A DNA stretch of 64,000 nucleotides from Chryseobacterium sp. 3008163 (GTDB lineage Bacteria; Bacteroidota; Bacteroidia; Flavobacteriales; Weeksellaceae): positions 1,612,001 through 1,676,000 of the forward strand of contig NZ_CP033070.1 of assembly GCF_003669035.1 (NCBI RefSeq), in the 5' to 3' direction. The notes under the pieces were generated by a model. It was not told the origin of the DNA. It did not search any database and was given only the letters and a program-made list of their open reading frames with translations. The number at the start of each line of letters is the position of its first letter. The first letter of the stretch is position 1. The translations under genes and the position numbers were made by a program. Shown here in pieces: positions 1 through 64,000 of the stretch.

Positions 1-220
1 CGTAAATCGATACCGCATTAACAAAGCTTGTTTATTAATGGCGCAGGATAAAAGCATTTCAGAATGCAGCTACAGTTGTGGCTTTAACAATGTAACTTAC
101 TTCAATCGAATGTTTAAAAAATATACAGAAAAAACACCTTCAGAGTTTATGAAGAATTTCTCGCACAATAAAGTCAATGTAGATTTGAAGATTGAAGCTG
201 AGGTTAAAGCTTCGTTTTAA
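1..220 (+). CDS. AraC-family transcriptional regulator, C-terminal end (partial)
   Basis: The frame is already open at base 2 and ends at a TAA at 218-220, so only the last 72 or so residues are present; the gene begins before the window. The visible part is the second helix-turn-helix of an AraC/XylS DNA-binding domain: the stretch reading INKACLLMAQDKSISE, then CGFNNVTYFNRMFKKYTEKTPSEF, has the usual G-F-x-N-x-x-Y-F-x-R-x-F-K-K pattern with the closing TPSE-F motif. The effector domain is outside the window, so the signal and targets cannot be told. The internal ATG at base 38 is not the start. Confidence 0.9.
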   Translation, partial: VNRYRINKACLLMAQDKSISECSYSCGFNNVTYFNRMFKKYTEKTPSEFMKNFSHNKVNVDLKIEAEVKASF

Positions 221-276
221 TAGTTTCTCTGGTAAATAAAAATCTGTATTATGTCAAATCTTCGAGAATATAAAAG

Positions 277-304
277 AAAAAAAGCCGTTCAAAAGAACAG
301 CTTA
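277..304 (-). terminator. Intrinsic terminator of the thioredoxin-like gene
   Basis: On the minus strand a hairpin (AAGC-GTTC paired with GAAC-GCTT, TTTT loop, one mismatch) is followed by a run of seven T. It lies just downstream of the stop of the gene at 358-912. Confidence 0.7.
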
Positions 305-357
305 TATATTATTGAATTGCAAATCATCAACTGACAACCTGCAACCATCAACTTTAA

Positions 358-912
358 TTATTTCCATTTAATATTACAACCCATGCTTGGACGTTGAATT
401 TCTTCCTGTGGCTCGCCAATCAAAAGGTTTTCAAAAGCAATAATCAAATCTTCACCAGTCACTTCTTTATGATTTCCTGGTCTTGAATCATCCATCTGAC
501 CTCTGTAAACAAGATCTAATTTATCATCAAAGAAAAAGAAATCCGGAGTACAAGCTGCATCATAAGCTTTCGCAATCGCTTGACTTTCGTCATATAAATA
601 AGGAAAATCAAAATTTCTCTCAATTTGGAATTCAATCATTTTCTCCGGAGAATCTGCAGGATACTTTTCAACATTATTTGAGTTGATCGCAATAAATTCA
701 ATTCCCGCCTCATTATAATCTTCATACAATTCTGTCAACTTATCGATAACATGAAGCACAAACGGACAATGGTTGCACATAAAAATTACCAATGTACCTT
801 TTTCACCTTTCAAATCATCTAATGACTGAATTTCATTGCTTTTTGAAGGATTAGGAAGTTCAAAAAACGGGGCTTTTGTGCCTAATGCCAACATATTTGA
901 GGGAGTATTCAT
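358..912 (-). CDS. Thioredoxin-like protein (AhpC/TSA-type redoxin)
   Basis: A 184-residue protein with a thioredoxin fold of the redoxin/AhpC-TSA type. The N-terminal region (GTKAPFFELPNP) is typical of peroxiredoxin-like proteins and is followed by a CxxC active site, C46-N-H-C49-P, and later by an R-G-Q-M-D-D-S-R-P-G segment found in a common bacterial group of 'thioredoxin family proteins'. There is no signal peptide, so it is probably cytoplasmic. It may be a thiol peroxidase or disulfide reductase; the substrate is unknown. It is transcribed alone, convergent with the AraC gene, from a TAnnTTTG box at 937-930 on the minus strand. Confidence 0.85.
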   Translation of the reverse strand: MNTPSNMLALGTKAPFFELPNPSKSNEIQSLDDLKGEKGTLVIFMCNHCPFVLHVIDKLTELYEDYNEAGIEFIAINSNNVEKYPADSPEKMIEFQIERNFDFPYLYDESQAIAKAYDAACTPDFFFFDDKLDLVYRGQMDDSRPGNHKEVTGEDLIIAFENLLIGEPQEEIQRPSMGCNIKWK

Positions 913-929
913 ATCTTTTTATTTGTCTA

Positions 930-937
930 CAAAGATA
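930..937 (-). promoter_or_regulatory. Likely -7 box of the thioredoxin-like gene
   Basis: TATCTTTG on the minus strand fits the Bacteroidota -7 consensus TAnnTTTG and lies 17 nt upstream of the ATG at 912. I see no clear -33 TTTG. Confidence 0.55.
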
Positions 938-1107
938 AAGATTTCTTTTAGTAGTTGCTAAAACAATAATCTAATTGAGTTAGGCTATTTAATCTATTAA
1001 TTTTTACAATAATTAAAAAATTACTTACTCCAACTCCCATTCTGTCAGCATCTGCCAATTATAAAAGTTCTTCAAAGTCTTTCGTTAGAAGTTAAATGTC
1101 AAAATCA

Positions 1108-1140
1108 TTTGGTTGGTATGGTTAAATGTTTGTAGTTTTG
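1108..1140 (+). promoter_or_regulatory. Promoter of the tetR gene (TTTG, 21 nt, TAGTTTTG)
   Basis: TTTG at 1108-1111 and TAGTTTTG at 1133-1140 match the Bacteroidota -33 and -7 elements with a 21-nt spacer. The box ends two bases before the operator at 1142, so a bound repressor would cover the transcription start. The promoter also shows that the true start codon is the ATG at 1167, not the in-frame codon at 1113. Confidence 0.7.
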
Positions 1141-1141
1141 C

Positions 1142-1152
1142 TAACACTGTTA
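1142..1152 (+). promoter_or_regulatory. TetR operator copy 0 (autoregulatory)
   Basis: TAACACTGTTA is an inverted repeat (TAAC, three bases, GTTA) directly behind the -7 box of the tetR gene. The same core with ACC in the middle occurs three times in front of the efflux operon (1784, 1914, 2039). Sharing between the regulator's own promoter and the divergently regulated operon is the usual pattern for a TetR binding site; the binding itself is inferred. Confidence 0.7.
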
Positions 1153-1166
1153 GTAAAATAAAAATC

Positions 1167-1763
1167 ATGGGTTTACATGAACGTCGTCAAAGAGAAAAAG
1201 AATCTATCCGTGCAAATATTTTGCAGGCTGCATTCACTTTGGCTAAAGCTGACGGTTGGGCTTCGCTTTCTATCCGTAAAATAGCTGATGCAATTGAGTA
1301 TAGCGCTCCGGTTGTTTACGATCACTTTGAAAACAAAGAAGCGATTTTATATGAAATCTCTATCAATGGGTTTCACTGTTTGCAGATAGAATTACTGAAA
1401 GCTCAGAAAAAACACGAAACTCCCGAAGATCAATTGACAGCAATTGTAGATGCTTACTGGAATTTTGCTTTTAAGAATAAAGAATATTATCAATTGATGT
1501 TCGGTCTTGGAATGCAGTGTAGCGGAAAAGGTTTGATGAAAGAAGAATTTTCGTCTTTCCAGGATATGCTTTACGACTGTACTTTTGAAATTATAAAGAA
1601 GAAAGGTTCAAATGAGAACAATGCTTGTCACTCTTCTCATGCTCTGTTTTCAGCAGTTCACGGATTGATTTCGATTATGATGATGAGAAATGATGACATC
1701 CCTTCAACAATGAATAAAACAACATTAGACGAAACGGTTTCGGCTTTTATTAAATCATTGTAA
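1167..1763 (+). CDS. TetR-family repressor of the efflux operon
   Basis: A TetR/AcrR regulator of 198 residues counted from the ATG at 1167 (MGLHERRQREKES). The N-terminal helix-turn-helix is clear: ILQAAFTLAKADGWASLSI, then RKIADAIEYSAPVVYDHFENKE, the family's 'Y-x-H-F-x-x-K-E' recognition region. The C-terminal part has a TetR_C-type ligand pocket with three cysteines. An upstream in-frame ATG at 1113 would place the start before the promoter and operator and is rejected. It precedes an RND efflux operon and shares operator repeats with it, so it very probably represses the pump and itself until a drug or metabolite binds. The ligand is unknown. Confidence 0.9.
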   Translation: MGLHERRQREKESIRANILQAAFTLAKADGWASLSIRKIADAIEYSAPVVYDHFENKEAILYEISINGFHCLQIELLKAQKKHETPEDQLTAIVDAYWNFAFKNKEYYQLMFGLGMQCSGKGLMKEEFSSFQDMLYDCTFEIIKKKGSNENNACHSSHALFSAVHGLISIMMMRNDDIPSTMNKTTLDETVSAFIKSL

Positions 1764-1783
1764 ATTTTTTTTGAACTAAAAAT

Positions 1784-1807
1784 TAACACCGTTAGGAAAA
1801 GTAACAC
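1784..1807 (+). promoter_or_regulatory. TetR operator copy 1
   Basis: TAACACCGTTA followed seven bases later by another TAACAC half-site. It gives alternating TAAC/GTTA/TAAC half-sites, repeated at 1914 and 2039. Confidence 0.65.
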
Positions 1808-1913
1808 GGAATAATTAACATTATTCAATTATTATAAATTAAAAAAGAAAAAACCGATTAATATGAAACATAACTTTTTTACATTATTTCTGGCAATTTT
1901 TTTTCCTTATCAT

Positions 1914-1937
1914 TAACACCGTTAAGAAAAATAACAC
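1914..1937 (+). promoter_or_regulatory. TetR operator copy 2
   Basis: TAACACCGTTA, then a seven-base spacer and TAACAC; the same arrangement as the copy at 1784. Confidence 0.65.
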
Positions 1938-2038
1938 CGAAAACCTCATTTATATTTAAAATCAACATTAAAAATGTAATTATGGAAATAGCAAAATAAT
2001 CTGCCACTCAAATGATGTTATTTTTTTGCTCTGTTAAT

Positions 2039-2062
2039 TAACACCGTTAGAAAAGATAACAT
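2039..2062 (+). promoter_or_regulatory. TetR operator copy 3
   Basis: TAACACCGTTA, then a seven-base spacer and TAACAT; the copy nearest to the adaptor gene, 61 nt before its ATG. Confidence 0.65.
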
Positions 2063-2122
2063 AATTTAAAATTAAAACAACATTACTTAATCTAACACTT
2101 CATTAAAAAAATAAAACTTAAA

Positions 2123-3283
2123 ATGAAAACAACCGCAAAAGCAAAATTAATCGTACTTATATCGAGTATCATTTTTTTACAAAGTTGCACAAAAGCGGCA
2201 GAAGGCACTAATGCTGCTCCACCCGCTCCAGAATTACCGGTATTTACCGTTACTACTTCACCAGCAACTATTTACCAAGAATTCCCAACCGCATTGGAAG
2301 GAAAAAATAATGTAGAAATCCGTTCACAGGTTGATGGATATTTAGATAGAATTTATGTAGAAGAAGGTGCTTATGTGAGAGCCGGACAAGCATTATTCAA
2401 AATAGATTCAAGAGCTTACGGAGAGCAAATGAATATGGCAAACGCTAATTTACAGGTTGCCAATGCCAACATCCAAAAAGCGAAAGTTGAGGTTGACAGA
2501 CTTCAGCCGTTAGTTGCTGCAAAAGTAGTTTCTGATGTACAATTAAGAACTGCAAAAGCTAATTATGCAGCAGCTGTTGCAGCAGGATCACAGGCAAAAG
2601 CTTCAGTTGGCGGAGCCAGAATCAATGTAGGATTTACAACAATCACAGCACCAGTAAGCGGTTACATCGGAAGAATTCCTTACAAAAAAGGAAGTCTGAT
2701 CTCAAGAACAGATGCCAATCCGTTGACGATGTTATCAGACATCAGTGAAATTTATGCTTACTTCTCTTTAAGCGAATTGGATTTCATTGGTTTCCAGAAA
2801 AAATATCCGGGAGCGACCTTAAACGAAAAACTGAAAAACATGCCGATGGTAGATTTGGTTATCGCCGACAACACCACATATCCTGAAAAAGGTAAAATGA
2901 GCATCGTTGATGGACAGTTTGATAAAACCACAGGAGCAATCAGTGTTCGTGCAGTTTTCCCAAATGCAAACGGAGCATTGAGAACAGGAAATACAGGGAG
3001 AGTTCGTATGCCACAATTATTTGCCAACACGCTAGTTATTCCTCAGGAATCAACCTTTGAAATACAGGATAAAGTCTACGTTTATGTAGTCGGAAAAGAT
3101 AAAAAAGTAACCTCGAAACCTGTAACGATCTCAGGAAAAACAGAAAGCTACTACTTTATCTCTGAGGGAGTTGCAGTTGGTGACAAAATCGTCTACACAG
3201 GAATTGGTGCATTGAAAGATGGAGTTACCATTCAGCCGAAAGCGATTTCATCTGACAGTCTTTTAAGAGCAAGACCATTGTAA
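2123..3283 (+). CDS. RND efflux periplasmic adaptor (membrane fusion lipoprotein)
   Basis: A 386-residue HlyD/AcrA-type adaptor that would link the inner-membrane pump to the outer-membrane factor. It has a lipoprotein signal ending at Cys22 (FLQSC), so it should be anchored by lipid in the periplasm. The lipoyl-like half motif (VEIRSQVDGYLDRIYVEEGAYV), the alpha-hairpin rich in Ala/Asn/Gln (roughly residues 100-160), the second lipoyl half (FTTITAPVSGYIGRI) and the C-terminal beta-barrel and membrane-proximal domains follow in the normal order. It is the first gene of a three-gene operon with the pump (67-bp gap) and the TolC-like factor, under the TetR operators. Confidence 0.95.
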   Translation: MKTTAKAKLIVLISSIIFLQSCTKAAEGTNAAPPAPELPVFTVTTSPATIYQEFPTALEGKNNVEIRSQVDGYLDRIYVEEGAYVRAGQALFKIDSRAYGEQMNMANANLQVANANIQKAKVEVDRLQPLVAAKVVSDVQLRTAKANYAAAVAAGSQAKASVGGARINVGFTTITAPVSGYIGRIPYKKGSLISRTDANPLTMLSDISEIYAYFSLSELDFIGFQKKYPGATLNEKLKNMPMVDLVIADNTTYPEKGKMSIVDGQFDKTTGAISVRAVFPNANGALRTGNTGRVRMPQLFANTLVIPQESTFEIQDKVYVYVVGKDKKVTSKPVTISGKTESYYFISEGVAVGDKIVYTGIGALKDGVTIQPKAISSDSLLRARPL

Positions 3284-3350
3284 AAAGTGTTTAAACTTTT
3301 AATACAAAAGTCAGAAAAGCGTTTAAACAACATTAAAAAATAAACTTCTT

Positions 3351-6300
3351 ATGTTAAAAAAATTCATAGATAGACCGGTACTTTCTACGGTTATCTCCAT
3401 TATATTGTTGTTGTTGGGAGCGATGTCGGTTTTCAACCTTCCGATTACACTGTTTCCCGATATTGCGCCACCAAGTGTGCAGGTGACGGCATTTTATCCG
3501 GGAGCGAATGCAGAAGTTGTTGCCCGTTCCGTTGCGGTTCCGATTGAGGAAGCTGTAAATGGGGTTGAGAATATGACCTACATGACCTCAAATTCAAGTA
3601 ACGATGGATCAATGACCTTGAGTGTATTTTTCAAGCAAGGTTCAGATCCGGATAATGCAGCGGTAAACGTTCAAAACCGTGTTTCAAAAGCGATGAGCCA
3701 GCTTCCGCAAGAGGTTGTACAGGCGGGAATTTCGACTCAGAAAGTTCAGAACAGTATGATTATGTTTATGGGATTGTCAAGTGATGATCCAAAACAATAT
3801 GACGAACTTTTCTTACAGAATTATTTGAAAATCAACGTCATTCCACAGATACAGCGTATCCCGGGAGTTGCTCAGGCGCAGGTTTTCGGTACCAGAGATT
3901 ATTCAATGAGACTTTGGCTGAAACCAGATCGATTGGCTGCTAATAATCTTTCTCCACAGGAAGTTTTGGCAGCAGTAAAAGATCATAATCTTGAAGCCGC
4001 ACCGGGACGTTTGGGACAGGGAAGCAAGGAAACTTACGAGTACATTTTAAAGTATAAAGGTAAATTAAACAAAAATGCAGACTACGAAAACATCGCCATC
4101 AAATCAAACAGTGACGGTTCGTTTTTAAGATTAAAAGATGTTGCGAGAGTAGAATTCGGTTCTTACACGTACACTGCAGCCAACAGAATGGACGGTAAAC
4201 CTGTAGCAGGATTTGCAATTTTGCAAACTGCAGGTTCTAATGCAAACGAAATTTTAACTGATATTGAAAAGCAGGTTGAGCAGATGAAAACTACCCTTCC
4301 AAAAGGAGTTGAGCCCATCATCATGTACAATTCAAAAGACTTTTTGGATGCGTCAATTCATCAGGTAGTTGAGACATTAGTGATTGCATTTATTTTGGTA
4401 TTTATTGTAGTGTACATTTTCCTTCAGGATTTCAGATCTACATTAATTCCTGCGATTGCCGTTCCGGTAGCAATTATCGGTACATTCTTTTTCCTTCAGA
4501 TGTTTGGTTTCAGTATCAATATGTTGACTTTGTTTGCTTTAGTTTTAGCCATTGGAATTGTAGTGGATGATGCAATTGTCGTCGTTGAAGCCGTCCATTC
4601 AAAAATGGAACAGACTGGTATGCCAGTCGAGCAGGCGACTACAAACTCAATGAGTGAAATTTCGGGAGCGATTATTTCCATTACATTGGTGATGTGTGCG
4701 GTGTTTATTCCGGTTGGTTTTATGGAAGGACCTGCAGGAGTTTTCTACAGACAGTTTGCATTTACATTGGTCATTGCGATTTTGATTTCAGCGGTTAATG
4801 CGTTGACTTTAAGTCCTGCTTTATGTGCTTTGTTATTAAATGATCCTCAGGGAGAACATGGCGATCACGGTCAGAAAAAAGGTTTTGGAGCGAAGTTTTT
4901 CAATGCTTTCAACAAAAGCTTCAACAACATGACCAGAAAATACATCTACAGCCTTAAATTTTTAATTAAAAATAAATGGGTTGCGGTTACCGGTTTAGCG
5001 TTACTCACAGCGGCAAGTGTTTTCTTAATTAATAAAGCTCCGACAGGATTTATTCCAACTGAAGATCAGGGATTTGTTTTGTATGCAGTGAATACACCTC
5101 CGGGAAGTTCATTAGACAGAACGCACAGAGCCACTGAACAGATTGATAAAATCATCAACGGTGAAAAAGCCAAAAATCACCTTTGGGTAGCCGACGGAAT
5201 GAACTTCATCAGTAATTCCAATGCTTCTCCTTATGCTGCTGGTTTTATTAAGCTTAAAGACTTTGAAGACCGTGGTGAAGTGAAAGATCCCGATCAGATT
5301 GCTGCGGGCTTGACAGGAAAAGTAGCACAGGTAAAAGATGCCAGTGCATTCTTCTTCAACTTCCCTACCGTACAGGGTTTTGGTAACGTTTCAGGGTTTG
5401 AATTTATGTTGCAGGATAAAACGAACGGTTCTTTTGAGCAGTTGGGAACAACGACTCAGGCATTTATCGGAGAATTGATGAAGCGTCCTGAAATTGCATT
5501 TGCCTTTACAACGTACGCAGCAGGAAATCCTCAATATACAATTGATGTTGATACTGATAAAGCCAATCAACTCGGCGTTTCTATAACCGAATTGATGCAG
5601 ACCATGCAGATTTATTACGGAAGTAGCTTCGTTTCAGATTTCAACAGATTCGGGAAATATTACAGAGTGATGGCACAGGCAGATATTCCTTACAGAACCG
5701 ATGCGAATTCCATGGAAGGAATTTATGTTAAAAATAAAACAGGCGAAATGGTTCCTGTAAAGACTTTGGTAACATTAAAGAGAACTTTCGGACCTGAAAC
5801 GGTTTCAAGAAACAACTTATTCAACGCCGTGACAATCAACGGGACTCCAAAACCTGGTTACAGTACCGGAGATGCTATTAAAGCCGTAGAAGAAGTTGCC
5901 CAAAAATCACTTCCTCGTGGATATGGTTATGAATGGACAGGAATTACCCGTGAAGAAATCAAAACCGGTGGACAGACTGCTTTTGTATTTTTGTTAAGTA
6001 TCATATTTGTGTATTTCCTGTTAGCTGCACAATATGAAAGTTATATCCTTCCGTTTGCGGTTATTCTGACCATTCCCACAGGGGTTTTCGGAGTATTTGC
6101 CTTCACAGGATTGGCTGGAATTGACAACAATATTTATGTTCAGGTTGGATTAATCATGCTCGTCGGATTGTTAGCGAAAAATGCGATTCTGATTGTCGAA
6201 TTTGCCGTTCAACGAAGAAAAGCAGGAAAAACATTGATTGAATCAGCACTTCAGGCTTCAAGATTACGTTTGAGACCTATCCTGATGACTTCATTTGCTT

Positions 6301-6533
6301 TCATCATCGGTATGTTGCCGTTAGTTTGGACTCAAGGTGCGGCAGCAAAAGGAAATCACTCGATCGGAATCAGCACCGTTGGAGGAATGTTTACAGGCGT
6401 AGTCTTCGGGATTTTCATTATTCCGGTGATGTATGTGATTTTCCAGTATTTACATGAAAAAATGCCAAGCAGAAAGAATAAAAGACTTCAAAGACAAAAA
6501 CTGGAGGAAGAACTTTTAGCAACAGCACATTAA
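3351..6533 (+). CDS. RND multidrug efflux permease (HAE1 type, AcrB-like)
   Basis: A 1060-residue resistance-nodulation-division transporter, the normal length for AcrB/MexB homologues. It begins with the typical MLKKFIDRPVLSTVISI helix and has two sets of transmembrane helices and two large periplasmic loops. The proton-relay residues are all in place: D406-D407 in VVDDAIVVVEA (AcrB D407/D408) and K943 in LLAKNAILIVEF (AcrB K940). It should trade protons for hydrophobic drugs, passing them to the adaptor and the outer-membrane factor encoded on either side. Substrates are not predictable. It is intact and shows no sign of transfer. Confidence 0.97.
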   Translation: MLKKFIDRPVLSTVISIILLLLGAMSVFNLPITLFPDIAPPSVQVTAFYPGANAEVVARSVAVPIEEAVNGVENMTYMTSNSSNDGSMTLSVFFKQGSDPDNAAVNVQNRVSKAMSQLPQEVVQAGISTQKVQNSMIMFMGLSSDDPKQYDELFLQNYLKINVIPQIQRIPGVAQAQVFGTRDYSMRLWLKPDRLAANNLSPQEVLAAVKDHNLEAAPGRLGQGSKETYEYILKYKGKLNKNADYENIAIKSNSDGSFLRLKDVARVEFGSYTYTAANRMDGKPVAGFAILQTAGSNANEILTDIEKQVEQMKTTLPKGVEPIIMYNSKDFLDASIHQVVETLVIAFILVFIVVYIFLQDFRSTLIPAIAVPVAIIGTFFFLQMFGFSINMLTLFALVLAIGIVVDDAIVVVEAVHSKMEQTGMPVEQATTNSMSEISGAIISITLVMCAVFIPVGFMEGPAGVFYRQFAFTLVIAILISAVNALTLSPALCALLLNDPQGEHGDHGQKKGFGAKFFNAFNKSFNNMTRKYIYSLKFLIKNKWVAVTGLALLTAASVFLINKAPTGFIPTEDQGFVLYAVNTPPGSSLDRTHRATEQIDKIINGEKAKNHLWVADGMNFISNSNASPYAAGFIKLKDFEDRGEVKDPDQIAAGLTGKVAQVKDASAFFFNFPTVQGFGNVSGFEFMLQDKTNGSFEQLGTTTQAFIGELMKRPEIAFAFTTYAAGNPQYTIDVDTDKANQLGVSITELMQTMQIYYGSSFVSDFNRFGKYYRVMAQADIPYRTDANSMEGIYVKNKTGEMVPVKTLVTLKRTFGPETVSRNNLFNAVTINGTPKPGYSTGDAIKAVEEVAQKSLPRGYGYEWTGITREEIKTGGQTAFVFLLSIIFVYFLLAAQYESYILPFAVILTIPTGVFGVFAFTGLAGIDNNIYVQVGLIMLVGLLAKNAILIVEFAVQRRKAGKTLIESALQASRLRLRPILMTSFAFIIGMLPLVWTQGAAAKGNHSIGISTVGGMFTGVVFGIFIIPVMYVIFQYLHEKMPSRKNKRLQRQKLEEELLATAH

Positions 6534-6547
6534 TAAAAAATGATTAA

Positions 6548-6670
6548 CAAAACTTTGAGATTTGAAATTCGCACAAAAATTTTTCTTCAAATTTAATTTT
6601 TAAGAATTTCTATACCAGGCAAAATATTTTCTCCTACTAAAGACAACTTTGCTTATCACTCAAAGTTTTG
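6548..6670 (+). repeat. Long-range inverted repeat inside the efflux operon
   Basis: CAAAACTTTGAG at 6548-6559 is perfectly complementary to CTCAAAGTTTTG at 6659-6670; TGAT and ATCA extend the arms after short bulges. It fills the 161-bp gap between the pump and the outer-membrane factor. There is no T run behind it, so it is more likely an mRNA-stability or processing hairpin than a terminator. Confidence 0.6.
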
Positions 6671-6694
6671 TGATCAATTTAAATATATAGACTT

Positions 6695-8107
6695 ATGAAA
6701 AGAGTAAAAAATATAATCATCGCTTTTGGGATTGCATTAGGAGCAGTTTCTTGTGTGCCGAAATTGGCATATCAGGAAACGAAACCCGAACTTCCCGAAA
6801 CATTTAAATACACCGCAACAGCCGATACCGCAAGCGTTGCTAACTTAGAATGGAAACAGTTTTTCAGCGATCCGATCTTGCAAAATTTAATCGAAAAAGG
6901 AATAAAAAACAACTACGACTTACAAATTGCCTTAAAACAAGTCGCCTCTTCACAGGAAAAACTGAAACAGGCAAAATATCTTCAATATCCTGATGTTGGT
7001 TTCGGAGTTTCTGCGCAGATTTCAAAGCCTTCAAAAAACAGCATGAACGGACAAAGCTTAAATTTATTTTTAGGTCAAAGTCATGTTGAAGATTACAATG
7101 CGGCATTCAACTTATCATGGGAAGCAGACATTTGGGGGAAAATAAAAAACCAGCAGGAAGTTTCAAAAATGCAGTATCTGCAGACATATGAAGCGACAAA
7201 AGCGATTCAGACACAGGTTGTTGCGGCAATTGCGCAAGGATATTATAATTTATTGATGCTTGATAAACAATTACAGATTGCAAAATCAAACTTAGACTTA
7301 AGCACCAATACCCTTTCTCTCACAGAAAAATTGTGGCAAAGCGGTGATACGACTTCTTTGGGAGTTCAGCAGGCAACCGCTCAAAAGCAATCAACAGAAC
7401 TATTGATCACTCAACTGGAGCAAAATATTGCGATTCAGGAAAATGCATTAAGTATTTTAGTGGGTGAAAATCCAAACAAAGTCAACAGAACCATTGAAAT
7501 GTCTGACACTTCTTTACCACAGGACATTTCTGCGGGACTTCCGGCAGCGATGGTGAGCCGTCGTCCTGATGTTCGTCAGCAGGAATTGGTTTTATTAGAA
7601 TCAAATTCTATTGTGGGAATTGCTCAGGCAAACATGTATCCTGCGTTGAAAATTACCGCAGCAGGTGGCGTTAATTCATTTAAAATTGACAATTGGTTTT
7701 CAATTCCGGCATCATTGTTCGGTTCTGTTTTAGGAGGATTGACTCAGCCTATTTTCCAGAAAAGACAGTTGAAAACAGATTTAAATGTGGCTAAAATTCA
7801 AAGAGAGAAAAATGTTTTGGCATTTCGTCAGTCTGTATTAAATGCAGTAGGTGAAGTTTCTGATGCATTGGTTTCCAATGAAAGCTTAAAAGTTCAGGAA
7901 CAGAAAGCAAGCGAACAGGTAACAACGTTGAAAAACGGAATCAAAAGCGCCGAAATGTTGTACAAAGGCGGCATGGCCAATTATTTAGAAGTGATTACCG
8001 CTCAGGGAAATTCTTTGCAGGCTGAACTGAATCTTGCGTCTGTAAAGAGACAGAGATTGAGCAGTATTGTAGATTTATACAGAGCTTTAGGTGGCGGATG
8101 GAAGTAA
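6695..8107 (+). CDS. Outer-membrane efflux factor (NodT/OprM family, TolC-like lipoprotein)
   Basis: A 470-residue outer-membrane efflux protein that would form the exit channel for the upstream RND pump. It has a lipobox ending at Cys20 (LGAVSC), as OprM-type factors do. The two repeated coiled-coil and beta-strand halves are visible: IEKGIKNNYDLQIALKQV and the W-E-A-D-I-W-G-K motif in the first, and PAAMVSRRPDVRQQELVLLE and GGMANYLEVITAQGNSLQAE in the second. These are hallmark sequences of the NodT subfamily. It is the last gene of the operon and is followed by a terminator at 8130. Confidence 0.95.
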   Translation: MKRVKNIIIAFGIALGAVSCVPKLAYQETKPELPETFKYTATADTASVANLEWKQFFSDPILQNLIEKGIKNNYDLQIALKQVASSQEKLKQAKYLQYPDVGFGVSAQISKPSKNSMNGQSLNLFLGQSHVEDYNAAFNLSWEADIWGKIKNQQEVSKMQYLQTYEATKAIQTQVVAAIAQGYYNLLMLDKQLQIAKSNLDLSTNTLSLTEKLWQSGDTTSLGVQQATAQKQSTELLITQLEQNIAIQENALSILVGENPNKVNRTIEMSDTSLPQDISAGLPAAMVSRRPDVRQQELVLLESNSIVGIAQANMYPALKITAAGGVNSFKIDNWFSIPASLFGSVLGGLTQPIFQKRQLKTDLNVAKIQREKNVLAFRQSVLNAVGEVSDALVSNESLKVQEQKASEQVTTLKNGIKSAEMLYKGGMANYLEVITAQGNSLQAELNLASVKRQRLSSIVDLYRALGGGWK

Positions 8108-8129
8108 GTAAATTAATTATATTGTTTGA

Positions 8130-8158
8130 AGTGCGGTCTTTCGGGATCGCATTTTTTG
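8130..8158 (+). terminator. Terminator of the efflux operon
   Basis: TGCGGTC and GATCGCA form an imperfect stem around a TTTCGG loop, followed by a run of six T. Confidence 0.75.
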
Positions 8159-8190
8159 TTTAAACTATCTACAAAAATAATTATGCGCGC

Positions 8191-8266
8191 TGTCATTCTG
8201 AATGGAACGAAGTGGAGTGAAGAATCTATAAAATATTTGCAGAGATTCTTCCTTCGTCAGAATGGC
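8191..8266. repeat. Intergenic palindromic element (REP-like)
   Basis: Outer arms TGTCATTCTGA and TCAGAATGGCA (10 of 11 pairing) enclose perfect inner arms GAAGAATCT (8219-8227) and AGATTCTTC (8243-8251). The wording resembles dispersed intergenic palindromes common in this phylum, although no second copy is present in the window. With the element at 8272 it fills the 393-bp gap between the efflux operon and miaA, where I see no gene. Confidence 0.6.
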
Positions 8267-8271
8267 AATTG

Positions 8272-8387
8272 AACCATTAAGAACATTTAAGGAGTTAAGT
8301 TTAATTAAGAAAATCAAATAGATTTTTAAGTCTTAAGTGAAGCGAAACTTAATATTCTTAACCTCTTAATAAAAATCTTAATGGTTT
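8272..8387. repeat. Long imperfect palindrome, copy A of a two-copy element
   Basis: It begins with AACCATTAAGA and ends with TCTTAATGGTT, which are reverse complements. The inner parts also pair: GGAGTTAAGTTTAATTAAGAA on the left against the CTTAATATTCTTAACCTC part on the right. The reverse complement of 62915-63038 matches it closely along its whole length, so it belongs to a dispersed family of about 120 bp. Confidence 0.7.
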
Positions 8388-8500
8388 AAATTAAACGTAA
8401 AGTCGCTGATGAAGGTAGTTCGTAAGAATCAATTTTATTGATTCAATTCTTTGCTCCTTAAAATATTCAGAATAAAAATAAATCTTTGCGTTAAAAAAAA

Positions 8501-9433
8501 TTAAATTGAAGTTTTGGAATTAATATACTCAATCAATCCATCAAAATCCTTTTCTGAATATCCAACTTGTATGTAGTGAATATTTTCTTCCTTTCTATAC
8601 CACGTCAATTGCCGTTTTGCAAATCTTCTCGAGTTTTTCTTAATCTCAGAAACCGCAAAATCAAGATCCCATTCTCTATCAAAATATTTAAAAAGTTCAG
8701 AATAACCAACTGTATTCAGCGAGGCCAAATTTCTGCCTTCCTGAGATTTTCTTAATTCATTAAGATTTTTAGCCTCATCAAGCAAGCCGTTTTCCATCAT
8801 TTTATCGACACGAAGATTGATTCTTTCATAAATCATTTCCCGTGGAGCCTCAATACCAATTCTTATTGTTTGGAAATTTCTTGGATTTTTGGGATGAGCA
8901 ATATTTTCAGAATATTTTTTTCCGGTTTGCCAGATCACATCAATGGCTCGCAGCAACCTTCTTTGATTGTGAATATCTACATTTTCGTAATATTCAGGAT
9001 CTAAATCTTTCAGCATTTCCTGAAGTTTTTCAATTCCTTCAGTTTGCCAGATGGTTTCTAGTTTTTCTTGATTTTCTTCATTCGCTTCAGGCAAATCATT
9101 TAAGCCTTCAATTACCGCTTTCTCATACATCATGCTCCCACCAACCATAATGACAATATCGTATTTTTCGAAAAGCTGATCTAATAACTCCAAAGAATCA
9201 TGCTCAAACTGACCGATAGAATAATAATCTTTTACAGAAAGCTGACCGATAAAATGATGTTTTGCCTGCGAAAGTTCATCTTCTGAAGGTGCCGCAGTTC
9301 CTATTTTCATTTCGCTGAAAAACTGTCGGGAATCACAGGAAATAATTTCTGTATTGAATTGGCGGGCTAAATCAATGGCGAGTTTTGTTTTTCCAATACC
9401 GGTAGTTCCTACTACAGAAATCAATGTTTTCAT
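8501..9433 (-). CDS. miaA: tRNA dimethylallyltransferase MiaA
   Basis: A 310-residue protein that transfers the dimethylallyl group to the N6 of A37 in tRNAs reading codons that begin with U. The P-loop VGTTGIGKTKLAI, the tRNA/DMAPP-binding motif SCDSRQFFSEM (usually DSxQVYRxM), GTAAPSEDEL, VGGSMMYEKAV (usually GGTGLYxKAL), and the C-terminal RRFAKRQLTWYRKE motif are present in order. Several residues depart from proteobacterial MiaA but follow the Bacteroidota form. It is divergent from yicC. Confidence 0.95.
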   Translation of the reverse strand: MKTLISVVGTTGIGKTKLAIDLARQFNTEIISCDSRQFFSEMKIGTAAPSEDELSQAKHHFIGQLSVKDYYSIGQFEHDSLELLDQLFEKYDIVIMVGGSMMYEKAVIEGLNDLPEANEENQEKLETIWQTEGIEKLQEMLKDLDPEYYENVDIHNQRRLLRAIDVIWQTGKKYSENIAHPKNPRNFQTIRIGIEAPREMIYERINLRVDKMMENGLLDEAKNLNELRKSQEGRNLASLNTVGYSELFKYFDREWDLDFAVSEIKKNSRRFAKRQLTWYRKEENIHYIQVGYSEKDFDGLIEYINSKTSI

Positions 9434-9532
9434 ACGCTTACAGTCATTTTAAAAGTGAAAAAACATCATATTTCTTCGTCATAATTTCACTTTCTATATC
9501 ACGGATATTTCCAGTTTGCTAAATTAAATGTT

Positions 9533-9540
9533 TATCTTTG
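9533..9540 (+). promoter_or_regulatory. Likely -7 box of the yicC-gmk operon
   Basis: TATCTTTG matches TAnnTTTG and lies 17 nt before the yicC ATG at 9558. Confidence 0.55.
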
Positions 9541-9557
9541 TACGACAATAAAAAAGT

Positions 9558-10415
9558 ATGATTTTATCAATGACCGGCTTCGGTAGAGCCGAAGGTGTAT
9601 TTGAAGGAAAAAAAATTTCGATCGATATTAAATCACTGAACAGCAAGAGCTTTGATTTAAATATCAAAATTCCTTTACGATATAAAGAAAAAGAATTTGA
9701 AGTAAGAAAAATTCTAAACGATAGAATCATCCGCGGAAAGGTGGATTGCTATATCAATATTGAGAATCTTGAAGAAACGAATGATGTAAAAATCAACAGA
9801 AGTTTGATCGATTCTTACATGAATGAGCTTAAAAACATCGCTTCTGATGGACCCGATTTTGAGTACCTGAAAATGGCGGTAAGACTTCCGGATGCAATCA
9901 CTTCAAGACCAGACGAATTAACGGAAGGTGAATGGGAATCTTTGGCGAAAATTGTAAATAATGCCGTTGATAAATTCCAGGAGTTCAGAAAAACTGAAGG
10001 GAAAATTCTTCACGAAGAACTGGAAAGAAACATCAAAAATATTGATAAATCTTTGGCAGAAGTTGTTCCTTACGAGCAGGTGAGAATTGATGCTGTGAAA
10101 GAACGTTATATGAAAACTTTAAAAGAGTTTGAAAACGTTGACGAAACAAGATTCTATCAGGAAATGGCTTATTTTACTGAAAAATTAGATATTCAGGAAG
10201 AAAAAGTAAGACTTTCTCAACATTTGAAATATTATTCTGAAGTGATGGAAAATGAAGATTTCAATGGAAAAAAACTAGGTTTTATTTCACAGGAAATTGG
10301 AAGAGAAATCAATACTTTAGGATCAAAAGCCAATCACGCTGAAATTCAGAAATTGGTGGTGATGATGAAGGATGATTTGGAAAAAATAAAAGAACAGACG
10401 TTAAACGTATTATAA
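9558..10415 (+). CDS. yicC: YicC family endoribonuclease-like protein
   Basis: A 285-residue YicC-like protein starting with the family signature MTGFGRAEG and followed by the IDIKSLNSKSFDLNIKIP region. It ends with the conserved DUF1732 segment LGFISQEIGREINTLGSKAN, with a K-D-D-L-E-K-I-K-E-Q close near the C-terminus. The E. coli member has RNase activity on small RNAs and is linked to stress survival; the role here is inferred from family. It sits directly upstream of gmk, as in many bacteria. Confidence 0.95.
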   Translation: MILSMTGFGRAEGVFEGKKISIDIKSLNSKSFDLNIKIPLRYKEKEFEVRKILNDRIIRGKVDCYINIENLEETNDVKINRSLIDSYMNELKNIASDGPDFEYLKMAVRLPDAITSRPDELTEGEWESLAKIVNNAVDKFQEFRKTEGKILHEELERNIKNIDKSLAEVVPYEQVRIDAVKERYMKTLKEFENVDETRFYQEMAYFTEKLDIQEEKVRLSQHLKYYSEVMENEDFNGKKLGFISQEIGREINTLGSKANHAEIQKLVVMMKDDLEKIKEQTLNVL

Positions 10416-10495
10416 CAGTTGTCAGTTGATGGTTGATGGTTTTCGGTATTCTTCCGCAAACACAGACAACCGACAACCAGTAACCAACAACAAAA

Positions 10496-11059
10496 ATGAA
10501 AAAAGTTATCATATTTTCAGCACCGTCGGGAAGCGGGAAGACAACATTGGTAAAACATTCTCTGGAAGTAATTTCGGAATTGGAATTTTCCATATCATGC
10601 ACAACGAGACAGCCGAGAGGAAGTGAAATTCATGCGATTGATTATCACTTTATTTCGCCTGATGAATTCAGACAGAAAATTGCTGAAGAAGCTTTTGTTG
10701 AATTTGAGGAGGTTTATACCGATAAATATTACGGAACTCTGAAATCTGAGGTCGAAAAGATCTGGAATCAGGGAAAAGTTGTTATTTTTGATGTAGATGT
10801 AAAAGGCGGAATTTCATTAAAAAAATATTTTGGAGAAAAAGCATTATCCATTTTCATTGAACCACCTTCGATTGCCGAATTGGAACGGAGATTGATCACA
10901 AGAAATACCGATGATGCCGAAACCATCAAAACCCGCGTAGAAAAAGCTGAAGAAGAGCTTACCTATGCGATAGAATTTGACGAAATCGTTATTAACAGCG
11001 ATTTGGATCAGGCAAAAATAGAAATAGAAAGTTTAATAAAAAGGTTTATCGGAAAATAA
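10496..11059 (+). CDS. gmk: Guanylate kinase
   Basis: A 187-residue P-loop kinase that converts GMP and ATP to GDP and ADP. The Walker A motif SAPSGSGKTTLV is at the N-terminus, followed by the GMP-binding stretch SISCTTRQPRGSE, the Y-H-F-I-S pattern, and DVDVKGGISLKK (the family's D-V-D-x-x-G). The length is normal. It lies 80 nt behind yicC, and the gap contains an imperfect repeat of TTGTCAGTTGATGG-type sequence. Confidence 0.96.
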   Translation: MKKVIIFSAPSGSGKTTLVKHSLEVISELEFSISCTTRQPRGSEIHAIDYHFISPDEFRQKIAEEAFVEFEEVYTDKYYGTLKSEVEKIWNQGKVVIFDVDVKGGISLKKYFGEKALSIFIEPPSIAELERRLITRNTDDAETIKTRVEKAEEELTYAIEFDEIVINSDLDQAKIEIESLIKRFIGK

Positions 11060-11175
11060 AGGTTTGAAGTTGGAAGCGGGATGATGGAAGTTTGATTTGT
11101 AAAAAATCAAATTTAATCACAACTAACTTCTTATTTCTTACTTTTAATTTTGATAAAATAAAAACACAGGTTGAC

Positions 11176-12195
11176 ATGAGCACCGAAACATTAGAAAAAG
11201 CTAAATCTACACTTCCTGTAAAAGGATTTTTAGATTTAAAAGATATCGCTATTCCTCAAGGAGAAGATTTGGTAAAAGCTATTCTCCAACTGAAAGAAGA
11301 AAAAAATGCCGTTATTCTTGCGCATTATTATCAACCGGGAGAAATTCAGGATATTGCTGATTTCTTGGGAGATTCTCTTCAATTGGCAAGGCAGGCGAAA
11401 GATACAGACGCCGATATGATTGTTTTTTGCGGAGTACATTTCATGGCAGAAGCTGCAAAAATTCTAAACCCAACTAAAAAAGTAGTTCTTCCTGATACAA
11501 TGGCAGGATGCTCTTTGGCAGACGGTTGTTCAGGAGAAGGTTTGAGAAAAATGCGTGAGCAACATCCAAATGCTTTGATTGCAACCTACATCAACTGTAA
11601 TGCAGAAACAAAGGCAGAAAGCGACATCATCGTAACTAGTTCAAACGCTGAAACAGTGATTGAAGCTTTACCGACTGACAGGCCTATTATTTTTGCTCCG
11701 GATAAAAATTTAGGTAGATATTTATCTAAAAAAACCGGACGTGATATGATTCTTTGGGACGGAAGCTGCATAGTCCACGAAGCTTTCTCAATGGAAAGAA
11801 TCGCCCAACAGTTGGCGGATAATCCTGATGCAAAAATGATTGCACACCCGGAAAGTGAAGAAGCAGTTTTAAAATTGGCTCACTTCATCGGTTCGACTTC
11901 TGCGCTTTTGAATTTTGTTGAAAAAGACGACTGTCAGAAATTTATTATCGCAACTGAGGAAGGAATTCTTCACGAAATGAGAAAACGTGCACCACACAAA
12001 GAACTGATTCCTGCTTTGGTTTTTGACGAAAGCTGTAATTGCTCAGAATGTTTTTACATGAAGAGAAATACAATGGAAAAACTGTATCTGTGTATGAAAT
12101 ATGAACTTCCTGAGATTATCATTGAAGAAGAGCTTCGACTGAGAGCACTGAAGCCCATTGAGGCAATGCTCGATCTTTCAAAAAGTATTAAATAA
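11176..12195 (+). CDS. nadA: Quinolinate synthase NadA
   Basis: A 339-residue enzyme that condenses iminoaspartate with dihydroxyacetone phosphate to quinolinate in NAD synthesis, using a 4Fe-4S cluster. The motifs AVILAHYYQPGEIQDIAD, GDSLQLARQA, DMIVFCGVHFMAEAAKIL, and the C-terminal FDESCNCSECFYMKRNTMEK with cluster cysteines are present. I chose the ATG at 11176 (MSTETLEKAK) because the upstream extension from 11092 is low-complexity and unlike the family. The last 16 codons occur again, diverged, at 12535-12585 behind the next small gene. Confidence 0.95.
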   Translation: MSTETLEKAKSTLPVKGFLDLKDIAIPQGEDLVKAILQLKEEKNAVILAHYYQPGEIQDIADFLGDSLQLARQAKDTDADMIVFCGVHFMAEAAKILNPTKKVVLPDTMAGCSLADGCSGEGLRKMREQHPNALIATYINCNAETKAESDIIVTSSNAETVIEALPTDRPIIFAPDKNLGRYLSKKTGRDMILWDGSCIVHEAFSMERIAQQLADNPDAKMIAHPESEEAVLKLAHFIGSTSALLNFVEKDDCQKFIIATEEGILHEMRKRAPHKELIPALVFDESCNCSECFYMKRNTMEKLYLCMKYELPEIIIEEELRLRALKPIEAMLDLSKSIK

Positions 12196-12225
12196 CAAGA
12201 GACTGATACAAAGAAAACACAAGAA

Positions 12226-12471
12226 ATGAATAGTGCATTTAAGAAGGCATTCAAAATATATAAATATTTGGTTTCAATATTTATAGTTGCCTTTTTAATT
12301 TATTTTCTAATTGATGATTATGAATTAGTTATCAATAGTTCTTACTCAACTATGACACTATTTTATTTAATGGCTTTAGTTATTTTTTATGCATTCATTT
12401 TTTCTTGTTGGTTTTGGTTAATAACGTCGATTACTATTATTCTTGATTTTTACACCAAAGAAATTGGATAA
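12226..12471 (+). CDS. Small membrane protein of unknown function
   Basis: An 81-residue protein with two clear hydrophobic segments (about residues 13-30 and 43-72) and a basic N-terminus (AFKKAFKIYKY). I do not recognise a family. It sits 30 bp behind nadA and is trapped between nadA and a duplicate of the nadA 3' end, so it probably arrived in an insertion. It is very A/T-rich compared with nadA. Confidence 0.6.
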   Translation: MNSAFKKAFKIYKYLVSIFIVAFLIYFLIDDYELVINSSYSTMTLFYLMALVIFYAFIFSCWFWLITSITIILDFYTKEIG

Positions 12472-12534
12472 ATTTTTGTATAGATTTTTTTAAGACAACA
12501 TAAAAATTTATGCTTACCAAAGATTTTTTCCAAA

Positions 12535-12585
12535 GCATTAGAACCGATAGAGGCAATGCTTGATCTTTTGAAAAGCATCAAATAA
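12535..12585 (+). pseudogene. Relic of a nadA 3' end (16 codons plus stop)
   Basis: Read in frame this gives ALEPIEAMLDLLKSIK and a stop, against ALKPIEAMLDLSKSIK at the real nadA C-terminus. At DNA level about 41 of 52 bases agree and most differences are synonymous, so the two copies diverged as coding sequence before coming together. It is not an active gene on its own: there is no start or upstream frame. Confidence 0.8.
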
Positions 12586-12590
12586 ATTTT

Positions 12591-12617
12591 AAAGCGGGTT
12601 TTTTCACTCGCTTTTTT
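12591..12617 (+). terminator. Terminator behind the nadA relic
   Basis: AAAGCG pairs with CGCTTT and is followed by a run of T. It is probably the original nadA terminator, now separated from nadA by the islet. Confidence 0.65.
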
Positions 12618-12639
12618 AGTTCGAAAATATAATAAATAG

Positions 12640-13107
12640 ATGTCACCAAAGGAAATATTAATTCAAGCTAGAAAACTTCATGATGAGGGACGTTATGATG
12701 ATGCCATACAACTACTTTTGCCATTAAAAGATATTAATCCTAAATTAGAAGAACATCAATATATATCTATATCCTACAGTTATTATTGCCTGAATGATTT
12801 CAGTCAATCTTTTTATTATGCGGAATTGGTTTCGAGCAAAAATAAATCAAATGAATTTGCATCTCAAATAAAGTATTTTTGTCTTGTTGATGAAAATAAA
12901 ATTGATGAGGCTTTATCAGAAGTCATCAACTTTCTGAATGAATTTCCAGCAAATCTTTATAAAATTACATTAGAAGAACTTCTAGTTGATGTAAATGAAG
13001 ATAGAATTCATGGAGAATTTGCTGCTAAAATATTATTTTTAGCCAATAAAAATAACGTTATAAATCAGGTAAAATTCAATCTGATTGATAAGGATCGATT
13101 AAATTAA
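12640..13107 (+). CDS. Tetratricopeptide-like protein, unknown function
   Basis: A 155-residue soluble protein. The first 80 residues look like two TPR-type helix pairs (ILIQARKLHDEGRYDDAIQL and QYISISYSYYCLNDFSQSFYYAELV), so protein-protein contact is likely. There is no signal peptide or catalytic motif. It lies between the nadA relic terminator and folB, with only 6 bp to folB, and is A/T-rich like the neighbouring islet gene. Confidence 0.65.
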   Translation: MSPKEILIQARKLHDEGRYDDAIQLLLPLKDINPKLEEHQYISISYSYYCLNDFSQSFYYAELVSSKNKSNEFASQIKYFCLVDENKIDEALSEVINFLNEFPANLYKITLEELLVDVNEDRIHGEFAAKILFLANKNNVINQVKFNLIDKDRLN

Positions 13108-13113
13108 AAAAAC

Positions 13114-13497
13114 ATGAGCAAAATATTTTTAGAAGACGTTAAAATCTACGCTTACCACGGTGTTCTTCCTGAAGAAAACATTATCGGGACATACTATATT
13201 TTAAATGCAGAAATTCATACAGATTTGTGGGATGCTGCAGTCTCTGATGATTTGAATGATACAATAAGTTATGCAGATATTAATGAAATTATTCATGATG
13301 AGATGAAAATTCAGTCGAAATTGCTTGAACATGTTGCCGGGAGAATTATCAATAAAATCAACGAAAAATTCAATCAGATCTCTTACATCAAATTAAGAAT
13401 CACCAAAACGAGTCCACCAATGAAAGGTGAAATGAAAGGAGCAAGTATTGAACTTGAAAAAAGTTTTTTATTAGGCGGAATTACAGAAAATGAGTAA
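13114..13497 (+). CDS. folB: Dihydroneopterin aldolase
   Basis: A 127-residue FolB enzyme of folate synthesis, cleaving dihydroneopterin to 6-hydroxymethyl-dihydropterin and glycolaldehyde. It shows the family's opening VKIYAYHGVLPEE, the motif DTISYADINEII, LLEHVAGRIINKI and the closing RITKTSPPMKGEMKGASIEL with the usual K-x-x-P-P region. The length is typical. Confidence 0.93.
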   Translation: MSKIFLEDVKIYAYHGVLPEENIIGTYYILNAEIHTDLWDAAVSDDLNDTISYADINEIIHDEMKIQSKLLEHVAGRIINKINEKFNQISYIKLRITKTSPPMKGEMKGASIELEKSFLLGGITENE

Positions 13498-13522
13498 TTT
13501 TCAGTTTTAAAATCAAAACACA

Positions 13523-14884
13523 GTGAAAATAGTTAAAATATTATTTCTATTGCTGTCCATCGGTATTTTTGGTCAAACCAATACGTCCGGTGATGCCATT
13601 TATAATTTTCCAAAAATAAAATCGAGCATTACGATGCCGGTGACGCTTCCGCTGTCGGAAATCAGCAATATGATCAATACCTCGGTAAAAGATCTGATTT
13701 TTCAGGATGATTCTTATACAGACAATGATAACGACCAATTTAAAGTAAAAGTCTGGAAAACCCGGCCAATACGCTTGGTTGGAAGTACAAATCAGAGCAT
13801 TTTGATTGAAGTTCCATTAAAAATTTGGGCAAAAAAAGGCATCGGAACATTGGGAGTCTACACCTATCAGGAGACAACTTTTGAAACCGTGATGTATTTT
13901 AAAACTACATTAGATTTCAAAAACAATTGGTCTATCACCACTTTTACTCAGCCAACAGGCTTTAAATGGGTGAAAAAACCTGTTTTGGATTTCGGAAAAG
14001 TTGAAATTCCTATCACCTCTCTTGTTGAGAAAAGCCTGAAAGAACAACAATACAATTTCTGCAAAACCATAGATCAGCAAATGGCTTCGCAACTGAATTT
14101 CCAACAGTATGCAGTTTTAGCTTGGAATGCTTTTTCTCAACCTTTTAATATTTCTGAAGAATATAATACCTGGTTAAAAATTACGCCAATCCACGTCAAT
14201 ATCACTCCTTTAAAATTCTATGGAAATCAAATTGACACCAATATCGGCATCGATATTTTCTCCGAGACTTATACAGGAACAAAACCTGAAGCTTCGCACC
14301 CCGCAAAAGCAGTGATGAATTTTAATTTTATTCCACTTTTGGCAGACCAGTTTGTATTGCAAACGACCGCAAATATTCCGTTTTCTGAAGCCACAAATAT
14401 TGCAAAAAAAACTTTTTTAAATAAAGAATTTGACATCAGGGATTCTAAGGTGAAAATTTCGGATATCAAAGTTTATGGCGAAGCAAACCGGATTATGATA
14501 GAAGCTGATACGGAAGGTTATGTGAAAGGAACAGTTTTTATTTCGGGCATTCCTGTTTATGACGAAACTAAAAGAAAAATAGTACTTTCAGACACAAAAT
14601 TTAAGCTCAAAACAGCTAACATTCTTCAGAAGTTAGCAACTTCTCTTTTTAAAGGAAAAATTGTAAAAATGATTGAAGATGAATACGGAATCCCTACGGC
14701 CGAATTGGAAACTTCATCTAAAAAAAGTATTGAAGAAGCCTTTAACAAAGAATATTACAAAGGTCTGAAAATGAATGGAAAAGTATCTAATCTGAAGCCA
14801 CATCAGATTCTTCTAAACGATTCCGGAATTACTGCTGTGATTGATACCAACGCCAATTTAAGATTTACTTTGAAAGGATTTTAA
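13523..14884 (+). CDS. DUF4403 family exported protein
   Basis: A 453-residue protein with a signal peptide (KIVKILFLLLSIGIFG, then Q-T-N). Its overall layout, with an S-x-I-x-x-P-V-T-L-P-L-S-E-I opening and repeated long beta-rich domains, fits the DUF4403 family of Bacteroidota, thought to be distant relatives of lipid-binding tubular proteins. The start is a GTG at 13523. The role is unknown; periplasmic or outer-membrane lipid handling is only a guess. It is followed after 22 bp by an RDD protein. Confidence 0.7.
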   Translation: MKIVKILFLLLSIGIFGQTNTSGDAIYNFPKIKSSITMPVTLPLSEISNMINTSVKDLIFQDDSYTDNDNDQFKVKVWKTRPIRLVGSTNQSILIEVPLKIWAKKGIGTLGVYTYQETTFETVMYFKTTLDFKNNWSITTFTQPTGFKWVKKPVLDFGKVEIPITSLVEKSLKEQQYNFCKTIDQQMASQLNFQQYAVLAWNAFSQPFNISEEYNTWLKITPIHVNITPLKFYGNQIDTNIGIDIFSETYTGTKPEASHPAKAVMNFNFIPLLADQFVLQTTANIPFSEATNIAKKTFLNKEFDIRDSKVKISDIKVYGEANRIMIEADTEGYVKGTVFISGIPVYDETKRKIVLSDTKFKLKTANILQKLATSLFKGKIVKMIEDEYGIPTAELETSSKKSIEEAFNKEYYKGLKMNGKVSNLKPHQILLNDSGITAVIDTNANLRFTLKGF

Positions 14885-14906
14885 ACTTATTATAAAACTA
14901 AAATCA

Positions 14907-15425
14907 ATGTTAACTATGAGAAAATACTTACAAATAATCGACAGACATAGAGCTACAAAATGGGCAAGACTTGGAAGCATTGTGATTGATAGAATCGTTT
15001 TTAATATGTTCTTTTTTGCGTTTGCCATCATTGGAGGTCTTATCGACGGGATTCTGGGGATTTATTATTTTACAAAATTCTTTGACCAACTCGAAGGAAT
15101 AGGTAGGCTTGCAGATATTATCATGACAAATATTATCTTTTTCATTTATATTTTTCTCTTAGAATATTTTACGAAAGGTAGAAGTATCGGAAAGTTCGTG
15201 ATAGGAACGAAAGTCATCATGACCGACGGAACAGAGCCGAAGCTAAAAGATTATTTAATAAGAAACGTTTGCAGACTTGTACCATTTGACGCGCTATCCT
15301 TTTTAGGTGAGAACGGATGGCACGACAGCTGGAGCGATACAAGAGTAATCTCCATCAAAAATTATGAGGCTGAAAAACAGGCTAAAAGCGATATTGAAGA
15401 TCTTGGAAAGAAAGAAATAGCGTGA
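14907..15425 (+). CDS. RDD family membrane protein
   Basis: A 172-residue protein with three hydrophobic segments (about residues 27-60, 72-86 and part of the C-terminal half) and the RDD signature: the first helix opens with an R and D pair (RLGSIVIDRIVFNMFFFAF), and the later stretch TKGRSIGKFVIGTKVI is the characteristic G-x-S-x-G-K loop. The family is of uncertain function, possibly ion exchange. The ATG at 14916 (MRKYLQ) is an equally good start. Confidence 0.85.
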   Translation: MLTMRKYLQIIDRHRATKWARLGSIVIDRIVFNMFFFAFAIIGGLIDGILGIYYFTKFFDQLEGIGRLADIIMTNIIFFIYIFLLEYFTKGRSIGKFVIGTKVIMTDGTEPKLKDYLIRNVCRLVPFDALSFLGENGWHDSWSDTRVISIKNYEAEKQAKSDIEDLGKKEIA

Positions 15426-15429
15426 AAAC

Positions 15430-15460
15430 TTTGTTTGAATAAGAAAAAATTCTATATTTG
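15430..15460 (+). promoter_or_regulatory. Promoter of tRNA-Cys
   Basis: TTTG at 15430-15433, a 19-nt spacer, and TATATTTG at 15453-15460: an exact match to the Bacteroidota housekeeping consensus. It lies 14 nt upstream of the tRNA. Confidence 0.8.
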
Positions 15461-15474
15461 CACCACCTAAAAAT

Positions 15475-15545
15475 GGTGCTTTGGCCGAGCGGCTAGGCAG
15501 TGGTCTGCAACACCATCTACAGCGGTTCGAATCCGCTAGGCACCT
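15475..15545 (+). tRNA. tRNA-Cys (GCA)
   Basis: A complete cloverleaf can be drawn. The acceptor stem GGTGCTT pairs with AGGCACC; the anticodon loop CTGCAAC places GCA at positions 34-36; the T-arm carries GGTTCGAATCC; and the discriminator base is T. CCA is not encoded. A terminator follows within 10 nt, so it is a single-gene unit. Confidence 0.95.
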
Positions 15546-15550
15546 CGTAA

Positions 15551-15581
15551 AAAACTCCGATCTTTCGATTGGAGTTTTTTT
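15551..15581 (+). terminator. Terminator of tRNA-Cys
   Basis: AAAACTCC pairs with GGAGTTTT (loop of 12) and is followed by T residues. Confidence 0.8.
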
Positions 15582-15721
15582 ATTTTCAATTATACCTTAG
15601 CTAAGTCTCTAGAACAAAGAATTTTAAAACTTTAACATTTACTTAACTAAAACTTGGCTTCATAATTGAACATACCACATTAGAAAACTGTAAAGTTTAA
15701 TCAATTTTTAAAATTTGAGTT

Positions 15722-16253
15722 ATGAAAAATATATTGTTAGCAGGACTTGTGTCGGTAATTACACTCACAGCCTGTAAAAAAGACGATCAAGTTGCAGAAA
15801 AGACGCTCGAACAACAAAAATAGAATTTCAGGCAAGACAACTTGAAATAGAAAAGCAAAAATTAGCGATTGAGAAAGAGAGATTCGCATATGAAACTCAA
15901 AAAGAACTGACAGTATAGCGGAAGTTCAGAAAGAAAAAGCAGCAGTAGCTGCCGCAAAACCACAGGTAATAAGAGAAACAAGAACGGTGTACAGAGACAC
16001 TCCTTCTTCTAATAATAGTGTTGCAAGCAACGGAGGCGGTTCTTCACAAGGAACTACTGCTAAGAAAAAGGGAATCAGTGAAGCTGCGAAAGGTACAGCA
16101 ATTGGTGTAGTCAGTGGAGCTGCACTAGGAGCCATTGTTAATAAGAAAAACCGTGGTGGTGGTGCCGTAGTTGGTGGTATCATTGGTGGTGCAACAGGAT
16201 ATACTTTGGGTAGATCACAGGATAGAAAAAGTGGGCGAGTACAGCCAAAATAG
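15722..16253 (+). pseudogene. Glycine-zipper lipoprotein, interrupted by two frameshifts
   Basis: Three open segments in successive frames make one plausible protein. 15722-15823 gives a lipoprotein signal (LTACKKDD); 15820-15918 gives a charged coiled coil (FQARQLEIEKQKLAIEKER); from 15909 the third frame gives SIAEVQKEKAAVAAAKP and then a Gly/Ala-rich YMGG-like glycine-zipper domain (GTAIGVVSGAALGAIVNKK). Each change equals the loss of one base, the first in an A5 run at 15816-15820, the second near 15909. Together they encode about 177 residues of an envelope lipoprotein. Because many genes here show the same single-base loss, the damage may be a sequencing error rather than real decay. 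Confidence 0.7.
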
Positions 16254-16275
16254 ATAAATCATTTCAAAAACTTTA

Positions 16276-16305
16276 AAAAGATTGCTTATTTTTAGGCAAT
16301 CTTTT
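16276..16305 (+). terminator. Terminator of the glycine-zipper lipoprotein gene
   Basis: AAAGATTGC pairs with GCAATCTTT and is followed by T residues. The next start codon (16307) touches the T run. Confidence 0.75.
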
Positions 16306-16306
16306 T

Positions 16307-17943
16307 ATGCTTTTCATCTTACTCACTTCAATTATCATTATTCCCACTCTTTTAGGTTGGGGGAAATTTCTTGAAATCATTTTCAACAAACAGCTTTTTG
16401 AAGGAATTTCAGGAAAATTGATATTTGGAATTTTCGGAATCAGCATGATTTGGACGGTCCTTTCTTTCTTTATTCCATTAAATGTATTTATCGAAATTCC
16501 GACAATTTTAATTGGATTATTTTACTTTTTTAGAGAAAAATTATTCCTGATTTTTTATAAATTCTCAAAGAACGATATTTTCCTATTTGCTGTAAGTTTA
16601 TTCATTATTTTATTCTGCAGCTCGTTTTACCCTTATATTTTAGACCATTTTGGATATTATTTACCGAACATACAATGGCTGCGGGAATATGGTTTGGTAA
16701 AAGGTATTTCAAACCTTGATCTTGTGCTTGGGCAGATGTCTATCTGGCATATTTTTCAGGCTGGATTTTCCAATTTTACTGATCCTTTTTTAAGAATAAA
16801 TGCAGTTTTACTAATCATGTATTTAATATACATTATTGAAAAGAAAAGCTGGATTCAATTATGTTTTCTTCCAATATTGTTCTTGTTTTCACAATCTCCA
16901 AGTCCTGATTTGCCGGTGATTGTATTTTCTTTAATTTTATTAAATGAGATTTTAGTAAATAATAAAAATACTTCTCTGCTATTTGCATTTTCGGTTTTTG
17001 TTTTTGCGATAAAGCCAACAATGATTTGGTTGCCGATTTTGACATTTCTCTACTCTATTTTTATTCTTAAATCTCATTTTAAAACCTTCCTTCCAGGAAT
17101 TTTAATTCTTTTTTTATTTTATTTTAAAAATATCTGGACATTCGGCTATCCTGTTTTCCCGGTCTCAATGATTGATTTTGGATTCAGTTGGAAACCCAAT
17201 GTAGAATTGTTAAATTCTTCATCTCAATATGCCATTCAGAAAACTTTCGACAATCAATATTCTTACGAAGAAATTCAGAAATTCTCAACATTCGACCACA
17301 TAAAAAACTGGCTGTTTTTAGATGGAATAAAATCAGTAATCAACATTTTATTTGTTCTGAGTTTAATTGTTTTTACCATTTTCACTTTCATTAAAAAAAT
17401 AAAATCATCACTTTTATCTGCATTTCATTGATTATAAAAAGTGTTTTAGTTTTATTATTCTCAGCACAATACAGATTTTTTATAGATATATTTTTTGTGA
17501 TTATTTTCGTGATGTTTTTAGATTTTTTTACAAAAAGAAAATCGATGATTGCCTACTCTCTTTTAAGCTTAATTTTCATCAGCTTTCTAACTTTTCCAAT
17601 CGTACTTACGCAGTTGATTCCCAGCTTCAGAATGTCATCATTTATGGGGAAATTTGAATGGAAGCAATTATACAAACCTTCAACCTACGAAAACAAAAAG
17701 TATCATTCTTTTGAAGCCGGAAATTTAAAATTTAATGTTTCAGAAAAATATCCTTTCAACTTCGACACTCCTATTCCTGCGATTTCTGAAAGTTATGTTT
17801 TCGACTATCAGAAAGCGGGAGTTTTCCCACAACTTATTGATAAAAATAACATCCAAAAAGGCTTCATTTCAAAAAAAATGAATCATGAAGAAGAAAAACA
17901 AGTCAAAAAACTCACAGAAAAAATCAAAAACTCCTATAAATAG
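16307..17943 (+). CDS. Polytopic membrane protein, GT-C-like (frameshifted)
   Basis: Two overlapping frames, 16307-17431 and 17428-17943, read as one protein of about 545 residues if one base is missing between 17392 and 17430. The first part has many hydrophobic helices. The segment ILDHFGYYLPNIQWLREYGL resembles the acidic-residue loop after the first helix of GT-C glycosyltransferases. The last 110 residues are soluble (EAGNLKFNVSEKYPF onward). A role in sugar transfer at the membrane is possible but unproven. The start codon sits directly on the T run of an upstream terminator, so the start or the promoter may be elsewhere. Confidence 0.55.
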
Positions 17944-17981
17944 TAACCATTCAAAGACTTTATTATCTGAATAAAAATCGG

Positions 17982-17989
17982 TAATTTTG
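17982..17989 (+). promoter_or_regulatory. Likely -7 box of aroC
   Basis: TAATTTTG fits TAnnTTTG and ends only 4 nt before the aroC ATG at 17994, so the transcript would have almost no leader. Confidence 0.5.
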
Positions 17990-17993
17990 TACT

Positions 17994-19064
17994 ATGTTCA
18001 ATACTTTAGGGAATCTGCTCAGCCTGACGACTTTCGGCGAAAGTCACGGTTTGGCGTATGGCGGAATCATCAATAATTTTCCAGCAGGGCTGGAAGTCGA
18101 TTTAGACAAAATTCAATACGAGCTTGACCGCAGAAAACCCGGTCAGTCAGCAATCGTTACGCAAAGAAAAGAGAGTGATACAGTAAAGTTTCTTTCAGGA
18201 ATTTTTGAAGGAAAAACTACGGGAACTCCAATTGGTTTTATGATTGAAAATGAAAATCAGAAGTCAAAAGATTATGATCACATCGCCCAATCATATCGCC
18301 CGAGTCATGCTGATTTTACGTATGATCAAAAATTCGGAATCCGTGATTATCGTGGTGGCGGAAAATCTTCTGCACGCGAAACCATCAATTGGGTCGTTGC
18401 GGGAGCTTTGGCAAAACAACTTTTATCAGACATCGAAATCAATGCTTACGTTTCTTCTGTAGGTGAAATTTTCTGCGAGAAACCTTATCAGGCTTTAGAT
18501 TTTTCTAAGACCGAAAGCAACGAAGTTCGTTGTCCGGATGCAGAAACTGCCGAAAAAATGATTTCAAAAATCAAAGAAATTAAAAAAGAAGGCAACACGA
18601 TTGGCGGAACAATTACTTGTGTCATCAAAAATGTTCCGGTTGGAATCGGCGAACCTGTTTTTTCTAAATTACAGGCAGAATTAGCAAAAGCAATGCTGAA
18701 TATCAATGCCTGCAAAGGCTTTGAATACGGAAGCGGTTTTTGCGGCGCAAAGATGACCGGAAGCGAACACAACGATGAATTCAATACGGATTTTACCACA
18801 AAATCAAATCTTTCAGGTGGAATTCAAGGTGGAATTTCAAATGGGATGGATATTTATTTCAGAGTGGCTTTCAAACCTGTTGCAACCATTTTAAGACCTC
18901 AAAACAGTGTCGACAAAGACGGAAATGCCGTTACTGTAGAAGGAAAAGGCAGACACGATCCTTGTGTTGTTCCAAGAGCAGTACCTGTGGTTGAAAGTCT
19001 GGCGGCTTTTGTTTTGGCCGATTTGTTTTTGATTAACAAAACGAGAAATTTAAATCAATTTTAA
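17994..19064 (+). CDS. aroC: Chorismate synthase
   Basis: A 356-residue FMN-dependent enzyme that converts EPSP to chorismate, the last common step to aromatic amino acids. All signature motifs are present: [64 protein letters not shown] and [17 protein letters not shown]. It is complete and ordinary. Confidence 0.98.
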
Positions 19065-19081
19065 ACTTAAATATTTAGGTA

Positions 19082-19645
19082 ATGCAAAATTACTGGGACA
19101 AAGCCATAACCTTCGACGAATATCTTCAAATTGCCAATCATAGATTGAATAATCCTGACAACGCAAAAGACATTGAATACAAACCTTATTACGAACTCGG
19201 CATTCAGAGAATGGACAGAACGTTGAAGAAGTTTGTCATCGACGAAGAACAATTGAATGAGCTAAAATCAAAAAACTTCGATGGAAAGATTTTAATTATT
19301 TCTGAAGCCTGGTGTGGTGATGCCAGCGCAACTGTTCCTGCTCTGGTAAAATTTTTTGAAGGTCAAAATGAAGTGAAAATTTTCCTTAGAGACAGCGACA
19401 GCAGCCTGATTGATCAATTTTTGACCAATGGCACACAATCTATCCCGAAAGTTATTATATTGGACAAAGATTTTAATGTAAAAAATTCATGGGGACCGAG
19501 ACCAAAATTCGGACATGATTTATTATTAAAATTCAAAGCAAATCCTGAAGAATACCCGAAAGAATTATTTTATAATGACCTGCAGATTTATTATTCCAGA
19601 AACAGAGGGAAAGATTCGATTCAGGAAATTTTAGAGTTATTATGA
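19082..19645 (+). CDS. Thioredoxin-fold protein with a single active-site cysteine
   Basis: A 187-residue protein of the Thioredoxin_9 type. The thioredoxin core starts near residue 68 (KILIISEAWCGDASATVPAL) but the site is C78-G-D-A, so the resolving cysteine is absent. A cis-proline motif follows (GTQSIPKVIILD). It cannot act as a normal dithiol reductase and may be a monothiol or binding protein. It lies 17 bp behind aroC, probably co-transcribed. There is no signal peptide. Confidence 0.8.
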   Translation: MQNYWDKAITFDEYLQIANHRLNNPDNAKDIEYKPYYELGIQRMDRTLKKFVIDEEQLNELKSKNFDGKILIISEAWCGDASATVPALVKFFEGQNEVKIFLRDSDSSLIDQFLTNGTQSIPKVIILDKDFNVKNSWGPRPKFGHDLLLKFKANPEEYPKELFYNDLQIYYSRNRGKDSIQEILELL

Positions 19646-19728
19646 AATCGCAATGATTTGTTTTGATTCATAAGACAGTTATGGAAGTAAGCGATTACAT
19701 GTAACCTTTAAAAACAATAAAAATCAAC

Positions 19729-20268
19729 ATGAAAAAATTAATTATATATGTCATTGTACTTGCAGTTTTGGGAGCTGTATTTTTAGTTCCCGGAATTAGA
19801 AATTCTCTTAAAGACTTATTTTTCCCGATTGCAACGATAGAAAACGCTGTACATATTGAAGCTGATGACTATGACATCGACCTTCAGGGAATCAATGTTC
19901 CGAGTACCAATATGAAGAATTTCAGAAACAAACCTGTTTTTCTGAATTTTTGGGGAACTTGGTGTCCGCCATGCAGAAAAGAATGGCCATCCATCCAAAG
20001 ATTGTATGACAGACGAAAGGAAAACATCGATTTCGTTTTGATTGCGATGAAAGATGAAGAAGCAGCGGTCAGAAAATTTTTAAAGGAAAACAATTACACA
20101 GTTCCCGTTTATATTGCACAAAGCCCAATCTCTGAAAAGATACTTCCAAAGGCATTCCCAACCACCTTCCTACTCGACGAAAACGGAAGAATCCTCATCA
20201 AAGAAGACGCCGCAACTGACTGGGACGCAGAATCTATCCATCAGTTTATTGATAATATCATTAAATAA
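19729..20268 (+). CDS. TlpA-like membrane-anchored thiol:disulfide oxidoreductase
   Basis: A 179-residue protein with an N-terminal membrane anchor (residues 4-22) and a periplasmic thioredoxin-fold domain carrying the W-C79-P-P-C82 motif in FLNFWGTWCPPCRKEW. The cis-proline region is KAFPTTFLLDENGRI. It probably reduces cysteines in the periplasm, for example in cytochrome c or metalloprotein maturation; the partner is unknown. Confidence 0.9.
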   Translation: MKKLIIYVIVLAVLGAVFLVPGIRNSLKDLFFPIATIENAVHIEADDYDIDLQGINVPSTNMKNFRNKPVFLNFWGTWCPPCRKEWPSIQRLYDRRKENIDFVLIAMKDEEAAVRKFLKENNYTVPVYIAQSPISEKILPKAFPTTFLLDENGRILIKEDAATDWDAESIHQFIDNIIK

Positions 20269-20350
20269 CTTTAACTTAATATTATAATTACTTGGTACAA
20301 AATTTGCGAAATTTATAGAGTTAAAAATTATTTTTAAAAATAAACACAAA

Positions 20351-20695
20351 ATGAAATATTCAAAACTCAATTTAGCTAAAGAAGCTATCAGCCACAAAGG
20401 CTTCGTAAAAAAAATTCCTGACATTTTCAGAATGGTGAAAATGTGGAGAAAAGGAGAATATCCGGTAAAATCGATAGATCTTATTCTACCGTTAATTGGT
20501 CTCCTCTATGTAATCTCTCCTATTGATATCATCCCGGATTTCGTTATCGTTGCAGGAGTTTTAGATGATTTAGCAGTATTATCTTTAGCAATTCCGAAAC
20601 TGATCAGAGAAGTAGACAAGTTTCTACTTTGGGAAGCTGAGAGAAAATATGGCACCGAGGGCTCAAAAATAATTGATGCCGAAATTGTAAATTAA
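20351..20695 (+). CDS. YkvA family (DUF1232) protein
   Basis: A 114-residue protein with the DUF1232 core: LLYVISPIDIIPDFVIVAG, then L-D-D-L-A-V-L-S-L-A-I, which is diagnostic of the family. One or two hydrophobic segments suggest membrane association. The function is unknown. A terminator follows directly. Confidence 0.85.
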   Translation: MKYSKLNLAKEAISHKGFVKKIPDIFRMVKMWRKGEYPVKSIDLILPLIGLLYVISPIDIIPDFVIVAGVLDDLAVLSLAIPKLIREVDKFLLWEAERKYGTEGSKIIDAEIVN

Positions 20696-20700
20696 AATTC

Positions 20701-20729
20701 AAAACCATTCTTATCGGGATGGTTTTTTT
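20701..20729 (+). terminator. Terminator of the YkvA gene
   Basis: AAAACCAT pairs with ATGGTTTT and is followed by T residues. Confidence 0.75.
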
Positions 20730-20836
20730 ATGAACTTTAAAGTAACTATTGAAGCAACTTCTTTGCTAGTTTTAAAAATATTGACGGAAAATTTTAAATT
20801 TAAATTCACTATTTACCCATGAAGCAAAATTCACAA

Positions 20837-20866
20837 TTGACTTTTAACATCATTTCCTTAAATTTG
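20837..20866 (+). promoter_or_regulatory. Promoter of the UMP synthase gene
   Basis: TTG at 20837-20839, a 19-nt spacer and TAAATTTG at 20859-20866, 19 nt before the ATG. Confidence 0.7.
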
Positions 20867-20885
20867 CAACATCTAATAAAAAATA

Positions 20886-22265
20886 ATGGAAAGTAAAAAA
20901 GAATTCTTTTTAGAGTGCTACAAGCTTGGCATCATCAAATTCGGAAGATTTACCTTAAAAAGCGGAATCGAAAGTCCGTTTTATGTAGATTTAAGACCTT
21001 TGGCTTCAGATCCTAAAATTTTAAAAAATTTGGCAAATTATTTATTGGAAATGCTTCCTTTGGATAATTTTGATTTGATTTGCGGAGTTCCTTACGCTGC
21101 ACTTCCGATGGCTACAGCGATGTCTCTTGAAAGCTATATTCCATTAATTATTAAAAGAAAAGAGGCTAAAAACTACGGTACCAAAAAATTAATTGAAGGA
21201 ATTTACCAAAAAGGACAAAACTGCCTTTTGGTAGAAGATGTAATTACTTCCGGAAAATCTTTGATAGAAACCATTTCTGAAGTTGAACAGGAAGACCTTA
21301 AAGTTGCCGATATCGTAGTTGTTCTAGACAGAGAGCAAGGCGGAAAACAACTTTTAGAAAGCAAAGGCTATAGAGTTCATACCCTTTTCAACATTTCAGA
21401 AGTTTGCACTATTCTTCAGGAAGAAGGGGAACTTTCTGATGAGGAAGTGAAAAGAATTCAGGATTTTCTTGCCGGAAACCACATTCAGTTTGAAGAAAAA
21501 ACAAGACTTTCATATCAGGAAAAGTATGAAAATGCACAACATTCGGTTTCAAAAAAATTATTAGAAACTGCTTTAGCAAAACAATCAAACCTTATTGCTT
21601 CTGCAGATGTGACTACTACACAAGAGTTGCTTGAATTGGCAGATAAAGTTGGCCCACACATCATTGCTTTAAAAACACACATCGATATTATTTCTGATTT
21701 TGATTATCAAAATACGATCGTTCCTTTGAAAGAACTGGCTGCAAAACATCAGTTTTTATTAATGGAAGACAGAAAATTTGCTGACATCGGAAACACTCAG
21801 GAACTTCAGTTTACAAGCGGAGTTTTCAAAATTACAGATTGGGCAGACTTCGTAACTTCTCAGGTAATTGGCGGTTTTGAATCTTTAGACTGTTTCAAAA
21901 ATGTAGGCGTTGTTGCGATTATCGGAATGTCTTCTAAAGGAACTTTAACCACAAACAGCTACAGAGAAGAAGCTTTAAAAGTTGCTCTTTCACATCCAAA
22001 TGTGATTGGTGGTGTTTCTCAAAATGCAATTCCTGAAGAAATTTTATTGTTTACTCCAGGTGTGAACCTTGCAGATTCGGGAGATGGAAAAGGTCAGCAA
22101 TACAACACTCCGGATCATGTTTTCAAAACGCTTCATACCGATTTCATTATCGTAGGAAGAGGAATCTACAAATCTGAAAACCCGGGAGAAGCCGCTGTAA
22201 CTTACAAAAATGAAGGTTGGAAAGCCTATATTAATTCTTTAGAAAAAAAAGCAATTCAGCAGTAA
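20886..22265 (+). CDS. Bifunctional UMP synthase (orotate phosphoribosyltransferase + OMP decarboxylase)
   Basis: A 459-residue fusion catalysing the last two steps of UMP synthesis. Residues 1-200 are an orotate phosphoribosyltransferase with the PRPP motif LLVEDVITSGKS (114-125) and RKEAKNYGTKKLIEG. Residues 215-450 are an OMP decarboxylase with K263 in LKTHIDII and the D295-x-K297-x-x-D300 array in MEDRKFADIGNT. The order and the wording of both halves follow eukaryotic UMP synthase (compare CGVPY-A-LP, LDREQGGK, SADV, TPGV, GQQYN-P, IIVGRGI), whereas most bacteria have separate pyrE and pyrF genes. It is not part of a pyrimidine cluster here and has its own promoter. Confidence 0.95.
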   Translation: MESKKEFFLECYKLGIIKFGRFTLKSGIESPFYVDLRPLASDPKILKNLANYLLEMLPLDNFDLICGVPYAALPMATAMSLESYIPLIIKRKEAKNYGTKKLIEGIYQKGQNCLLVEDVITSGKSLIETISEVEQEDLKVADIVVVLDREQGGKQLLESKGYRVHTLFNISEVCTILQEEGELSDEEVKRIQDFLAGNHIQFEEKTRLSYQEKYENAQHSVSKKLLETALAKQSNLIASADVTTTQELLELADKVGPHIIALKTHIDIISDFDYQNTIVPLKELAAKHQFLLMEDRKFADIGNTQELQFTSGVFKITDWADFVTSQVIGGFESLDCFKNVGVVAIIGMSSKGTLTTNSYREEALKVALSHPNVIGGVSQNAIPEEILLFTPGVNLADSGDGKGQQYNTPDHVFKTLHTDFIIVGRGIYKSENPGEAAVTYKNEGWKAYINSLEKKAIQQ

Positions 22266-22317
22266 AATCATCTTCATTATATTTTAAATAAGTTATATTT
22301 GGTGCTTTATCATCAAT

Positions 22318-25136
22318 TTGAAAAAGTTTAGTATTTGTTTTATTTTGTTTTGGGGAGTTGTACAGGTTTCTGCACAAAAGACAGCATTTATATTGCTGCA
22401 AAATTATCTCAGAACAAAAAAATTCTGGAAGTTAATCAGGAAATTATTTATCATAATCACTCTGAAAAACCCTTAGACAGCATTAAACTTCTCAATTGGG
22501 TGGCCGCTTACAACAAAAGAGGAACATCTTTAGTCTACCGAAAACTCGAAGACCGAAATAACAGTCTCCATTTTGCAAAGCCGGAAGCATTAGGTAAAAT
22601 TTTAGATTTTAAAATTAATAGCGAAAAGAATCTGCCCGTTTCCGTCAGCAATGTTTCTGAAGAAAATTTATTTTTTATTCTCAATCAACCTTTGCAAGTT
22701 GGCGAAAGCATTACATTAGATTTACAGTATCAGATTCAACTTCCTGATAAAAATTTTACAGGTTACGGAACTTCTGAAAATAACATCGCTTTAAAATATT
22801 TCTTTATTGTTCCGGATCACTTTGATCCGGACAATATTTCTAAAAGAAATTACCACGACATCGAAGAATCGGTGAACTTCAATACCCATTGGACGGTTAA
22901 TTTTGATCTCCCAATTAATTATTTTGTGGAAGGAAATCTTCAACAGAACAACATCAATTCTTTCAACGGATATTTAGATTCTGACCCTGAATTTATTATT
23001 TCTCACAATCAATTCCCTACGATTAATGTGAATACGGAAGACATTCGTACTGAAATAAAATTTGGTTATAATATCAGTCCGCAAGAGATTCAGAATTTGG
23101 AATTTTATCTTCCTCTGCATTTAAAATTTATCAAAGAGAAAATAGGTTTTGTTCCTGAGAGACTTTTTATTTCAGATAAATTCAGAACTAAGGAAGATTT
23201 TTTCGGAAATAACGACATCAGTTTTTGGAAATATCGTTTTAAACTTTTCACAGATGCTGAAAAGGTTGACCTCGACTATTTTGGGATTATCGCCAAGAAA
23301 ATTTTAGACGAAAGCCTTATCACCGATAAAGAAGATCACCATTGGTTCAAAAACGGACTGAAATCTTATCTTGAAACTCAATATCTGAAAAAATTCTACG
23401 GAGAAACCAAACTTCTGGGCAATCTTCCCGAAACCAATATTTTAGGAATCAAACCTTTAAAATGGTTTCACGCATCCGACGTAAAGTTGCTCGACCGTTA
23501 TGGCTTGGCATATCAATACATTATGTCTCAGAATTTGGATCAAAAAATTGACGAACCATTTTCTGCTTTGAGTAATTTCAACGATATGGCCATCAGCAGT
23601 TTTGAGACGGGAAGTCTTTTCAGTTTTTCTGCGAATAAAATGGGTGAAGGAAACTTCAATGATTTAGTTAAAAAATATATCGCAGAAAACAGAGACAAAC
23701 CAATCAATCCTGAAGCATTTTTGAAAGAACTCTCTCAAAAAGAACCCTCCACAGATTATTTAACCGAGTTTTTAAAACAGAAAAACCGAGTTAATTTTAA
23801 ACTTAAAAAATTTAAGACTAAAGAAGATTCTCTGGAAATCAGAATTGCTAAAAATACAGATGATGCAATTCCCGTAAAACTGGAAACCCAAACCAGAAGC
23901 GGCGAGAAAAAATCGTACTGGATAGAAACCGAGAAAAACGAAAGACAGAAAACCATTAATCTTCCGTCAGAAAACATTTATAAGATAACTTTAAATGACG
24001 ATTACATTTTCCCGGAAGCCAATTACCGAGATAACTTTCTGTATACAAAAGGATTATTTTCAAATTCAAAAAAAATTAAATTTAAACTGATCAAAGATAT
24101 TCCCAATCCGGAATTCAATGAAATTTACCTGAACCCGAGAATTCGTTTTACCAACACGTATGACAAATTTTTGATTGGGATGAATTTTAAAAACCAGTCA
24201 CTTTTTGATCAGAAATTTTTGTATTCTATTACTCCGTCTTTCAGTACAGGAACCGGAAAACTTACAGGGTCGGGTGCAGTAGCCTACTCTTTTCTGCCTG
24301 CAGAAAGCGTCATTCGAAGTTTAACTTTCGGAGTTTCCGGATCGTATTTTCATTACGATTATGATTTGGCATATCGCAAAGGCTCTCTGTACTCCAATAT
24401 TAATTTCAGAAAAGATCCGCGAAGCACTGTTAGTCAGGGCGCGAGTTTTTCATACAATTATTTTCAGCGAGATCTGAATGCAAAAATGATTGCAAACCGT
24501 GATTATGACAAGTATAATCTTTGGGCTTTAGGATATGGATATGCCGATAATCAGATGATTCATGAGAAAAGTTTCAGCATCAGCACTCAGGCGATGAAAG
24601 ATTTCAATAAAATCACCGGGGAAGCTTTTTACAGATGGGAATTTGCACCAAGACAGAAATTAAGTTTAAGATTATTTGCCGGATATTTTGCCAGAAACGA
24701 AACCAGAAACAACACTTTCGACTTCGGAATTGCAAGAGTTTCCGACTATTCTTTTTCATACAACCTCTTGGGACAAAGTGCAACCGGAGGAATTCTCTCG
24801 CAACAATTTATTTTGGCTGATGGTGGTTTTAAATCTTTCATTCCCGGAACGGTTAATCAATTTATTACGTCATTAAACGTCGACACCAGCGTTTGGAAAA
24901 TTTTTCATATTTACGCAGATGCGGGAGTTTATAAAAACAAAAACAATCCGACACAGTTTATCTGGGATAGCGGTGTGAAAGTAAAACTGATCCCCGATTT
25001 TCTTGAGATTTATTTTCCAGTACAATCTACTTTAGGTTTTGAGCCTGGGTTTAAAGATTACGGAAAACGAATCAGATATACTTTGATTTTAAATTTAAGC
25101 ACCATTATTAATGCTGCGAGAAGAGGTTGGTACTAA
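22318..25136 (+). CDS. M1-peptidase-like outer-membrane protein without catalytic motif (frameshifted near its start)
   Basis: About 939 residues. From a TTG at 22318 an upstream frame gives a signal peptide (KKFSICFILFWGVVQVSAQ) that joins the long frame (KDSIYIAAKLSQ...) if one A is missing at 22376-22379. The first half resembles the N-terminal and catalytic domains of M1 aminopeptidases, but the zinc site is gone: no HExxH, and where the family has W-L-N-E-G-F-x-x-Y it reads HHWFKNGLKSYLE. The second half, from about residue 600, has alternating strands rich in aromatic and Gly/Ser residues ending in W-Y, like an outer-membrane barrel. It is probably a non-enzymatic surface or periplasm-facing protein; the function is unknown. 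Confidence 0.65.
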
Positions 25137-25143
25137 TATTAAA

Positions 25144-25175
25144 AAACAGCTGCGATTATCATCATGCAGCTGTTT
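25144..25175 (-). terminator. Hairpin terminator between convergent genes
   Basis: AAACAGCTGC (25144-25153) and GCAGCTGTTT (25166-25175) pair perfectly. On the minus strand a run of six T follows, so it mainly serves the gene at 25200-26057; it may act in both directions. Confidence 0.75.
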
Positions 25176-25199
25176 CATTTAGTCAAAACTAACATTAAA

Positions 25200-26057
25200 T
25201 TAATCTTTTAAAATTTTCTGAGAAATCGGTTGATTATTTACCGTTCCAGTCACAATGTAATTTCCTTTTTGTAATTCTGCTACATTCAAGACAGCCCCTT
25301 CTTTTATGGAAGCTGTTTTCACTAGCTGTCCTGTAGAGTTATAGACTTTTATATCTTTCACATCAGCACCAAAAGTAATTTCATTATTTTTCACGAATGT
25401 ATTTTTAATAAAATGTGATTGTTTAGCCGTATTGTTAAAATCATTTACAGCCAAAACACTTGATGACGGACTTGGAAGCGTTATAGTAAAATCAACCGCA
25501 TTATTATTGGTATCACCTGAAGTTCTTGTAATTGAATTTAAAATTGTAGGTGATGGCGCAGCCCCGGAACCTTCATATTGATTTACCAATCCGTAACCTA
25601 CGAAGTCAATCACGTTAGATGCAGTTGGTCCTGTAACCTGAGTAGCATTACTTGCCAAAGCGACTTTACCAGAGGTTAGTCCGATCCCTAATCCTATACC
25701 CACAGCCGGCGATCCGTCAAAATTCACAACAACACCTACTACAAGATTTGGATTAATAAGATTGATCACCCCTCCTCCTTTGGTACCCTCCTGAATTAAA
25801 TAAGTTTGTCCCGGACTCAAAGTAATGGAAGGCAGCGTATGGTACTGAGTAAATCCGCCAGTTGCGGGACCATACTGAATGGTTGCTCCATTTAATGTAG
25901 TTGTAGAAGAACCAATATTCTTAAGTTCTATGAAATCATGGGTGAGAACTGCAATTCCGAGCACTCCCCCTCCAGTATAGACTTCATTAATTACAATCTG
26001 AGCATTAAAAAATGCAGCTATCGAAACTAGTCCGATAAAAGTAAATACTTTTTTCAT
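25200..26057 (-). CDS. Lamin-tail-domain protein with T9SS sorting domain
   Basis: A 285-residue exported protein. After a signal peptide (VFTFIGLVSIAAFFNAQ) comes a lamin-tail domain (IVINEVYTGGGVLG, then HDFIELKNIGSSTTTLNG and the usual YLIQEG strand). The C-terminal 70 residues are a type A T9SS sorting domain (VKDIKVYNSTGQLVKTASI to KGNYIVTGTVNNQPISQKIL), so the protein should cross the outer membrane by type IX secretion and be attached or released. The sorting domain closely matches that of the next gene. Confidence 0.88.
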   Translation of the reverse strand: MKKVFTFIGLVSIAAFFNAQIVINEVYTGGGVLGIAVLTHDFIELKNIGSSTTTLNGATIQYGPATGGFTQYHTLPSITLSPGQTYLIQEGTKGGGVINLINPNLVVGVVVNFDGSPAVGIGLGIGLTSGKVALASNATQVTGPTASNVIDFVGYGLVNQYEGSGAAPSPTILNSITRTSGDTNNNAVDFTITLPSPSSSVLAVNDFNNTAKQSHFIKNTFVKNNEITFGADVKDIKVYNSTGQLVKTASIKEGAVLNVAELQKGNYIVTGTVNNQPISQKILKD

Positions 26058-26170
26058 AGTGACAATATTTATTGATTATGTAATAAATTATACAAATTTA
26101 ATACCAAATAAACAAACAAATACCACATCTTTTAAAAAATTAAAAATAAACTTTCACCAAACAACATAAA

Positions 26171-26197
26171 AAAACCGCTTCGATAAGCGGTTTTTTT
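26171..26197 (-). terminator. Terminator between the two T9SS cargo genes
   Basis: AAAACCGCTT pairs with AAGCGGTTTT around CGAT, with T runs on both strands. It lies 21 nt downstream of the stop of the gene at 26218-27012. Confidence 0.8.
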
Positions 26198-26217
26198 ATT
26201 TAAATATTTTAAAATAC

Positions 26218-27012
26218 TTAGTCTTTCAAAATTTTCTGAGAAACCGGTTGATTGTTTACAGTTCCTGTTACAATATAGTTTCCTTTTTGTAATTCAGCAA
26301 CATTTAAAGTAGAACCGTTCTTTACAGCGCCAGTTTTTACAACTGCACCAGATAAATTGTACACTTTCACATCTTTCACATCAGCTCCGAACGTAATTTC
26401 TTCGTTTTTAACGAATGTATTTTTGATAAAGCTTGATTTTGTTTTGTTGAAATCTGCTACTGCCAATGTAGCATTGTTGATAATTGCAATATCATCAATT
26501 CTCATACCTGATTGAGGCAATGTGGATGGAGCTGTAAATCTGACAGATAATGAAGATGAAGACGGCAATCCTACTATTGATTTGAATGCCCAACCCGTTG
26601 TTGTGTTATTTGCGAAACTTAATGGACTCCAGTTAGCACCTCCATCAATCGAAGTTTCAATAACCATTTGAGCACTAGTAAGAGTAGTCAGATATCCGAA
26701 ATTCAATTGTAGATTAGCAGAAGTTGCTGCGGAAGTATTAATACCGCTAATCGTTAAAGTTCTTGTCCCTGCAGCAGCAAAAAACACATTATTACCGCCT
26801 GAAGCATTAGCATAACCAGTAGATGCAGTTGTAGTTCTTACGTCCGCAGTTCCAACGTAAGAAATTGGGCTTGCATTTTGCCATCCCGTGAAAGCTGTAA
26901 CTGTAGGATTTCCTGAGGCACCAGTCCCCATATTCTCAGAGTAAACAGTAGTCTGAGCTGCCACTGTTGCAGCTAAAGCAACCGCAGAAAATAAAGAATA
27001 AATCTTTTTCAT
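26218..27012 (-). CDS. Secreted protein with T9SS sorting domain
   Basis: A 264-residue exported protein with a signal peptide (KKIYSLFSAVALAATVAAQ), a Ser/Thr/Gly-rich beta-sandwich domain (residues 20-185) that resembles carbohydrate-binding or 'choice-of-anchor' domains of Bacteroidota (ETSIDGGANWSPLSFANNTT, then MRIDDIAIINNA), and a C-terminal type A T9SS sorting domain. By hand alignment 57 of the last 70 residues equal those of the neighbouring gene. There is no catalytic motif; a surface or secreted binding role is likely. Confidence 0.85.
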   Translation of the reverse strand: MKKIYSLFSAVALAATVAAQTTVYSENMGTGASGNPTVTAFTGWQNASPISYVGTADVRTTTASTGYANASGGNNVFFAAAGTRTLTISGINTSAATSANLQLNFGYLTTLTSAQMVIETSIDGGANWSPLSFANNTTTGWAFKSIVGLPSSSSLSVRFTAPSTLPQSGMRIDDIAIINNATLAVADFNKTKSSFIKNTFVKNEEITFGADVKDVKVYNLSGAVVKTGAVKNGSTLNVAELQKGNYIVTGTVNNQPVSQKILKD

Positions 27013-27160
27013 AACTTAAAATTTTATTATTAATAATTTGTAGCGCAAAATTAAAGGATTTTTTACACTTAAAACAATATTAAGGTTAATTTTCTGTTAA
27101 CAATACCAGAACCCCTGCCATTCACATTTTTTAGCTATTTTTACCAATTATTTCAAAGAC

Positions 27161-30100
27161 TTGCGGAAATTTTTTCTGATATTCTTCGTTTTTCTCTTGG
27201 GCTTATCACTGAATAACGCTCAAATTTTTTCGTGGAAAAATCCGAACCTTCCAAAAGACAGTATAAAGAAAGACAGTATACTTGCAGCAAGGCTTGAACA
27301 GGACATTTTCGCAAAAGACACGATGGATTTTGTAAAGACAAGCAACCGGATTATCGTTGATGAAGCTGTGCTTGCCAAAAATGATAAGAAACGGTTTTTA
27401 GGCGAACTAAATTCTAAAGGTTCAATCATTCGTGGGATTACTTTCGGCAATAATCAGGGGCAGTCTGTACAGAGTTCCATGGATTTACAAATCTCAGGAA
27501 AGCTGTCAAAAGACGTCAGTATTTTAGCTAGTATTTCAGATCACAATTTACCAATCCAGGCCGATGGATACACGCAGACTCTTGAAGAATTTGACAAGAT
27601 CTATATGCAGCTTAATATTAAGGACAAATCAATTCTTAGAGCCGGGCATTTGGATCTTTTAGATGACAAAAATTATTTCGCAAAATACCAGCGACGAAGC
27701 ATGGGACTTCAGTTTCAGACCCAATTTGGAACTGAAAACAAGACATTTGTAGATGTTTCTATGGGTGTGGCACGAAGCGAATTTCACAGAATCCGTTTTC
27801 AGGGTGTGGAAGGCAATCAGGGGCCTTACCGTCTGACCGGAAAGAATGGTGAGCAGTTTATCACATTGATTTCGGGATCAGAACAGGTTTTTATTGACGG
27901 AATTTTAATGAAACGTGGTGAGAACCAGGATTACGTGATTAACTACAACACCGGTGAGGTCACTTTTACAAGTTTCCGACCGATTTTCCAGCAGAATTTT
28001 ATTACGATTTCATTTAATTATACCAACAGAAATTATTCAAGATATTTATTTACAGGAAAGCTTGAACATCAGCGTGAGAAATTCAGAATCGGGCTGAACT
28101 GGTTTATGGAAAATGATAATAAAAATGCACCTTTAGCTTTAAATTTATCCAAAGAAGACGAACAGATTTTAGCCGATGCCGGCAATGATCCCAATCTAAT
28201 GTATGCTCCTTCGGGTGTAGTTACAGAATATGACGTCAACAAAATACTTTACATTCTCGTACCAGACACCAACGGAAATCATTATCAATTTTCCACTGAT
28301 GTTACACAGACTTTGTATACCGTTTCATTTACGTATTTCGGAGTGAATTTGGGAGATTATAAACTGACGCAAACTACCAATAACGGTCGTGTTTTTGAAT
28401 ACGTCGGTCCCAATATGGGGGACTATAGAGCGGTAAGAAAATTGCCTTCTCCACAAAAATCTCAGGTATATACTGTAAATTCAGAATACCTTTTAAAAGA
28501 CGGAAAAATAGGTGCAGACATTTCTCTAAGCAACTATGATCTCAATTTATTTTCTTCAAAAGATTCTGATCAGAACTTAGGATATGCAGCAAGAATTTTT
28601 GGTAATAAAACATTTACAAAAAACAGCTGGAAAGGAACTCCAAGCTTTGAATATCAATACATTGACAAACAATTTCACATCCTCGACCGTATTAATGATG
28701 TGGAATTCTCCAGAGATTTCAACTTAGCTCAGGAATTCAGCGGAAAAACACAAAACAGATTTATCTTCAACTTCCTGAATAAGTGGAATAATAAATCAGC
28801 TTTAAATTATCGTGTCAACTATCTTGACGAACAGGATTCTTACAAAGGAATCAAAAACGAATTAGACTTCAGCTGGATTAAAGGGAAATTCCTGACCAAA
28901 GGAAACTTATCTTATCTGGACACGAATGCTACTTTACAGGACACAAAATTCATCCGTGGAGGCGCTGCCACAGAATATACCGGCAAAAAGGAAGCTGGGC
29001 TTTAGGCGGAAGCATGGAGCACAACGAAAAGAAATTTAATGAAACTCAGCTGATGGATGTCACTAGTTTCAGCTGGAAAGAATTGTTTGTTCAAAAGAAA
29101 ATCGGCGATAGTACAAGAACCAAGCTTTTAGCTAAAATGTATATCAGAGATAATGACTCTGTGCGTGACAACAGACTTCAGAATATGAACAGGATCTTAG
29201 GATTTATGGCAGAAAGTCAGTTAATTAAAACAGAAAAAACCACTTTAAATGCTTTGATTCATTATAGAAAATTCTTCTATAAAAATGAAGATGTAGACAT
29301 GAATCAGAATAAAGATTTTGTTGTAGGAAACATTCTATACAATCAGCAATTATTTAAAAACGGAATGCGCCTGCAGGCCTTCTATGAATTAGGAAATGGA
29401 CAGGAAGCACAACGTGAATTTCAATACATCAAAGTGACAGACGGGCAAGGTGTTTACAAATGGACCGATTACAATGGTGACGGCGTTCAGCAGTTGGATG
29501 AATTTGAAATTGCCGAATACTCAGATTTGGCGCAGTATATCAGGATTTACACCAATTCTGTACGGTATATTCCTTCCAACAAAAACAAATTGCAGTTGGC
29601 GTTATTTGTGAATCCGGCAATTATATTTGATTCAGAAAATAAGTTTTTAAAGCGTTGGAATTTCAATGTTTCATTAAATTCACAAAACTCTTATTTTAAA
29701 AGAGAGAAAGTTTTGGTTTTAAATCCTTTTGAAAAAAGTGATGATCAGATTCTCAAAAACCAGAATATTTTAGCTTCCGTTCAGTTTAATCCAACTGAAA
29801 TATCTGGCTGGAACGGAAATTACCGTTTCATTGCTAACGATAACCTCATCAATGCCAATTTCAGCAACGAAGAAAGAAATCAGACTTCTCATTTCGTGAA
29901 TTTGGGATATTGGTTTAATAAAGAATTCAGGGTCGATTGGGAAAACTCTGTTCATGATTTGCAAAACTCTTCTCAACTTTTTGCAACGAGAGATTACCGA
30001 TTGAATAATTTCGAAACAAAACCAAAAGCAACTTATAAATTTACAGACGCCATACAAGCCGAATTTTCTTCTGCTTACCGAGAAAAGAAAAGAGTGGATG

Positions 30101-30393
30101 GTGAAGAATTTCTGAAAGCTTTTGACATCACCGGAACGCTTCAGTGGGAACGCAAGAAAACTTCCATCAGAGGAAACTTCTCTTTCATCAACAACAACTT
30201 TACCGGAAACAATTTCAGCATCGTAGGAAACCAAATGCTCGACGGTCTTAAACCCGGAAAAAACCAGGTCTGGAGTGTTTTTGTACAGCAGGCAATCAAT
30301 TCATTTTTGCAATTAAATCTGAATTACGAAGGTAGAAACTCAGGTGACCGTACGATTCACATTGGGAGCATGCAGGTGAAGGCGAGTTTTTAA
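27161..30393 (+). CDS. Large outer-membrane beta-barrel protein, unknown function (frameshifted)
   Basis: Two frames, 27161-29005 and 29014-30393, read as one protein of about 1077 residues if one A is restored in the A5 run at 28985-28989 (…YTGKKGSWALGGSMEHNEKK…). It starts at a TTG with a signal peptide (FFLIFFVFLLGLSLNNAQ). A recognisable stretch (VEGNQGPYRLTGKNGEQFI, then SEQVFIDGILMKRGENQDYV, then YNTGEVTF) recurs in very large surface proteins of this phylum. Most of the rest is amphipathic strands ending in aromatic residues and a final F, so it should be a big outer-membrane barrel. It is not SprA, which is twice as long. The function is unknown. Confidence 0.65.
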
Positions 30394-30547
30394 AGCTAGA
30401 AGCAAAATTAGTAATCATTCCTTTTTTTAATTAAACCATTGAGTTTGTCATTTCCAGAAGAATCTCAATATTTTATTTTACTACATTTTAGTTTACGGTT
30501 TTGATATTCCATCGGAAGTGTATTAGTTATTAAATCCTAAAATTTCC
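30394..30547 (+). other. Spacer without a gene before the TPP leader
   Basis: A/T-rich sequence between the barrel gene and the riboswitch promoter. It opens with a fragment resembling the GAAG/TTGGAAG simple tracts seen elsewhere. I see no hairpin with a T run, so the upstream gene may end without a visible terminator. Confidence 0.5.
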
Positions 30548-30555
30548 TATATTTG
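30548..30555 (+). promoter_or_regulatory. Likely -7 box of the thiamin-regulated operon
   Basis: TATATTTG matches TAnnTTTG; the TPP aptamer begins about 12 nt downstream, which is right for a leader transcript. Confidence 0.65.
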
Positions 30556-30566
30556 TTCAGTAATAA

Positions 30567-30638
30567 ATACACGGGGTGCCGCAAGGCTGAGATCATACCC
30601 GATGACCTGATTTGGATAATGCCAACGTAGGGATGTCT
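30567..30638 (+). promoter_or_regulatory. TPP (THI-box) riboswitch
   Basis: The conserved parts of the thiamin pyrophosphate aptamer are all present in order: ACACGGGGTGC, GGCTGAGATCATACCC, GACCTGATTTGGATAATGCC and AACGTAGGGA. These form the P1 to P5 helices with the CUGAGA pyrimidine-binding loop. It controls the four-gene operon starting at 30720. Between aptamer and first ATG, ATTTTATG (30654-30661) can pair with CATAAAAT (30709-30716), which would put the start region in a stem, so control may be at translation. Confidence 0.95.
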
Positions 30639-30719
30639 GCTTAAAATATTTTCATTTTATGCTTTATTCGTTCGCATGCTTATCTGTGGTCTGAACTGAA
30701 TAAATCAACATAAAATAAA

Positions 30720-31441
30720 ATGGAAGTAACAAAGTATTCCGGAGAACTAATCCCCCAACAAGACAAAAACTGGCAAGGAAGACCTGAATGGTTTTTCAAC
30801 CGAGAACATACCGACACCTACGAATTATGGTATGAAGGCCGGTACAAACGTGCTGAAATCTGGCAAAAAAAGTAATGGAACAGCTCGTTTCCAAAGATCA
30901 GAGAGTTAAAACGTTGTTAGAATTTGGTTGTGGTACTACCCGATTTACCCGTTGGTGGAAGAACATCGGGATTGAAGCCACAGGTGGAGATATTTCACCA
31001 TTAATGTTATCACAGGCAATCCATCTTTTTGAAGGCGATTTGGTAATGGCCGACTCTCATTTCATGCCTTTCAAAGATCACACGTTTGATTCATTGGCAT
31101 TCATCACAACTTTTGAATATTATAAAGATCCCGTAAAAGTTATCAGAGAAGCCGCCCGTGTTGCCAAATACGGAATTGCAATGGGGATGATGAACAGAAA
31201 CTCTCCCAAAGTTGCCCGAAGAAGAGTCCAGCAATTGTTTGGAAAAAACCCTTTCTATGTTACGGCGACTTTCTATACGCCAAAAATGCTGACCGAAATT
31301 ATCGAAAAAGCTTTAGTTGGAAGAAAATACACCATCGAATGGACTTGTACCGGACTTCCAAAATGGTTTCCCGTACAGCAATGGAATGTGCCAGTTGGTG
31401 ATTTTTTTGGTTTATACATTCAGCTAAATGATGTGGAATGA
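30720..31441 (+). CDS. SAM-dependent methyltransferase, first gene of TPP-riboswitch operon (frameshifted)
   Basis: Starting at ATG 30720, a 51-residue segment (W-Q-G-R-P-E-W-F-F-N-R, then YELWYEGRYKRAEIWQKK) runs into a stop but joins the frame of 30875-31441 if one A is missing in the A7 run at 30865-30871. The complete protein is about 240 residues. It has a class I methyltransferase core: LLEFGCGTTRFTRWWKNIG (motif I, SAM), TGGDISPLML (motif II), and DHTFDSLAFITTFEYYKDP (motif IV). It is the first gene behind a TPP riboswitch and its stop overlaps the next start (ATGA). The substrate is unknown; the Trm112-like gene at the end of the operon may encode its activator. Confidence 0.8.
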
Positions 31442-32487
31442 GTGAGACTTTAGGAAAAATAAATCATTCCCAATTTGAAGATTTCCTGAAACAGCGATGT
31501 GGAAAAAAGCGTGATGAAGTTCGTGTTGGTCCAGAGTTTGGCGTAGATGTTTCAGTTGTGGATCTGCATGGCGGAAAAGCGATGGCTTTGACGAGCGATC
31601 CTCTGTCATTGATTCCGTCTCTAGGTTTGGAAGAATCTGCGTGGCTGTCGGTTCATCTGATGGCAAATGACATGGCGACCACAGGTTTCGCACCGATGTT
31701 CGGACAGTTTGTTTTAAATCTTCCGACGCATCTTTCTAAAAATGATTTTGAAACCTACTGGAATTACACCCATCAATTCTGTAAAGATATCGGGGTAAGC
31801 ATTACCGGAGGACATACCGGATTTATTGAAGGGCAAAATTCTACCATAGCAGGCGGCGGAACTTTTATTACGGTCGCTCCGAAAGAAGAAATTTTGGTTT
31901 CAAAATATGCAAAACCCGGCGATTCAATTTTAGTGACCAAAACAAGCGCACTTTCATCTGCAGCCATTTTAGCAATGAGTTTTCCTGAGACTGTAAAAAA
32001 TAAAGTCGGGAAAGAATTTTACTATTCAGCATCGGCTTCCTTTTACGAAACCTCATCATTGAAAGATGCTTTGACTGCCGTACAAAATGAGAATTCAGGA
32101 GTGACAGCCATGCATGATGTGACAGAAGGTGGAGTTTTGGGAGCTATTTACGAATTGGCGATTGCGTCAGGAAATGGAGCTGAAATTTTTAACGAAAAAC
32201 TTCCGATTGGAGAGGTGCAGTCCGCTGTTTGTAATCTGTTCGCTTTGGATCCCAGATATTGTATTGGTGCGGGTTCTATGATTATTACCTGTAAAAAAGA
32301 GAAGGCTTCGGAAATTATTTCGAGATTGGAAACTAATCATATTCCATGTACAGAAGTTGGAACGATTACCGAAAAATCTGCGGGAATTAAATTAATTGAA
32401 AACGAAAAAGCAAATGATTTAATGTATTTCGAAGAAGACCCTTACTGGAAAGCTTTTTTTAACGCTTATAAAAACGGCTGGAAATAA
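31438..32487 (+). CDS. AIR synthase-related (PurM/HypE/ThiL-like) protein
   Basis: A 349-residue protein of the PurM superfamily of ATP-binding enzymes. N-terminal motif [14 protein letters not shown] stands where ThiL, HypE and SelD have the G-D-D-A-A motif; LMANDMATTGFAP and ISITGGHTGF-type GGHT follow; then GDSILVTKT opens the second domain; MHDVTEGGVLGAIYELA near residue 222 is close to HypE-type proteins. It may phosphorylate or dehydrate a thiamin-related compound (ThiL is a member of the superfamily), but it lacks the classic ThiL motif. It overlaps the methyltransferase by 4 bp and the ThiE-like gene by 1 bp. Confidence 0.8.
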   Translation: MSETLGKINHSQFEDFLKQRCGKKRDEVRVGPEFGVDVSVVDLHGGKAMALTSDPLSLIPSLGLEESAWLSVHLMANDMATTGFAPMFGQFVLNLPTHLSKNDFETYWNYTHQFCKDIGVSITGGHTGFIEGQNSTIAGGGTFITVAPKEEILVSKYAKPGDSILVTKTSALSSAAILAMSFPETVKNKVGKEFYYSASASFYETSSLKDALTAVQNENSGVTAMHDVTEGGVLGAIYELAIASGNGAEIFNEKLPIGEVQSAVCNLFALDPRYCIGAGSMIITCKKEKASEIISRLETNHIPCTEVGTITEKSAGIKLIENEKANDLMYFEEDPYWKAFFNAYKNGWK

Positions 32488-33116
32488 TGAAAAAGCAAAC
32501 CATAGAATCCGGAATTTATTTAATCATTGATCCTGCGATGGATGAGAAAATTCTTTTTCCCAAATTAAATTTAATTGTAAAAGAGAACATTGCAGTAATT
32601 CAGGTTTGGGATCACTTCAAAGAAAATCAGAATATTGAAGAACTGCTTTTGAAAATTTATGCAAAAACTTCTTTACATAGCATTCCTTTAATCATCAATA
32701 ATCGCTGGGAACTTTTAAAACAAAATCCTTTGGATGGAATTCATTTTGATGAGATTCCTGAAAATTTCAATCAAATAAAAAAAGAAATCAATGGTGATTT
32801 TATCGTTGGAATTACCTGCAACAATGAGCTTTCAACGATTGAGTATGCGGAAAAACATCAGTACGATTATATCTCTTTCTGCTCAATGTTTCCGTCAAAA
32901 ACCGCAAACAGTTGTGAACTGGTGAGTTTTGATACTGTTCAGAAAGCAAAAAGTATTTTCAGCGGAAAAATTTTCTTAGCCGGAGGAATTGATTTAAATA
33001 ATATCAAAAATTTAGATGAATTAAATTATGACGGAATCGCTGTCGTTTCAGGAATTATGAGTGCAGAAAACCCTTCAGAAACTATTAAAAATTATCATCA
33101 AAAATTAAAAAAATAA
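32487..33116 (+). CDS. ThiE-like (thiamin phosphate synthase family) protein, divergent
   Basis: A 209-residue TIM-barrel protein of the ThiE/TenI family. Recognisable are SGIYLIIDP (usual GLYLITD), PLIINNRWELL (usual IINDRxDIA), DGIHFDE (usual DGVHLGQ), FLAGGIDLNNI (usual AIGGI) and YDGIAVVSGIM (usual GVAVVSAI). The catalytic QLRxK stretch is replaced by IQVWDHFKE, and the FPTxTK loop by FPSKTANSCELV. So the fold and the thiamin context fit, but the substrate may differ from that of normal ThiE. It is translationally coupled to the upstream gene (TAATG). Confidence 0.8.
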   Translation: MKKQTIESGIYLIIDPAMDEKILFPKLNLIVKENIAVIQVWDHFKENQNIEELLLKIYAKTSLHSIPLIINNRWELLKQNPLDGIHFDEIPENFNQIKKEINGDFIVGITCNNELSTIEYAEKHQYDYISFCSMFPSKTANSCELVSFDTVQKAKSIFSGKIFLAGGIDLNNIKNLDELNYDGIAVVSGIMSAENPSETIKNYHQKLKK

Positions 33117-33120
33117 AACA

Positions 33121-33387
33121 ATGAGAATAAAAACCATAGAAAAATTGTGCTGTCCGTTTGACAAGTCAGATTTAAATTTAACCATCATTTCACAAGATGA
33201 AACTGAAAACATAACTGAAGGTTTATTAATTTGTGACAACTGCAAGAGAGTCTACCCAATCATCAGCGGAATCCCCATTATGTCACCCGACGAATACCGT
33301 GAATTTAAACTGGAACAACCCGTTTTAGAACGCTGGGAAAAACATTTAGAAGGCAAAAAAGTGGAGAATTTCAGATTGATTTCTTAA
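33121..33387 (+). CDS. Trm112-like small zinc-ribbon protein
   Basis: An 88-residue protein of the Trm112/YbaR type. The first metal knuckle reads L-C-C-P-F-D (an Asp where a second Cys is usual); the second is I-C-D-N-C-K-R-V-Y-P-I; and the closing SGIPIMSPDE is the family's P-I-x-x-G-I-P-x-M. In eukaryotes and some bacteria, Trm112 binds and activates methyltransferases. It is the last gene of a TPP-controlled operon whose first gene is a methyltransferase, which suggests the two proteins work together; this is inference. Confidence 0.8.
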   Translation: MRIKTIEKLCCPFDKSDLNLTIISQDETENITEGLLICDNCKRVYPIISGIPIMSPDEYREFKLEQPVLERWEKHLEGKKVENFRLIS

Positions 33388-33436
33388 CGATAACAGCAAT
33401 AGATAATTTCAAAATGCTGAAAGTTTAGAATTTCGT

Positions 33437-33444
33437 AAATTTGC
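33437..33444 (+). promoter_or_regulatory. Likely -7 box of dus
   Basis: TAAATTTG ends only 3 nt before the ATG at 33448; the transcript would be nearly leaderless. Confidence 0.5.
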
Positions 33445-33447
33445 AGC

Positions 33448-34442
33448 ATGATAAAAATAGGCAACATAGAACTGCCGGAATTTCCGCTTTTGCTCGCTCC
33501 GATGGAAGATGTAAGTGATCCGCCGTACAGACGACTGTGTAAATTACATGGTGCAGATATGATGTATTCAGAATTTATCTCTTCTGAGGGCTTGATTCGC
33601 GATGCGATGAAGAGTAGAAAGAAGCTGGATATTTTCGATTATGAAAGACCTGTGGGAATCCAAATTTTTGGTGGTGATGAAGAAGCGATGGCGATGTCTG
33701 CAAGAATTGTGGAAACCGTAAACCCTGATTTGGTGGACATCAATTTTGGTTGTCCGGTAAAAAAGTGGTTTGCAAAGGTGCAGGAGCCGGAGTTTTGAAA
33801 GATGTTGACATGATGGTTCGTTTAACGAAAGCTGTTGTAAGTTCTACAAGTCTTCCTGTGACGGTGAAAACCCGTTTGGGATGGGACAGCAACTCAATCA
33901 ATATTGATGAGGTTGCAGAACGTCTTCAGGAAACGGGAATCAAAGCTTTGACGATTCACGCAAGAACGCGCGGACAAATGTATAAAGGTGAAGCTGACTG
34001 GGAACACATTTCAAGAATCAAACAAAACCCAAACATTGAAATTCCTATTTTTGGAAACGGTGATATAGATTCTCCCGAAAAAGCTTTAGAATATAAAAAT
34101 AAATACGCTTGCGACGGAATTATGATTGGCCGTGCTGCGATTGGTTATCCGTGGATCTTTAATGAGATCAAACATTTCTTTGCAACCGGAGAACATCTTG
34201 ATGCACCCACAATTTCAGACCGACTTTTGGCTGTTCGCCAACACGCTGAATGGAGCGCAGAATGGAAAGGGGAAAAATTAGGATTGATCGAAATGAGACA
34301 GCATTACAGCAATTATTTCCGTGGAATTCCTCATTTTAAAGATTTTAGAAGAAAATTTTTGGAAGTATATTCTTTGGTTGAAATGGATGAAGTAATCAAA
34401 GAAACTCAAGGGTTTTATGAGGAATATCAGGCACAGGTTTAA
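33448..34442 (+). CDS. tRNA-dihydrouridine synthase (DusB-like; frameshifted)
   Basis: An FMN enzyme that reduces uridine to dihydrouridine in tRNA D-loops. Two frames (33448-33798 and 33750-34442) join into a normal protein of about 331 residues if one A is restored in the A6 run at 33759-33764, giving the family sequence DINFGCPVKKVVCKGAGAG. Further motifs are APMEDVSDPPYRRLCK, KTRLGWDSNSINIDE, IHARTRGQMYKGEADWE, GNGDI, and DGIMIGRAAIGYPWIF. The FGCPVKKV catalytic-cysteine region falls exactly on the break. As the flanks are perfect, an assembly error is likely. Confidence 0.93.
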
Positions 34443-34483
34443 GTTAAGGTTAATTAAAACTATTAAACTTTATATAAAACAGC

Positions 34484-34513
34484 AAACCCATCAAAATTTG
34501 ATGGGTTTGTTTA
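34484..34513 (+). terminator. Terminator of dus (twin of the one at 34987)
   Basis: AAACCCATCAAA pairs with TTTGATGGGTTT and is followed by GTTTATTTTT. Nearly the same sequence occurs at 34987-35019. Confidence 0.8.
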
Positions 34514-34519
34514 TTTTTA

Positions 34520-34852
34520 CTATGCTTGGAAAAAGAAATTATTTTTAATATCAGTTTTCACGTCCTGATATGTTTTTTCTACAGCTTTTGCGCCTTTTTT
34601 AGCAGTTTTCCCCGTCCATTTTGCTCCTTGCTTTATGCCTTTCTCCGTGGCTTTAGCACCTTTTTTTGCGGTTTTACCAGTCCATTTCGCTCCTTTCTGA
34701 ACTCCTTTTTCGGTAGCATTTGCCCCTTTTTTAGCAGCATTCCCTACAGCTTGAGCGTCTTTTTTCACTGTTTCTTTTACAGTTTGCTTTTCTTGTGCAT
34801 TGGCAGAGAATGTAATCATTAAAATTGCCAGAATTGAAATTGTTTTTTTCAT
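34520..34852 (-). CDS. Exported lysine/alanine-rich repeat protein
   Basis: A 110-residue protein: signal peptide (TISILAILMITFSANAQ), then basic repeats of 22 residues, two and a half times, built on K-K-G-A-x-A-T-E-K-G, K-G-A-K-W-T-G-K-T-A. The repeat is helical, highly positive and without cysteine. It resembles small abundant periplasmic proteins of unknown function in this phylum; binding of acidic polymers is possible but unproven. The gene is flanked by two near-identical terminator hairpins. Confidence 0.75.
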   Translation of the reverse strand: MKKTISILAILMITFSANAQEKQTVKETVKKDAQAVGNAAKKGANATEKGVQKGAKWTGKTAKKGAKATEKGIKQGAKWTGKTAKKGAKAVEKTYQDVKTDIKNNFFFQA

Positions 34853-34986
34853 TGTATTTAAAAATTTAGATTAAAATTACTATTTTATTTTACTTAAAAT
34901 CAAATTTTTTAGGTTTGTTTTCCAGAGTACCGAATTGCTCGATGTTTTTATTGGTCGAATAAAGTAATCAGAAAACATATTAAAAT

Positions 34987-35019
34987 AAACAAACCCATCA
35001 AAATCTGATGGGTTTGTTT
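34987..35019 (-). terminator. Terminator of deoC (twin of the one at 34484)
   Basis: AAACAAACCCATCA and TGATGGGTTTGTTT pair around AAATC, with T-rich flanks on both strands. It lies 4 nt downstream of the deoC stop. Confidence 0.8.
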
Positions 35020-35022
35020 ATT

Positions 35023-35766
35023 TTAATATCCTTCCGTAGAAGATTCATTTTTAATTAATGCCAACGCTGAGGAAGTTCCTATCCTTTTGACACCGAGATT
35101 GATCATCTTTTCGGCATCTTCGGGAGTTTTTACTCCACCTGCCGCTTTTACAGAAAGTTTCCCTGCGTTATGGAGCATAATTTTTATACCTTCAAATGTT
35201 GCTCCACTGGGTTTTCCGTCTTTCGTTTCGTAAAAACCTGTGGAAGATTTAACGAAAATTTTAGATAAATCATTTTCAGGAAAATTTTCTTCTGCCCAAT
35301 TGGAAATATTTCTAGTCAGATTGGCAATTTGCTCATCCGTTAAAGCTGCAATTTCAATAATCCATTTTGCAACTTTATGATGATTCATACACAATTGTGT
35401 GCATCGCAAAAATTCATCTTTTACTAAATCTAAATCTCCTTTCAAATACGCAGAATAATTGATGACGAAATCTAATTCATCTGCACCTTCTTCAATTGCT
35501 TTTTGGGCTTCAGCTAATTTTGCATCTAAAGAATAAGTTCCTTCATGAAAACCGATGACCGTTCCTAGAACAACATCGGCATTTTTCTCCAGAATGTATT
35601 TTCTGATTTCAGCTACATAATCCGGACGAATCATAACAGCAAACAAATGATTTTCAATCGCTTCCTGAGTGAGTTCTTTTACTTTCTGCAATGTTTCATC
35701 TTCAGAAATCCCTGCCTGAAACGGTGTTTTTAAATAAGTTGAATCTAAATACTGAGCGATATTCAT
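35023..35766 (-). CDS. deoC: Deoxyribose-phosphate aldolase
   Basis: A 247-residue class I aldolase that splits 2-deoxyribose-5-phosphate to glyceraldehyde-3-phosphate and acetaldehyde. It has the Schiff-base lysine in KIFVKSSTGF, the second-lysine region VKAAGGVKTPEDAEKMI, and ELDFVINYSAYLKGD. The closing region KRIGTSSAL is typical. It sits 5 bp behind an Lrp-type regulator, with an EEP nuclease upstream of that, all on the minus strand. Confidence 0.95.
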   Translation of the reverse strand: MNIAQYLDSTYLKTPFQAGISEDETLQKVKELTQEAIENHLFAVMIRPDYVAEIRKYILEKNADVVLGTVIGFHEGTYSLDAKLAEAQKAIEEGADELDFVINYSAYLKGDLDLVKDEFLRCTQLCMNHHKVAKWIIEIAALTDEQIANLTRNISNWAEENFPENDLSKIFVKSSTGFYETKDGKPSGATFEGIKIMLHNAGKLSVKAAGGVKTPEDAEKMINLGVKRIGTSSALALIKNESSTEGY

Positions 35767-35771
35767 TTTAA

Positions 35772-36242
35772 TTATACTTTGAGTTGTCGGTTGATCCCTT
35801 GCTCCAAAGATATAAAAGTTTCCGTTCTTGTCACTCCTTTCATTTTCTGAAGTTTATTTAAAATCTGCATCAAATGGTCGTTGTCTATGCATAAAACCTT
35901 TAGGAAAATGGTATAATTTCCTGTAGTGTAATGTGCTTCTACTACTTCATTTACATCTTTCAGTGCTTTTACCACATCCGGATAGTGGCTTGGCTGATCG
36001 AGGAACATCCCGATGTACGAAACTACTTTATATCCTATTTTTCTTGGGTTCAGAAATGAAATAGAGTTTTCGATTACGCCTGCGTGCTCCAACTTTTTGA
36101 TTCTTTGGTGCACAGCTGTAGTTGAGATCCCTACCTGCTTAGAAATGTATGCCAAAGAGCTTTTAGCATTATCCATCAACATATAGATAATTTCTTTATC
36201 TAAAGGGTCTAAATGATAGCTTGTACTGGTTGAGTTTTTCAT
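35772..36242 (-). CDS. Lrp/AsnC-family transcriptional regulator
   Basis: A 156-residue regulator with an N-terminal helix-turn-helix (IYMLMDNAKSSLAYISKQVG, then TTAVHQRIKKLEHAGVI) and a C-terminal RAM ligand domain (EAHYTTGNYTIFLKVL, then GVTRTETFISLE). It should respond to an amino acid or similar ligand. Its position 5 bp before deoC hints at co-expression, but the target genes cannot be read from the sequence. Confidence 0.92.
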   Translation of the reverse strand: MKNSTSTSYHLDPLDKEIIYMLMDNAKSSLAYISKQVGISTTAVHQRIKKLEHAGVIENSISFLNPRKIGYKVVSYIGMFLDQPSHYPDVVKALKDVNEVVEAHYTTGNYTIFLKVLCIDNDHLMQILNKLQKMKGVTRTETFISLEQGINRQLKV

Positions 36243-36272
36243 CTTAGATTATTACTTTTTTTATATTGTCAT

Positions 36273-37205
36273 TTATTTCTTTAAAACTATAAAAACAGGA
36301 AAATGATCACTGTAACCACCCAAATAGCGGCTTCCTGCATAGGTTCTGAAAGGCCTGTCACTAAACATTTTATTTCTGCTTCTCAGTTTTTCTGGCTTAA
36401 AAATTTTGGCGTCGTAATATGATAATGATTGATTGTCATCAAAAAATGATTTTGATAATAAAATCTGGTCAAACAAAAGACCTGATTTATAATGAAATGC
36501 AGAATAATTTTTTGTAGAATACAATTCCTGAAAAGGATTAATCAGAACTTTTTCATTTTTATCATCAAAAAGGATTTTCAGTAAACCTTCACCATCAGGA
36601 TTTTCATTAAAATCACCACAGAGAATTACGTTTTCCTTTTCAACATTAACGATCTGAACAATTCGGTTTCTGATTTCGCTTAAAATATAATCGCGTTTCG
36701 GCTGATTAATATCTTTCTCTCTTTTTGACGGAAGATGCGCTACAAAAACATTGATAATTTCTTCTTTAAATTTAACTTTCGAGAAGAGTACATCTCTTGT
36801 TGTATCGTAGTTTTCGGGATTATTGTCTACAATTTCAAAGAAAAATGTGATGGCTTCAGAATCTATAATTTCAATTTTAGATTTGTCATAAAGTAAGGCT
36901 ACATCAACCTTTCTTTCATCCATAGAGTTGTAATGAACGATGCCATATTGAGAATTGAAAGGACTCATCTCTACAAGATCTTCCAGAACTTTTCTTCCAG
37001 AAATCTCAGAAAGGCCAATCATGCACGGAAGAATGCCTGTTTCATCCTTCATCAATTGAAAGACATGTGAAATTTTGAAAAGTTTGTCTCTGTATTTTCT
37101 TTCGTCCCAGTTTCTAAGTCCCGAGGTGGTAGGATCTAGCCTATGATTAGGCGGCGGGTCTGGCAAAAATAAATTTTCTACATTATAAAAAGCAAACAGT
37201 TCCAT
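36273..37205 (-). CDS. Endonuclease/exonuclease/phosphatase family protein
   Basis: A 310-residue member of the metal-dependent EEP superfamily. The N-terminal FYNVENLFLPDPPP (N and E of the family), IGLSEISGRKVLEDL (catalytic Glu), VAHLPSKRE, ILCGDFNENPDGEG (G-D-F-N), and the C-terminal GGYSDHFPVFIVL (S-D-H) motifs are in order. Substrate choice between nucleic acid and phosphoester is open. It has no signal peptide. Confidence 0.88.
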   Translation of the reverse strand: MELFAFYNVENLFLPDPPPNHRLDPTTSGLRNWDERKYRDKLFKISHVFQLMKDETGILPCMIGLSEISGRKVLEDLVEMSPFNSQYGIVHYNSMDERKVDVALLYDKSKIEIIDSEAITFFFEIVDNNPENYDTTRDVLFSKVKFKEEIINVFVAHLPSKREKDINQPKRDYILSEIRNRIVQIVNVEKENVILCGDFNENPDGEGLLKILFDDKNEKVLINPFQELYSTKNYSAFHYKSGLLFDQILLSKSFFDDNQSLSYYDAKIFKPEKLRSRNKMFSDRPFRTYAGSRYLGGYSDHFPVFIVLKK

Positions 37206-37489
37206 CTACACGTTTTTCTATTGGCATTCAGAAATTTTCAATTTTAATTTCAGAATGTAAATTTATTGTTTTTTTAGTATCATACCACTAATCATAATTA
37301 AATTTTCACATAAAACGCGAAAAAATTGACATAATCGTAAGCTTGTTAATTTATTACAGCGAAAATTTTAATAAAAATGAACTTACATTCATAAAAACTC
37401 TTCTCTCAAACATTTTTAAATTTCAGAAATCATTATTTGAAAACGATTGCATTAATGTTTAATCGCAAAAATTCACAAGGAATTACATG
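37206..37489. other. A/T-rich spacer, no gene seen
   Basis: This 284-bp stretch lies between the start of the EEP gene and the end of trmD. I see no open frame with coding character, no RNA gene and no strong hairpin. It must hold the promoter of the EEP-Lrp-deoC unit. Confidence 0.5.
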
Positions 37490-38164
37490 TTATTTTAATA
37501 GATCCGGGCGTTTTTCTTCAGTAATTCTTAGTGCTTCTTCATGTCTCCATTCTTCAATTTTAGCAAAATTTCCGCTCAAAAGAATTTTCGGAACATCTAA
37601 ACCTTTGTACGATTCTGGTCTGGTGTAGATAGGAGGTGACAAAAGATCATCCTGAAAGCTGTCAGTCAGAGCACTCTGCTCATCATTTAAAACTCCGGGA
37701 ACAAGGCGAATAATAGAATCTGCCAAAACACAAGCAGCTAATTCCCCGCCTGTTAGGACAAAATCTCCAATGGAAATTTCTTTGGTGATATGAAGATCAC
37801 GAACCCTTTGATCAATCCCTTTGTAATGTCCGCAAAGGAAAATCAGGTTATTTTTTATAGAAAGAGAATTTGATATTTTCTGATTTAATGTTTCTCCGTC
37901 GGGAGTCAAATAGATAATTTCATCATAATCTCTTTGAGATTTCAGTTCAGAAATACACTTATCTAAAGGCTCAATCATCATCACCATTCCTGCACCACCA
38001 CCGTAAGGTTCGTCATCGATTTGTCTATGCTTGTTGATCGACCAATCTCTCAACTGATGGAAATACACTTCTACCAAACCTTTATCAACTGCTCTCTTCA
38101 AAATAGAAGTTCTGAACGGACTTTCCATCAATTCTGGAAGTACGCTTATTATATCAATTCTCAT
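37490..38164 (-). CDS. trmD: tRNA (guanine-37-N1)-methyltransferase
   Basis: A 224-residue SPOUT enzyme that methylates G37 of tRNAs to keep the reading frame. It begins [17 protein letters not shown] and has the motifs [37 protein letters not shown] and the trefoil-knot [17 protein letters not shown]. Its ATG overlaps the corrected end of the NADH dehydrogenase gene by 3 bases (ATGA junction), so the two are probably translated together. Confidence 0.97.
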
Positions 38165-39440
38165 TGTTGCGTATTATTTTTTTTACTTGGCGAAATAATC
38201 AGACGTAGGGAAGAATCTTTGTTAAAGTAGCTCCACATCCAATTAAAAAATATCGCCAATTTATTTCGAACGCTCAAATAAGCATTAAATGTAAAAACAT
38301 CCAAAAATACCAGGCTAAAAATCCCTGAAATTTAATAAAAGGTAAATCGACAACAGCTCTGTGTTTTCCGATGGTGGCTAAAGAACCTTGGTCTTTGTAT
38401 TCATATTCCGTCCATTCACCAGCATTTTTCTTTAGAAAGTTTTTTCCTAAATTTTTCGCCTGATTAATGGCAACATTGGCTACCTGAGGATGTCCCTGTG
38501 GATATTTTGGAGTTTCCATGTAAGCGATATCACCTACAGCATAAATATTTTCGTAGCCTTTTACTTTATTGAAACGGTCAACTATATATCTGTTTCTGAT
38601 CAGTTTTTCTGTGGGGAAACCGTCAACTACGTTTCCTACAACTCCGGCAGCCCAAATTACGTTATTAGATGGGATTTCCTTTCCGCTTTTCATGTAGACT
38701 TTGTCGCCATCATAATCGGTAACGATTTCTCCGCTCATAAATTCAACGCCAAGATCTTTCAAATATTTTTCAGATTTCTCTTGTGCCTCGGGGCTCATCA
38801 CCGCCAAAGGTTTTTCTGTTGAACTTACCAAAATGATTTTAAGATTATCAAAATTCATGTAAGGATAATCGCGGGGAAGAATATCTTTTTTCATTTCTGA
38901 AAAAGCTCCCGCCAATTCCACTCCTGTTGGCCCGCTTCCTACGATAACGATGTTCCAATTTCCGTCGTCACTGCGGCTTTTTTCAAGAATTAATTTTTCA
39001 AAAGTCATCAAGACATGATTTCTTATTCCGATGGCTTCCTGAGTATTTTTCATCCCGAAAGCTTTGCTTTCCAAATCTTTATTTCCAAAGAAATTGGTTT
39101 TGCAGCCTGTAGCGATGATCAGTTTATCATAAGTGAATTCGGCTCCGTCAGTAATGACTTTATTTTGAGAAGGAATAATTTCTTTAACTTCCGTCAGACG
39201 AAATTGTGTATTTCTGGATTCCTGAAAGATCTTACGGAAAGGGAATGAAATATTGGAAGGCTCTATCCTGCCACATGCCACCTGATAAAACAACGGCTGA
39301 AACATGTGATGGTTTACTTTATCGAGAACAATTACTTTTTTATTTTTATTGTTTAATGTTTTCGCAAGCTGCAGCCCCGCAAAACCTCCTCCGATGATGA
39401 TGATCTTTTCGCGTGTTTCCATAGTAACAAATTTACTCAT
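38161..39440 (-). CDS. Type II NADH dehydrogenase (NDH-2; frameshifted at its end)
   Basis: A flavoprotein that passes electrons from NADH to quinone without pumping protons. The FAD motif [14 protein letters not shown] and the NADH motif [18 protein letters not shown] are clear. The uninterrupted frame stops at 38274 in the middle of a membrane-anchor helix. Restoring one base in the triple at 38276-38278 continues it as [18 protein letters not shown] to a TGA at 38161-38163 that overlaps the trmD start; this is the normal NDH-2 tail. I chose the ATG at 39440 ([12 protein letters not shown]); 39422 is the alternative. The upstream extension would cross the divergent GH25 promoter. Confidence 0.9.
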
Positions 39441-39469
39441 TTTATTTAGTATTTTATGGCTTAAAAAGT

Positions 39470-39477
39470 TAGTTTTG
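39470..39477 (+). promoter_or_regulatory. Likely -7 box of the GH25 gene
   Basis: TAGTTTTG fits TAnnTTTG and lies 9 nt before the ATG at 39487. It supports this start over the in-frame codon at 39349. Confidence 0.55.
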
Positions 39478-39486
39478 CAAAACTTT

Positions 39487-40350
39487 ATGAGCCCAAAAAA
39501 GTACACCAAAAAAACTGCCAAAAGCATCCATAAAACCCGTCGGAAGAACTATTTTTTCCGACGAAAAATTCTTTTGGGAATATTGATTATTGCGTTGTTC
39601 GGAACGGGATTATACCTCAAGCAGTCAATAAGTTACTATTATGCTTTATATTTTAACAAATTCACTCACAAAAAGCTTCACAACAACGAAAAAGAAACTT
39701 TAAGAATCCAGAAAATTCTTAGCAATAATCTTGATAAAACGTATGGTTTTGACATTTCTCATTACCAGAATCGGGAAGATATCAAATGGGACAGTCTGAG
39801 CATCGGAAATAAGACCATTCCGCTTGAATTTGTGGTGATGCGTGCAACGATGGGAAACCGCAGTGCTGACAAACATTTTGATGAGTTTTGGCAGCAGGCA
39901 AAGAAACACAATCTTGTACGTGGAGCTTATCATTTTTACAGAGCCGATGAAGATCCTGTGATTCAGGCCAATAATTTTCTTGAAAATGTAAAACTGGAAA
40001 GTGGTGACCTTCCACCGATTTTAGATATTGAAAAAATACCGAGACGAAAATCAAATAAAAATTTGGTTGCAGACTTGAAAATATGGTGCAAAATTGTTGA
40101 AGAAACTTATGGTGAAAAACCTATCATTTACACTTACTACCACTACTACAAAGATTTTCTGAAGGGTGAGTTTGACGATTATCCGCTTTGGCTGGCCAAT
40201 TACAATGACGTTCCTACTCCATCACCTGATGACCAGTGGAATTTTTGGCAGTTCAGCGAGAACGGAATCGTTCATGGCATCAACACCAAAGTAGATTTGG
40301 ATGTTTACAATGGCGGAGTTTGGTCTTTGAAAAGCTTGACTTTAGATTAA
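39487..40350 (+). CDS. GH25-family lysozyme-like glycoside hydrolase
   Basis: A 287-residue protein with a basic N-terminus (SPKKYTKKTAKSIHKTRRK), one membrane anchor (about residues 29-47), and a glycoside hydrolase family 25 domain facing the periplasm. The domain shows TYGFDISHYQNREDIKWDSL (first catalytic-site Asp), VVMRATMG, GAYHFYRADEDPVIQANNF, LPPILDIEKI (the D-x-E pair), and PIIYTYYHYYKDFL and WNFWQFSE at the end. It should cut peptidoglycan between N-acetylmuramate and N-acetylglucosamine. It is convergent with the hydrolase behind it, one base apart. Confidence 0.92.
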   Translation: MSPKKYTKKTAKSIHKTRRKNYFFRRKILLGILIIALFGTGLYLKQSISYYYALYFNKFTHKKLHNNEKETLRIQKILSNNLDKTYGFDISHYQNREDIKWDSLSIGNKTIPLEFVVMRATMGNRSADKHFDEFWQQAKKHNLVRGAYHFYRADEDPVIQANNFLENVKLESGDLPPILDIEKIPRRKSNKNLVADLKIWCKIVEETYGEKPIIYTYYHYYKDFLKGEFDDYPLWLANYNDVPTPSPDDQWNFWQFSENGIVHGINTKVDLDVYNGGVWSLKSLTLD

Positions 40351-40351
40351 A

Positions 40352-41998
40352 TTATTTCTTTAAAAATTCAACAATATCTTTATTAAGCTCATCTGCATTT
40401 TCAAACGGAATCATGTGCGTTGCATCTTTGTAAACTTTCAGCTTTGCATTGGGAATTTGCTTTGACAGTAATTCAGAATGTTCAGGCTTGATCACATCTT
40501 TTTCTCCGGCAATCACCAAAACTTCAGATTGAATTTTATTTAAATCTTTATTAGAAATATTGGGTTCTTTCAACATCAGTTTAAGCAATCTCATTTCGTT
40601 GAATTTTTCCGGTTTATTTTCATATTGCATGGCTTTCAGACTCAATCTTAACTCACTTACCAACTCCTCATCTACCCCATCAACAGAGGCGTTGGCTCCG
40701 ATCGTAATTAATTTAATTAAATTTTCAGGATATTTTAAAGCAAACTCTAGTCCTGTATTTCCACCGTCGCTCCAGCCTGCGATGTTTACTTTTTTCAAGC
40801 CCAAATCATCAATTAGAGCCTTCATATCATCTGCAAAAATTTTATAACTAAAATCCTTTTGCGTTTTATCAATGCTTTTACCTTGCGCTCTTGTGTCAAC
40901 AGCAATCACTTTAAAATACTTTGCAAGTTCTGGAATCTGCTGATAAAAATCTCTGATACTTCCTGAGTTTCCATGGAGTAAAAGCAAAGGTTCGCCTTCA
41001 CCATACGTTTCATAGTATAAATCCGCATCTTTTAGCTTTAAAACTTTGCCTGCAGCAGGATTTTTCCCGTAAATTGATTGTTCGGCTTCCATTTGATATT
41101 TGCTTACATCATGAAAAAGATTTGATACTCCACTGTCGTTATCATATTTTTCCTGAATTTCATTTTTTCCGTTTTTATCGACTTTCACATCAATATTAAT
41201 GGCTGGTGCAGCAATGGTCATTTTTTTCCAATCGCCGTAAAATTTTCTCAGATAACCGGTTCTAAAAAGTGCGGCGCTGATGTTGAGCCTTCCCTCAAAC
41301 TCCTTTAAAAACTGAATTCCGACAAAGAACTTACCCTGAACCCAAATATTTTTTTCATTGACATCTAAAGTAAAGGCGTCATCTATAATTTTATCCTTGG
41401 TTAGTTCCACCGTTATTTCTTCATCCAAAATACTCTCCCCCGGCAAGCCATTCTTTTCATTATAAATGGTATATCGCATAATTATCGGTCGGTCTGCGGT
41501 GATGCTTGCAATATTCAGGTGAATATTTTTAATCTTTGATTTTTTATTAGCCTTAAATTCTAAAGCGGTTTCACCTAAAAAATCATCTTTGCTTAATTCA
41601 GGTTTTACAGAATACATCACACTTTTCGTTTTTGTATTCACTCCCCAGTTTTTATCAACCAGTTTTTTAGGTGCAATTTTTACTTCCTGAATATTTTTGA
41701 ATTTTTCTTTTAGATAAATTTTCCTGTCATTTTGTTTTACGAAATCCTGTACGGTTTCTGTATAGCTTTCGTACCCTGCAACATCGATTCTGACTTTAGC
41801 AGCAGGATTTACCTTAGAAAGATCAATAGAAAACTTTCCATTCTCATCACTGATGATTCCCACATTTTCTTTTTCAACACCTACCTTCACATAAGCAATG
41901 GGTGTATTTTCTTCTTTGGACAAAACAGTTCCGGAAATTACCTGAGCTTGGAGCAAAAATGCAGTAAATAACAGAATTAAAGTATTGAGTTTCTTCAT
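40352..41998 (-). CDS. Exported alpha/beta hydrolase with carboxypeptidase-regulatory-like domain
   Basis: A 548-residue protein from the ATG at 41998 (MKKLNTLILLFTAFLLQAQ, signal peptide). Residues 20-95 are a carboxypeptidase-regulatory-like beta-sandwich (VISGTVLSKEENTPIAYVKV, DENGKFSIDLSKV) usual at the N-terminus of Bacteroidota surface proteins. A middle region of about 180 residues is unassigned. The C-terminal 270 residues are an alpha/beta hydrolase: oxyanion LLLHGNSGS, nucleophile serine in NIAGWSDGG, acid VIAGEKDVI, histidine in KDATHMIPFE. The fusion of a CarboxypepD-like domain to a hydrolase is uncommon. It is probably periplasmic; the substrate is unknown. Confidence 0.82.
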   Translation of the reverse strand: MKKLNTLILLFTAFLLQAQVISGTVLSKEENTPIAYVKVGVEKENVGIISDENGKFSIDLSKVNPAAKVRIDVAGYESYTETVQDFVKQNDRKIYLKEKFKNIQEVKIAPKKLVDKNWGVNTKTKSVMYSVKPELSKDDFLGETALEFKANKKSKIKNIHLNIASITADRPIIMRYTIYNEKNGLPGESILDEEITVELTKDKIIDDAFTLDVNEKNIWVQGKFFVGIQFLKEFEGRLNISAALFRTGYLRKFYGDWKKMTIAAPAINIDVKVDKNGKNEIQEKYDNDSGVSNLFHDVSKYQMEAEQSIYGKNPAAGKVLKLKDADLYYETYGEGEPLLLLHGNSGSIRDFYQQIPELAKYFKVIAVDTRAQGKSIDKTQKDFSYKIFADDMKALIDDLGLKKVNIAGWSDGGNTGLEFALKYPENLIKLITIGANASVDGVDEELVSELRLSLKAMQYENKPEKFNEMRLLKLMLKEPNISNKDLNKIQSEVLVIAGEKDVIKPEHSELLSKQIPNAKLKVYKDATHMIPFENADELNKDIVEFLKK

Positions 41999-42124
41999 AA
42001 TAAAAGTTTGATGCAAAAATCAATATTTGAATATGAAAACGTTCTTAATTTCTTATTAAATTTAAAGACGCTTTAGTTAAATAAATTTTAAAAAATCACA
42101 ACAAAGTGAGCTAATTTATTAAAA

Positions 42125-43255
42125 TCACTTAAACGGCTTTCTTTGAATCCATTCAACTGCCAGATTGAGTGATTTAAAAATCTTTTCCATGAATTGATTG
42201 ATCAGAAGATTATTATGTTTAATTAACCCGAAAATTTCAGTTGGTTCTGCACCAATTGTTGATTTTATCTCTAAAGCCGTTCTTCCGAAAATTATTCGGT
42301 TGAATTTTTCTTTGATTCCAAATTCTACCATATCTAAAAGCATATTCAGGTAGATTTGTTTTTCTTTTTGCAACTCTTTGTCGTAACCGAGAAAGTACGT
42401 GTCAATATCTTTATTGTTCAGGATTAAAGTATAGAAACCAATCAGTTTTTCATTTAAATAATACCCAAAAACTTTAAAATTTTCTTTCAGAGATTCTTTC
42501 ATGCTTTCAAAATGATTTTCGGTGAGAAAAAACGTATTGAAAGGAGCATTTTCAGCAACATTTTGATACAGAAGATTCATTTCTTTCTGATGAATTTTTA
42601 TGTTCTGAAGATTCATTTCAGATTTTTCAATTCCAGTGATTTTTTTCTTTGCAGATTTGGCTCTGGTTCTGTATTTTGTGGAAAATGCATTCAGATAATC
42701 TTCAAAAGTCAGCCAGTTTTCTTTTAACCTTAAAATCATATTCGGCTGCACCGAAAATTTATAAAATGACTGATGATTTTTGCCTTGAAAATATTTAATG
42801 AAACTTTCCTGATAATCTTTGTAAATAATCAGCGAGGTTTTTCCCTCTTGTCTCTGCATTTCCTGAACTGCTTCATCCAAAAGCGGAATCACTTGATCGA
42901 TAGTGATTTTCTCAGTATCAAAGTAAAATCCGTTTTGTCCGGTCAACATATTATTTCCCAGAATCATTACATTTTTACTAAACTGTTTAGCCACAAAATT
43001 TTTCACATTACAAAAAGCTTCATCTTTCTGAAAAGTTTTATGTTCAATAAAATTTAAATATTGAAATAACGCACCACCAATTAACTGATTATCAGTAAAA
43101 AATCCAACATAAAAGCACCTCATATTTTCAGGACATGAAGTTTGTAAAGTCACGAAATATTCTTTAGACAACATGACATTATGCTGCCCGATTACCTCAT
43201 TCCAGTTATTGGGAATTTCTGATGAAGATTTGTATTTTTTAAAAGTATAAGACAT
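42125..43255 (-). CDS. GNAT/FemAB-like acyltransferase-fold protein
   Basis: A 376-residue protein with a double acetyltransferase-like fold of the BioF2/FemAB type: PNNWNEVIGQHNVMLSKEY and the strand FYVGFFTDNQLIGGALFQYL in the first half, KVFGYYLNEKLIGFYTLIL, then QIYLNMLLDMVEFGIKE and IIFGRTALEIKSTIGAEPTE in the second. It has no signal peptide. The donor and acceptor are unknown; transfer of an aminoacyl or acyl group is inferred from the fold. Its ATG touches the T run of the terminator of the upstream gene. Confidence 0.7.
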   Translation of the reverse strand: MSYTFKKYKSSSEIPNNWNEVIGQHNVMLSKEYFVTLQTSCPENMRCFYVGFFTDNQLIGGALFQYLNFIEHKTFQKDEAFCNVKNFVAKQFSKNVMILGNNMLTGQNGFYFDTEKITIDQVIPLLDEAVQEMQRQEGKTSLIIYKDYQESFIKYFQGKNHQSFYKFSVQPNMILRLKENWLTFEDYLNAFSTKYRTRAKSAKKKITGIEKSEMNLQNIKIHQKEMNLLYQNVAENAPFNTFFLTENHFESMKESLKENFKVFGYYLNEKLIGFYTLILNNKDIDTYFLGYDKELQKEKQIYLNMLLDMVEFGIKEKFNRIIFGRTALEIKSTIGAEPTEIFGLIKHNNLLINQFMEKIFKSLNLAVEWIQRKPFK

Positions 43256-43278
43256 AAAAAAGGCTACAAATGTAGCCT
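43256..43278 (-). terminator. Terminator of the DUF1761 gene
   Basis: On the minus strand AGGCTACA pairs perfectly with TGTAGCCT and is followed by six T. The T run is directly followed by the ATG of the next gene. Confidence 0.8.
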
Positions 43279-43298
43279 ATAATTTAGATTTCAAATTT

Positions 43299-43817
43299 TT
43301 ATTTCGGTGTCACAAGATTAAATCCATCGATCGCATACCAACCGCAGATAATTCCGCCCATTATGGTAATCGTAATCGTCCAATAGCCGGTATTGATAAA
43401 AATATATTTCCAGGATTTCCTTTCAAACATTGCGTTGATAGCAACCAAAGGAAAGACAAAGAAAACTCCTGTCATAAACGAATGCAACGCACCGTGACCA
43501 AATGATCTGAAAGCCGTACCATAATCATGCATAAACGCTGTGTAAGAAGGCTTAGCTAAATTTTCATCACCCCCAATCATTCCCATTGCGCCAAACTGAT
43601 GAATAGTGACCATTTGCAGAAAAAAACCAATCAGGATTGATAAAATGATGGAAACAATAAATACCATTCCCATGTTTGCACCCTTCATTTTTTCTTCCGT
43701 CAAGCCACATTCTCTCATCCACGCTTTTCCAAAAACTTTTGGGTTGTACCAGATAAATCCCATAATCAGCGGGACTAAAGAGGCAAAAAGTATTGCCAAA
43801 AAGTTAATTTGTAACAT
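43299..43817 (-). CDS. DUF1761 family membrane protein
   Basis: A 172-residue protein with four hydrophobic segments. It has the family opening FLAILFASLVPLIMGFIWYN, then P-K-V-F-G-K-A-W-M, typical of DUF1761, and the H-G-A-L-H-S-F-M-T-G stretch in its third helix. The function is unknown. Confidence 0.85.
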   Translation of the reverse strand: MLQINFLAILFASLVPLIMGFIWYNPKVFGKAWMRECGLTEEKMKGANMGMVFIVSIILSILIGFFLQMVTIHQFGAMGMIGGDENLAKPSYTAFMHDYGTAFRSFGHGALHSFMTGVFFVFPLVAINAMFERKSWKYIFINTGYWTITITIMGGIICGWYAIDGFNLVTPK

Positions 43818-43901
43818 AGTTTTAAAATATAGTTTAGTTTCTCAAATCTACATTAAAAAAGTTTACGATGATATATTAACCTTAAAAGCTCTAATATTTC
43901 G

Positions 43902-43909
43902 TATTTTTG
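43902..43909 (+). promoter_or_regulatory. Likely -7 box of the ABC-F gene
   Basis: TATTTTTG matches TAnnTTTG, 21 nt before the ATG at 43931; it excludes the in-frame start at 43907. Confidence 0.55.
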
Positions 43910-43930
43910 CACCACAAAATTTGGATATCA

Positions 43931-45829
43931 ATGAATTACGTTGCGGCTGAGAATCTTACAAAATCTTACGGGATCAAAACTCTTTTTAAAAACATTTCTT
44001 TTAACATCAATGAGGGCGACAAAATTGCCATTGTTGCCAAAAACGGAAGCGGTAAATCTACTCTGTTGAAAATTTTAATGGGAAAAGAAATCGCAGACAG
44101 CGGCTCGGTAATCATTAATAAAGATATTCAGGTGGTTTTGTTTGATCAGGAAATTGATTTTGAATCTAACCTTACGATTGAGGAATTTATGATGACTTTA
44201 GATTCTGCACCAATTTTGGCTTTAAAAAAATATCATCATGCATTGCTGTCGGGAAATCCAGATGAGATGGAAACTGCACTAGCTGAAATGGAAATTCACA
44301 AAGCCTGGGATCTTGAAAATGAAATGAGTCAAATTCTGTCTCAGCTTAAAATCACAGACCTGACTGCCAAAATGGGGATGCTTTCCGGTGGACAGATCAA
44401 ACGTGTTGCATTGGCAAAACTTTTAACCGAAACTAGAGCCGAACACCGTCACACCCTATTGATCATGGATGAGCCTACCAACCACTTGGATGTGGAAATG
44501 GTAGAATGGCTTGAAAGCTATTTGAATAAAGCGAAAATCACTCTTCTTTTAGTAACTCACGACCGATACTTCCTTGATGCAGTCTGCGGAATTATCTGGG
44601 AAATGGAAGATCAGAATCTTTATTTTCACAATGGTTCTTACGCAACTTATCTGGAGAACAAAATGATTCGTGAGGATAATATGAACTCAACCATCGACAA
44701 AGCACAAAATCTTTACAGAAAGGAGCTGGAATGGATGCGAAGACAACCGAAAGCGAGAACTACAAAATCAAAATCTCGACAAGATGATTTCTATGAAACT
44801 GAAAAAGTAGCAAAAACCGATACCCGAAAAGAATCTCTGGAGCTTGATTTTGAAATGAAAAGATTAGGGAACAAAATTCTGGAGCTTAAGGATATTTCTA
44901 AAAGTTATGGTGATAAATTATTATTAAAAGATTTCAGTTATTCGTTCCAACGTGGCGAGAAAGTGGGAATTGTAGGAAAAAACGGAGCCGGAAAATCTAC
45001 TTTACTAAATATTATCCAAGGTTTTGAACCAAAAGATTCCGGAGAAATTGAAACGGGAGAAACGATTAAATTCGGATACTTTTCTCAAAAAGGTCTTAAA
45101 TATAAAGAAGAAGAACGTGTAATTGATTTCATTAAAGATATTTCAGAAAACTTCCCGTTAGCAAACGGAAGAACCATTACGGCATCGCAGTTTTTAAGAT
45201 TATTCTTATTTGATGACCAAACGCAATATTCGCCGATTTCAAAGCTTTCAGGAGGAGAAAAAAGAAGACTTCATTTGATGTACATTTTATATCAAAATCC
45301 TAACTTTTTGATTTTTGATGAACCTACGAATGACCTTGACCTTCCAACTTTGACGGTTTTGGAAAATTTCCTTTTAAATTTCCAGGGAAGTTTGATTATT
45401 GTTTCCCACGACAGATATTTTATGGACAGAATTGTTGATCATATTTTAGCGTTTGAAGGCGAAGGGAAAATCAAAGACTTTATCGGAAACTTCTCAGAGT
45501 ACAGAGAAAATAAAAAACTGGAAGACGGAAACCAAAAGAACGAAGATAAAAAAGCAAAAACTGTAGTTGAGAAAGTCGTTGAAAAACCAGTAGAAGTAGT
45601 TGTTTCAACACCGCAAACTCCAAAAAAGAAATTGTCTTTTAAAGAACAGCGCGAGCTGGAAACGATTGAAAAAGAAATTCCTGAATTTGAAGCTAAAAGA
45701 GCAGCAATTTTGGAGCAACTGAATAACGAAGCTGATTACGAGAAAATTTCAAAACTCTCTGCAGAACTAGAAAGCCTTTCTGAGAAACTCGAAAACCACG
45801 AAATGAGATGGCTTGAGCTTCAGGACTAA
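43931..45829 (+). CDS. ABC-F family ATPase (Uup-like)
   Basis: A 632-residue soluble protein with two ATP-binding cassettes and no membrane segment. First cassette: Walker A VAKNGSGKSTLLKI, signature MLSGGQIKRVAL, Walker B LLIMDEPTNHLDVEM. A linker of charged helices (RKELEWMRRQPKARTTKSK) follows, as in Uup. Second cassette: VGKNGAGKSTLLN, LSGGEKRRLHLMY, LIFDEPTNDLDLPT. The C-terminal 80 residues form a coiled coil (ETIEKEIPEFEAKRAA), also as in Uup, which binds DNA or ribosomes. ABC-F proteins act on ribosomes; a role in translation or in transposon-precise excision control is inferred. Confidence 0.92.
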   Translation: MNYVAAENLTKSYGIKTLFKNISFNINEGDKIAIVAKNGSGKSTLLKILMGKEIADSGSVIINKDIQVVLFDQEIDFESNLTIEEFMMTLDSAPILALKKYHHALLSGNPDEMETALAEMEIHKAWDLENEMSQILSQLKITDLTAKMGMLSGGQIKRVALAKLLTETRAEHRHTLLIMDEPTNHLDVEMVEWLESYLNKAKITLLLVTHDRYFLDAVCGIIWEMEDQNLYFHNGSYATYLENKMIREDNMNSTIDKAQNLYRKELEWMRRQPKARTTKSKSRQDDFYETEKVAKTDTRKESLELDFEMKRLGNKILELKDISKSYGDKLLLKDFSYSFQRGEKVGIVGKNGAGKSTLLNIIQGFEPKDSGEIETGETIKFGYFSQKGLKYKEEERVIDFIKDISENFPLANGRTITASQFLRLFLFDDQTQYSPISKLSGGEKRRLHLMYILYQNPNFLIFDEPTNDLDLPTLTVLENFLLNFQGSLIIVSHDRYFMDRIVDHILAFEGEGKIKDFIGNFSEYRENKKLEDGNQKNEDKKAKTVVEKVVEKPVEVVVSTPQTPKKKLSFKEQRELETIEKEIPEFEAKRAAILEQLNNEADYEKISKLSAELESLSEKLENHEMRWLELQD

Positions 45830-45846
45830 GATAAATTTAAAATATG

Positions 45847-45880
45847 AAGAGCTGTTCAATTCCTGAACAGCTCTTTTTTT
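45847..45880 (+). terminator. Terminator of the ABC-F gene
   Basis: AGAGCTGTTC pairs perfectly with GAACAGCTCT and is followed by T residues. Confidence 0.85.
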
Positions 45881-45892
45881 ATAATTAAAATT

Positions 45893-46050
45893 TTATTTTT
45901 TCTTGACCAAAGTAAGAATACTGAATAGAAGAAAAGCAGTTCCCAAAATAAGAAACCCATATTTCAGATACATATTGTCGTTAACCAAAGTCAAACCGAT
46001 TCCTACAAATAAAAGACCGATCACTGTAAAACTTGAACTTCTTTTTTCAT
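45893..46050 (-). CDS. Small membrane protein, about 52 residues (frameshifted at codon 3)
   Basis: Read from the ATG at 46050 the frame closes after nine codons, but with one A restored in the A6 run (46042-46047 on the plus strand) it gives MKKRSSSFTVIGLLFVGIGL followed by TLVNDNMYLKYGFLILGTA and a second helix ending in L-V-K-K-K. Two hydrophobic segments with a basic tail look like a real small membrane protein. It starts one base before the stop of the oxidoreductase gene on the same strand, suggesting co-translation. The family is unknown. Confidence 0.6.
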
Positions 46051-46051
46051 A

Positions 46052-47110
46052 TTAATTTAGATCAACAATTTTCCCTTTTTTAGAACTCTCCAAAGCTGCT
46101 TCGATGATTTTCATGTTTTGAACAACTTCATTTCCTAGTGAAGGCAAAGCGTATCCGAAAACAATATGTTCATAGATTTGCTGGTAATAATTCATGTAAT
46201 TTCCTGGTTGGCTTGAGGTCAAAATCCTTTTCGTTTCTGAGTTTTCATCCAAATAATTCAGAATTCCGTCAGATTCTTTCAGAGGCTGCATCCAGTCTTT
46301 TCCGTATGTTGGGATTGCTCCAGAAACCAATTCGGTCTCCTGATCATCTGTTCGTTCTTGTAAGAAACTTCCTTTATCTCCATGAAGTTTATACGCAAAA
46401 TGTTCCTCTTTACTAAAAACTGAAGATTTTAATCTCGCTCTTACACCATCTTTATAATAAAGCAAAATTTCAAAATAATCATTGGCAAACTCCTCTCCTT
46501 TCATCGAAAATACATCTGCAAACAACTTTTCAGGAAAACCAAAAAACTGTGTTGCCTGATCCACAAGATGAGAACCTAGATCATGAACAGAACCAGAACC
46601 GTTTAATTCAGGATTTTCTTTATGCTCTTTTGCACTTGGCTCGGTTCTGAATCTGTCAAAACGGATTTCAACCTCTTTAATGTTTCCTAATTTTCCTTCA
46701 GAAATTACTTTTTGCACCTGAAGATAGTCACGATCAAATCTTCTGTTCTGATAAACACTTAGAAAGAGATTTTTAGATTCAGCCAATCTTACCAATTCTT
46801 CGGCTTCTGCAACATTTACGGTAAAAGGTTTTTCAACAATTACATTTTTACCAGCTTCCAATGCCATTTTTGTAAATTCAAAATGCGTCTGAACTGGAGT
46901 ATTTACTACCACGACATCAATATCGGCATTTTGGAGCATCTCATCTAATGATCGATAGATGGTTGCATCAGGATATTTCTCTTTCGATTCTTCTTTTGAC
47001 CTTTCTACAATTGCAGACATAAAAAATCCCGGATGTTCTTTTAAAAACGGAGCATGAAAAACCTTCCCGCTCATCCCAAAGGCACAAAGCCCCACTTTTA
47101 CCAGTTGCAT
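46052..47110 (-). CDS. Gfo/Idh/MocA family oxidoreductase
   Basis: A 352-residue NAD(P)-dependent sugar or inositol dehydrogenase-like protein. The Rossmann start is KVGLCAFGMSGKVFHAPFL, followed by DVVVVNTPVQTHFEFTKMAL and the typical VIVEKPFTVNVAEAEELV (E-K-P). The C-terminal domain has GSGSVHDLGSHLVDQATQFF, with the catalytic-type H-D-x-G-x-H. It resembles the YhhX/IolX-like group. The substrate is unknown. Confidence 0.92.
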   Translation of the reverse strand: MQLVKVGLCAFGMSGKVFHAPFLKEHPGFFMSAIVERSKEESKEKYPDATIYRSLDEMLQNADIDVVVVNTPVQTHFEFTKMALEAGKNVIVEKPFTVNVAEAEELVRLAESKNLFLSVYQNRRFDRDYLQVQKVISEGKLGNIKEVEIRFDRFRTEPSAKEHKENPELNGSGSVHDLGSHLVDQATQFFGFPEKLFADVFSMKGEEFANDYFEILLYYKDGVRARLKSSVFSKEEHFAYKLHGDKGSFLQERTDDQETELVSGAIPTYGKDWMQPLKESDGILNYLDENSETKRILTSSQPGNYMNYYQQIYEHIVFGYALPSLGNEVVQNMKIIEAALESSKKGKIVDLN

Positions 47111-47251
47111 ATTTTTTAATTTTAAACAAATATATTTATAAAAAATGTTTACTAGATGTTTTTGGATATGGAAAAGTATCTACAATATTAAATATGATAA
47201 AAATCAAGAAAATTTATTTTTAATAATTCTAAATAATAATAAGTTTATTTT

Positions 47252-47259
47252 TACTTTTG
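47252..47259 (+). promoter_or_regulatory. Likely -7 box of the siderophore receptor gene
   Basis: TACTTTTG matches TAnnTTTG, 33 nt before the ATG at 47293. Confidence 0.5.
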
Positions 47260-47292
47260 CGGAATCATAATTCTATTCCAAAAATCTAAACT

Positions 47293-49572
47293 ATGAAAAG
47301 AAGGATTATCTCCTTAGGTCTTGTCGCTATCACATCATCGGTTGGTGCTCAGATGAGAAATAATTCTGAAAATGACACCATCAGAATTCAAACAATTGAA
47401 GACGTCAACCTTCACAAAACCGGAAATCCTAATACAGCAAAGCCGGCAACGACAAAGTCTAATCTTACGATAATGGAAAATCCGCAGGCGATTTCTATTG
47501 TTACCCATGAGATTATTGAACAACAACAGGCTAAACAACTAAGTGATGTTCTTCAGAATGTAAACGGAGTTTATGTAACTTCTTCCAGAGGTGGATCACA
47601 AGACAGCTTCGGAGGTCGTGGTTTTATTTTCGGAAACGATAATATCTATAAAAACGGAGCCAGAGTCAACAGCGGAGTTTTCCCAGAAGTGAGCGGACTT
47701 GAAAGAGTGGAAGTTCTAAAAGGGGCAACTGCAATGCTTTACGGAAATGCCGCAGCAGGAGGTATCATCAATTTGGTTACAAAAAAACCTAAATTCAATT
47801 TTGGAGGAAGTGTAGGTATGAACGCAGGAAGCTGGAATTCTTATAAACCTACAGTTGACATCTACGGACCAATTTCTAAAAACGTTGCCTTCAGAATCAA
47901 TGGTGCATATGAATACGCAGAAAGCTTCAGAGATGTTGTACAATCTACAAAATATTATTTCAATCCTTCGTTTTTATTTAATTTAGGAGAAAAATCACAA
48001 TTAATTATTGAGGCTGATTATCTTAAAAATGACCTTACTCCAGATTTTGGAATCGGATCAATTACCAATAAAGACCAAAGCTATTCACTGATTGATTGGT
48101 TACCAAGAAATACTTTTTTTGGAACCGACTGGCAATATCAAAATGTACAGCAAGCATCGACAAACGTAACATTCAATCATCAAATCAATGATAAATGGAC
48201 ATTGAATGCTTCTGCATCATATCAAAATTATACGAAAGATTATTTTTCAACAGAAAGAGTACAATGGAGTTATGATAAAATTTTTCCCAACAGACTTTCT
48301 TGGAATACACCACTAAACAAAACCTATAATGAGCAAAACTATGGTTCTGCGCAGGTCAACGTAAATGGAGATTTCAATACAGGAAAAATCAATCATAAAG
48401 TATTGATTGGTACTGATGCAGACTATGGACAATCTGATGCAAATGCTTACAATTTGATTCAAGCTCCTACAAACATATTATATCTGGACGACCCGAACTC
48501 TTGGGACAATGGAAGCTTAGCAATGCCTGACTCTAATTTAAATACCAAAACAAGAACAACAGCGAGAAGAGTCGGTGTTTACGCTCAGGATTTTATTAGC
48601 TTAACAAAGGAATTTAAAGTACTAGCAGGACTTCGTTGGTCGTATATTGAAAATATGCCAAGTTTACTTACCCGTTTTACCACAAACGTAAAAACTGAAG
48701 TATTAAATTCCGCAACATCTGACAATGCTTTTTCTCCGAAAGTAGGTTTCGTATATATGCCTAACGATAATTTTTCAGCATTTGCAACCTATACCAATTC
48801 ATTTGCGGCCAATGCAGGGTATACTTCTGATGCTGTTAATAATTTAGATACCTCAGGATCTCTACAAACAGTACAAGGCAGAGTAGCAATATTGCCTAAA
48901 CAAGGGATAAAGCCTACCACCGTAGATCAGTACGAAGTTGGTGTGAAGAAAAATATCTGGAACAATGCTTTAGCAGTTAACGTTACGCTTTATCAGATTC
49001 TATATCACAACTTCTATCAGAATTTCTTTTATACAGATACTTCAGGTACGGTACAAACACCAGACACTAATTTAAAAGAGTTTGCAGGAAAAATGAGAAG
49101 CCGTGGTGTAGAAGTAGATATTACCGGAAATCCTACTGAAAACATTTCTATCATTGGAGGTTTTTCATACAACAACTCTGTATATTTAGATACACCTGAA
49201 AAAGGATATGTAGAAAAGCAAAGATTGGTAAGAACACCTGCAACTACTGCAAACGCATCTGTATTTTATAAATTCACTAACTATGTTCCTGGTTTGAAAG
49301 CGGGAATCGGAGTATATTATATTGGAGACAGAATTGCAGGCTGGAACGACTCTAAATCTACGAATATTACAAGAAAAGATGTAAGCAGAATGATGGATCT
49401 GAAAGATTACACTACCGTTTCATTATCATTAGGATATGACTGGAAAAAATTCTCGCTGCAAGGAAAAGTGGGTAACCTATTTGATGTAGTCAATTATAAT
49501 GTACATGAAAATTACTCAGTAAACCCTATTACACCAAGAAATTACTATTTCACATTAACATACAGACTGTAA
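47293..49572 (+). CDS. TonB-dependent siderophore receptor
   Basis: A 759-residue outer-membrane receptor with a signal peptide (RRIISLGLVAITSSVGAQ), a plug domain (residues 60-165: NPQAISIVTHEIIEQQQA, LSDVLQNVNGVYVTSSRGG, SFGGRGF, VEVLKGATAMLYGNAAAGGI, then INLVTKKP) and a 22-strand barrel that ends in Y-Y-F-T-L-T-Y-R-L. The plug wording is that of ferric-siderophore receptors such as FhuA/FoxA. It should import an iron-siderophore complex with TonB energy. The PepSY protein encoded next supports an iron role. No Fur box could be identified with confidence. Confidence 0.93.
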   Translation: MKRRIISLGLVAITSSVGAQMRNNSENDTIRIQTIEDVNLHKTGNPNTAKPATTKSNLTIMENPQAISIVTHEIIEQQQAKQLSDVLQNVNGVYVTSSRGGSQDSFGGRGFIFGNDNIYKNGARVNSGVFPEVSGLERVEVLKGATAMLYGNAAAGGIINLVTKKPKFNFGGSVGMNAGSWNSYKPTVDIYGPISKNVAFRINGAYEYAESFRDVVQSTKYYFNPSFLFNLGEKSQLIIEADYLKNDLTPDFGIGSITNKDQSYSLIDWLPRNTFFGTDWQYQNVQQASTNVTFNHQINDKWTLNASASYQNYTKDYFSTERVQWSYDKIFPNRLSWNTPLNKTYNEQNYGSAQVNVNGDFNTGKINHKVLIGTDADYGQSDANAYNLIQAPTNILYLDDPNSWDNGSLAMPDSNLNTKTRTTARRVGVYAQDFISLTKEFKVLAGLRWSYIENMPSLLTRFTTNVKTEVLNSATSDNAFSPKVGFVYMPNDNFSAFATYTNSFAANAGYTSDAVNNLDTSGSLQTVQGRVAILPKQGIKPTTVDQYEVGVKKNIWNNALAVNVTLYQILYHNFYQNFFYTDTSGTVQTPDTNLKEFAGKMRSRGVEVDITGNPTENISIIGGFSYNNSVYLDTPEKGYVEKQRLVRTPATTANASVFYKFTNYVPGLKAGIGVYYIGDRIAGWNDSKSTNITRKDVSRMMDLKDYTTVSLSLGYDWKKFSLQGKVGNLFDVVNYNVHENYSVNPITPRNYYFTLTYRL

Positions 49573-49667
49573 AATTTAGAATTTTATAATTCAAAATTTC
49601 TATAATCAAAGTGGAAGTTGCATTTTTGCAGCCTCCACTTTTAAAATTTAAAAACAAACAATAAATT

Positions 49668-50183
49668 ATGGATAAAATAAAGGATACCAGAAGTTTCATG
49701 AGAATCACTCACCGTTATTTAGGATTCTTCATGGCCGGAATAATGGCGATTTATGCATTAAGTGGAATTCTTCTGGTTTACAGAGATACAGATTTTCTGA
49801 AAAAAGAAAAACTGTATGATAAAGTAATTGCTAAAAATCTTTCTGAAAAAGAATTGGAGAAAGAATTGAAGATGAAGAATCTTGAAATAAAAAAGACCGA
49901 AAATAGTATTTTATATTTCAAAGACGGAACATACAATTCAGCGACCGGACAGGCAAAATACACAAAAAAAGAGCTTCCTTTTGTGATTGATAAAATGACT
50001 AAACTTCACAAGGCAAAGTCAGCAGATACTCTTTCGCCCCTCAACGCATTTTTCGGAGTTTGTCTTTTTTTCTTTGTTATCTCAAGCTTTTGGATGTTTA
50101 ATACGAAAAGCAAACCTTTCAAGCGAGGAATTAAATTTGCTGTGGCAGGTCTTATCGTTTCCATTATCTTATTGTTTATTTAA
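49668..50183 (+). CDS. PepSY-associated membrane protein
   Basis: A 171-residue membrane protein with the opening RSFMRITHRYLGFFMAGIM, then A-I-Y-A-L-S-G-I-L-L-V-Y-R, the signature of the PepSY-TM (ferric-reductase-like) group, a soluble middle domain and two C-terminal helices. It is short for the full PepSY_TM family. Its place 95 bp behind a siderophore receptor suggests a part in iron release or reduction at the inner membrane. Confidence 0.8.
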   Translation: MDKIKDTRSFMRITHRYLGFFMAGIMAIYALSGILLVYRDTDFLKKEKLYDKVIAKNLSEKELEKELKMKNLEIKKTENSILYFKDGTYNSATGQAKYTKKELPFVIDKMTKLHKAKSADTLSPLNAFFGVCLFFFVISSFWMFNTKSKPFKRGIKFAVAGLIVSIILLFI

Positions 50184-50341
50184 ATTACATATTTTATATA
50201 ATTTTAGTTAAAATTTTAATGTTATTCACAAACTTAAAATATGACTTTTTCACATAAATTAGTACCTCAAGCATTGTGGCACATTTATTGAATTGAACTG
50301 CATATCAAAATAATTAACATTAACTATTAAAATTATAAATT

Positions 50342-50932
50342 ATGAAAAAGCTAATTTTTACAGGAATATTAGCTGTTGCAGGATTGACAGCTACAGCAAA
50401 CGCACAAATTCAAGAAGGAAACTGGATGGTTGGTAGTAGCTTACTTTCAAGCAACTTTGGTTTAAATACAGGTGGTGGTTACAGCATTGCATTACAACCA
50501 AAAGCTGCTTACTTTATTAAAGACAATGTAGCCTTGGGTGGATATGTTAACTTAGGAATCAGCAAAGTTACAAACGGAAGTCCTACAAGATTTGATTATG
50601 GTGTAGGTGCTTTAGGTCGTTACTTCTTATCTCCGGGAGAAAAAGGTGTAGACAATTTATTAAACCATGGTAGATGGTTCTTCGAAGGTAACTTAGGTGT
50701 AGGTGGATCTTCTGTAGAAAGCGGAAACTCTACAACAGGTTTAGACTTCGGTGTAGGTCCTGGTTATTCTTACTTCATTACTCCAAACATTGGTGTTGAA
50801 GGTTTAGTAAAATATCAAGGTCAGTCAGGATTTGGTAACGAAGGTCTGAACTCAAACATTACTTTCAATGTAGGTTTCAGTATTTATTTACCAACGTCTA
50901 AGGCAAAAGCAGTTGCTAACGATTTGAAATAA
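50342..50932 (+). CDS. Outer-membrane beta-barrel protein
   Basis: A 196-residue protein with a signal peptide (KKLIFTGILAVAGLTATANAQ) followed by an eight-stranded type barrel rich in Gly and Asn (NWMVGSSLLSSNFGLNTGGG, PKAAYFIKDNVALGGYVNLG, VGPGYSYFITPNIGVEGLVK). It matches the general OmpX/porin-like group of Bacteroidota. The repetitive good codons suggest high expression. The function is unknown; a terminator follows. Confidence 0.85.
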   Translation: MKKLIFTGILAVAGLTATANAQIQEGNWMVGSSLLSSNFGLNTGGGYSIALQPKAAYFIKDNVALGGYVNLGISKVTNGSPTRFDYGVGALGRYFLSPGEKGVDNLLNHGRWFFEGNLGVGGSSVESGNSTTGLDFGVGPGYSYFITPNIGVEGLVKYQGQSGFGNEGLNSNITFNVGFSIYLPTSKAKAVANDLK

Positions 50933-50954
50933 TTAAATATTTCATACAACATAC

Positions 50955-50989
50955 AAAAGCGGCCCGGAAAAATTTCCGAGCCGCTTTTT
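50955..50989 (+). terminator. Terminator of the barrel protein gene
   Basis: AAAAGCGGC-CGGAAA pairs with TTTCCG-GCCGCTTTT, one mismatch, with T runs on both strands; it can also serve the convergent peroxiredoxin gene. Confidence 0.85.
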
Positions 50990-51032
50990 CAAATTAAAAC
51001 TAAACTATATATAATAAATAAAAAATCTAAAC

Positions 51033-51668
51033 CTATTGGTTGGGTTGAGGAGTAAAACGCAAATACGGTTTAATCTCAGTAACACCTTTCGGGAAAATAT
51101 TTCTCGCATCTTCGGTAGAAATTGATGGCGGAATAATAACATCATCACCATCATACCAATTGGCAGGAGTTGCAATTTTATGAGAATCTACCAACTGCAG
51201 TGAATCTAAAACTCTAAGAATCTCATTGAAATTTCTTCCTGTTGAAGCAGGATAGGTGATAATCAATCTTACTTTCTTAACGGGATCAATAATTAATAAA
51301 GAACGGACTGTTGCAGTAAGCGAAGCGTTGGGATGAATGAAATCATAAAGCTCTGAAACTTTTCTGTCTTTATCTGCAATAATCGGAAACTGCACTTCTG
51401 TATTTTGAGTTTCGTTGATGTCTTTGATCCAGTTTTTATGATCTTCTACTCCATCGACACTCAAGGCTATAACTTTAGTATCTCTTTTGTCAAAATCTAA
51501 TTTCAGCTTTGCGGTATAGCCCAATTCAGTAGTACAAACCGGAGTGTAATCTGCGGGATGGGAAAATAAAATTCCCCAAGAATCTCCAAGATATTCGTAA
51601 AAATCTATATTTCCTGCAGTAGTATCTGCCTGAAAGTTGGGTGCGGTATCTCCTAGTTTAATTGACAT
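51033..51668 (-). CDS. 1-Cys peroxiredoxin (Prx6 type)
   Basis: A 211-residue peroxidase. The peroxidatic cysteine is C45 in SHPADYTPVCTTELG. The Prx6 group is shown by the length and by the C-terminal TPANWYDGDDVIIPPSIS, followed by PYLRFTPQP. It reduces hydroperoxides; the electron donor is unknown. It is divergent from the MscS gene. Confidence 0.95.
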   Translation of the reverse strand: MSIKLGDTAPNFQADTTAGNIDFYEYLGDSWGILFSHPADYTPVCTTELGYTAKLKLDFDKRDTKVIALSVDGVEDHKNWIKDINETQNTEVQFPIIADKDRKVSELYDFIHPNASLTATVRSLLIIDPVKKVRLIITYPASTGRNFNEILRVLDSLQLVDSHKIATPANWYDGDDVIIPPSISTEDARNIFPKGVTEIKPYLRFTPQPNQ

Positions 51669-51745
51669 ACGATGTTGTTTCTATTAGTCTACAAATTTAA
51701 TAGACTTTTTGCAACTGGCAAAATTTTTGCTAAAGAATTTATTTA

Positions 51746-51753
51746 TAATTTTG
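51746..51753 (+). promoter_or_regulatory. Likely -7 box of the mscS-like gene
   Basis: TAATTTTG matches TAnnTTTG and lies 14 nt before the ATG at 51768. A TTTG at 51726-51729 stands 16 nt upstream, slightly close. It excludes the longer start at 51672. Confidence 0.5.
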
Positions 51754-51767
51754 AAAAAAAATATTTT

Positions 51768-52655
51768 ATGAAAACTGGCTTAAGCTATTTAGATACTGTA
51801 TATAGCGTTTTAGAAAATTGGTACATCGCCTTTGCGAAACTCACGCCAAAGTTGGTGGTTGGAATTCTTGTTTTCATGTTTTTCTTAATGACAAGCAAAT
51901 ACCTGAGTAAACTTGCAGTAAAAATCATGCACAAGCTTTTTCCGAAAAGTAAAAATGAAGGATCTGTAATCACAATCATTAATATCTTCAGATTTATCAT
52001 TATCGTGATGGGATCTTTTATTGCTTTAGAAATCATGGGCTTCAGTGGATTTCTCTGGAAATTTATCGGAAGTCTAGGGGTTGCAGGGGTGATTGCCGGG
52101 GTTGCTTTAAAAGATTTGGTTTCAAGTATATTTTCAGGAATGCTGATTGGAATTGATAAAGCCTTTAAAGTCGGAGATTATATTACCATCGGAAATCATT
52201 CCGGAACGGTGCAGGATATTGGTTTTTTAACCACAAAACTGATTACAGACGATGGAAAGAAAGCCTACATTCCGAATCAGGTTATTTTCAATGCTCCATT
52301 TTATAACATCACGGCATCACCTCAGCGAAGGATTATTTTAGATTTCGAAATTCCTGCGGATGAAGATATTGTGAAGGCACAGGAAAGCATCAATCATGTA
52401 ATCTTAAGTCAGGAATATATCGATAAACAAGATAAAGTGGAAGTGATTTTCACAAGTTTGAAACAAGGAGTTTTTAATTTACAGGTGAAATTCTGGATGA
52501 AAGTTGGAGAAAATTTAGCCCATGTAAAAAGTGATATTTTAATGAAAATTAAAGGCAGCCTTGATGATCAGGGAATTCCATTAGTAACTCCGACGAGCAT
52601 TAACATCACCAATACTCCGGCAATTGAGCCACCGAAAGAGAACACTGATTTATAA
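51768..52655 (+). CDS. MscS-family mechanosensitive channel
   Basis: A 295-residue channel of the small-conductance type, from the ATG at 51768 (MKTGLSYLDTVY). There are three membrane segments, the last with the pore-lining Gly/Ala helix SLGVAGVIAGVALKDLVSSI. After it come the beta domain FKVGDYITIGNHSGTVQDIG and the P-N-Q-V-I-F-N stretch, typical of MscS. It should open under membrane tension to relieve osmotic stress. Confidence 0.93.
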   Translation: MKTGLSYLDTVYSVLENWYIAFAKLTPKLVVGILVFMFFLMTSKYLSKLAVKIMHKLFPKSKNEGSVITIINIFRFIIIVMGSFIALEIMGFSGFLWKFIGSLGVAGVIAGVALKDLVSSIFSGMLIGIDKAFKVGDYITIGNHSGTVQDIGFLTTKLITDDGKKAYIPNQVIFNAPFYNITASPQRRIILDFEIPADEDIVKAQESINHVILSQEYIDKQDKVEVIFTSLKQGVFNLQVKFWMKVGENLAHVKSDILMKIKGSLDDQGIPLVTPTSINITNTPAIEPPKENTDL

Positions 52656-52680
52656 AAATCAGTTATTTAATTAAAAAAAA

Positions 52681-53313
52681 TTAGTGTAAATTTTTATTCG
52701 GTCCGTGATAACCAAAAAAATTATAAATAACAAAACCTAAAAAAAACGCAAAAATTGCAGACAATATTGTAAGTATTAACACAACAATATTGTTTCTACT
52801 TTGCTTTGTGAAAAATTTTATGAAACCATAAGAGATGATTAATAATCCTATTCCAAAAATATAAAATATACGACCAGAATAAATCATTTGTAAGCCCCAT
52901 AAAACACCACCAATAATACCGCCAATTACCCCTCCTAAAATACTTCCGATTACAGTACCAGAATTTATTTCTAAATCTTTTTTTCTTGATTCAAATACGC
53001 CAATAACTTTAGCAGAAATTTGCCCTATTTCGGTTGTTGACAATATATCAGACTTTAAATTTGCTATAATATCATTTTGCGTAAATGCTTTCCCATATAG
53101 CAGAATTACCTCATCATTTATTTTCAATTTTTCATCTTCTTTTTCTATGATTTTACCGTAACGTTCTTTAAGAGCTTGTACTCCACCTCTGTTATCTATA
53201 ACAGTTTCTAACGCATTTTTGGCTTCATCCGTATATCCATCCTTATTTAAATAAATATTCATCAGCTCGCTATCTGAGTATTCAGAATATCTTTCGATAA
53301 GTTCATCTTGCAT
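52681..53313 (-). CDS. Hypothetical membrane protein with glycine zipper
   Basis: A 210-residue protein of unknown family. The first 110 residues are soluble and helical (LIERYSEYSDSELMNIYLN). Then comes a Gly/Ile zipper (SILGGVIGGIIGGVLWG) and two more hydrophobic segments. It is A/T-rich compared with the glycolytic genes next to it. There is no signal peptide. Confidence 0.65.
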   Translation of the reverse strand: MQDELIERYSEYSDSELMNIYLNKDGYTDEAKNALETVIDNRGGVQALKERYGKIIEKEDEKLKINDEVILLYGKAFTQNDIIANLKSDILSTTEIGQISAKVIGVFESRKKDLEINSGTVIGSILGGVIGGIIGGVLWGLQMIYSGRIFYIFGIGLLIISYGFIKFFTKQSRNNIVVLILTILSAIFAFFLGFVIYNFFGYHGPNKNLH

Positions 53314-53338
53314 GAAATAAATTTTGCGCTAATTTAAC

Positions 53339-53367
53339 AAAAAAACCCTCCAAATATGGAAGGTTTC
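53339..53367 (-). terminator. Terminator of gapA
   Basis: On the minus strand AAACCTTCC pairs with GGAGGGTTT (G-T allowed) and is followed by seven T. Confidence 0.75.
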
Positions 53368-53389
53368 ATTATGTATAGCTGAGTGCTTA

Positions 53390-54411
<1,022 letters not shown>

Positions 54412-54430
54412 TTATTTAATTATATAATAT

Positions 54431-55417
54431 TTAGATTGCTAAAATTTCTGAAATCAGTAAAAGATCTTTATTGATTTCGTTGTGTTTTTTGATGGCATCT
54501 TCGATGGGTGTGTAAACAATTTCGTTTGAACGCATTCCTGCCATCACATTGTTTTCCCCTACCATTAATCCTGTTACAGCACCAAAGCCCAGTCTGCTCG
54601 CTAAAACTCTGTCTGCACAACTCGGCGACCCACCTCTTTGAATGTGGCCTAAAATAGCGACACGAATATCGTATTCTGGAAATTCCTTTTGAGTCTGCTC
54701 TGCCAATTCGTAGATGTTTGCAAGCTTTTCACCTTCTGCAACAACAACAATGCTCGAAGATTTTCCTGTTTTTTCTGCATTTCGGAAATTGGTAAACAAT
54801 TCATCCATACTGTCTTTTTTCTCAGGAATCAAAATATCCAAAGCTCCTGTTGCCAATCCGCTGTTCAGTGCAATAAAACCTGCATCACGACCCATTACCT
54901 CAACAAAGAAAACTCTGTTGTGAGAAGTCGCTGTATCACGGATTTTATCAATCGCATCCATTGCCGTGTTCAAAGCCGTGTCGAAACCAATCGTGTTGTC
55001 TGTCCCGAAGATATCGTTATCAATCGTTCCTGGCACACCAATTACACGGATTCCGAATTCTTCATTGAAAATCTTTGCTCCAGTGAACGTTCCGTCACCA
55101 CCAATACACACCAAACCGTCAATTCCGTATTTTACGCAATTGTCGTAGGCTTTTTGACGACCTTCTTTGGTTCTGAATTCTTTGGATCTGGCAGATTTTA
55201 GAATAGTTCCGCCTTGGTTGATTATATTTTTTACAGAACGAGCCCCCATTTTCAGGAAATCATCATGAATAAGACCATTGTAGCCTTCTCTCACTCCGTA
55301 ACATTCGATATTGTAATAATTTGCGGTCCTTACTACCGCTCTTAATGCTGCATTCATCCCCGGAGAGTCTCCTCCCGAAGTAAGAACTGCAATTTTTTTT
55401 ACAGCACTTTCATTCAT
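54431..55417 (-). CDS. pfkA: 6-phosphofructokinase
   Basis: A 328-residue ATP-dependent phosphofructokinase. Motifs: AVLTSGGDSPGMNAALRAVV (ATP site), VCIGGDGTFTGA, PGTIDNDIFGTD (catalytic T-I-D-N-D), FVEVMGRDAGFIAL and LGHIQRGGSPSCADR. The G-D-G at the ATP site marks an ATP rather than a pyrophosphate enzyme. It is followed by gapA on the same strand, a glycolytic pair. A -7-like TAAATTTG lies at 55445-55438 on the minus strand. Confidence 0.97.
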   Translation of the reverse strand: MNESAVKKIAVLTSGGDSPGMNAALRAVVRTANYYNIECYGVREGYNGLIHDDFLKMGARSVKNIINQGGTILKSARSKEFRTKEGRQKAYDNCVKYGIDGLVCIGGDGTFTGAKIFNEEFGIRVIGVPGTIDNDIFGTDNTIGFDTALNTAMDAIDKIRDTATSHNRVFFVEVMGRDAGFIALNSGLATGALDILIPEKKDSMDELFTNFRNAEKTGKSSSIVVVAEGEKLANIYELAEQTQKEFPEYDIRVAILGHIQRGGSPSCADRVLASRLGFGAVTGLMVGENNVMAGMRSNEIVYTPIEDAIKKHNEINKDLLLISEILAI

Positions 55418-55574
55418 TTAGTAAAAAATTTCAAACACAAATTTACAAAAACAAGTTCAGATAATGGCAGTATCTTGCCAATACTTTTCATCCTTTAGTA
55501 TCCTGTAATTTTAAAGCAAATTGTTTAAGGAATAATTTACATTTTAAATTTATGAAACTCGAAGCTGTATTTTT

Positions 55575-56336
55575 TCACCAATTCTTTTCAGTTAAATATT
55601 TCCAATATCGTTTCGGAACATGTTGAATGTGCAGTTTTAAATTTTTTCTTTCTACAATATTGGTTTTAAAAAAATACCGTTGCCAAAGCTTTTGATATTG
55701 ATTTTCTTCATCATGAAATTTCTCCTGATACTTTTTTAAATCCAGCTTTTCTTCCGGATAAAAGAAATCACACGTTTTCAAATCATAAAGAAGTCCGTAA
55801 TTTCTTCTGAGATCGTAAATCATCCATTTCTGATCCTGATAACGGTCTTTGAAATGTTTTCTGATCAAAGGAAGCACATTAAAATCCGGATCGATTTTGG
55901 AGAAAAAAACCTCATCCTGCATTTTTTCAAATCTCACAAAAGCAGTCATTCTGTGTCTTTCTCGACTTACCGATTTTGAAATTTTAACAATTCTCAAAAT
56001 ATCCTGATCTGCATAATTCTGAAGAATATTTTCTTTCGGAAATTGTATCGATTGCCTTACCGCAGACAAAATTATTTGTTCTAAATCTGATTCTTCCGAC
56101 AAAAAAACTTTCACCAATTCATGAATTCCAGACTTCCCGATGTTTTCTTCTATTTTATTTAAAACTCTCTCAGATTTCGCTTCCTGCGTAATCACTTCAT
56201 GAATCTCAGCAAATATATTTTCCTGATGAAATCTTTCTCTGCTTACAATTTCCACATCTTTATACTTATACTCGAAGACTTCGAATATTGCAGTAAAAAG
56301 TCCGTCGAAACTTCCATCGTAGAGTAAAGTGGTCAT
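55575..56336 (-). CDS. TIGR03915-type probable DNA-metabolism protein
   Basis: A 253-residue protein of the group that partners a radical-SAM protein (TIGR03916) in many bacteria. It begins TTLLYDGSFDGLFTAIFEVF, the group's signature, and has FVRFEKMQDEVFFSKIDPDF and HFKDRYQDQKWMIYDLRRNY in the middle, with a DUF4130-like layout. It is thought to take part in DNA modification or repair with its partner; the activity is not known. One unrelated gene separates it from the partner here. Confidence 0.85.
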   Translation of the reverse strand: MTTLLYDGSFDGLFTAIFEVFEYKYKDVEIVSRERFHQENIFAEIHEVITQEAKSERVLNKIEENIGKSGIHELVKVFLSEESDLEQIILSAVRQSIQFPKENILQNYADQDILRIVKISKSVSRERHRMTAFVRFEKMQDEVFFSKIDPDFNVLPLIRKHFKDRYQDQKWMIYDLRRNYGLLYDLKTCDFFYPEEKLDLKKYQEKFHDEENQYQKLWQRYFFKTNIVERKNLKLHIQHVPKRYWKYLTEKNW

Positions 56337-56444
56337 TTTGGGTTGAAGGGTTTGGGAGTTCTAGAGTTTTAGAGTGAACTGATTTTTCAAGTAAGAATTA
56401 TTAGTGAAATTCGTGAAAAATATTTGTGCTATTTGTGTTTAAAA

Positions 56445-56876
56445 TTATTCTTTATAACAAATCAGTTTTAATTCATCTTCATTAATTTCAAGATAAAACT
56501 GACCAACTTTCTCTATTATCAATTTAATTTCTTCTAAATTTTGAATGTTATTAGAATCAACAATTTTTGGGAAAATCAAATATTCAATTTCTTTATATTC
56601 AAGCCAATCACCTAAAGAATTATTGCCCTCAAATCCTCTTTGCCAATAATCAAATTCAAAAATACTGTCTTCATTTAAATACAGCTCTCCAATTCTATCA
56701 TTCTGAATTTTTTTAAATTGGATTTTCTTGAATTCATGGGCATTATCTATAATTGCTTCAATTAATCTGATCCACTTAGAATTTGATATCAAATGCTGAG
56801 AGAATTGAGAAACTGCTTTTTCAATATCTCTAATTTTCTGTTCATCATATCTTACAGCTTTTTTAGTTCTCATCAT
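56445..56876 (-). CDS. Hypothetical protein inside the radical-SAM repair pair
   Basis: A 143-residue soluble protein with no family I recognise. The first part is basic and helical (MRTKKAVRYDEQKIRDIEK), the rest acidic with an aromatic core (FEFDYWQRGFEGNNSLGDWL). Its start overlaps the stop of the radical-SAM gene by one base, so they are probably translated together. It is more A/T-rich than its neighbours. Confidence 0.6.
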   Translation of the reverse strand: MMRTKKAVRYDEQKIRDIEKAVSQFSQHLISNSKWIRLIEAIIDNAHEFKKIQFKKIQNDRIGELYLNEDSIFEFDYWQRGFEGNNSLGDWLEYKEIEYLIFPKIVDSNNIQNLEEIKLIIEKVGQFYLEINEDELKLICYKE

Positions 56877-58135
56877 TAAAAAAGTGTTAACTGCTGCGAA
56901 AACTGATCCTGAAATTTAGAAGTACTTCCACCAATCAATAATTTTTTCAAATTTAAATCCGTTAAATGCCTTAAAAAAACGTTTCCTGCATTAAAATCAA
57001 TGAAGTATTTCGCTCGGTTTACCGCTGCTCCGAGTTTTTTCAAATGATCAATCGTTAAAACCTGAAAACGTCTCGCTGAAACAATTTTCTTTGCCGTTTT
57101 CACCCCGATTCCCGGAATCCTCAGAATCATCTGATAATCTGCATTCTGTAGATTAATTGGAAACTGATCTAGATGCCTCAAAGCCCAGCTCAATTTAGGA
57201 TCAACTTCCAAATCGAGAAAAGGCATATGCGGATCTAAAATTTCATCAGCTTTAAAACCGTAAAACCTCATCAACCAATCCGATTGATACAAACGGTTTT
57301 CCCGAAGCATGGGAACCGCCGTCGTCAAAGCAGGTAATCTCGTATCTTCCAAAACAGGAACATAACCAGAATAATACACTCTTTTAAGATTATAATTTTT
57401 ATAAAAATGATCGGCAACTTTAATAATCTGTAAATCATTTTCGTTGGTTGCGCCTACAATCATTTGTGTAGATTGACCAGCCGGAGCGAACTTCGGAACT
57501 TTTCTGAAGATTTTCTTTTCTTCCTTATATTGGGTAATTCCGCTTTGGATATACTTCATCGGATTGAGCATATCCTGTCGGTTTTTCTCCGGAGCCAATA
57601 ATTTCAAACCACTTTCCGTCGGAATTTCAATATTAATCGACAATCGGTCAGCATACAAAGCCGCTTCCTGCATCAATAGATCACTTGCCCCAGGAATTGA
57701 TTTTAAATGAATATATCCGTTGAAATTCTCTTCCAGACGAAGTTTTTTTGCCACACGCACCAATCTTTCCATCGTGGTGTCAGCATTTTTGAAAATCCCA
57801 GAACTCAAAAACAAGCCTTCAATATAATTTCTGCGGTAAAAATTAATCGTCAAATCAACCACTTCTTCAACTGTAAAAGCAGCTCTTTTAATATCATTTG
57901 AACTTCGCGATACGCAATATGCACAATCGTAAATGCAATGATTGGTTAAGAGAACTTTTAAAAGAGAAACACATCGACCGTCTTCGGTATAGGTGTGACA
58001 AATTCCGCTTGCGGAACTGTCTCCCAAAGCACCTTTTTTATTCTTCCTTGAACCTCCACTAGACGAACATGACACGTCATACTTCGCAGCATCTGCAAGG
58101 ATTTCTAATTTTTCTTTTAGGCGGTCAAAATTCAT
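56876..58135 (-). CDS. Radical SAM protein of DNA modification/repair type (TIGR03916)
   Basis: A 419-residue protein. The 4Fe-4S site is C67-x3-C71-x2-C74 in NHCIYDCAYCVSRSS, preceded by KLEILADAAKYDVSCSSSGG, the family's typical opening. The C-terminal part has a helix-hairpin-helix motif (MILRIPGIGVKTAKKIVSAR) that would bind DNA. The family is a putative DNA-modification or repair enzyme linked to uracil-DNA-glycosylase domains. The reaction is unknown. The partner TIGR03915 protein follows after one gene. Confidence 0.9.
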   Translation of the reverse strand: MNFDRLKEKLEILADAAKYDVSCSSSGGSRKNKKGALGDSSASGICHTYTEDGRCVSLLKVLLTNHCIYDCAYCVSRSSNDIKRAAFTVEEVVDLTINFYRRNYIEGLFLSSGIFKNADTTMERLVRVAKKLRLEENFNGYIHLKSIPGASDLLMQEAALYADRLSINIEIPTESGLKLLAPEKNRQDMLNPMKYIQSGITQYKEEKKIFRKVPKFAPAGQSTQMIVGATNENDLQIIKVADHFYKNYNLKRVYYSGYVPVLEDTRLPALTTAVPMLRENRLYQSDWLMRFYGFKADEILDPHMPFLDLEVDPKLSWALRHLDQFPINLQNADYQMILRIPGIGVKTAKKIVSARRFQVLTIDHLKKLGAAVNRAKYFIDFNAGNVFLRHLTDLNLKKLLIGGSTSKFQDQFSQQLTLF

Positions 58136-58495
58136 AATTCAAGTACTTTGTTAAAATTCTTCGAACACATAAGCCACATTAGGTTAAAGTAAATTTTTGA
58201 AAATATTTAGAACACACAGAGAAAATCAAAGATTTTCAATAACTTATGTGTTCTTTTTTAGCGATGAATCAAAAAAACTAAGATGACTAATGTGTTAAAA
58301 AACTTTTGTGTCTTTTGTGGTTTAAAGCTTTTTTAATATTCAAAAGTAAATCCAAAATTGAGAAATATCACTCTTTTTTCAACGAACTTATCCACAATAG
58401 GCACAAACAAATTTACTATATTTACCATCATTAATTTATGCGTGAAATCGTAAACGGTCGATTCCGCTTTTCTTTATCAAAAAACAACTTACTAT
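58136..58495. repeat. Intergenic region with nested inverted repeats, no gene
   Basis: The 360-bp gap between divergent genes holds GAACACATAAG (58163-58173) facing CTTATGTGTTC (58243-58253), a perfect 11-bp pair; CACATTAG (58175-58182) facing CTAATGTG (58287-58294); and the small hairpin GAAAATC/GATTTTC at 58221-58237. The tail (ACTTTTGTGTCTTTTGTGG) resembles the sequence at 56405-56440 behind the TIGR03915 gene. The rest should contain the promoters of both flanking genes. Confidence 0.6.
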
Positions 58496-59824
58496 ATGAA
58501 TCATCAACCGGTAGAAGGTTTTTCTAAACTGACCAAGCAGGGGAAAATTGACTGGCTAGTCAATGAATATCTCGAAGGAAACATAGATTATCAAAATATA
58601 CTCAATCAATATTGGAACGAAAATCCGGATCTTCAGAAACTTCATGATGAGTTTTCTGAAAACACCATTTCCAATTTTTATATGCCTTACGGAATTGCTC
58701 CAAACTTCCTGATTGATGGGAAATTATTGGCTTTACCGATGGCAGTTGAAGAAAGTTCTGTAGTGGCAGCTGCTTCAAAAGCAGCCAAATTTTGGATTGA
58801 TAAAGGTGGTTTTAAAACGACCATCATCAATACCAAAAAATTAGGTCACACTCATTTTATTATTGATGTAGAATCTCATAAACTTCAGCATTTTTTTAAT
58901 TTTAAATTAAAGAAAAAATTGTTTGAAACCACAGAAAGCATCACGGCAAACATGAGAAATCGTGGTGGCGGAATTTTAGAAATAAAACTCGTTGACAAAA
59001 CCGCAGAAATGCCTAATTATTACCAACTGAAAGCAAGTTTTGACACGGTAGATTCTATGGGAGCCAACTTCATCAATTCTTGTCTTGAACAGTTCGGTAA
59101 AACTTTAAAAGAGGAAATTTCTCTGGAAGAAGATTTCACACAGGAAGAAAAAGATTCTTTGCAGGTGGTGATGAATATTCTTTCCAATTTCACTCCAGAC
59201 TGTATCGTAAGAGCTGAGGTTTCATGTAAAATTGAAGATTTAAAAGACGACAGCGGAATTTCAAATGAAGAATTTGCAAGAAAATTCAAGCAGGCTGTTA
59301 CGATTGCTGAAATTGAACCTTTCCGTGCGACGACACATAACAAAGGAATTATGAACGGAGTTGATGCCGTAGTCATTGCGACAGGAAATGATTTCAGAGC
59401 AACCGAAGCTTGCGCTCATGCTTATGCCGCAAGAGATGGAAAATATTCTTCCTTAACACATTGTACAATTGATAACGGAATTTTCAGATTCTGGATCGAC
59501 CTTCCGATTTCAGTAGGCGTTGTGGGAGGTTTGACGAATCTTCATCCTCTGGTAAAATTTTCTTTGGCTCTGCTGGGAAAACCTTCTGCTCAGGAATTGA
59601 TGAGTATTTTGGCGGTTTCAGGATTGGCTCAGAATTTTGGAGCGTTAAGATCTTTGGTCACTACAGGAATTCAGAAAGGTCACATGAAAATGCATTTATT
59701 TAATATTTTAAATCAAATGGGTGCGACAGAAGCAGAAAAGCAACATTTTGTGACGTATTTTAAAGATAAAACGGTGACACATCACGAAGTTATTGATGAA
59801 TTTAACAGATTACGAGCGCAATAA
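58496..59824 (+). CDS. Hydroxymethylglutaryl-CoA reductase (class II)
   Basis: A 442-residue enzyme reducing HMG-CoA to mevalonate, the committed step of the mevalonate route to isoprenoids used by Flavobacteriia. Catalytic K283 is in TTHNKGIMNGVDAVV and D299 in ATGNDFRATEACAHAYAARD, 16 residues apart exactly as K267 and D283 of the Pseudomonas mevalonii enzyme. VVGGLTNLHPLVKFSLALLG and the closing SGLAQNFGALRSLVTTGIQ, then KGHMKMH, also fit. Because the organism's isoprenoid route depends on it, the role is probably biosynthetic despite the 'degradative' family label. Confidence 0.95.
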   Translation: MNHQPVEGFSKLTKQGKIDWLVNEYLEGNIDYQNILNQYWNENPDLQKLHDEFSENTISNFYMPYGIAPNFLIDGKLLALPMAVEESSVVAAASKAAKFWIDKGGFKTTIINTKKLGHTHFIIDVESHKLQHFFNFKLKKKLFETTESITANMRNRGGGILEIKLVDKTAEMPNYYQLKASFDTVDSMGANFINSCLEQFGKTLKEEISLEEDFTQEEKDSLQVVMNILSNFTPDCIVRAEVSCKIEDLKDDSGISNEEFARKFKQAVTIAEIEPFRATTHNKGIMNGVDAVVIATGNDFRATEACAHAYAARDGKYSSLTHCTIDNGIFRFWIDLPISVGVVGGLTNLHPLVKFSLALLGKPSAQELMSILAVSGLAQNFGALRSLVTTGIQKGHMKMHLFNILNQMGATEAEKQHFVTYFKDKTVTHHEVIDEFNRLRAQ

Positions 59825-59991
59825 TGTTACAGATTGTAGGATCCATCGCCTTTATTTTCTTTGGAATGTTTTTAAAAAATACAAAAAAGCAAGAATTTCA
59901 AAGGTCAAGAAAATTCTCAACCTTTTTCATTATTCTCGGAATTCTGACATTGATTGGTGGAATCATTTTAAAATATCTTAAAACTCAATAA
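59824..59991 (+). CDS. Small membrane protein, 55 residues
   Basis: The ATG overlaps the stop of the HMG-CoA reductase gene by one base (TAATG), and its own TAA overlaps the next ATG in the same way. The protein has two hydrophobic segments (LQIVGSIAFIFFGMFL and TFFIILGILTLIGGIIL) separated by a basic loop (KNTKKQEFQRSRK). The coupled junctions on both sides argue strongly that it is real. The family is unknown. Confidence 0.75.
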   Translation: MLQIVGSIAFIFFGMFLKNTKKQEFQRSRKFSTFFIILGILTLIGGIILKYLKTQ

Positions 59992-61061
59992 TGAAAAAAG
60001 GTTTATTATTTTTCATTCTGATTTCTTCGATTTGTTTTTCGCAGCAGAAAACTGTAAAAATAACTAATCTGCAACCTAAAACTGAAGATTTCAATTTTCC
60101 TAAAATCGCTTATCCTGAAAAACCTTCAGTAGAAAATAAAATCAACACCTTTTTGCAGGTTGATCAACTTGAATATGTTCCTGGCTCAGAGGTAAGTCCA
60201 TCGAAACTGGTTTCATCAGGGAAAACCTCATATTCCAACTACGTTTATTTTTACAGCTGGGAAAAGCTGGAAACCCCAAAGAATATTCTGAGTATTGCTA
60301 TCGACGGAGAAGCTTCTGGTGCCTATCCTGAAGGATTTTCAATCTGGAAAAATTTTGATTTGAGAACGGGAAATTTTATCAATGCTAAAGATTTATTTCA
60401 ACCAGGTTCATTCAAAACAATTGAAAATTTAATTCAGAAAAGCGTCAAAAAAGAGGTTAGCGATTTCATTGTTCAGTTAAAATCGGAGAAAAACCCATCG
60501 GAAGAAGTTTCAGAGCAAATTTCTATGTATGAAGATTGTTTTACCGATTATACCTTAGAAGGAATTGAATATTATTTTGCAAAAGATAAAATCAGATTTA
60601 TTGCCGGAAGATGTTCTAATCACGCAATGAGAGCATTGGATGATCTCGGCAGCCATGTTGTTGAATTTTCGTACAAACAATTAGAAAAACACTGGAGTTC
60701 TTACGCAAAAAACCTGTTATCAGACTCAGAAAAAATTGATAAAACCAGTTTTGACAACAAATTGTATAAAGGAAAAATTGACGGAAAGTATCCAATCACG
60801 GTTTTGATTAATCAGGTGTATGCAGACGGTTCTTTTTCTGCAAAATATTGGTACGATAAGAATAAAAAACTCATCCAATGGGATGGAAAACTGAAAGGCA
60901 ATCACATCTCCATCATAGAAAACGATTATTACAGCGAAGAAACGAATCAATGGATTTTCAAAGCTTTGGTTGAAGCAGATGTACAGGGAAATAAAATTAT
61001 AGGAACCTGGCAGGATTATAAAACAAAAAAATATTTAAAACTAGAATTAGAAGAATTATAA
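59991..61061 (+). CDS. Exported protein with DUF3298-like domain
   Basis: A 356-residue protein with a signal peptide (KKGLLFFILISSICFSQ). The central part, with YSWEKLETPKNILSIAIDGE, ASGAYPEGFSIWKNFDLRTG and KDLFQPGSFKTIENLIQK, has the pattern of the DUF3298/PdaC-like domain found in periplasmic proteins. The C-terminal 90 residues form a beta-rich module (GKIDGKYPITVLINQVYADG). The function is unknown. It is translationally coupled to the small gene before it and is 1 bp from the next gene. Confidence 0.75.
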   Translation: MKKGLLFFILISSICFSQQKTVKITNLQPKTEDFNFPKIAYPEKPSVENKINTFLQVDQLEYVPGSEVSPSKLVSSGKTSYSNYVYFYSWEKLETPKNILSIAIDGEASGAYPEGFSIWKNFDLRTGNFINAKDLFQPGSFKTIENLIQKSVKKEVSDFIVQLKSEKNPSEEVSEQISMYEDCFTDYTLEGIEYYFAKDKIRFIAGRCSNHAMRALDDLGSHVVEFSYKQLEKHWSSYAKNLLSDSEKIDKTSFDNKLYKGKIDGKYPITVLINQVYADGSFSAKYWYDKNKKLIQWDGKLKGNHISIIENDYYSEETNQWIFKALVEADVQGNKIIGTWQDYKTKKYLKLELEEL

Positions 61062-61062
61062 A

Positions 61063-61449
61063 ATGAAAACAATTACTTTAGTCTTTGGTGCCGCTTATGG
61101 TATGCTATCCGTTATTTTGGGAGCATTTGGAGCACACGCTTTAAAGAAAATATTATCTGTAGAAAGACTTGAAAGTTTTGAAACAGGTGTAAGATATCAA
61201 ATGTATGCCGCATTCTTTTTGTTGATTGCAGGCTATATTTTAAAATTTGATACCTCATCTCAAAAATGGATTTCTATTTTGATGATTGCAGGAACAATGC
61301 TGTTTTCTTTCAGTATTTACGGCTTGAGCTTACAGGATCATTTTGGTTTAAATCTTAAATTTTTAGGTCCAATTACTCCGCTTGGAGGATTATTTATGAT
61401 TTTGAGTTGGGGAATGCTGATTTTTTATTTTGTAAAGAATAGAATGTAA
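61063..61449 (+). CDS. DUF423 family membrane protein (YgdD-like)
   Basis: A 128-residue protein with four membrane segments and the DUF423 signature LGAFGAHALKKIL, then ETGVRYQMYAAFFLL and the closing GPITPLGGLFMILSWG. The function is unknown. It ends a four-gene unit that starts with the HMG-CoA reductase. Confidence 0.92.
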   Translation: MKTITLVFGAAYGMLSVILGAFGAHALKKILSVERLESFETGVRYQMYAAFFLLIAGYILKFDTSSQKWISILMIAGTMLFSFSIYGLSLQDHFGLNLKFLGPITPLGGLFMILSWGMLIFYFVKNRM

Positions 61450-61462
61450 TTATTATAAAAGT

Positions 61463-61535
61463 CTTCGACAAGCTCAGACTGACACGTCAATCGCTAGCAA
61501 GTAGTATTAGCGATGTCATGCTGAGCTTGTCGAAG
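61463..61535. repeat. Intergenic palindrome (CTTCGACAAGCTCAG element)
   Basis: CTTCGACAAGCTCAG (61463-61477) and CTGAGCTTGTCGAAG (61521-61535) are perfect reverse complements. Inside, TCAATCGCTA and TTAGCGATGTCA also pair, so the whole 73 bp folds. The outer arms are a word found between genes in many bacterial genomes, so this is probably a REP/MITE-like element. It may also end transcription of the upstream unit, though no T run follows. Confidence 0.75.
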
Positions 61536-61624
61536 CATCCGTTAATTTTTCAACAAAATTTCGCTTAGAAAATATCAAAACACACTTTCAACAAATGATG
61601 ATCGTAATTTTAAAATAAATTAAA

Positions 61625-62902
61625 ATGAAAATCAACAGACGACGTCGCTTACTACGAACTTTTAATCTTTTAGATCAGCCGATTAAATTCAATCCGTTTG
61701 TATTCAGTCGTACTTTTTTCATGTGGGCTATCACAGGTTTGGTCGGTGGAATTATTGCCGGATTATATTGGATTGTCTTGGAACATTTCACAGAATTTTT
61801 ACATCAATTTCACGGCTGGATGGTCATTCCAACAATGGCGATTTGTGGTTTATTAGCAGGTTTAGTGATCCACTTTATTGGAGATCCTGGCGAAATCCAT
61901 TTGATCGTTAATAACATCAGATTCAATAAAGGAAAACTCGACCCAAAAAACAATCCTTCGATGATTTTGTCATCACTTTTTTGTGTAGCATCGGGTGGAA
62001 GTTTAGGTCCGGAAGCACCTTTGGTTCAGGTGACAGGTTCAACAGGAACTTATTTGGGAAAGCTTTTTAGACTGAAAGGTGAAGAACTTCGTTCGTTGAG
62101 TATTGCCGGAATGGCTTCAGGTTTCACAGCTCTTTTTGGTGCTCCGCTTGGCGGAAGTTTATTTTCTTTGGAAATTCTTCATCATAAACACGCCGTTGAG
62201 TATTATAAAGCGATTATTCCGGCATTGGTAGCGAGCTGTTTCAGTTATCTGATGTTTGCTTTGATTATCCATTTGGGAATCGGGGCGACGTGGGATTTGA
62301 AAGCCTATCATTACACCGGAGTTTATGATTTTGCACACGCAACCGCTTTTGGAATTGTAGGAACCTTATTTGGCTGGATTTTTATTTTTATTGTTAAGTT
62401 TTTCAAAAAAGCTTTCGAATACAGAAAATTCCCAATCTACATCAAAACTTTGGTAGGTGGAATTTTATTGGGGATTATCGCTTTCTATTTTCCATTGACA
62501 AGATATTTCGGGCATCATGAAGTGAATGAACTGATCAACGGAAACTACACATTGAACTTTTTAATCATTATTTTAGTTTTCAAAATTTTAGCGATTGCCA
62601 TTACCGTAACTTCAGGCTGGAGAGGTGGTTTTATCATTCCGTTGTTCTTTGTAGGAACAACTTTAGGATTAATCATTCATCATTTATTTCCGACAGTTGA
62701 TACGACTTTAGCGATTGTAAGTTGTATGGCTGCAATTAATGCTTGTGTTACGAGAACGCCGATGAGTACAACAATTATCCTGGGAACTTTAACGGGTTTT
62801 ACCTATTTCGTTCCGATACTTTTTGCGAGTCTGACAGGATATTTTCTGGCTCCAAAAATTCCGTTTATCGGCTCACAATCTGAGAAATTGTCTGAGGAAT
62901 AA
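61625..62902 (+). CDS. ClC-family chloride channel/transporter
   Basis: A 425-residue membrane protein with ten or more hydrophobic helices. The ClC anion-site motifs are present: ASGGSLGPEAPLVQVTG (usual G-S/K-E/x-G-P), the G-x-F-x-P-like GWRGGFIIPLFFVGTT, and a final C-V-T-R-T-P-M-S-T region. The glutamate gate in GPEAP is kept. There is no CBS domain. It would move chloride or another anion, perhaps in exchange for protons. Confidence 0.9.
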   Translation: MKINRRRRLLRTFNLLDQPIKFNPFVFSRTFFMWAITGLVGGIIAGLYWIVLEHFTEFLHQFHGWMVIPTMAICGLLAGLVIHFIGDPGEIHLIVNNIRFNKGKLDPKNNPSMILSSLFCVASGGSLGPEAPLVQVTGSTGTYLGKLFRLKGEELRSLSIAGMASGFTALFGAPLGGSLFSLEILHHKHAVEYYKAIIPALVASCFSYLMFALIIHLGIGATWDLKAYHYTGVYDFAHATAFGIVGTLFGWIFIFIVKFFKKAFEYRKFPIYIKTLVGGILLGIIAFYFPLTRYFGHHEVNELINGNYTLNFLIIILVFKILAIAITVTSGWRGGFIIPLFFVGTTLGLIIHHLFPTVDTTLAIVSCMAAINACVTRTPMSTTIILGTLTGFTYFVPILFASLTGYFLAPKIPFIGSQSEKLSEE

Positions 62903-62914
62903 TTACGGGAATTA

Positions 62915-63038
62915 AACCATTAACGGATATTAAGAAGTTGAGAATAATTAAGTTGAGCTTCGCTTAAGCAGATTATTTATTAAAAATTTATCCTATTTTT
63001 CTTAATAAAACTTAACTCCTTAAATCTTCTTAATGGTT
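62915..63038. repeat. Long imperfect palindrome, copy B (inverted) of the element at 8272
   Basis: It begins with AACCATTAACGG and ends with CTTCTTAATGGTT. Its reverse complement follows 8272-8387 with few changes (for example TTTAAGGAGTTAAGTTT is the same in both). It takes up most of the 332-bp gap between the ClC gene and sucC, where I see no gene. Confidence 0.7.
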
Positions 63039-63166
63039 CACAAAAATTAAGTCTGATTTTATTTGGTTTAAACTCAATTTTTCTAAAAAACTTCGTTAAA
63101 GTTTAAGCTTTAATCATAAGAATATTTAAAAAGACGAATAGACTTTTAATTTTTGTGCTAATAATC

Positions 63167-63196
63167 TTGAACTTCCGTGTCTTTTTATTAAATTTG
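63167..63196 (+). promoter_or_regulatory. Promoter of sucC
   Basis: TTG at 63167-63169, a 19-nt spacer and TAAATTTG at 63189-63196, 38 nt before the ATG at 63235. Confidence 0.7.
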
Positions 63197-63234
63197 TCAA
63201 CCTTTAAAAATTAAAATATAATAATAAAAATAAT

Positions 63235-64000
63235 ATGAATCTTCACGAGTATCAATCAAAAGAGATTTTATCAAAGTACGGAGTAGCAATACAACGTGGT
63301 TACGTTGCAAACAACGTAGACGAAGCTGTAGCTGCTGCTGAAAAATTGACTGCTGAAACCGGAGCTCAGGCTTGGGTTGTAAAAGCACAAATTCACGCAG
63401 GTGGTCGTGGTAAAGGTGGCGGTGTAAAGTTTTCTCCGAACATGGATAAATTGAAAGAAAACGCTCAAAACATCATCGGAATGCAATTGATTACGCCTCA
63501 GACTTCTGCTGAAGGTAAATTGGTGAATTCTGTATTGGTTGCAGAGGATGTATATTATCCGGGAGAATCTGAAACTAAAGAATTTTATGTTTCTATTCTT
63601 TTAGACAGAGCTGAAGGTAAAAATACAATCGTATATTCTACTGAAGGTGGTATGGACATTGAGCACGTTGCTGAAGTAACACCTCACTTGATCCACAACG
63701 AATTGATCGATCCTACTTTGGGTCTTCAAGGTTTCCAGGCTAGAAAAATTGCTTTCAACCTAGGTCTTGAAGGAAATGCGTTCAAAGAATTCACAAAATT
63801 CATCACTTCTTTATACAATGCGTATGTAGGAATTGATGCTTCTTTATTCGAAATCAACCCGGTTTTGAAAACTTCTGATAACAAAATTATCGCTGTAGAT
63901 GCTAAAGTAACTTTGGATGGTAACTCATTGTTCCGTCACAAAGATCTTGAAGCTCTTAGAGATACAAGAGAAGAAGATCCTTTAGATGTTGAAGCTGGTG
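63235..64000 (+). CDS. sucC: Succinyl-CoA synthetase beta subunit (partial, runs off the window)
   Basis: The ATG at 63235 opens MNLHEYQSKEILSKYGVAIQ, the canonical start of ADP/GDP-forming succinyl-CoA ligase beta. The ATP-grasp motif WVVKAQIHAGGRGKGGGVKF and LIEINP-type FEINPVLKTSD follow. 255 codons are visible, about two thirds of the normal length. The enzyme forms ATP or GTP from succinyl-CoA in the TCA cycle. The alpha subunit gene would lie further on or elsewhere. Confidence 0.97.
   Translation, partial: MNLHEYQSKEILSKYGVAIQRGYVANNVDEAVAAAEKLTAETGAQAWVVKAQIHAGGRGKGGGVKFSPNMDKLKENAQNIIGMQLITPQTSAEGKLVNSVLVAEDVYYPGESETKEFYVSILLDRAEGKNTIVYSTEGGMDIEHVAEVTPHLIHNELIDPTLGLQGFQARKIAFNLGLEGNAFKEFTKFITSLYNAYVGIDASLFEINPVLKTSDNKIIAVDAKVTLDGNSLFRHKDLEALRDTREEDPLDVEAG

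Follow-up and report, generated by a model that had tools for sequence, protein, structure and literature searches.

What function does a TPP riboswitch control when it stands ahead of a methyltransferase, a PurM-like protein, a ThiE-like barrel and a Trm112-like protein? This question is raised by a locus of Chryseobacterium sp. 3008163 that lies in the window, the whole 64,000-nucleotide stretch of DNA analysed here. Comparison with related sequences leads us to propose that the four genes form a module, transferred horizontally, that supplies thiamin phosphate without recourse to HMP-PP and probably acts in salvage or repair, a reading to which we assign a probability of roughly 0.45.

A TPP riboswitch and four linked genes

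The first-pass annotation had placed a TPP aptamer ahead of the four genes, and Rfam agrees (Table 1). The junctions are as it had described them, with an ATGA overlap (31438-31441), a TAATG overlap (32485-32489) and 4 bp separating the third gene from the fourth, which starts at 33121, and the families it had named all score over their Pfam cut-offs (Methyltransf_11, AIRS/AIRS_C, TMP-TENI and Trm112p). Relatives were examined as the best 80 of 282 found, picked by similarity. A motif search places the riboswitch core 5′ of the methyltransferase gene in 80 of these 80, and RF00059 reaches its Rfam gathering score in seven of the seven relatives tested. A terminator-like hairpin follows the aptamer in 67 of 78 relatives versus 35 of 78 single shuffles, which are a weak control; the leader in the window folds no better than its shuffles (z -0.67).

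Table 1. Positions of the riboswitch and of the operon genes within the window
Feature	Position	Strand	Basis
TPP riboswitch aptamer (RF00059)	30562..30650	+	cmscan 69.7 bits, Rfam gathering score 54.3
Expression-platform region	30651..30719	+	no more than a weak AT-rich hairpin in the window's copy
Methyltransferase N-terminal part, 51 codons and stop, out of frame	30720..30875	+	same residues start a full-length-size ORF in relatives
Class I SAM methyltransferase, remaining 188 aa	30875..31441	+	Pfam PF08241
PurM/HypE/ThiL-superfamily ATP-dependent enzyme (AIR synthase family protein)	31438..32487	+	Pfam AIRS/AIRS_C
ThiE-fold barrel, invariant C132 and C143, without the presumed HMP-PP/Mg residues	32487..33116	+	TMP-TENI (Pfam)
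Trm112-like zinc protein, four invariant Cys (C10, C11, C38, C41)	33121..33387	+	Pfam PF03966

The operon is conserved as a unit, with all four genes in order in 79 of the same best 80 of 282, and the first-pass proposal of a thiamin-related system survives this check of whether the genes are rarely neighbours in relatives. Sequence identities further indicate that the operon has moved between orders horizontally, as a block. No widely recurring fifth gene is seen among the relatives examined: among the 79 loci that have a Trm112 gene, 16 show a same-strand gene within 120 bp downstream, which is the dusB-like gene in seven loci, all from Chryseobacterium relatives, and varies in the others. 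Exact peptide patterns, which could miss divergent copies, found no methyltransferase or PurM-like protein of this cassette on viral contigs, and plasmids carry only distant homologues, none of which reaches 60% identity (68 PurM-like records and nine methyltransferase records).

Canonical thiamin genes in carriers and in the genus

At E 1e-60 the cassette PurM-like protein occurs in a single genome of a 149-genome class sample, the window's own, and co-distribution was therefore assessed in the carriers and across the genus. The 50 carrier genomes are the window's own and 49 behind the 80 loci, the latter chosen for diversity and isolate status, and many are drafts. Carriers include Chryseobacterium sp. 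Leaf394 (L018), a strain of the At-LSPHERE collection, as well as Pedobacter chinensis and an Algoriphagus. In 45 of the 50, none of ThiC, ThiG, full-length ThiD or canonical ThiE occurs; with ThiC retained by five carriers and ThiG by four, the module cannot count as a strict substitute for the canonical pathway. The window's own genome gave no match to ThiC, ThiG or ThiD at the limits used, and it encodes a canonical ThiL elsewhere (312 bits) and likely thiamin importers. ThiL was rejected as a tracking gene since it is present nearly everywhere (51/51 genome records searched, 147/149 class genomes). The expectation that the operon tracks with missing thi genes thus fails for ThiL and is borne out by ThiD and canonical ThiE, as well as by ThiC and ThiG, which are mostly missing. 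With the riboswitch present in every relative examined and the canonical pathway in so few carriers, the proposed link to thiamin is supported.

Individual genomes add detail. A candidate decaying ThiC in genome G151 was rejected on finding that the match is an intact, divergent 360-aa ThiC-family protein. The gene for this protein adjoins a ThsA-like SIR2 gene. Genome G196 yielded no more than a fragment of ThiD and a ThiE-family fragment that carries an internal stop. Across 169 Chryseobacterium genomes, counts read by eye give canonical ThiE in 149, only cassette-type ThiE in 12 and no ThiE-family match in eight. Six of the 12 are verified, being the window's own genome and five that agree in E-value with verified carriers, and the E-values of the other six fit the 89.7-98.9 bits of nine Chryseobacterium ThiE-like proteins, three of which come from verified cassette loci. 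Because the matches listed stop at 145.7 bits, leaving out part of the extra matches in genomes with two, three or four, a cassette may be hidden in a genus genome with canonical ThiE, likeliest G226 (three matches) or G355 (four). Fisher values computed on these data count species as independent, and the genus one presumes that there is no hidden cassette. Same-genus genome G020 has the canonical operon order ThiC-TenI-ThiD-ThiE-ThiG-ThiH-ThiF.

The same distribution could be produced by a cassette that makes thiamin outright, independently of ThiC and ThiG. Here the methyltransferase-Trm112 pair would methylate common metabolites, the PurM-like protein would activate them with ATP, and the barrel would be the site of assembly, with one of its cysteines perhaps serving as the sulfur donor. 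Such a pathway would account for the complementarity with canonical ThiE in the genus, for the missing canonical genes in 45 of 50 carriers, for apparent block transfer without a transporter and for two barrel cysteines, C132 and C143, that are invariant in 80 of 80 aligned rows; the enzyme types, too, would be expected to build rather than break molecules. Three enzymatic activities nevertheless seem too few for a whole route, and importers would hardly be expected to be kept in the window's genome. Every thiamine prototroph of a leaf collection, moreover, had ThiC (21 of 21 in Table 1 of PMC9666465, where cassette status is not stated). We find it doubtful that the four proteins perform a complete biosynthesis, and equally doubtful that a compact, mobile pathway without ThiC, ThiG, ThiD or canonical ThiE is displacing the classical operon in Bacteroidota.

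The four proteins and the interrupted methyltransferase frame

The methyltransferase and the Trm112-like protein are each similar to one chain of the solved Trm112 complex 6F5Z. The fold predicted, at modest confidence, for an intact methyltransferase relative is close to 1vlm and to Hvo_0019 of 6F5Z, and Bud23 is among both the sequence and the structural matches. By analogy, the two operon proteins are likely to be partners in one enzyme. The small protein reaches 38.5 bits with Pfam PF03966, over the cut-off of 22, and 61 bits with NCBIfam NF038101 (methyltransferase partner Trm112), under the cut-off of 77. Trm112-dependent methyltransferases frequently target tRNA, rRNA or release factors, and the methyltransferase is the best-conserved operon member (median pairwise identity 80% versus 47% for the barrel). 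Both observations, along with the Bud23 match, would suit a riboswitch whose target lies outside thiamin supply, such as TPP-responsive RNA or protein methylation or the use of thiamin for another product. We judge this unlikely, as a ThiE-fold partner shares the operon in 79 of 80 loci and a side function does not predict that canonical thiamin genes are missing in most carriers.

On the methyltransferase the first-pass annotation needs correction, as it overlooked a 5′ truncation of this gene in the assembly: the N-terminus is encoded in another frame as a 51-codon ORF (30720-30872, stop at 30873-30875). In 80 of 80 relatives (best 80 of 282) a single frame of full-length size encodes the protein. 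An assembly error is likely because homopolymer runs also split two other genes no more than a few kb away, the dusB-like one downstream and another upstream. Programmed frameshifting at the junction was rejected on the basis of the single open frame in all 80 relatives and the two neighbours broken alike. The interrupted frame could also be real, with an operon that functions elsewhere decaying in the window's genome, but this is quite improbable given that the two similarly interrupted genes are unrelated, that such breaks would be expected of an uncorrected long-read assembly, and that none of the other three operon genes is interrupted, though the barrel is three residues shorter than that of C. 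aahli.

The PurM-like protein does not reach the curated NCBIfam cut-off for HypE (TIGR02124, 78.8 versus 251.6 bits), ThiL (TIGR01379, 78.0 versus 184.15), SelD (TIGR00476, 55.8 versus 125) or PurM (TIGR00878, 22.5 versus 236.35). A C-terminal cysteine tail is a feature of HypE; it is missing here, and 16 of 16 aligned proteins end in WK. Outside Bacteroidota the family adjoins thiamin-transport genes in three Haloarcula records, but the records viewed from Halobacterium, Acaryochloris, Haloferax and Acetoanaerobium show no such neighbours, which counts against a supply role.

The barrel has a clear ThiE fold and retains the GG phosphate loop found at the ThiE site, yet scores 95.6 bits with TIGR00693 (ThiE), under the curated cut-off of 145.1, and 53.8 versus 251 bits with the TenI profile NF005819. 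In alignments, the residues presumed to be the HMP-PP/Mg ligands of ThiE (R59, K61, D93, D112 and K159) correspond to W41, N/H43, N72, P91 and A140. The catalytic His of TenI, which lies in the ..S.H. loop, is also absent, the loop reading G-I-T-C-N-N. The known route to HMP-PP requires full-length ThiD. With the presumed ligands replaced and ThiD missing as well, the barrel is unlikely to act as an ordinary thiamin-phosphate synthase. That the barrel is an ordinary divergent synthase joining HMP-PP to thiazole phosphate, with accessory genes beside it, would fit its ThiE fold, its TIGR00693 match and the name thiamine phosphate synthase in public records, but is scarcely credible with a score under the cut-off, the ligands replaced and full-length ThiD missing in 45 of 50 carriers.

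A putative supply module and its known counterparts

The preferred reading is that a self-contained module supplies thiamin phosphate to Bacteroidota that do without the usual pathway, and that abundant TPP turns it off. As one enzyme, the methyltransferase and the Trm112-like protein would act with the PurM-like ATPase to prepare a thiamin-related precursor other than HMP-PP, the barrel, with its GG phosphate loop, would complete thiamin monophosphate, and resident ThiL would convert the product to TPP. As a first guess, the precursor would be a salvaged or damaged thiamin-related compound. AIR synthase activates an N-formyl group with ATP, and one could speculate, at long odds, that the PurM-like enzyme does the same, closing or re-closing the thiazolium ring. 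Position, regulation and phylogenetic pattern support the original proposal of a new branch of thiamin metabolism, be it synthesis, salvage or repair; which branch, and by what chemistry, we infer. Counting against a supply role, the operon has no transporter gene, and we know of no salvage route with an obvious place for methyl transfer. A further counterpoint is that life without either route is possible, since eight genus members have no ThiE-family match.

Open-access papers, screened by title and start of abstract, included none describing this gene set. That the operon appears to travel as a block between distantly related bacteria, most of them without the normal B1 pathway, suggests that these bacteria acquire vitamin B1 in a way not yet described. 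A species lacking ThiC and ThiG is normally classed as a thiamin auxotroph, and some of these assignments would be wrong if thiamin phosphate is made or rescued by this small, portable module. It would also represent new cofactor chemistry, bringing a methyltransferase of Trm112 type and a PurM-like ATPase into vitamin B1 metabolism.

Several known systems share features with the operon. The FAMP/TenA-YlmB and HMP/HET routes salvage thiamin breakdown products, and rescue of such products is a possible common role; the operon differs in having no hydrolase, ThiM or transporter, and most of its carriers are without full-length ThiD. Its PurM-like protein shares the AIRS N- and C-terminal domains of the HypE/ThiL/SelD/PurM superfamily but scores far under the curated cut-offs of all four members. 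The putative methyltransferase-Trm112 complex resembles archaeal Trm112-Hvo_0019 (6F5Z) and Bud23-Trm112, and differs in being bacterial and TPP-controlled. Compared with ThiE and TenI, the barrel has replaced the presumed HMP-PP/Mg residues, has no TenI His and has gained the invariant C132 and C143. The canonical thi operon of Bacteroidota likewise has a ThiE-fold protein, a resident ThiL and control by a TPP riboswitch, the last described for thiSEGCHF-tenI of B. thetaiotaomicron in PMC5613172. In contrast to that operon, the four-gene operon is without ThiC, ThiD, ThiG, ThiH and ThiF, and has a methyltransferase, a PurM-like protein and Trm112.

Conservation and probable transfer of the four-gene operon

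The first-pass annotation proposed that a TPP aptamer precedes four joined genes. The aptamer passes the Rfam gathering score (table), and the gene types and the junctions between them are as annotated, with the downstream methyltransferase, AIRS/AIRS_C, TMP-TENI and Trm112p proteins all exceeding Pfam cut-offs. The methyltransferase is not whole as drawn there, since its N-terminus is encoded just upstream in another frame; all 80 relatives retained for comparison (best 80 of 282) have it in one uninterrupted frame, at the full-length size of about 240 aa. The window is 95% identical to C. aahli over 12 kb from the operon onward, and comparison with this species shows two more genes within a few kb split at homopolymer runs, namely a large upstream gene, undivided in relative L019 at about 1100 aa (median over 8 loci, 1086 aa), and a dusB-like gene downstream. 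Because these two neighbors are broken likewise, we read the methyltransferase break as an assembly error rather than biology, and all three splits are likely of this origin.

Features of the window and of related loci
Feature	Sequence	Coordinates	Remarks
Large upstream gene	window	27161-30393	split into two frames at a homopolymer run
TPP riboswitch	window	30562-30650	69.7 bits; Rfam gathering score 54.3
Methyltransferase N-terminal ORF	window	30720-30872	51 codons, in another frame than the remainder
dusB-like downstream gene	window	33448-34442	split into two frames at a homopolymer run; one ORF in Chryseobacterium relatives
Region of a TPP-riboswitch-related element and the PnuT-like transporter after it	L008, window's genome	2502-4246	52.5 bits, just under Rfam cut-off
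Region of a TPP-riboswitch-related element and the TonB-dependent receptor after it	L009, window's genome	2411-4507	45.6 bits, under Rfam cut-off
Cobalamin riboswitch	L080, Chitinophagaceae MAG	12042-12233	97 bits
Region of a ThsA-like SIR2-STALD gene and the ThiC-family protein after it	L136, Chryseobacterium kimseyorum	1608-5615	

Scanning GTDB species genomes with the PurM-like protein returned 282 relatives, and the best 80, which we take, judging by record titles, to be Bacteroidota throughout (Flavobacteriales, Sphingobacteriales, Cytophagales, Chitinophagales and Bacteroidales-type lineages), were retained. Whether the four genes recur together under TPP riboswitches was proposed earlier as a check, and in this set they do: gene order and strand are the same in 79 of the 80, and a 29-nt riboswitch core lies on the upstream side of the methyltransferase in 80 of 80 (typed consensus with 8 differences allowed, 3 to 6 found), with the Rfam gathering score passed by 7 of 7 relatives tested. 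The exception in gene order is L067, where the sequence stops 148 bp past the PurM-like match and a ThiE-family match sits at the start of a different contig of the same genome. Within 9 kb, no additional gene family is common to more than 11 of the 80 loci. One locus, L080, carries a cobalamin riboswitch shortly downstream of the cassette.

Terminator-like hairpins occur between aptamer and start codon at 67 of 78 loci, compared with 35 of 78 single shuffles, a weak control (two loci with no start or motif placed were left out), and several relatives have leaders with a clear stem and T run. It is thus plausible that the relatives' switch is of the OFF type and acts by terminating transcription. 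In the window itself the hairpin is weak, and shuffled sequences fold at least as well as the leader.

Identities between Pedobacter chinensis and Ferruginibacter paludis reach 87% for the PurM-like protein and 95% for the methyltransferase, and those between Arenibacter and Algoriphagus alkaliphilus reach 83% and 91%, whereas two Pedobacter species share just 57% and 74%. Since pairwise identities of the four genes also correlate (r 0.51 to 0.84, 79 loci), the cassette appears to travel across orders as one unit. It is rare, occurring in 1 of 149 genomes of the Bacteroidia sample, the window's own. A single contig of Arenibacter sp. F26102 holds two copies separated by about 32 kb, whose PurM-like proteins are 92% identical.

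The canonical thiamin pathway in cassette-bearing genomes

Tracking of the cassette with missing thi genes, proposed earlier as a check, held for ThiC, ThiG, ThiD and canonical ThiE, which are mostly absent from the 50 carriers searched (the window's genome and 49 behind the relatives' loci), and failed for ThiL, which all 51 genome entries searched and 147 of the 149 genomes of the class sample contain and which so does not discriminate. Full ThiC was found in 5 of 50 carriers and ThiG in 4. With 139 bits as the lower limit, 5 carriers have a full-length ThiD-like match and 5 a canonical ThiE (four above cut-off, one at 139.9). The carriers positive for ThiC, ThiD and ThiE are the same five genomes, and ThiG is missing from one, Gramella AN32. 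Set aside were a divergent ThiC-family protein (G151, 167 bits), a ThiD fragment (G196, 107.6 bits) and, from 8 carriers, partial matches scoring 43-59 bits; the curated ThiD cut-off was reached by none, including the ThiD (138.7 bits) of the classical operon in G020, a genome of the same genus without the cassette. A single ThiE-family match, taken as the cassette barrel, is present in 39 of 50 carriers. ThiC occurs in 47 of 149 class genomes, and its frequency in carriers differs from that in the class with the window's genome removed (5/50 against 47/148; Fisher p 0.003). Across the class sample, ThiL is far commoner than ThiC (147 against 47 of 149); thiamin auxotrophs there keep the TMP kinase.

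Within the genus, with classes assigned by reading result rows of the ThiE model, canonical ThiE, with a best E at or below 1.1e-39, is present in 149 of 169 genomes. Another 12 show a single match, in the cassette range (E 1e-24 to 1e-28), and the remaining 8 do not match the model. The corresponding Fisher value of 2e-13 assumes that no cassette is hidden among the 149 and that species are independent, neither of which is proven.

At L136 an intact 360-aa ThiC-family radical SAM protein directly follows a ThsA-like SIR2-STALD gene (PADLOC 227 bits) adjoined by HsdM, possibly a defense system that includes a ThiC-like enzyme. Homologues of like length are common (1180 matches, best 120 viewed).

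Proposed function and known thiamin operons

We favor, at a probability of roughly 0.45, a transferred module in which the cassette would make thiamin monophosphate by chemistry bypassing HMP-PP and pass it to the resident ThiL, probably for salvage or repair. In the window's genome, TPP-riboswitch-related elements precede a PnuT-like transporter and a TonB-dependent receptor, which makes uptake of thiamin-like compounds probable, and salvage or repair is favored for that reason. The same likely import weighs against a full alternative thiamin route encoded by the cassette, an appreciably less probable reading that draws on the builder type of the cassette enzymes, their complementarity with canonical ThiE, and a cassette devoid of transporters. 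In a study of leaf bacteria, ThiC is reported in all 21 thiamine prototrophs and in 7% of the 14 auxotrophs; this would count against de novo synthesis only if the strains tested included a cassette carrier (PMC9666465). The PnuT-like transporter gene overlaps one that weakly resembles acyl-CoA dehydrogenases (21.2 bits in Pfam) and may be an unexplained part of the thiamin regulon.

The PurM-like protein of the proposed salvage module falls between HypE (78.8 bits, cut-off 251.6), ThiL (78.0, cut-off 184.15) and SelD without reaching any of their cut-offs. Names borne by its homologues, among the best 120 of 1925, are AIR synthase family protein, hydrogenase maturation factor and HypE. The closest plasmid-borne homologues outside Bacteroidota are 31-32% identical. 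On three Haloarcula plasmid records such a homologue lies in divergent orientation next to genes for a thiamine ABC substrate-binding protein and an MTH1187-type thiamine-binding protein. This suggestive association is confined to a single genus and counts once rather than three times; the records viewed from Halobacterium, Acaryochloris, Haloferax (two) and Acetoanaerobium have no thiamine genes beside it.

Operons described for gut Bacteroidetes include thiSEGCHF-tenI, OMthi and pnuT-tnr3, and the terms "methyltransferase" and "AIR synth" are absent from the main text of that paper (PMC5613172). We found no description of this four-gene set in the open-access literature searched. TPP-controlled thiamin operons are of a known kind, and to our knowledge the content of this one and the chemistry that it would imply are without precedent.
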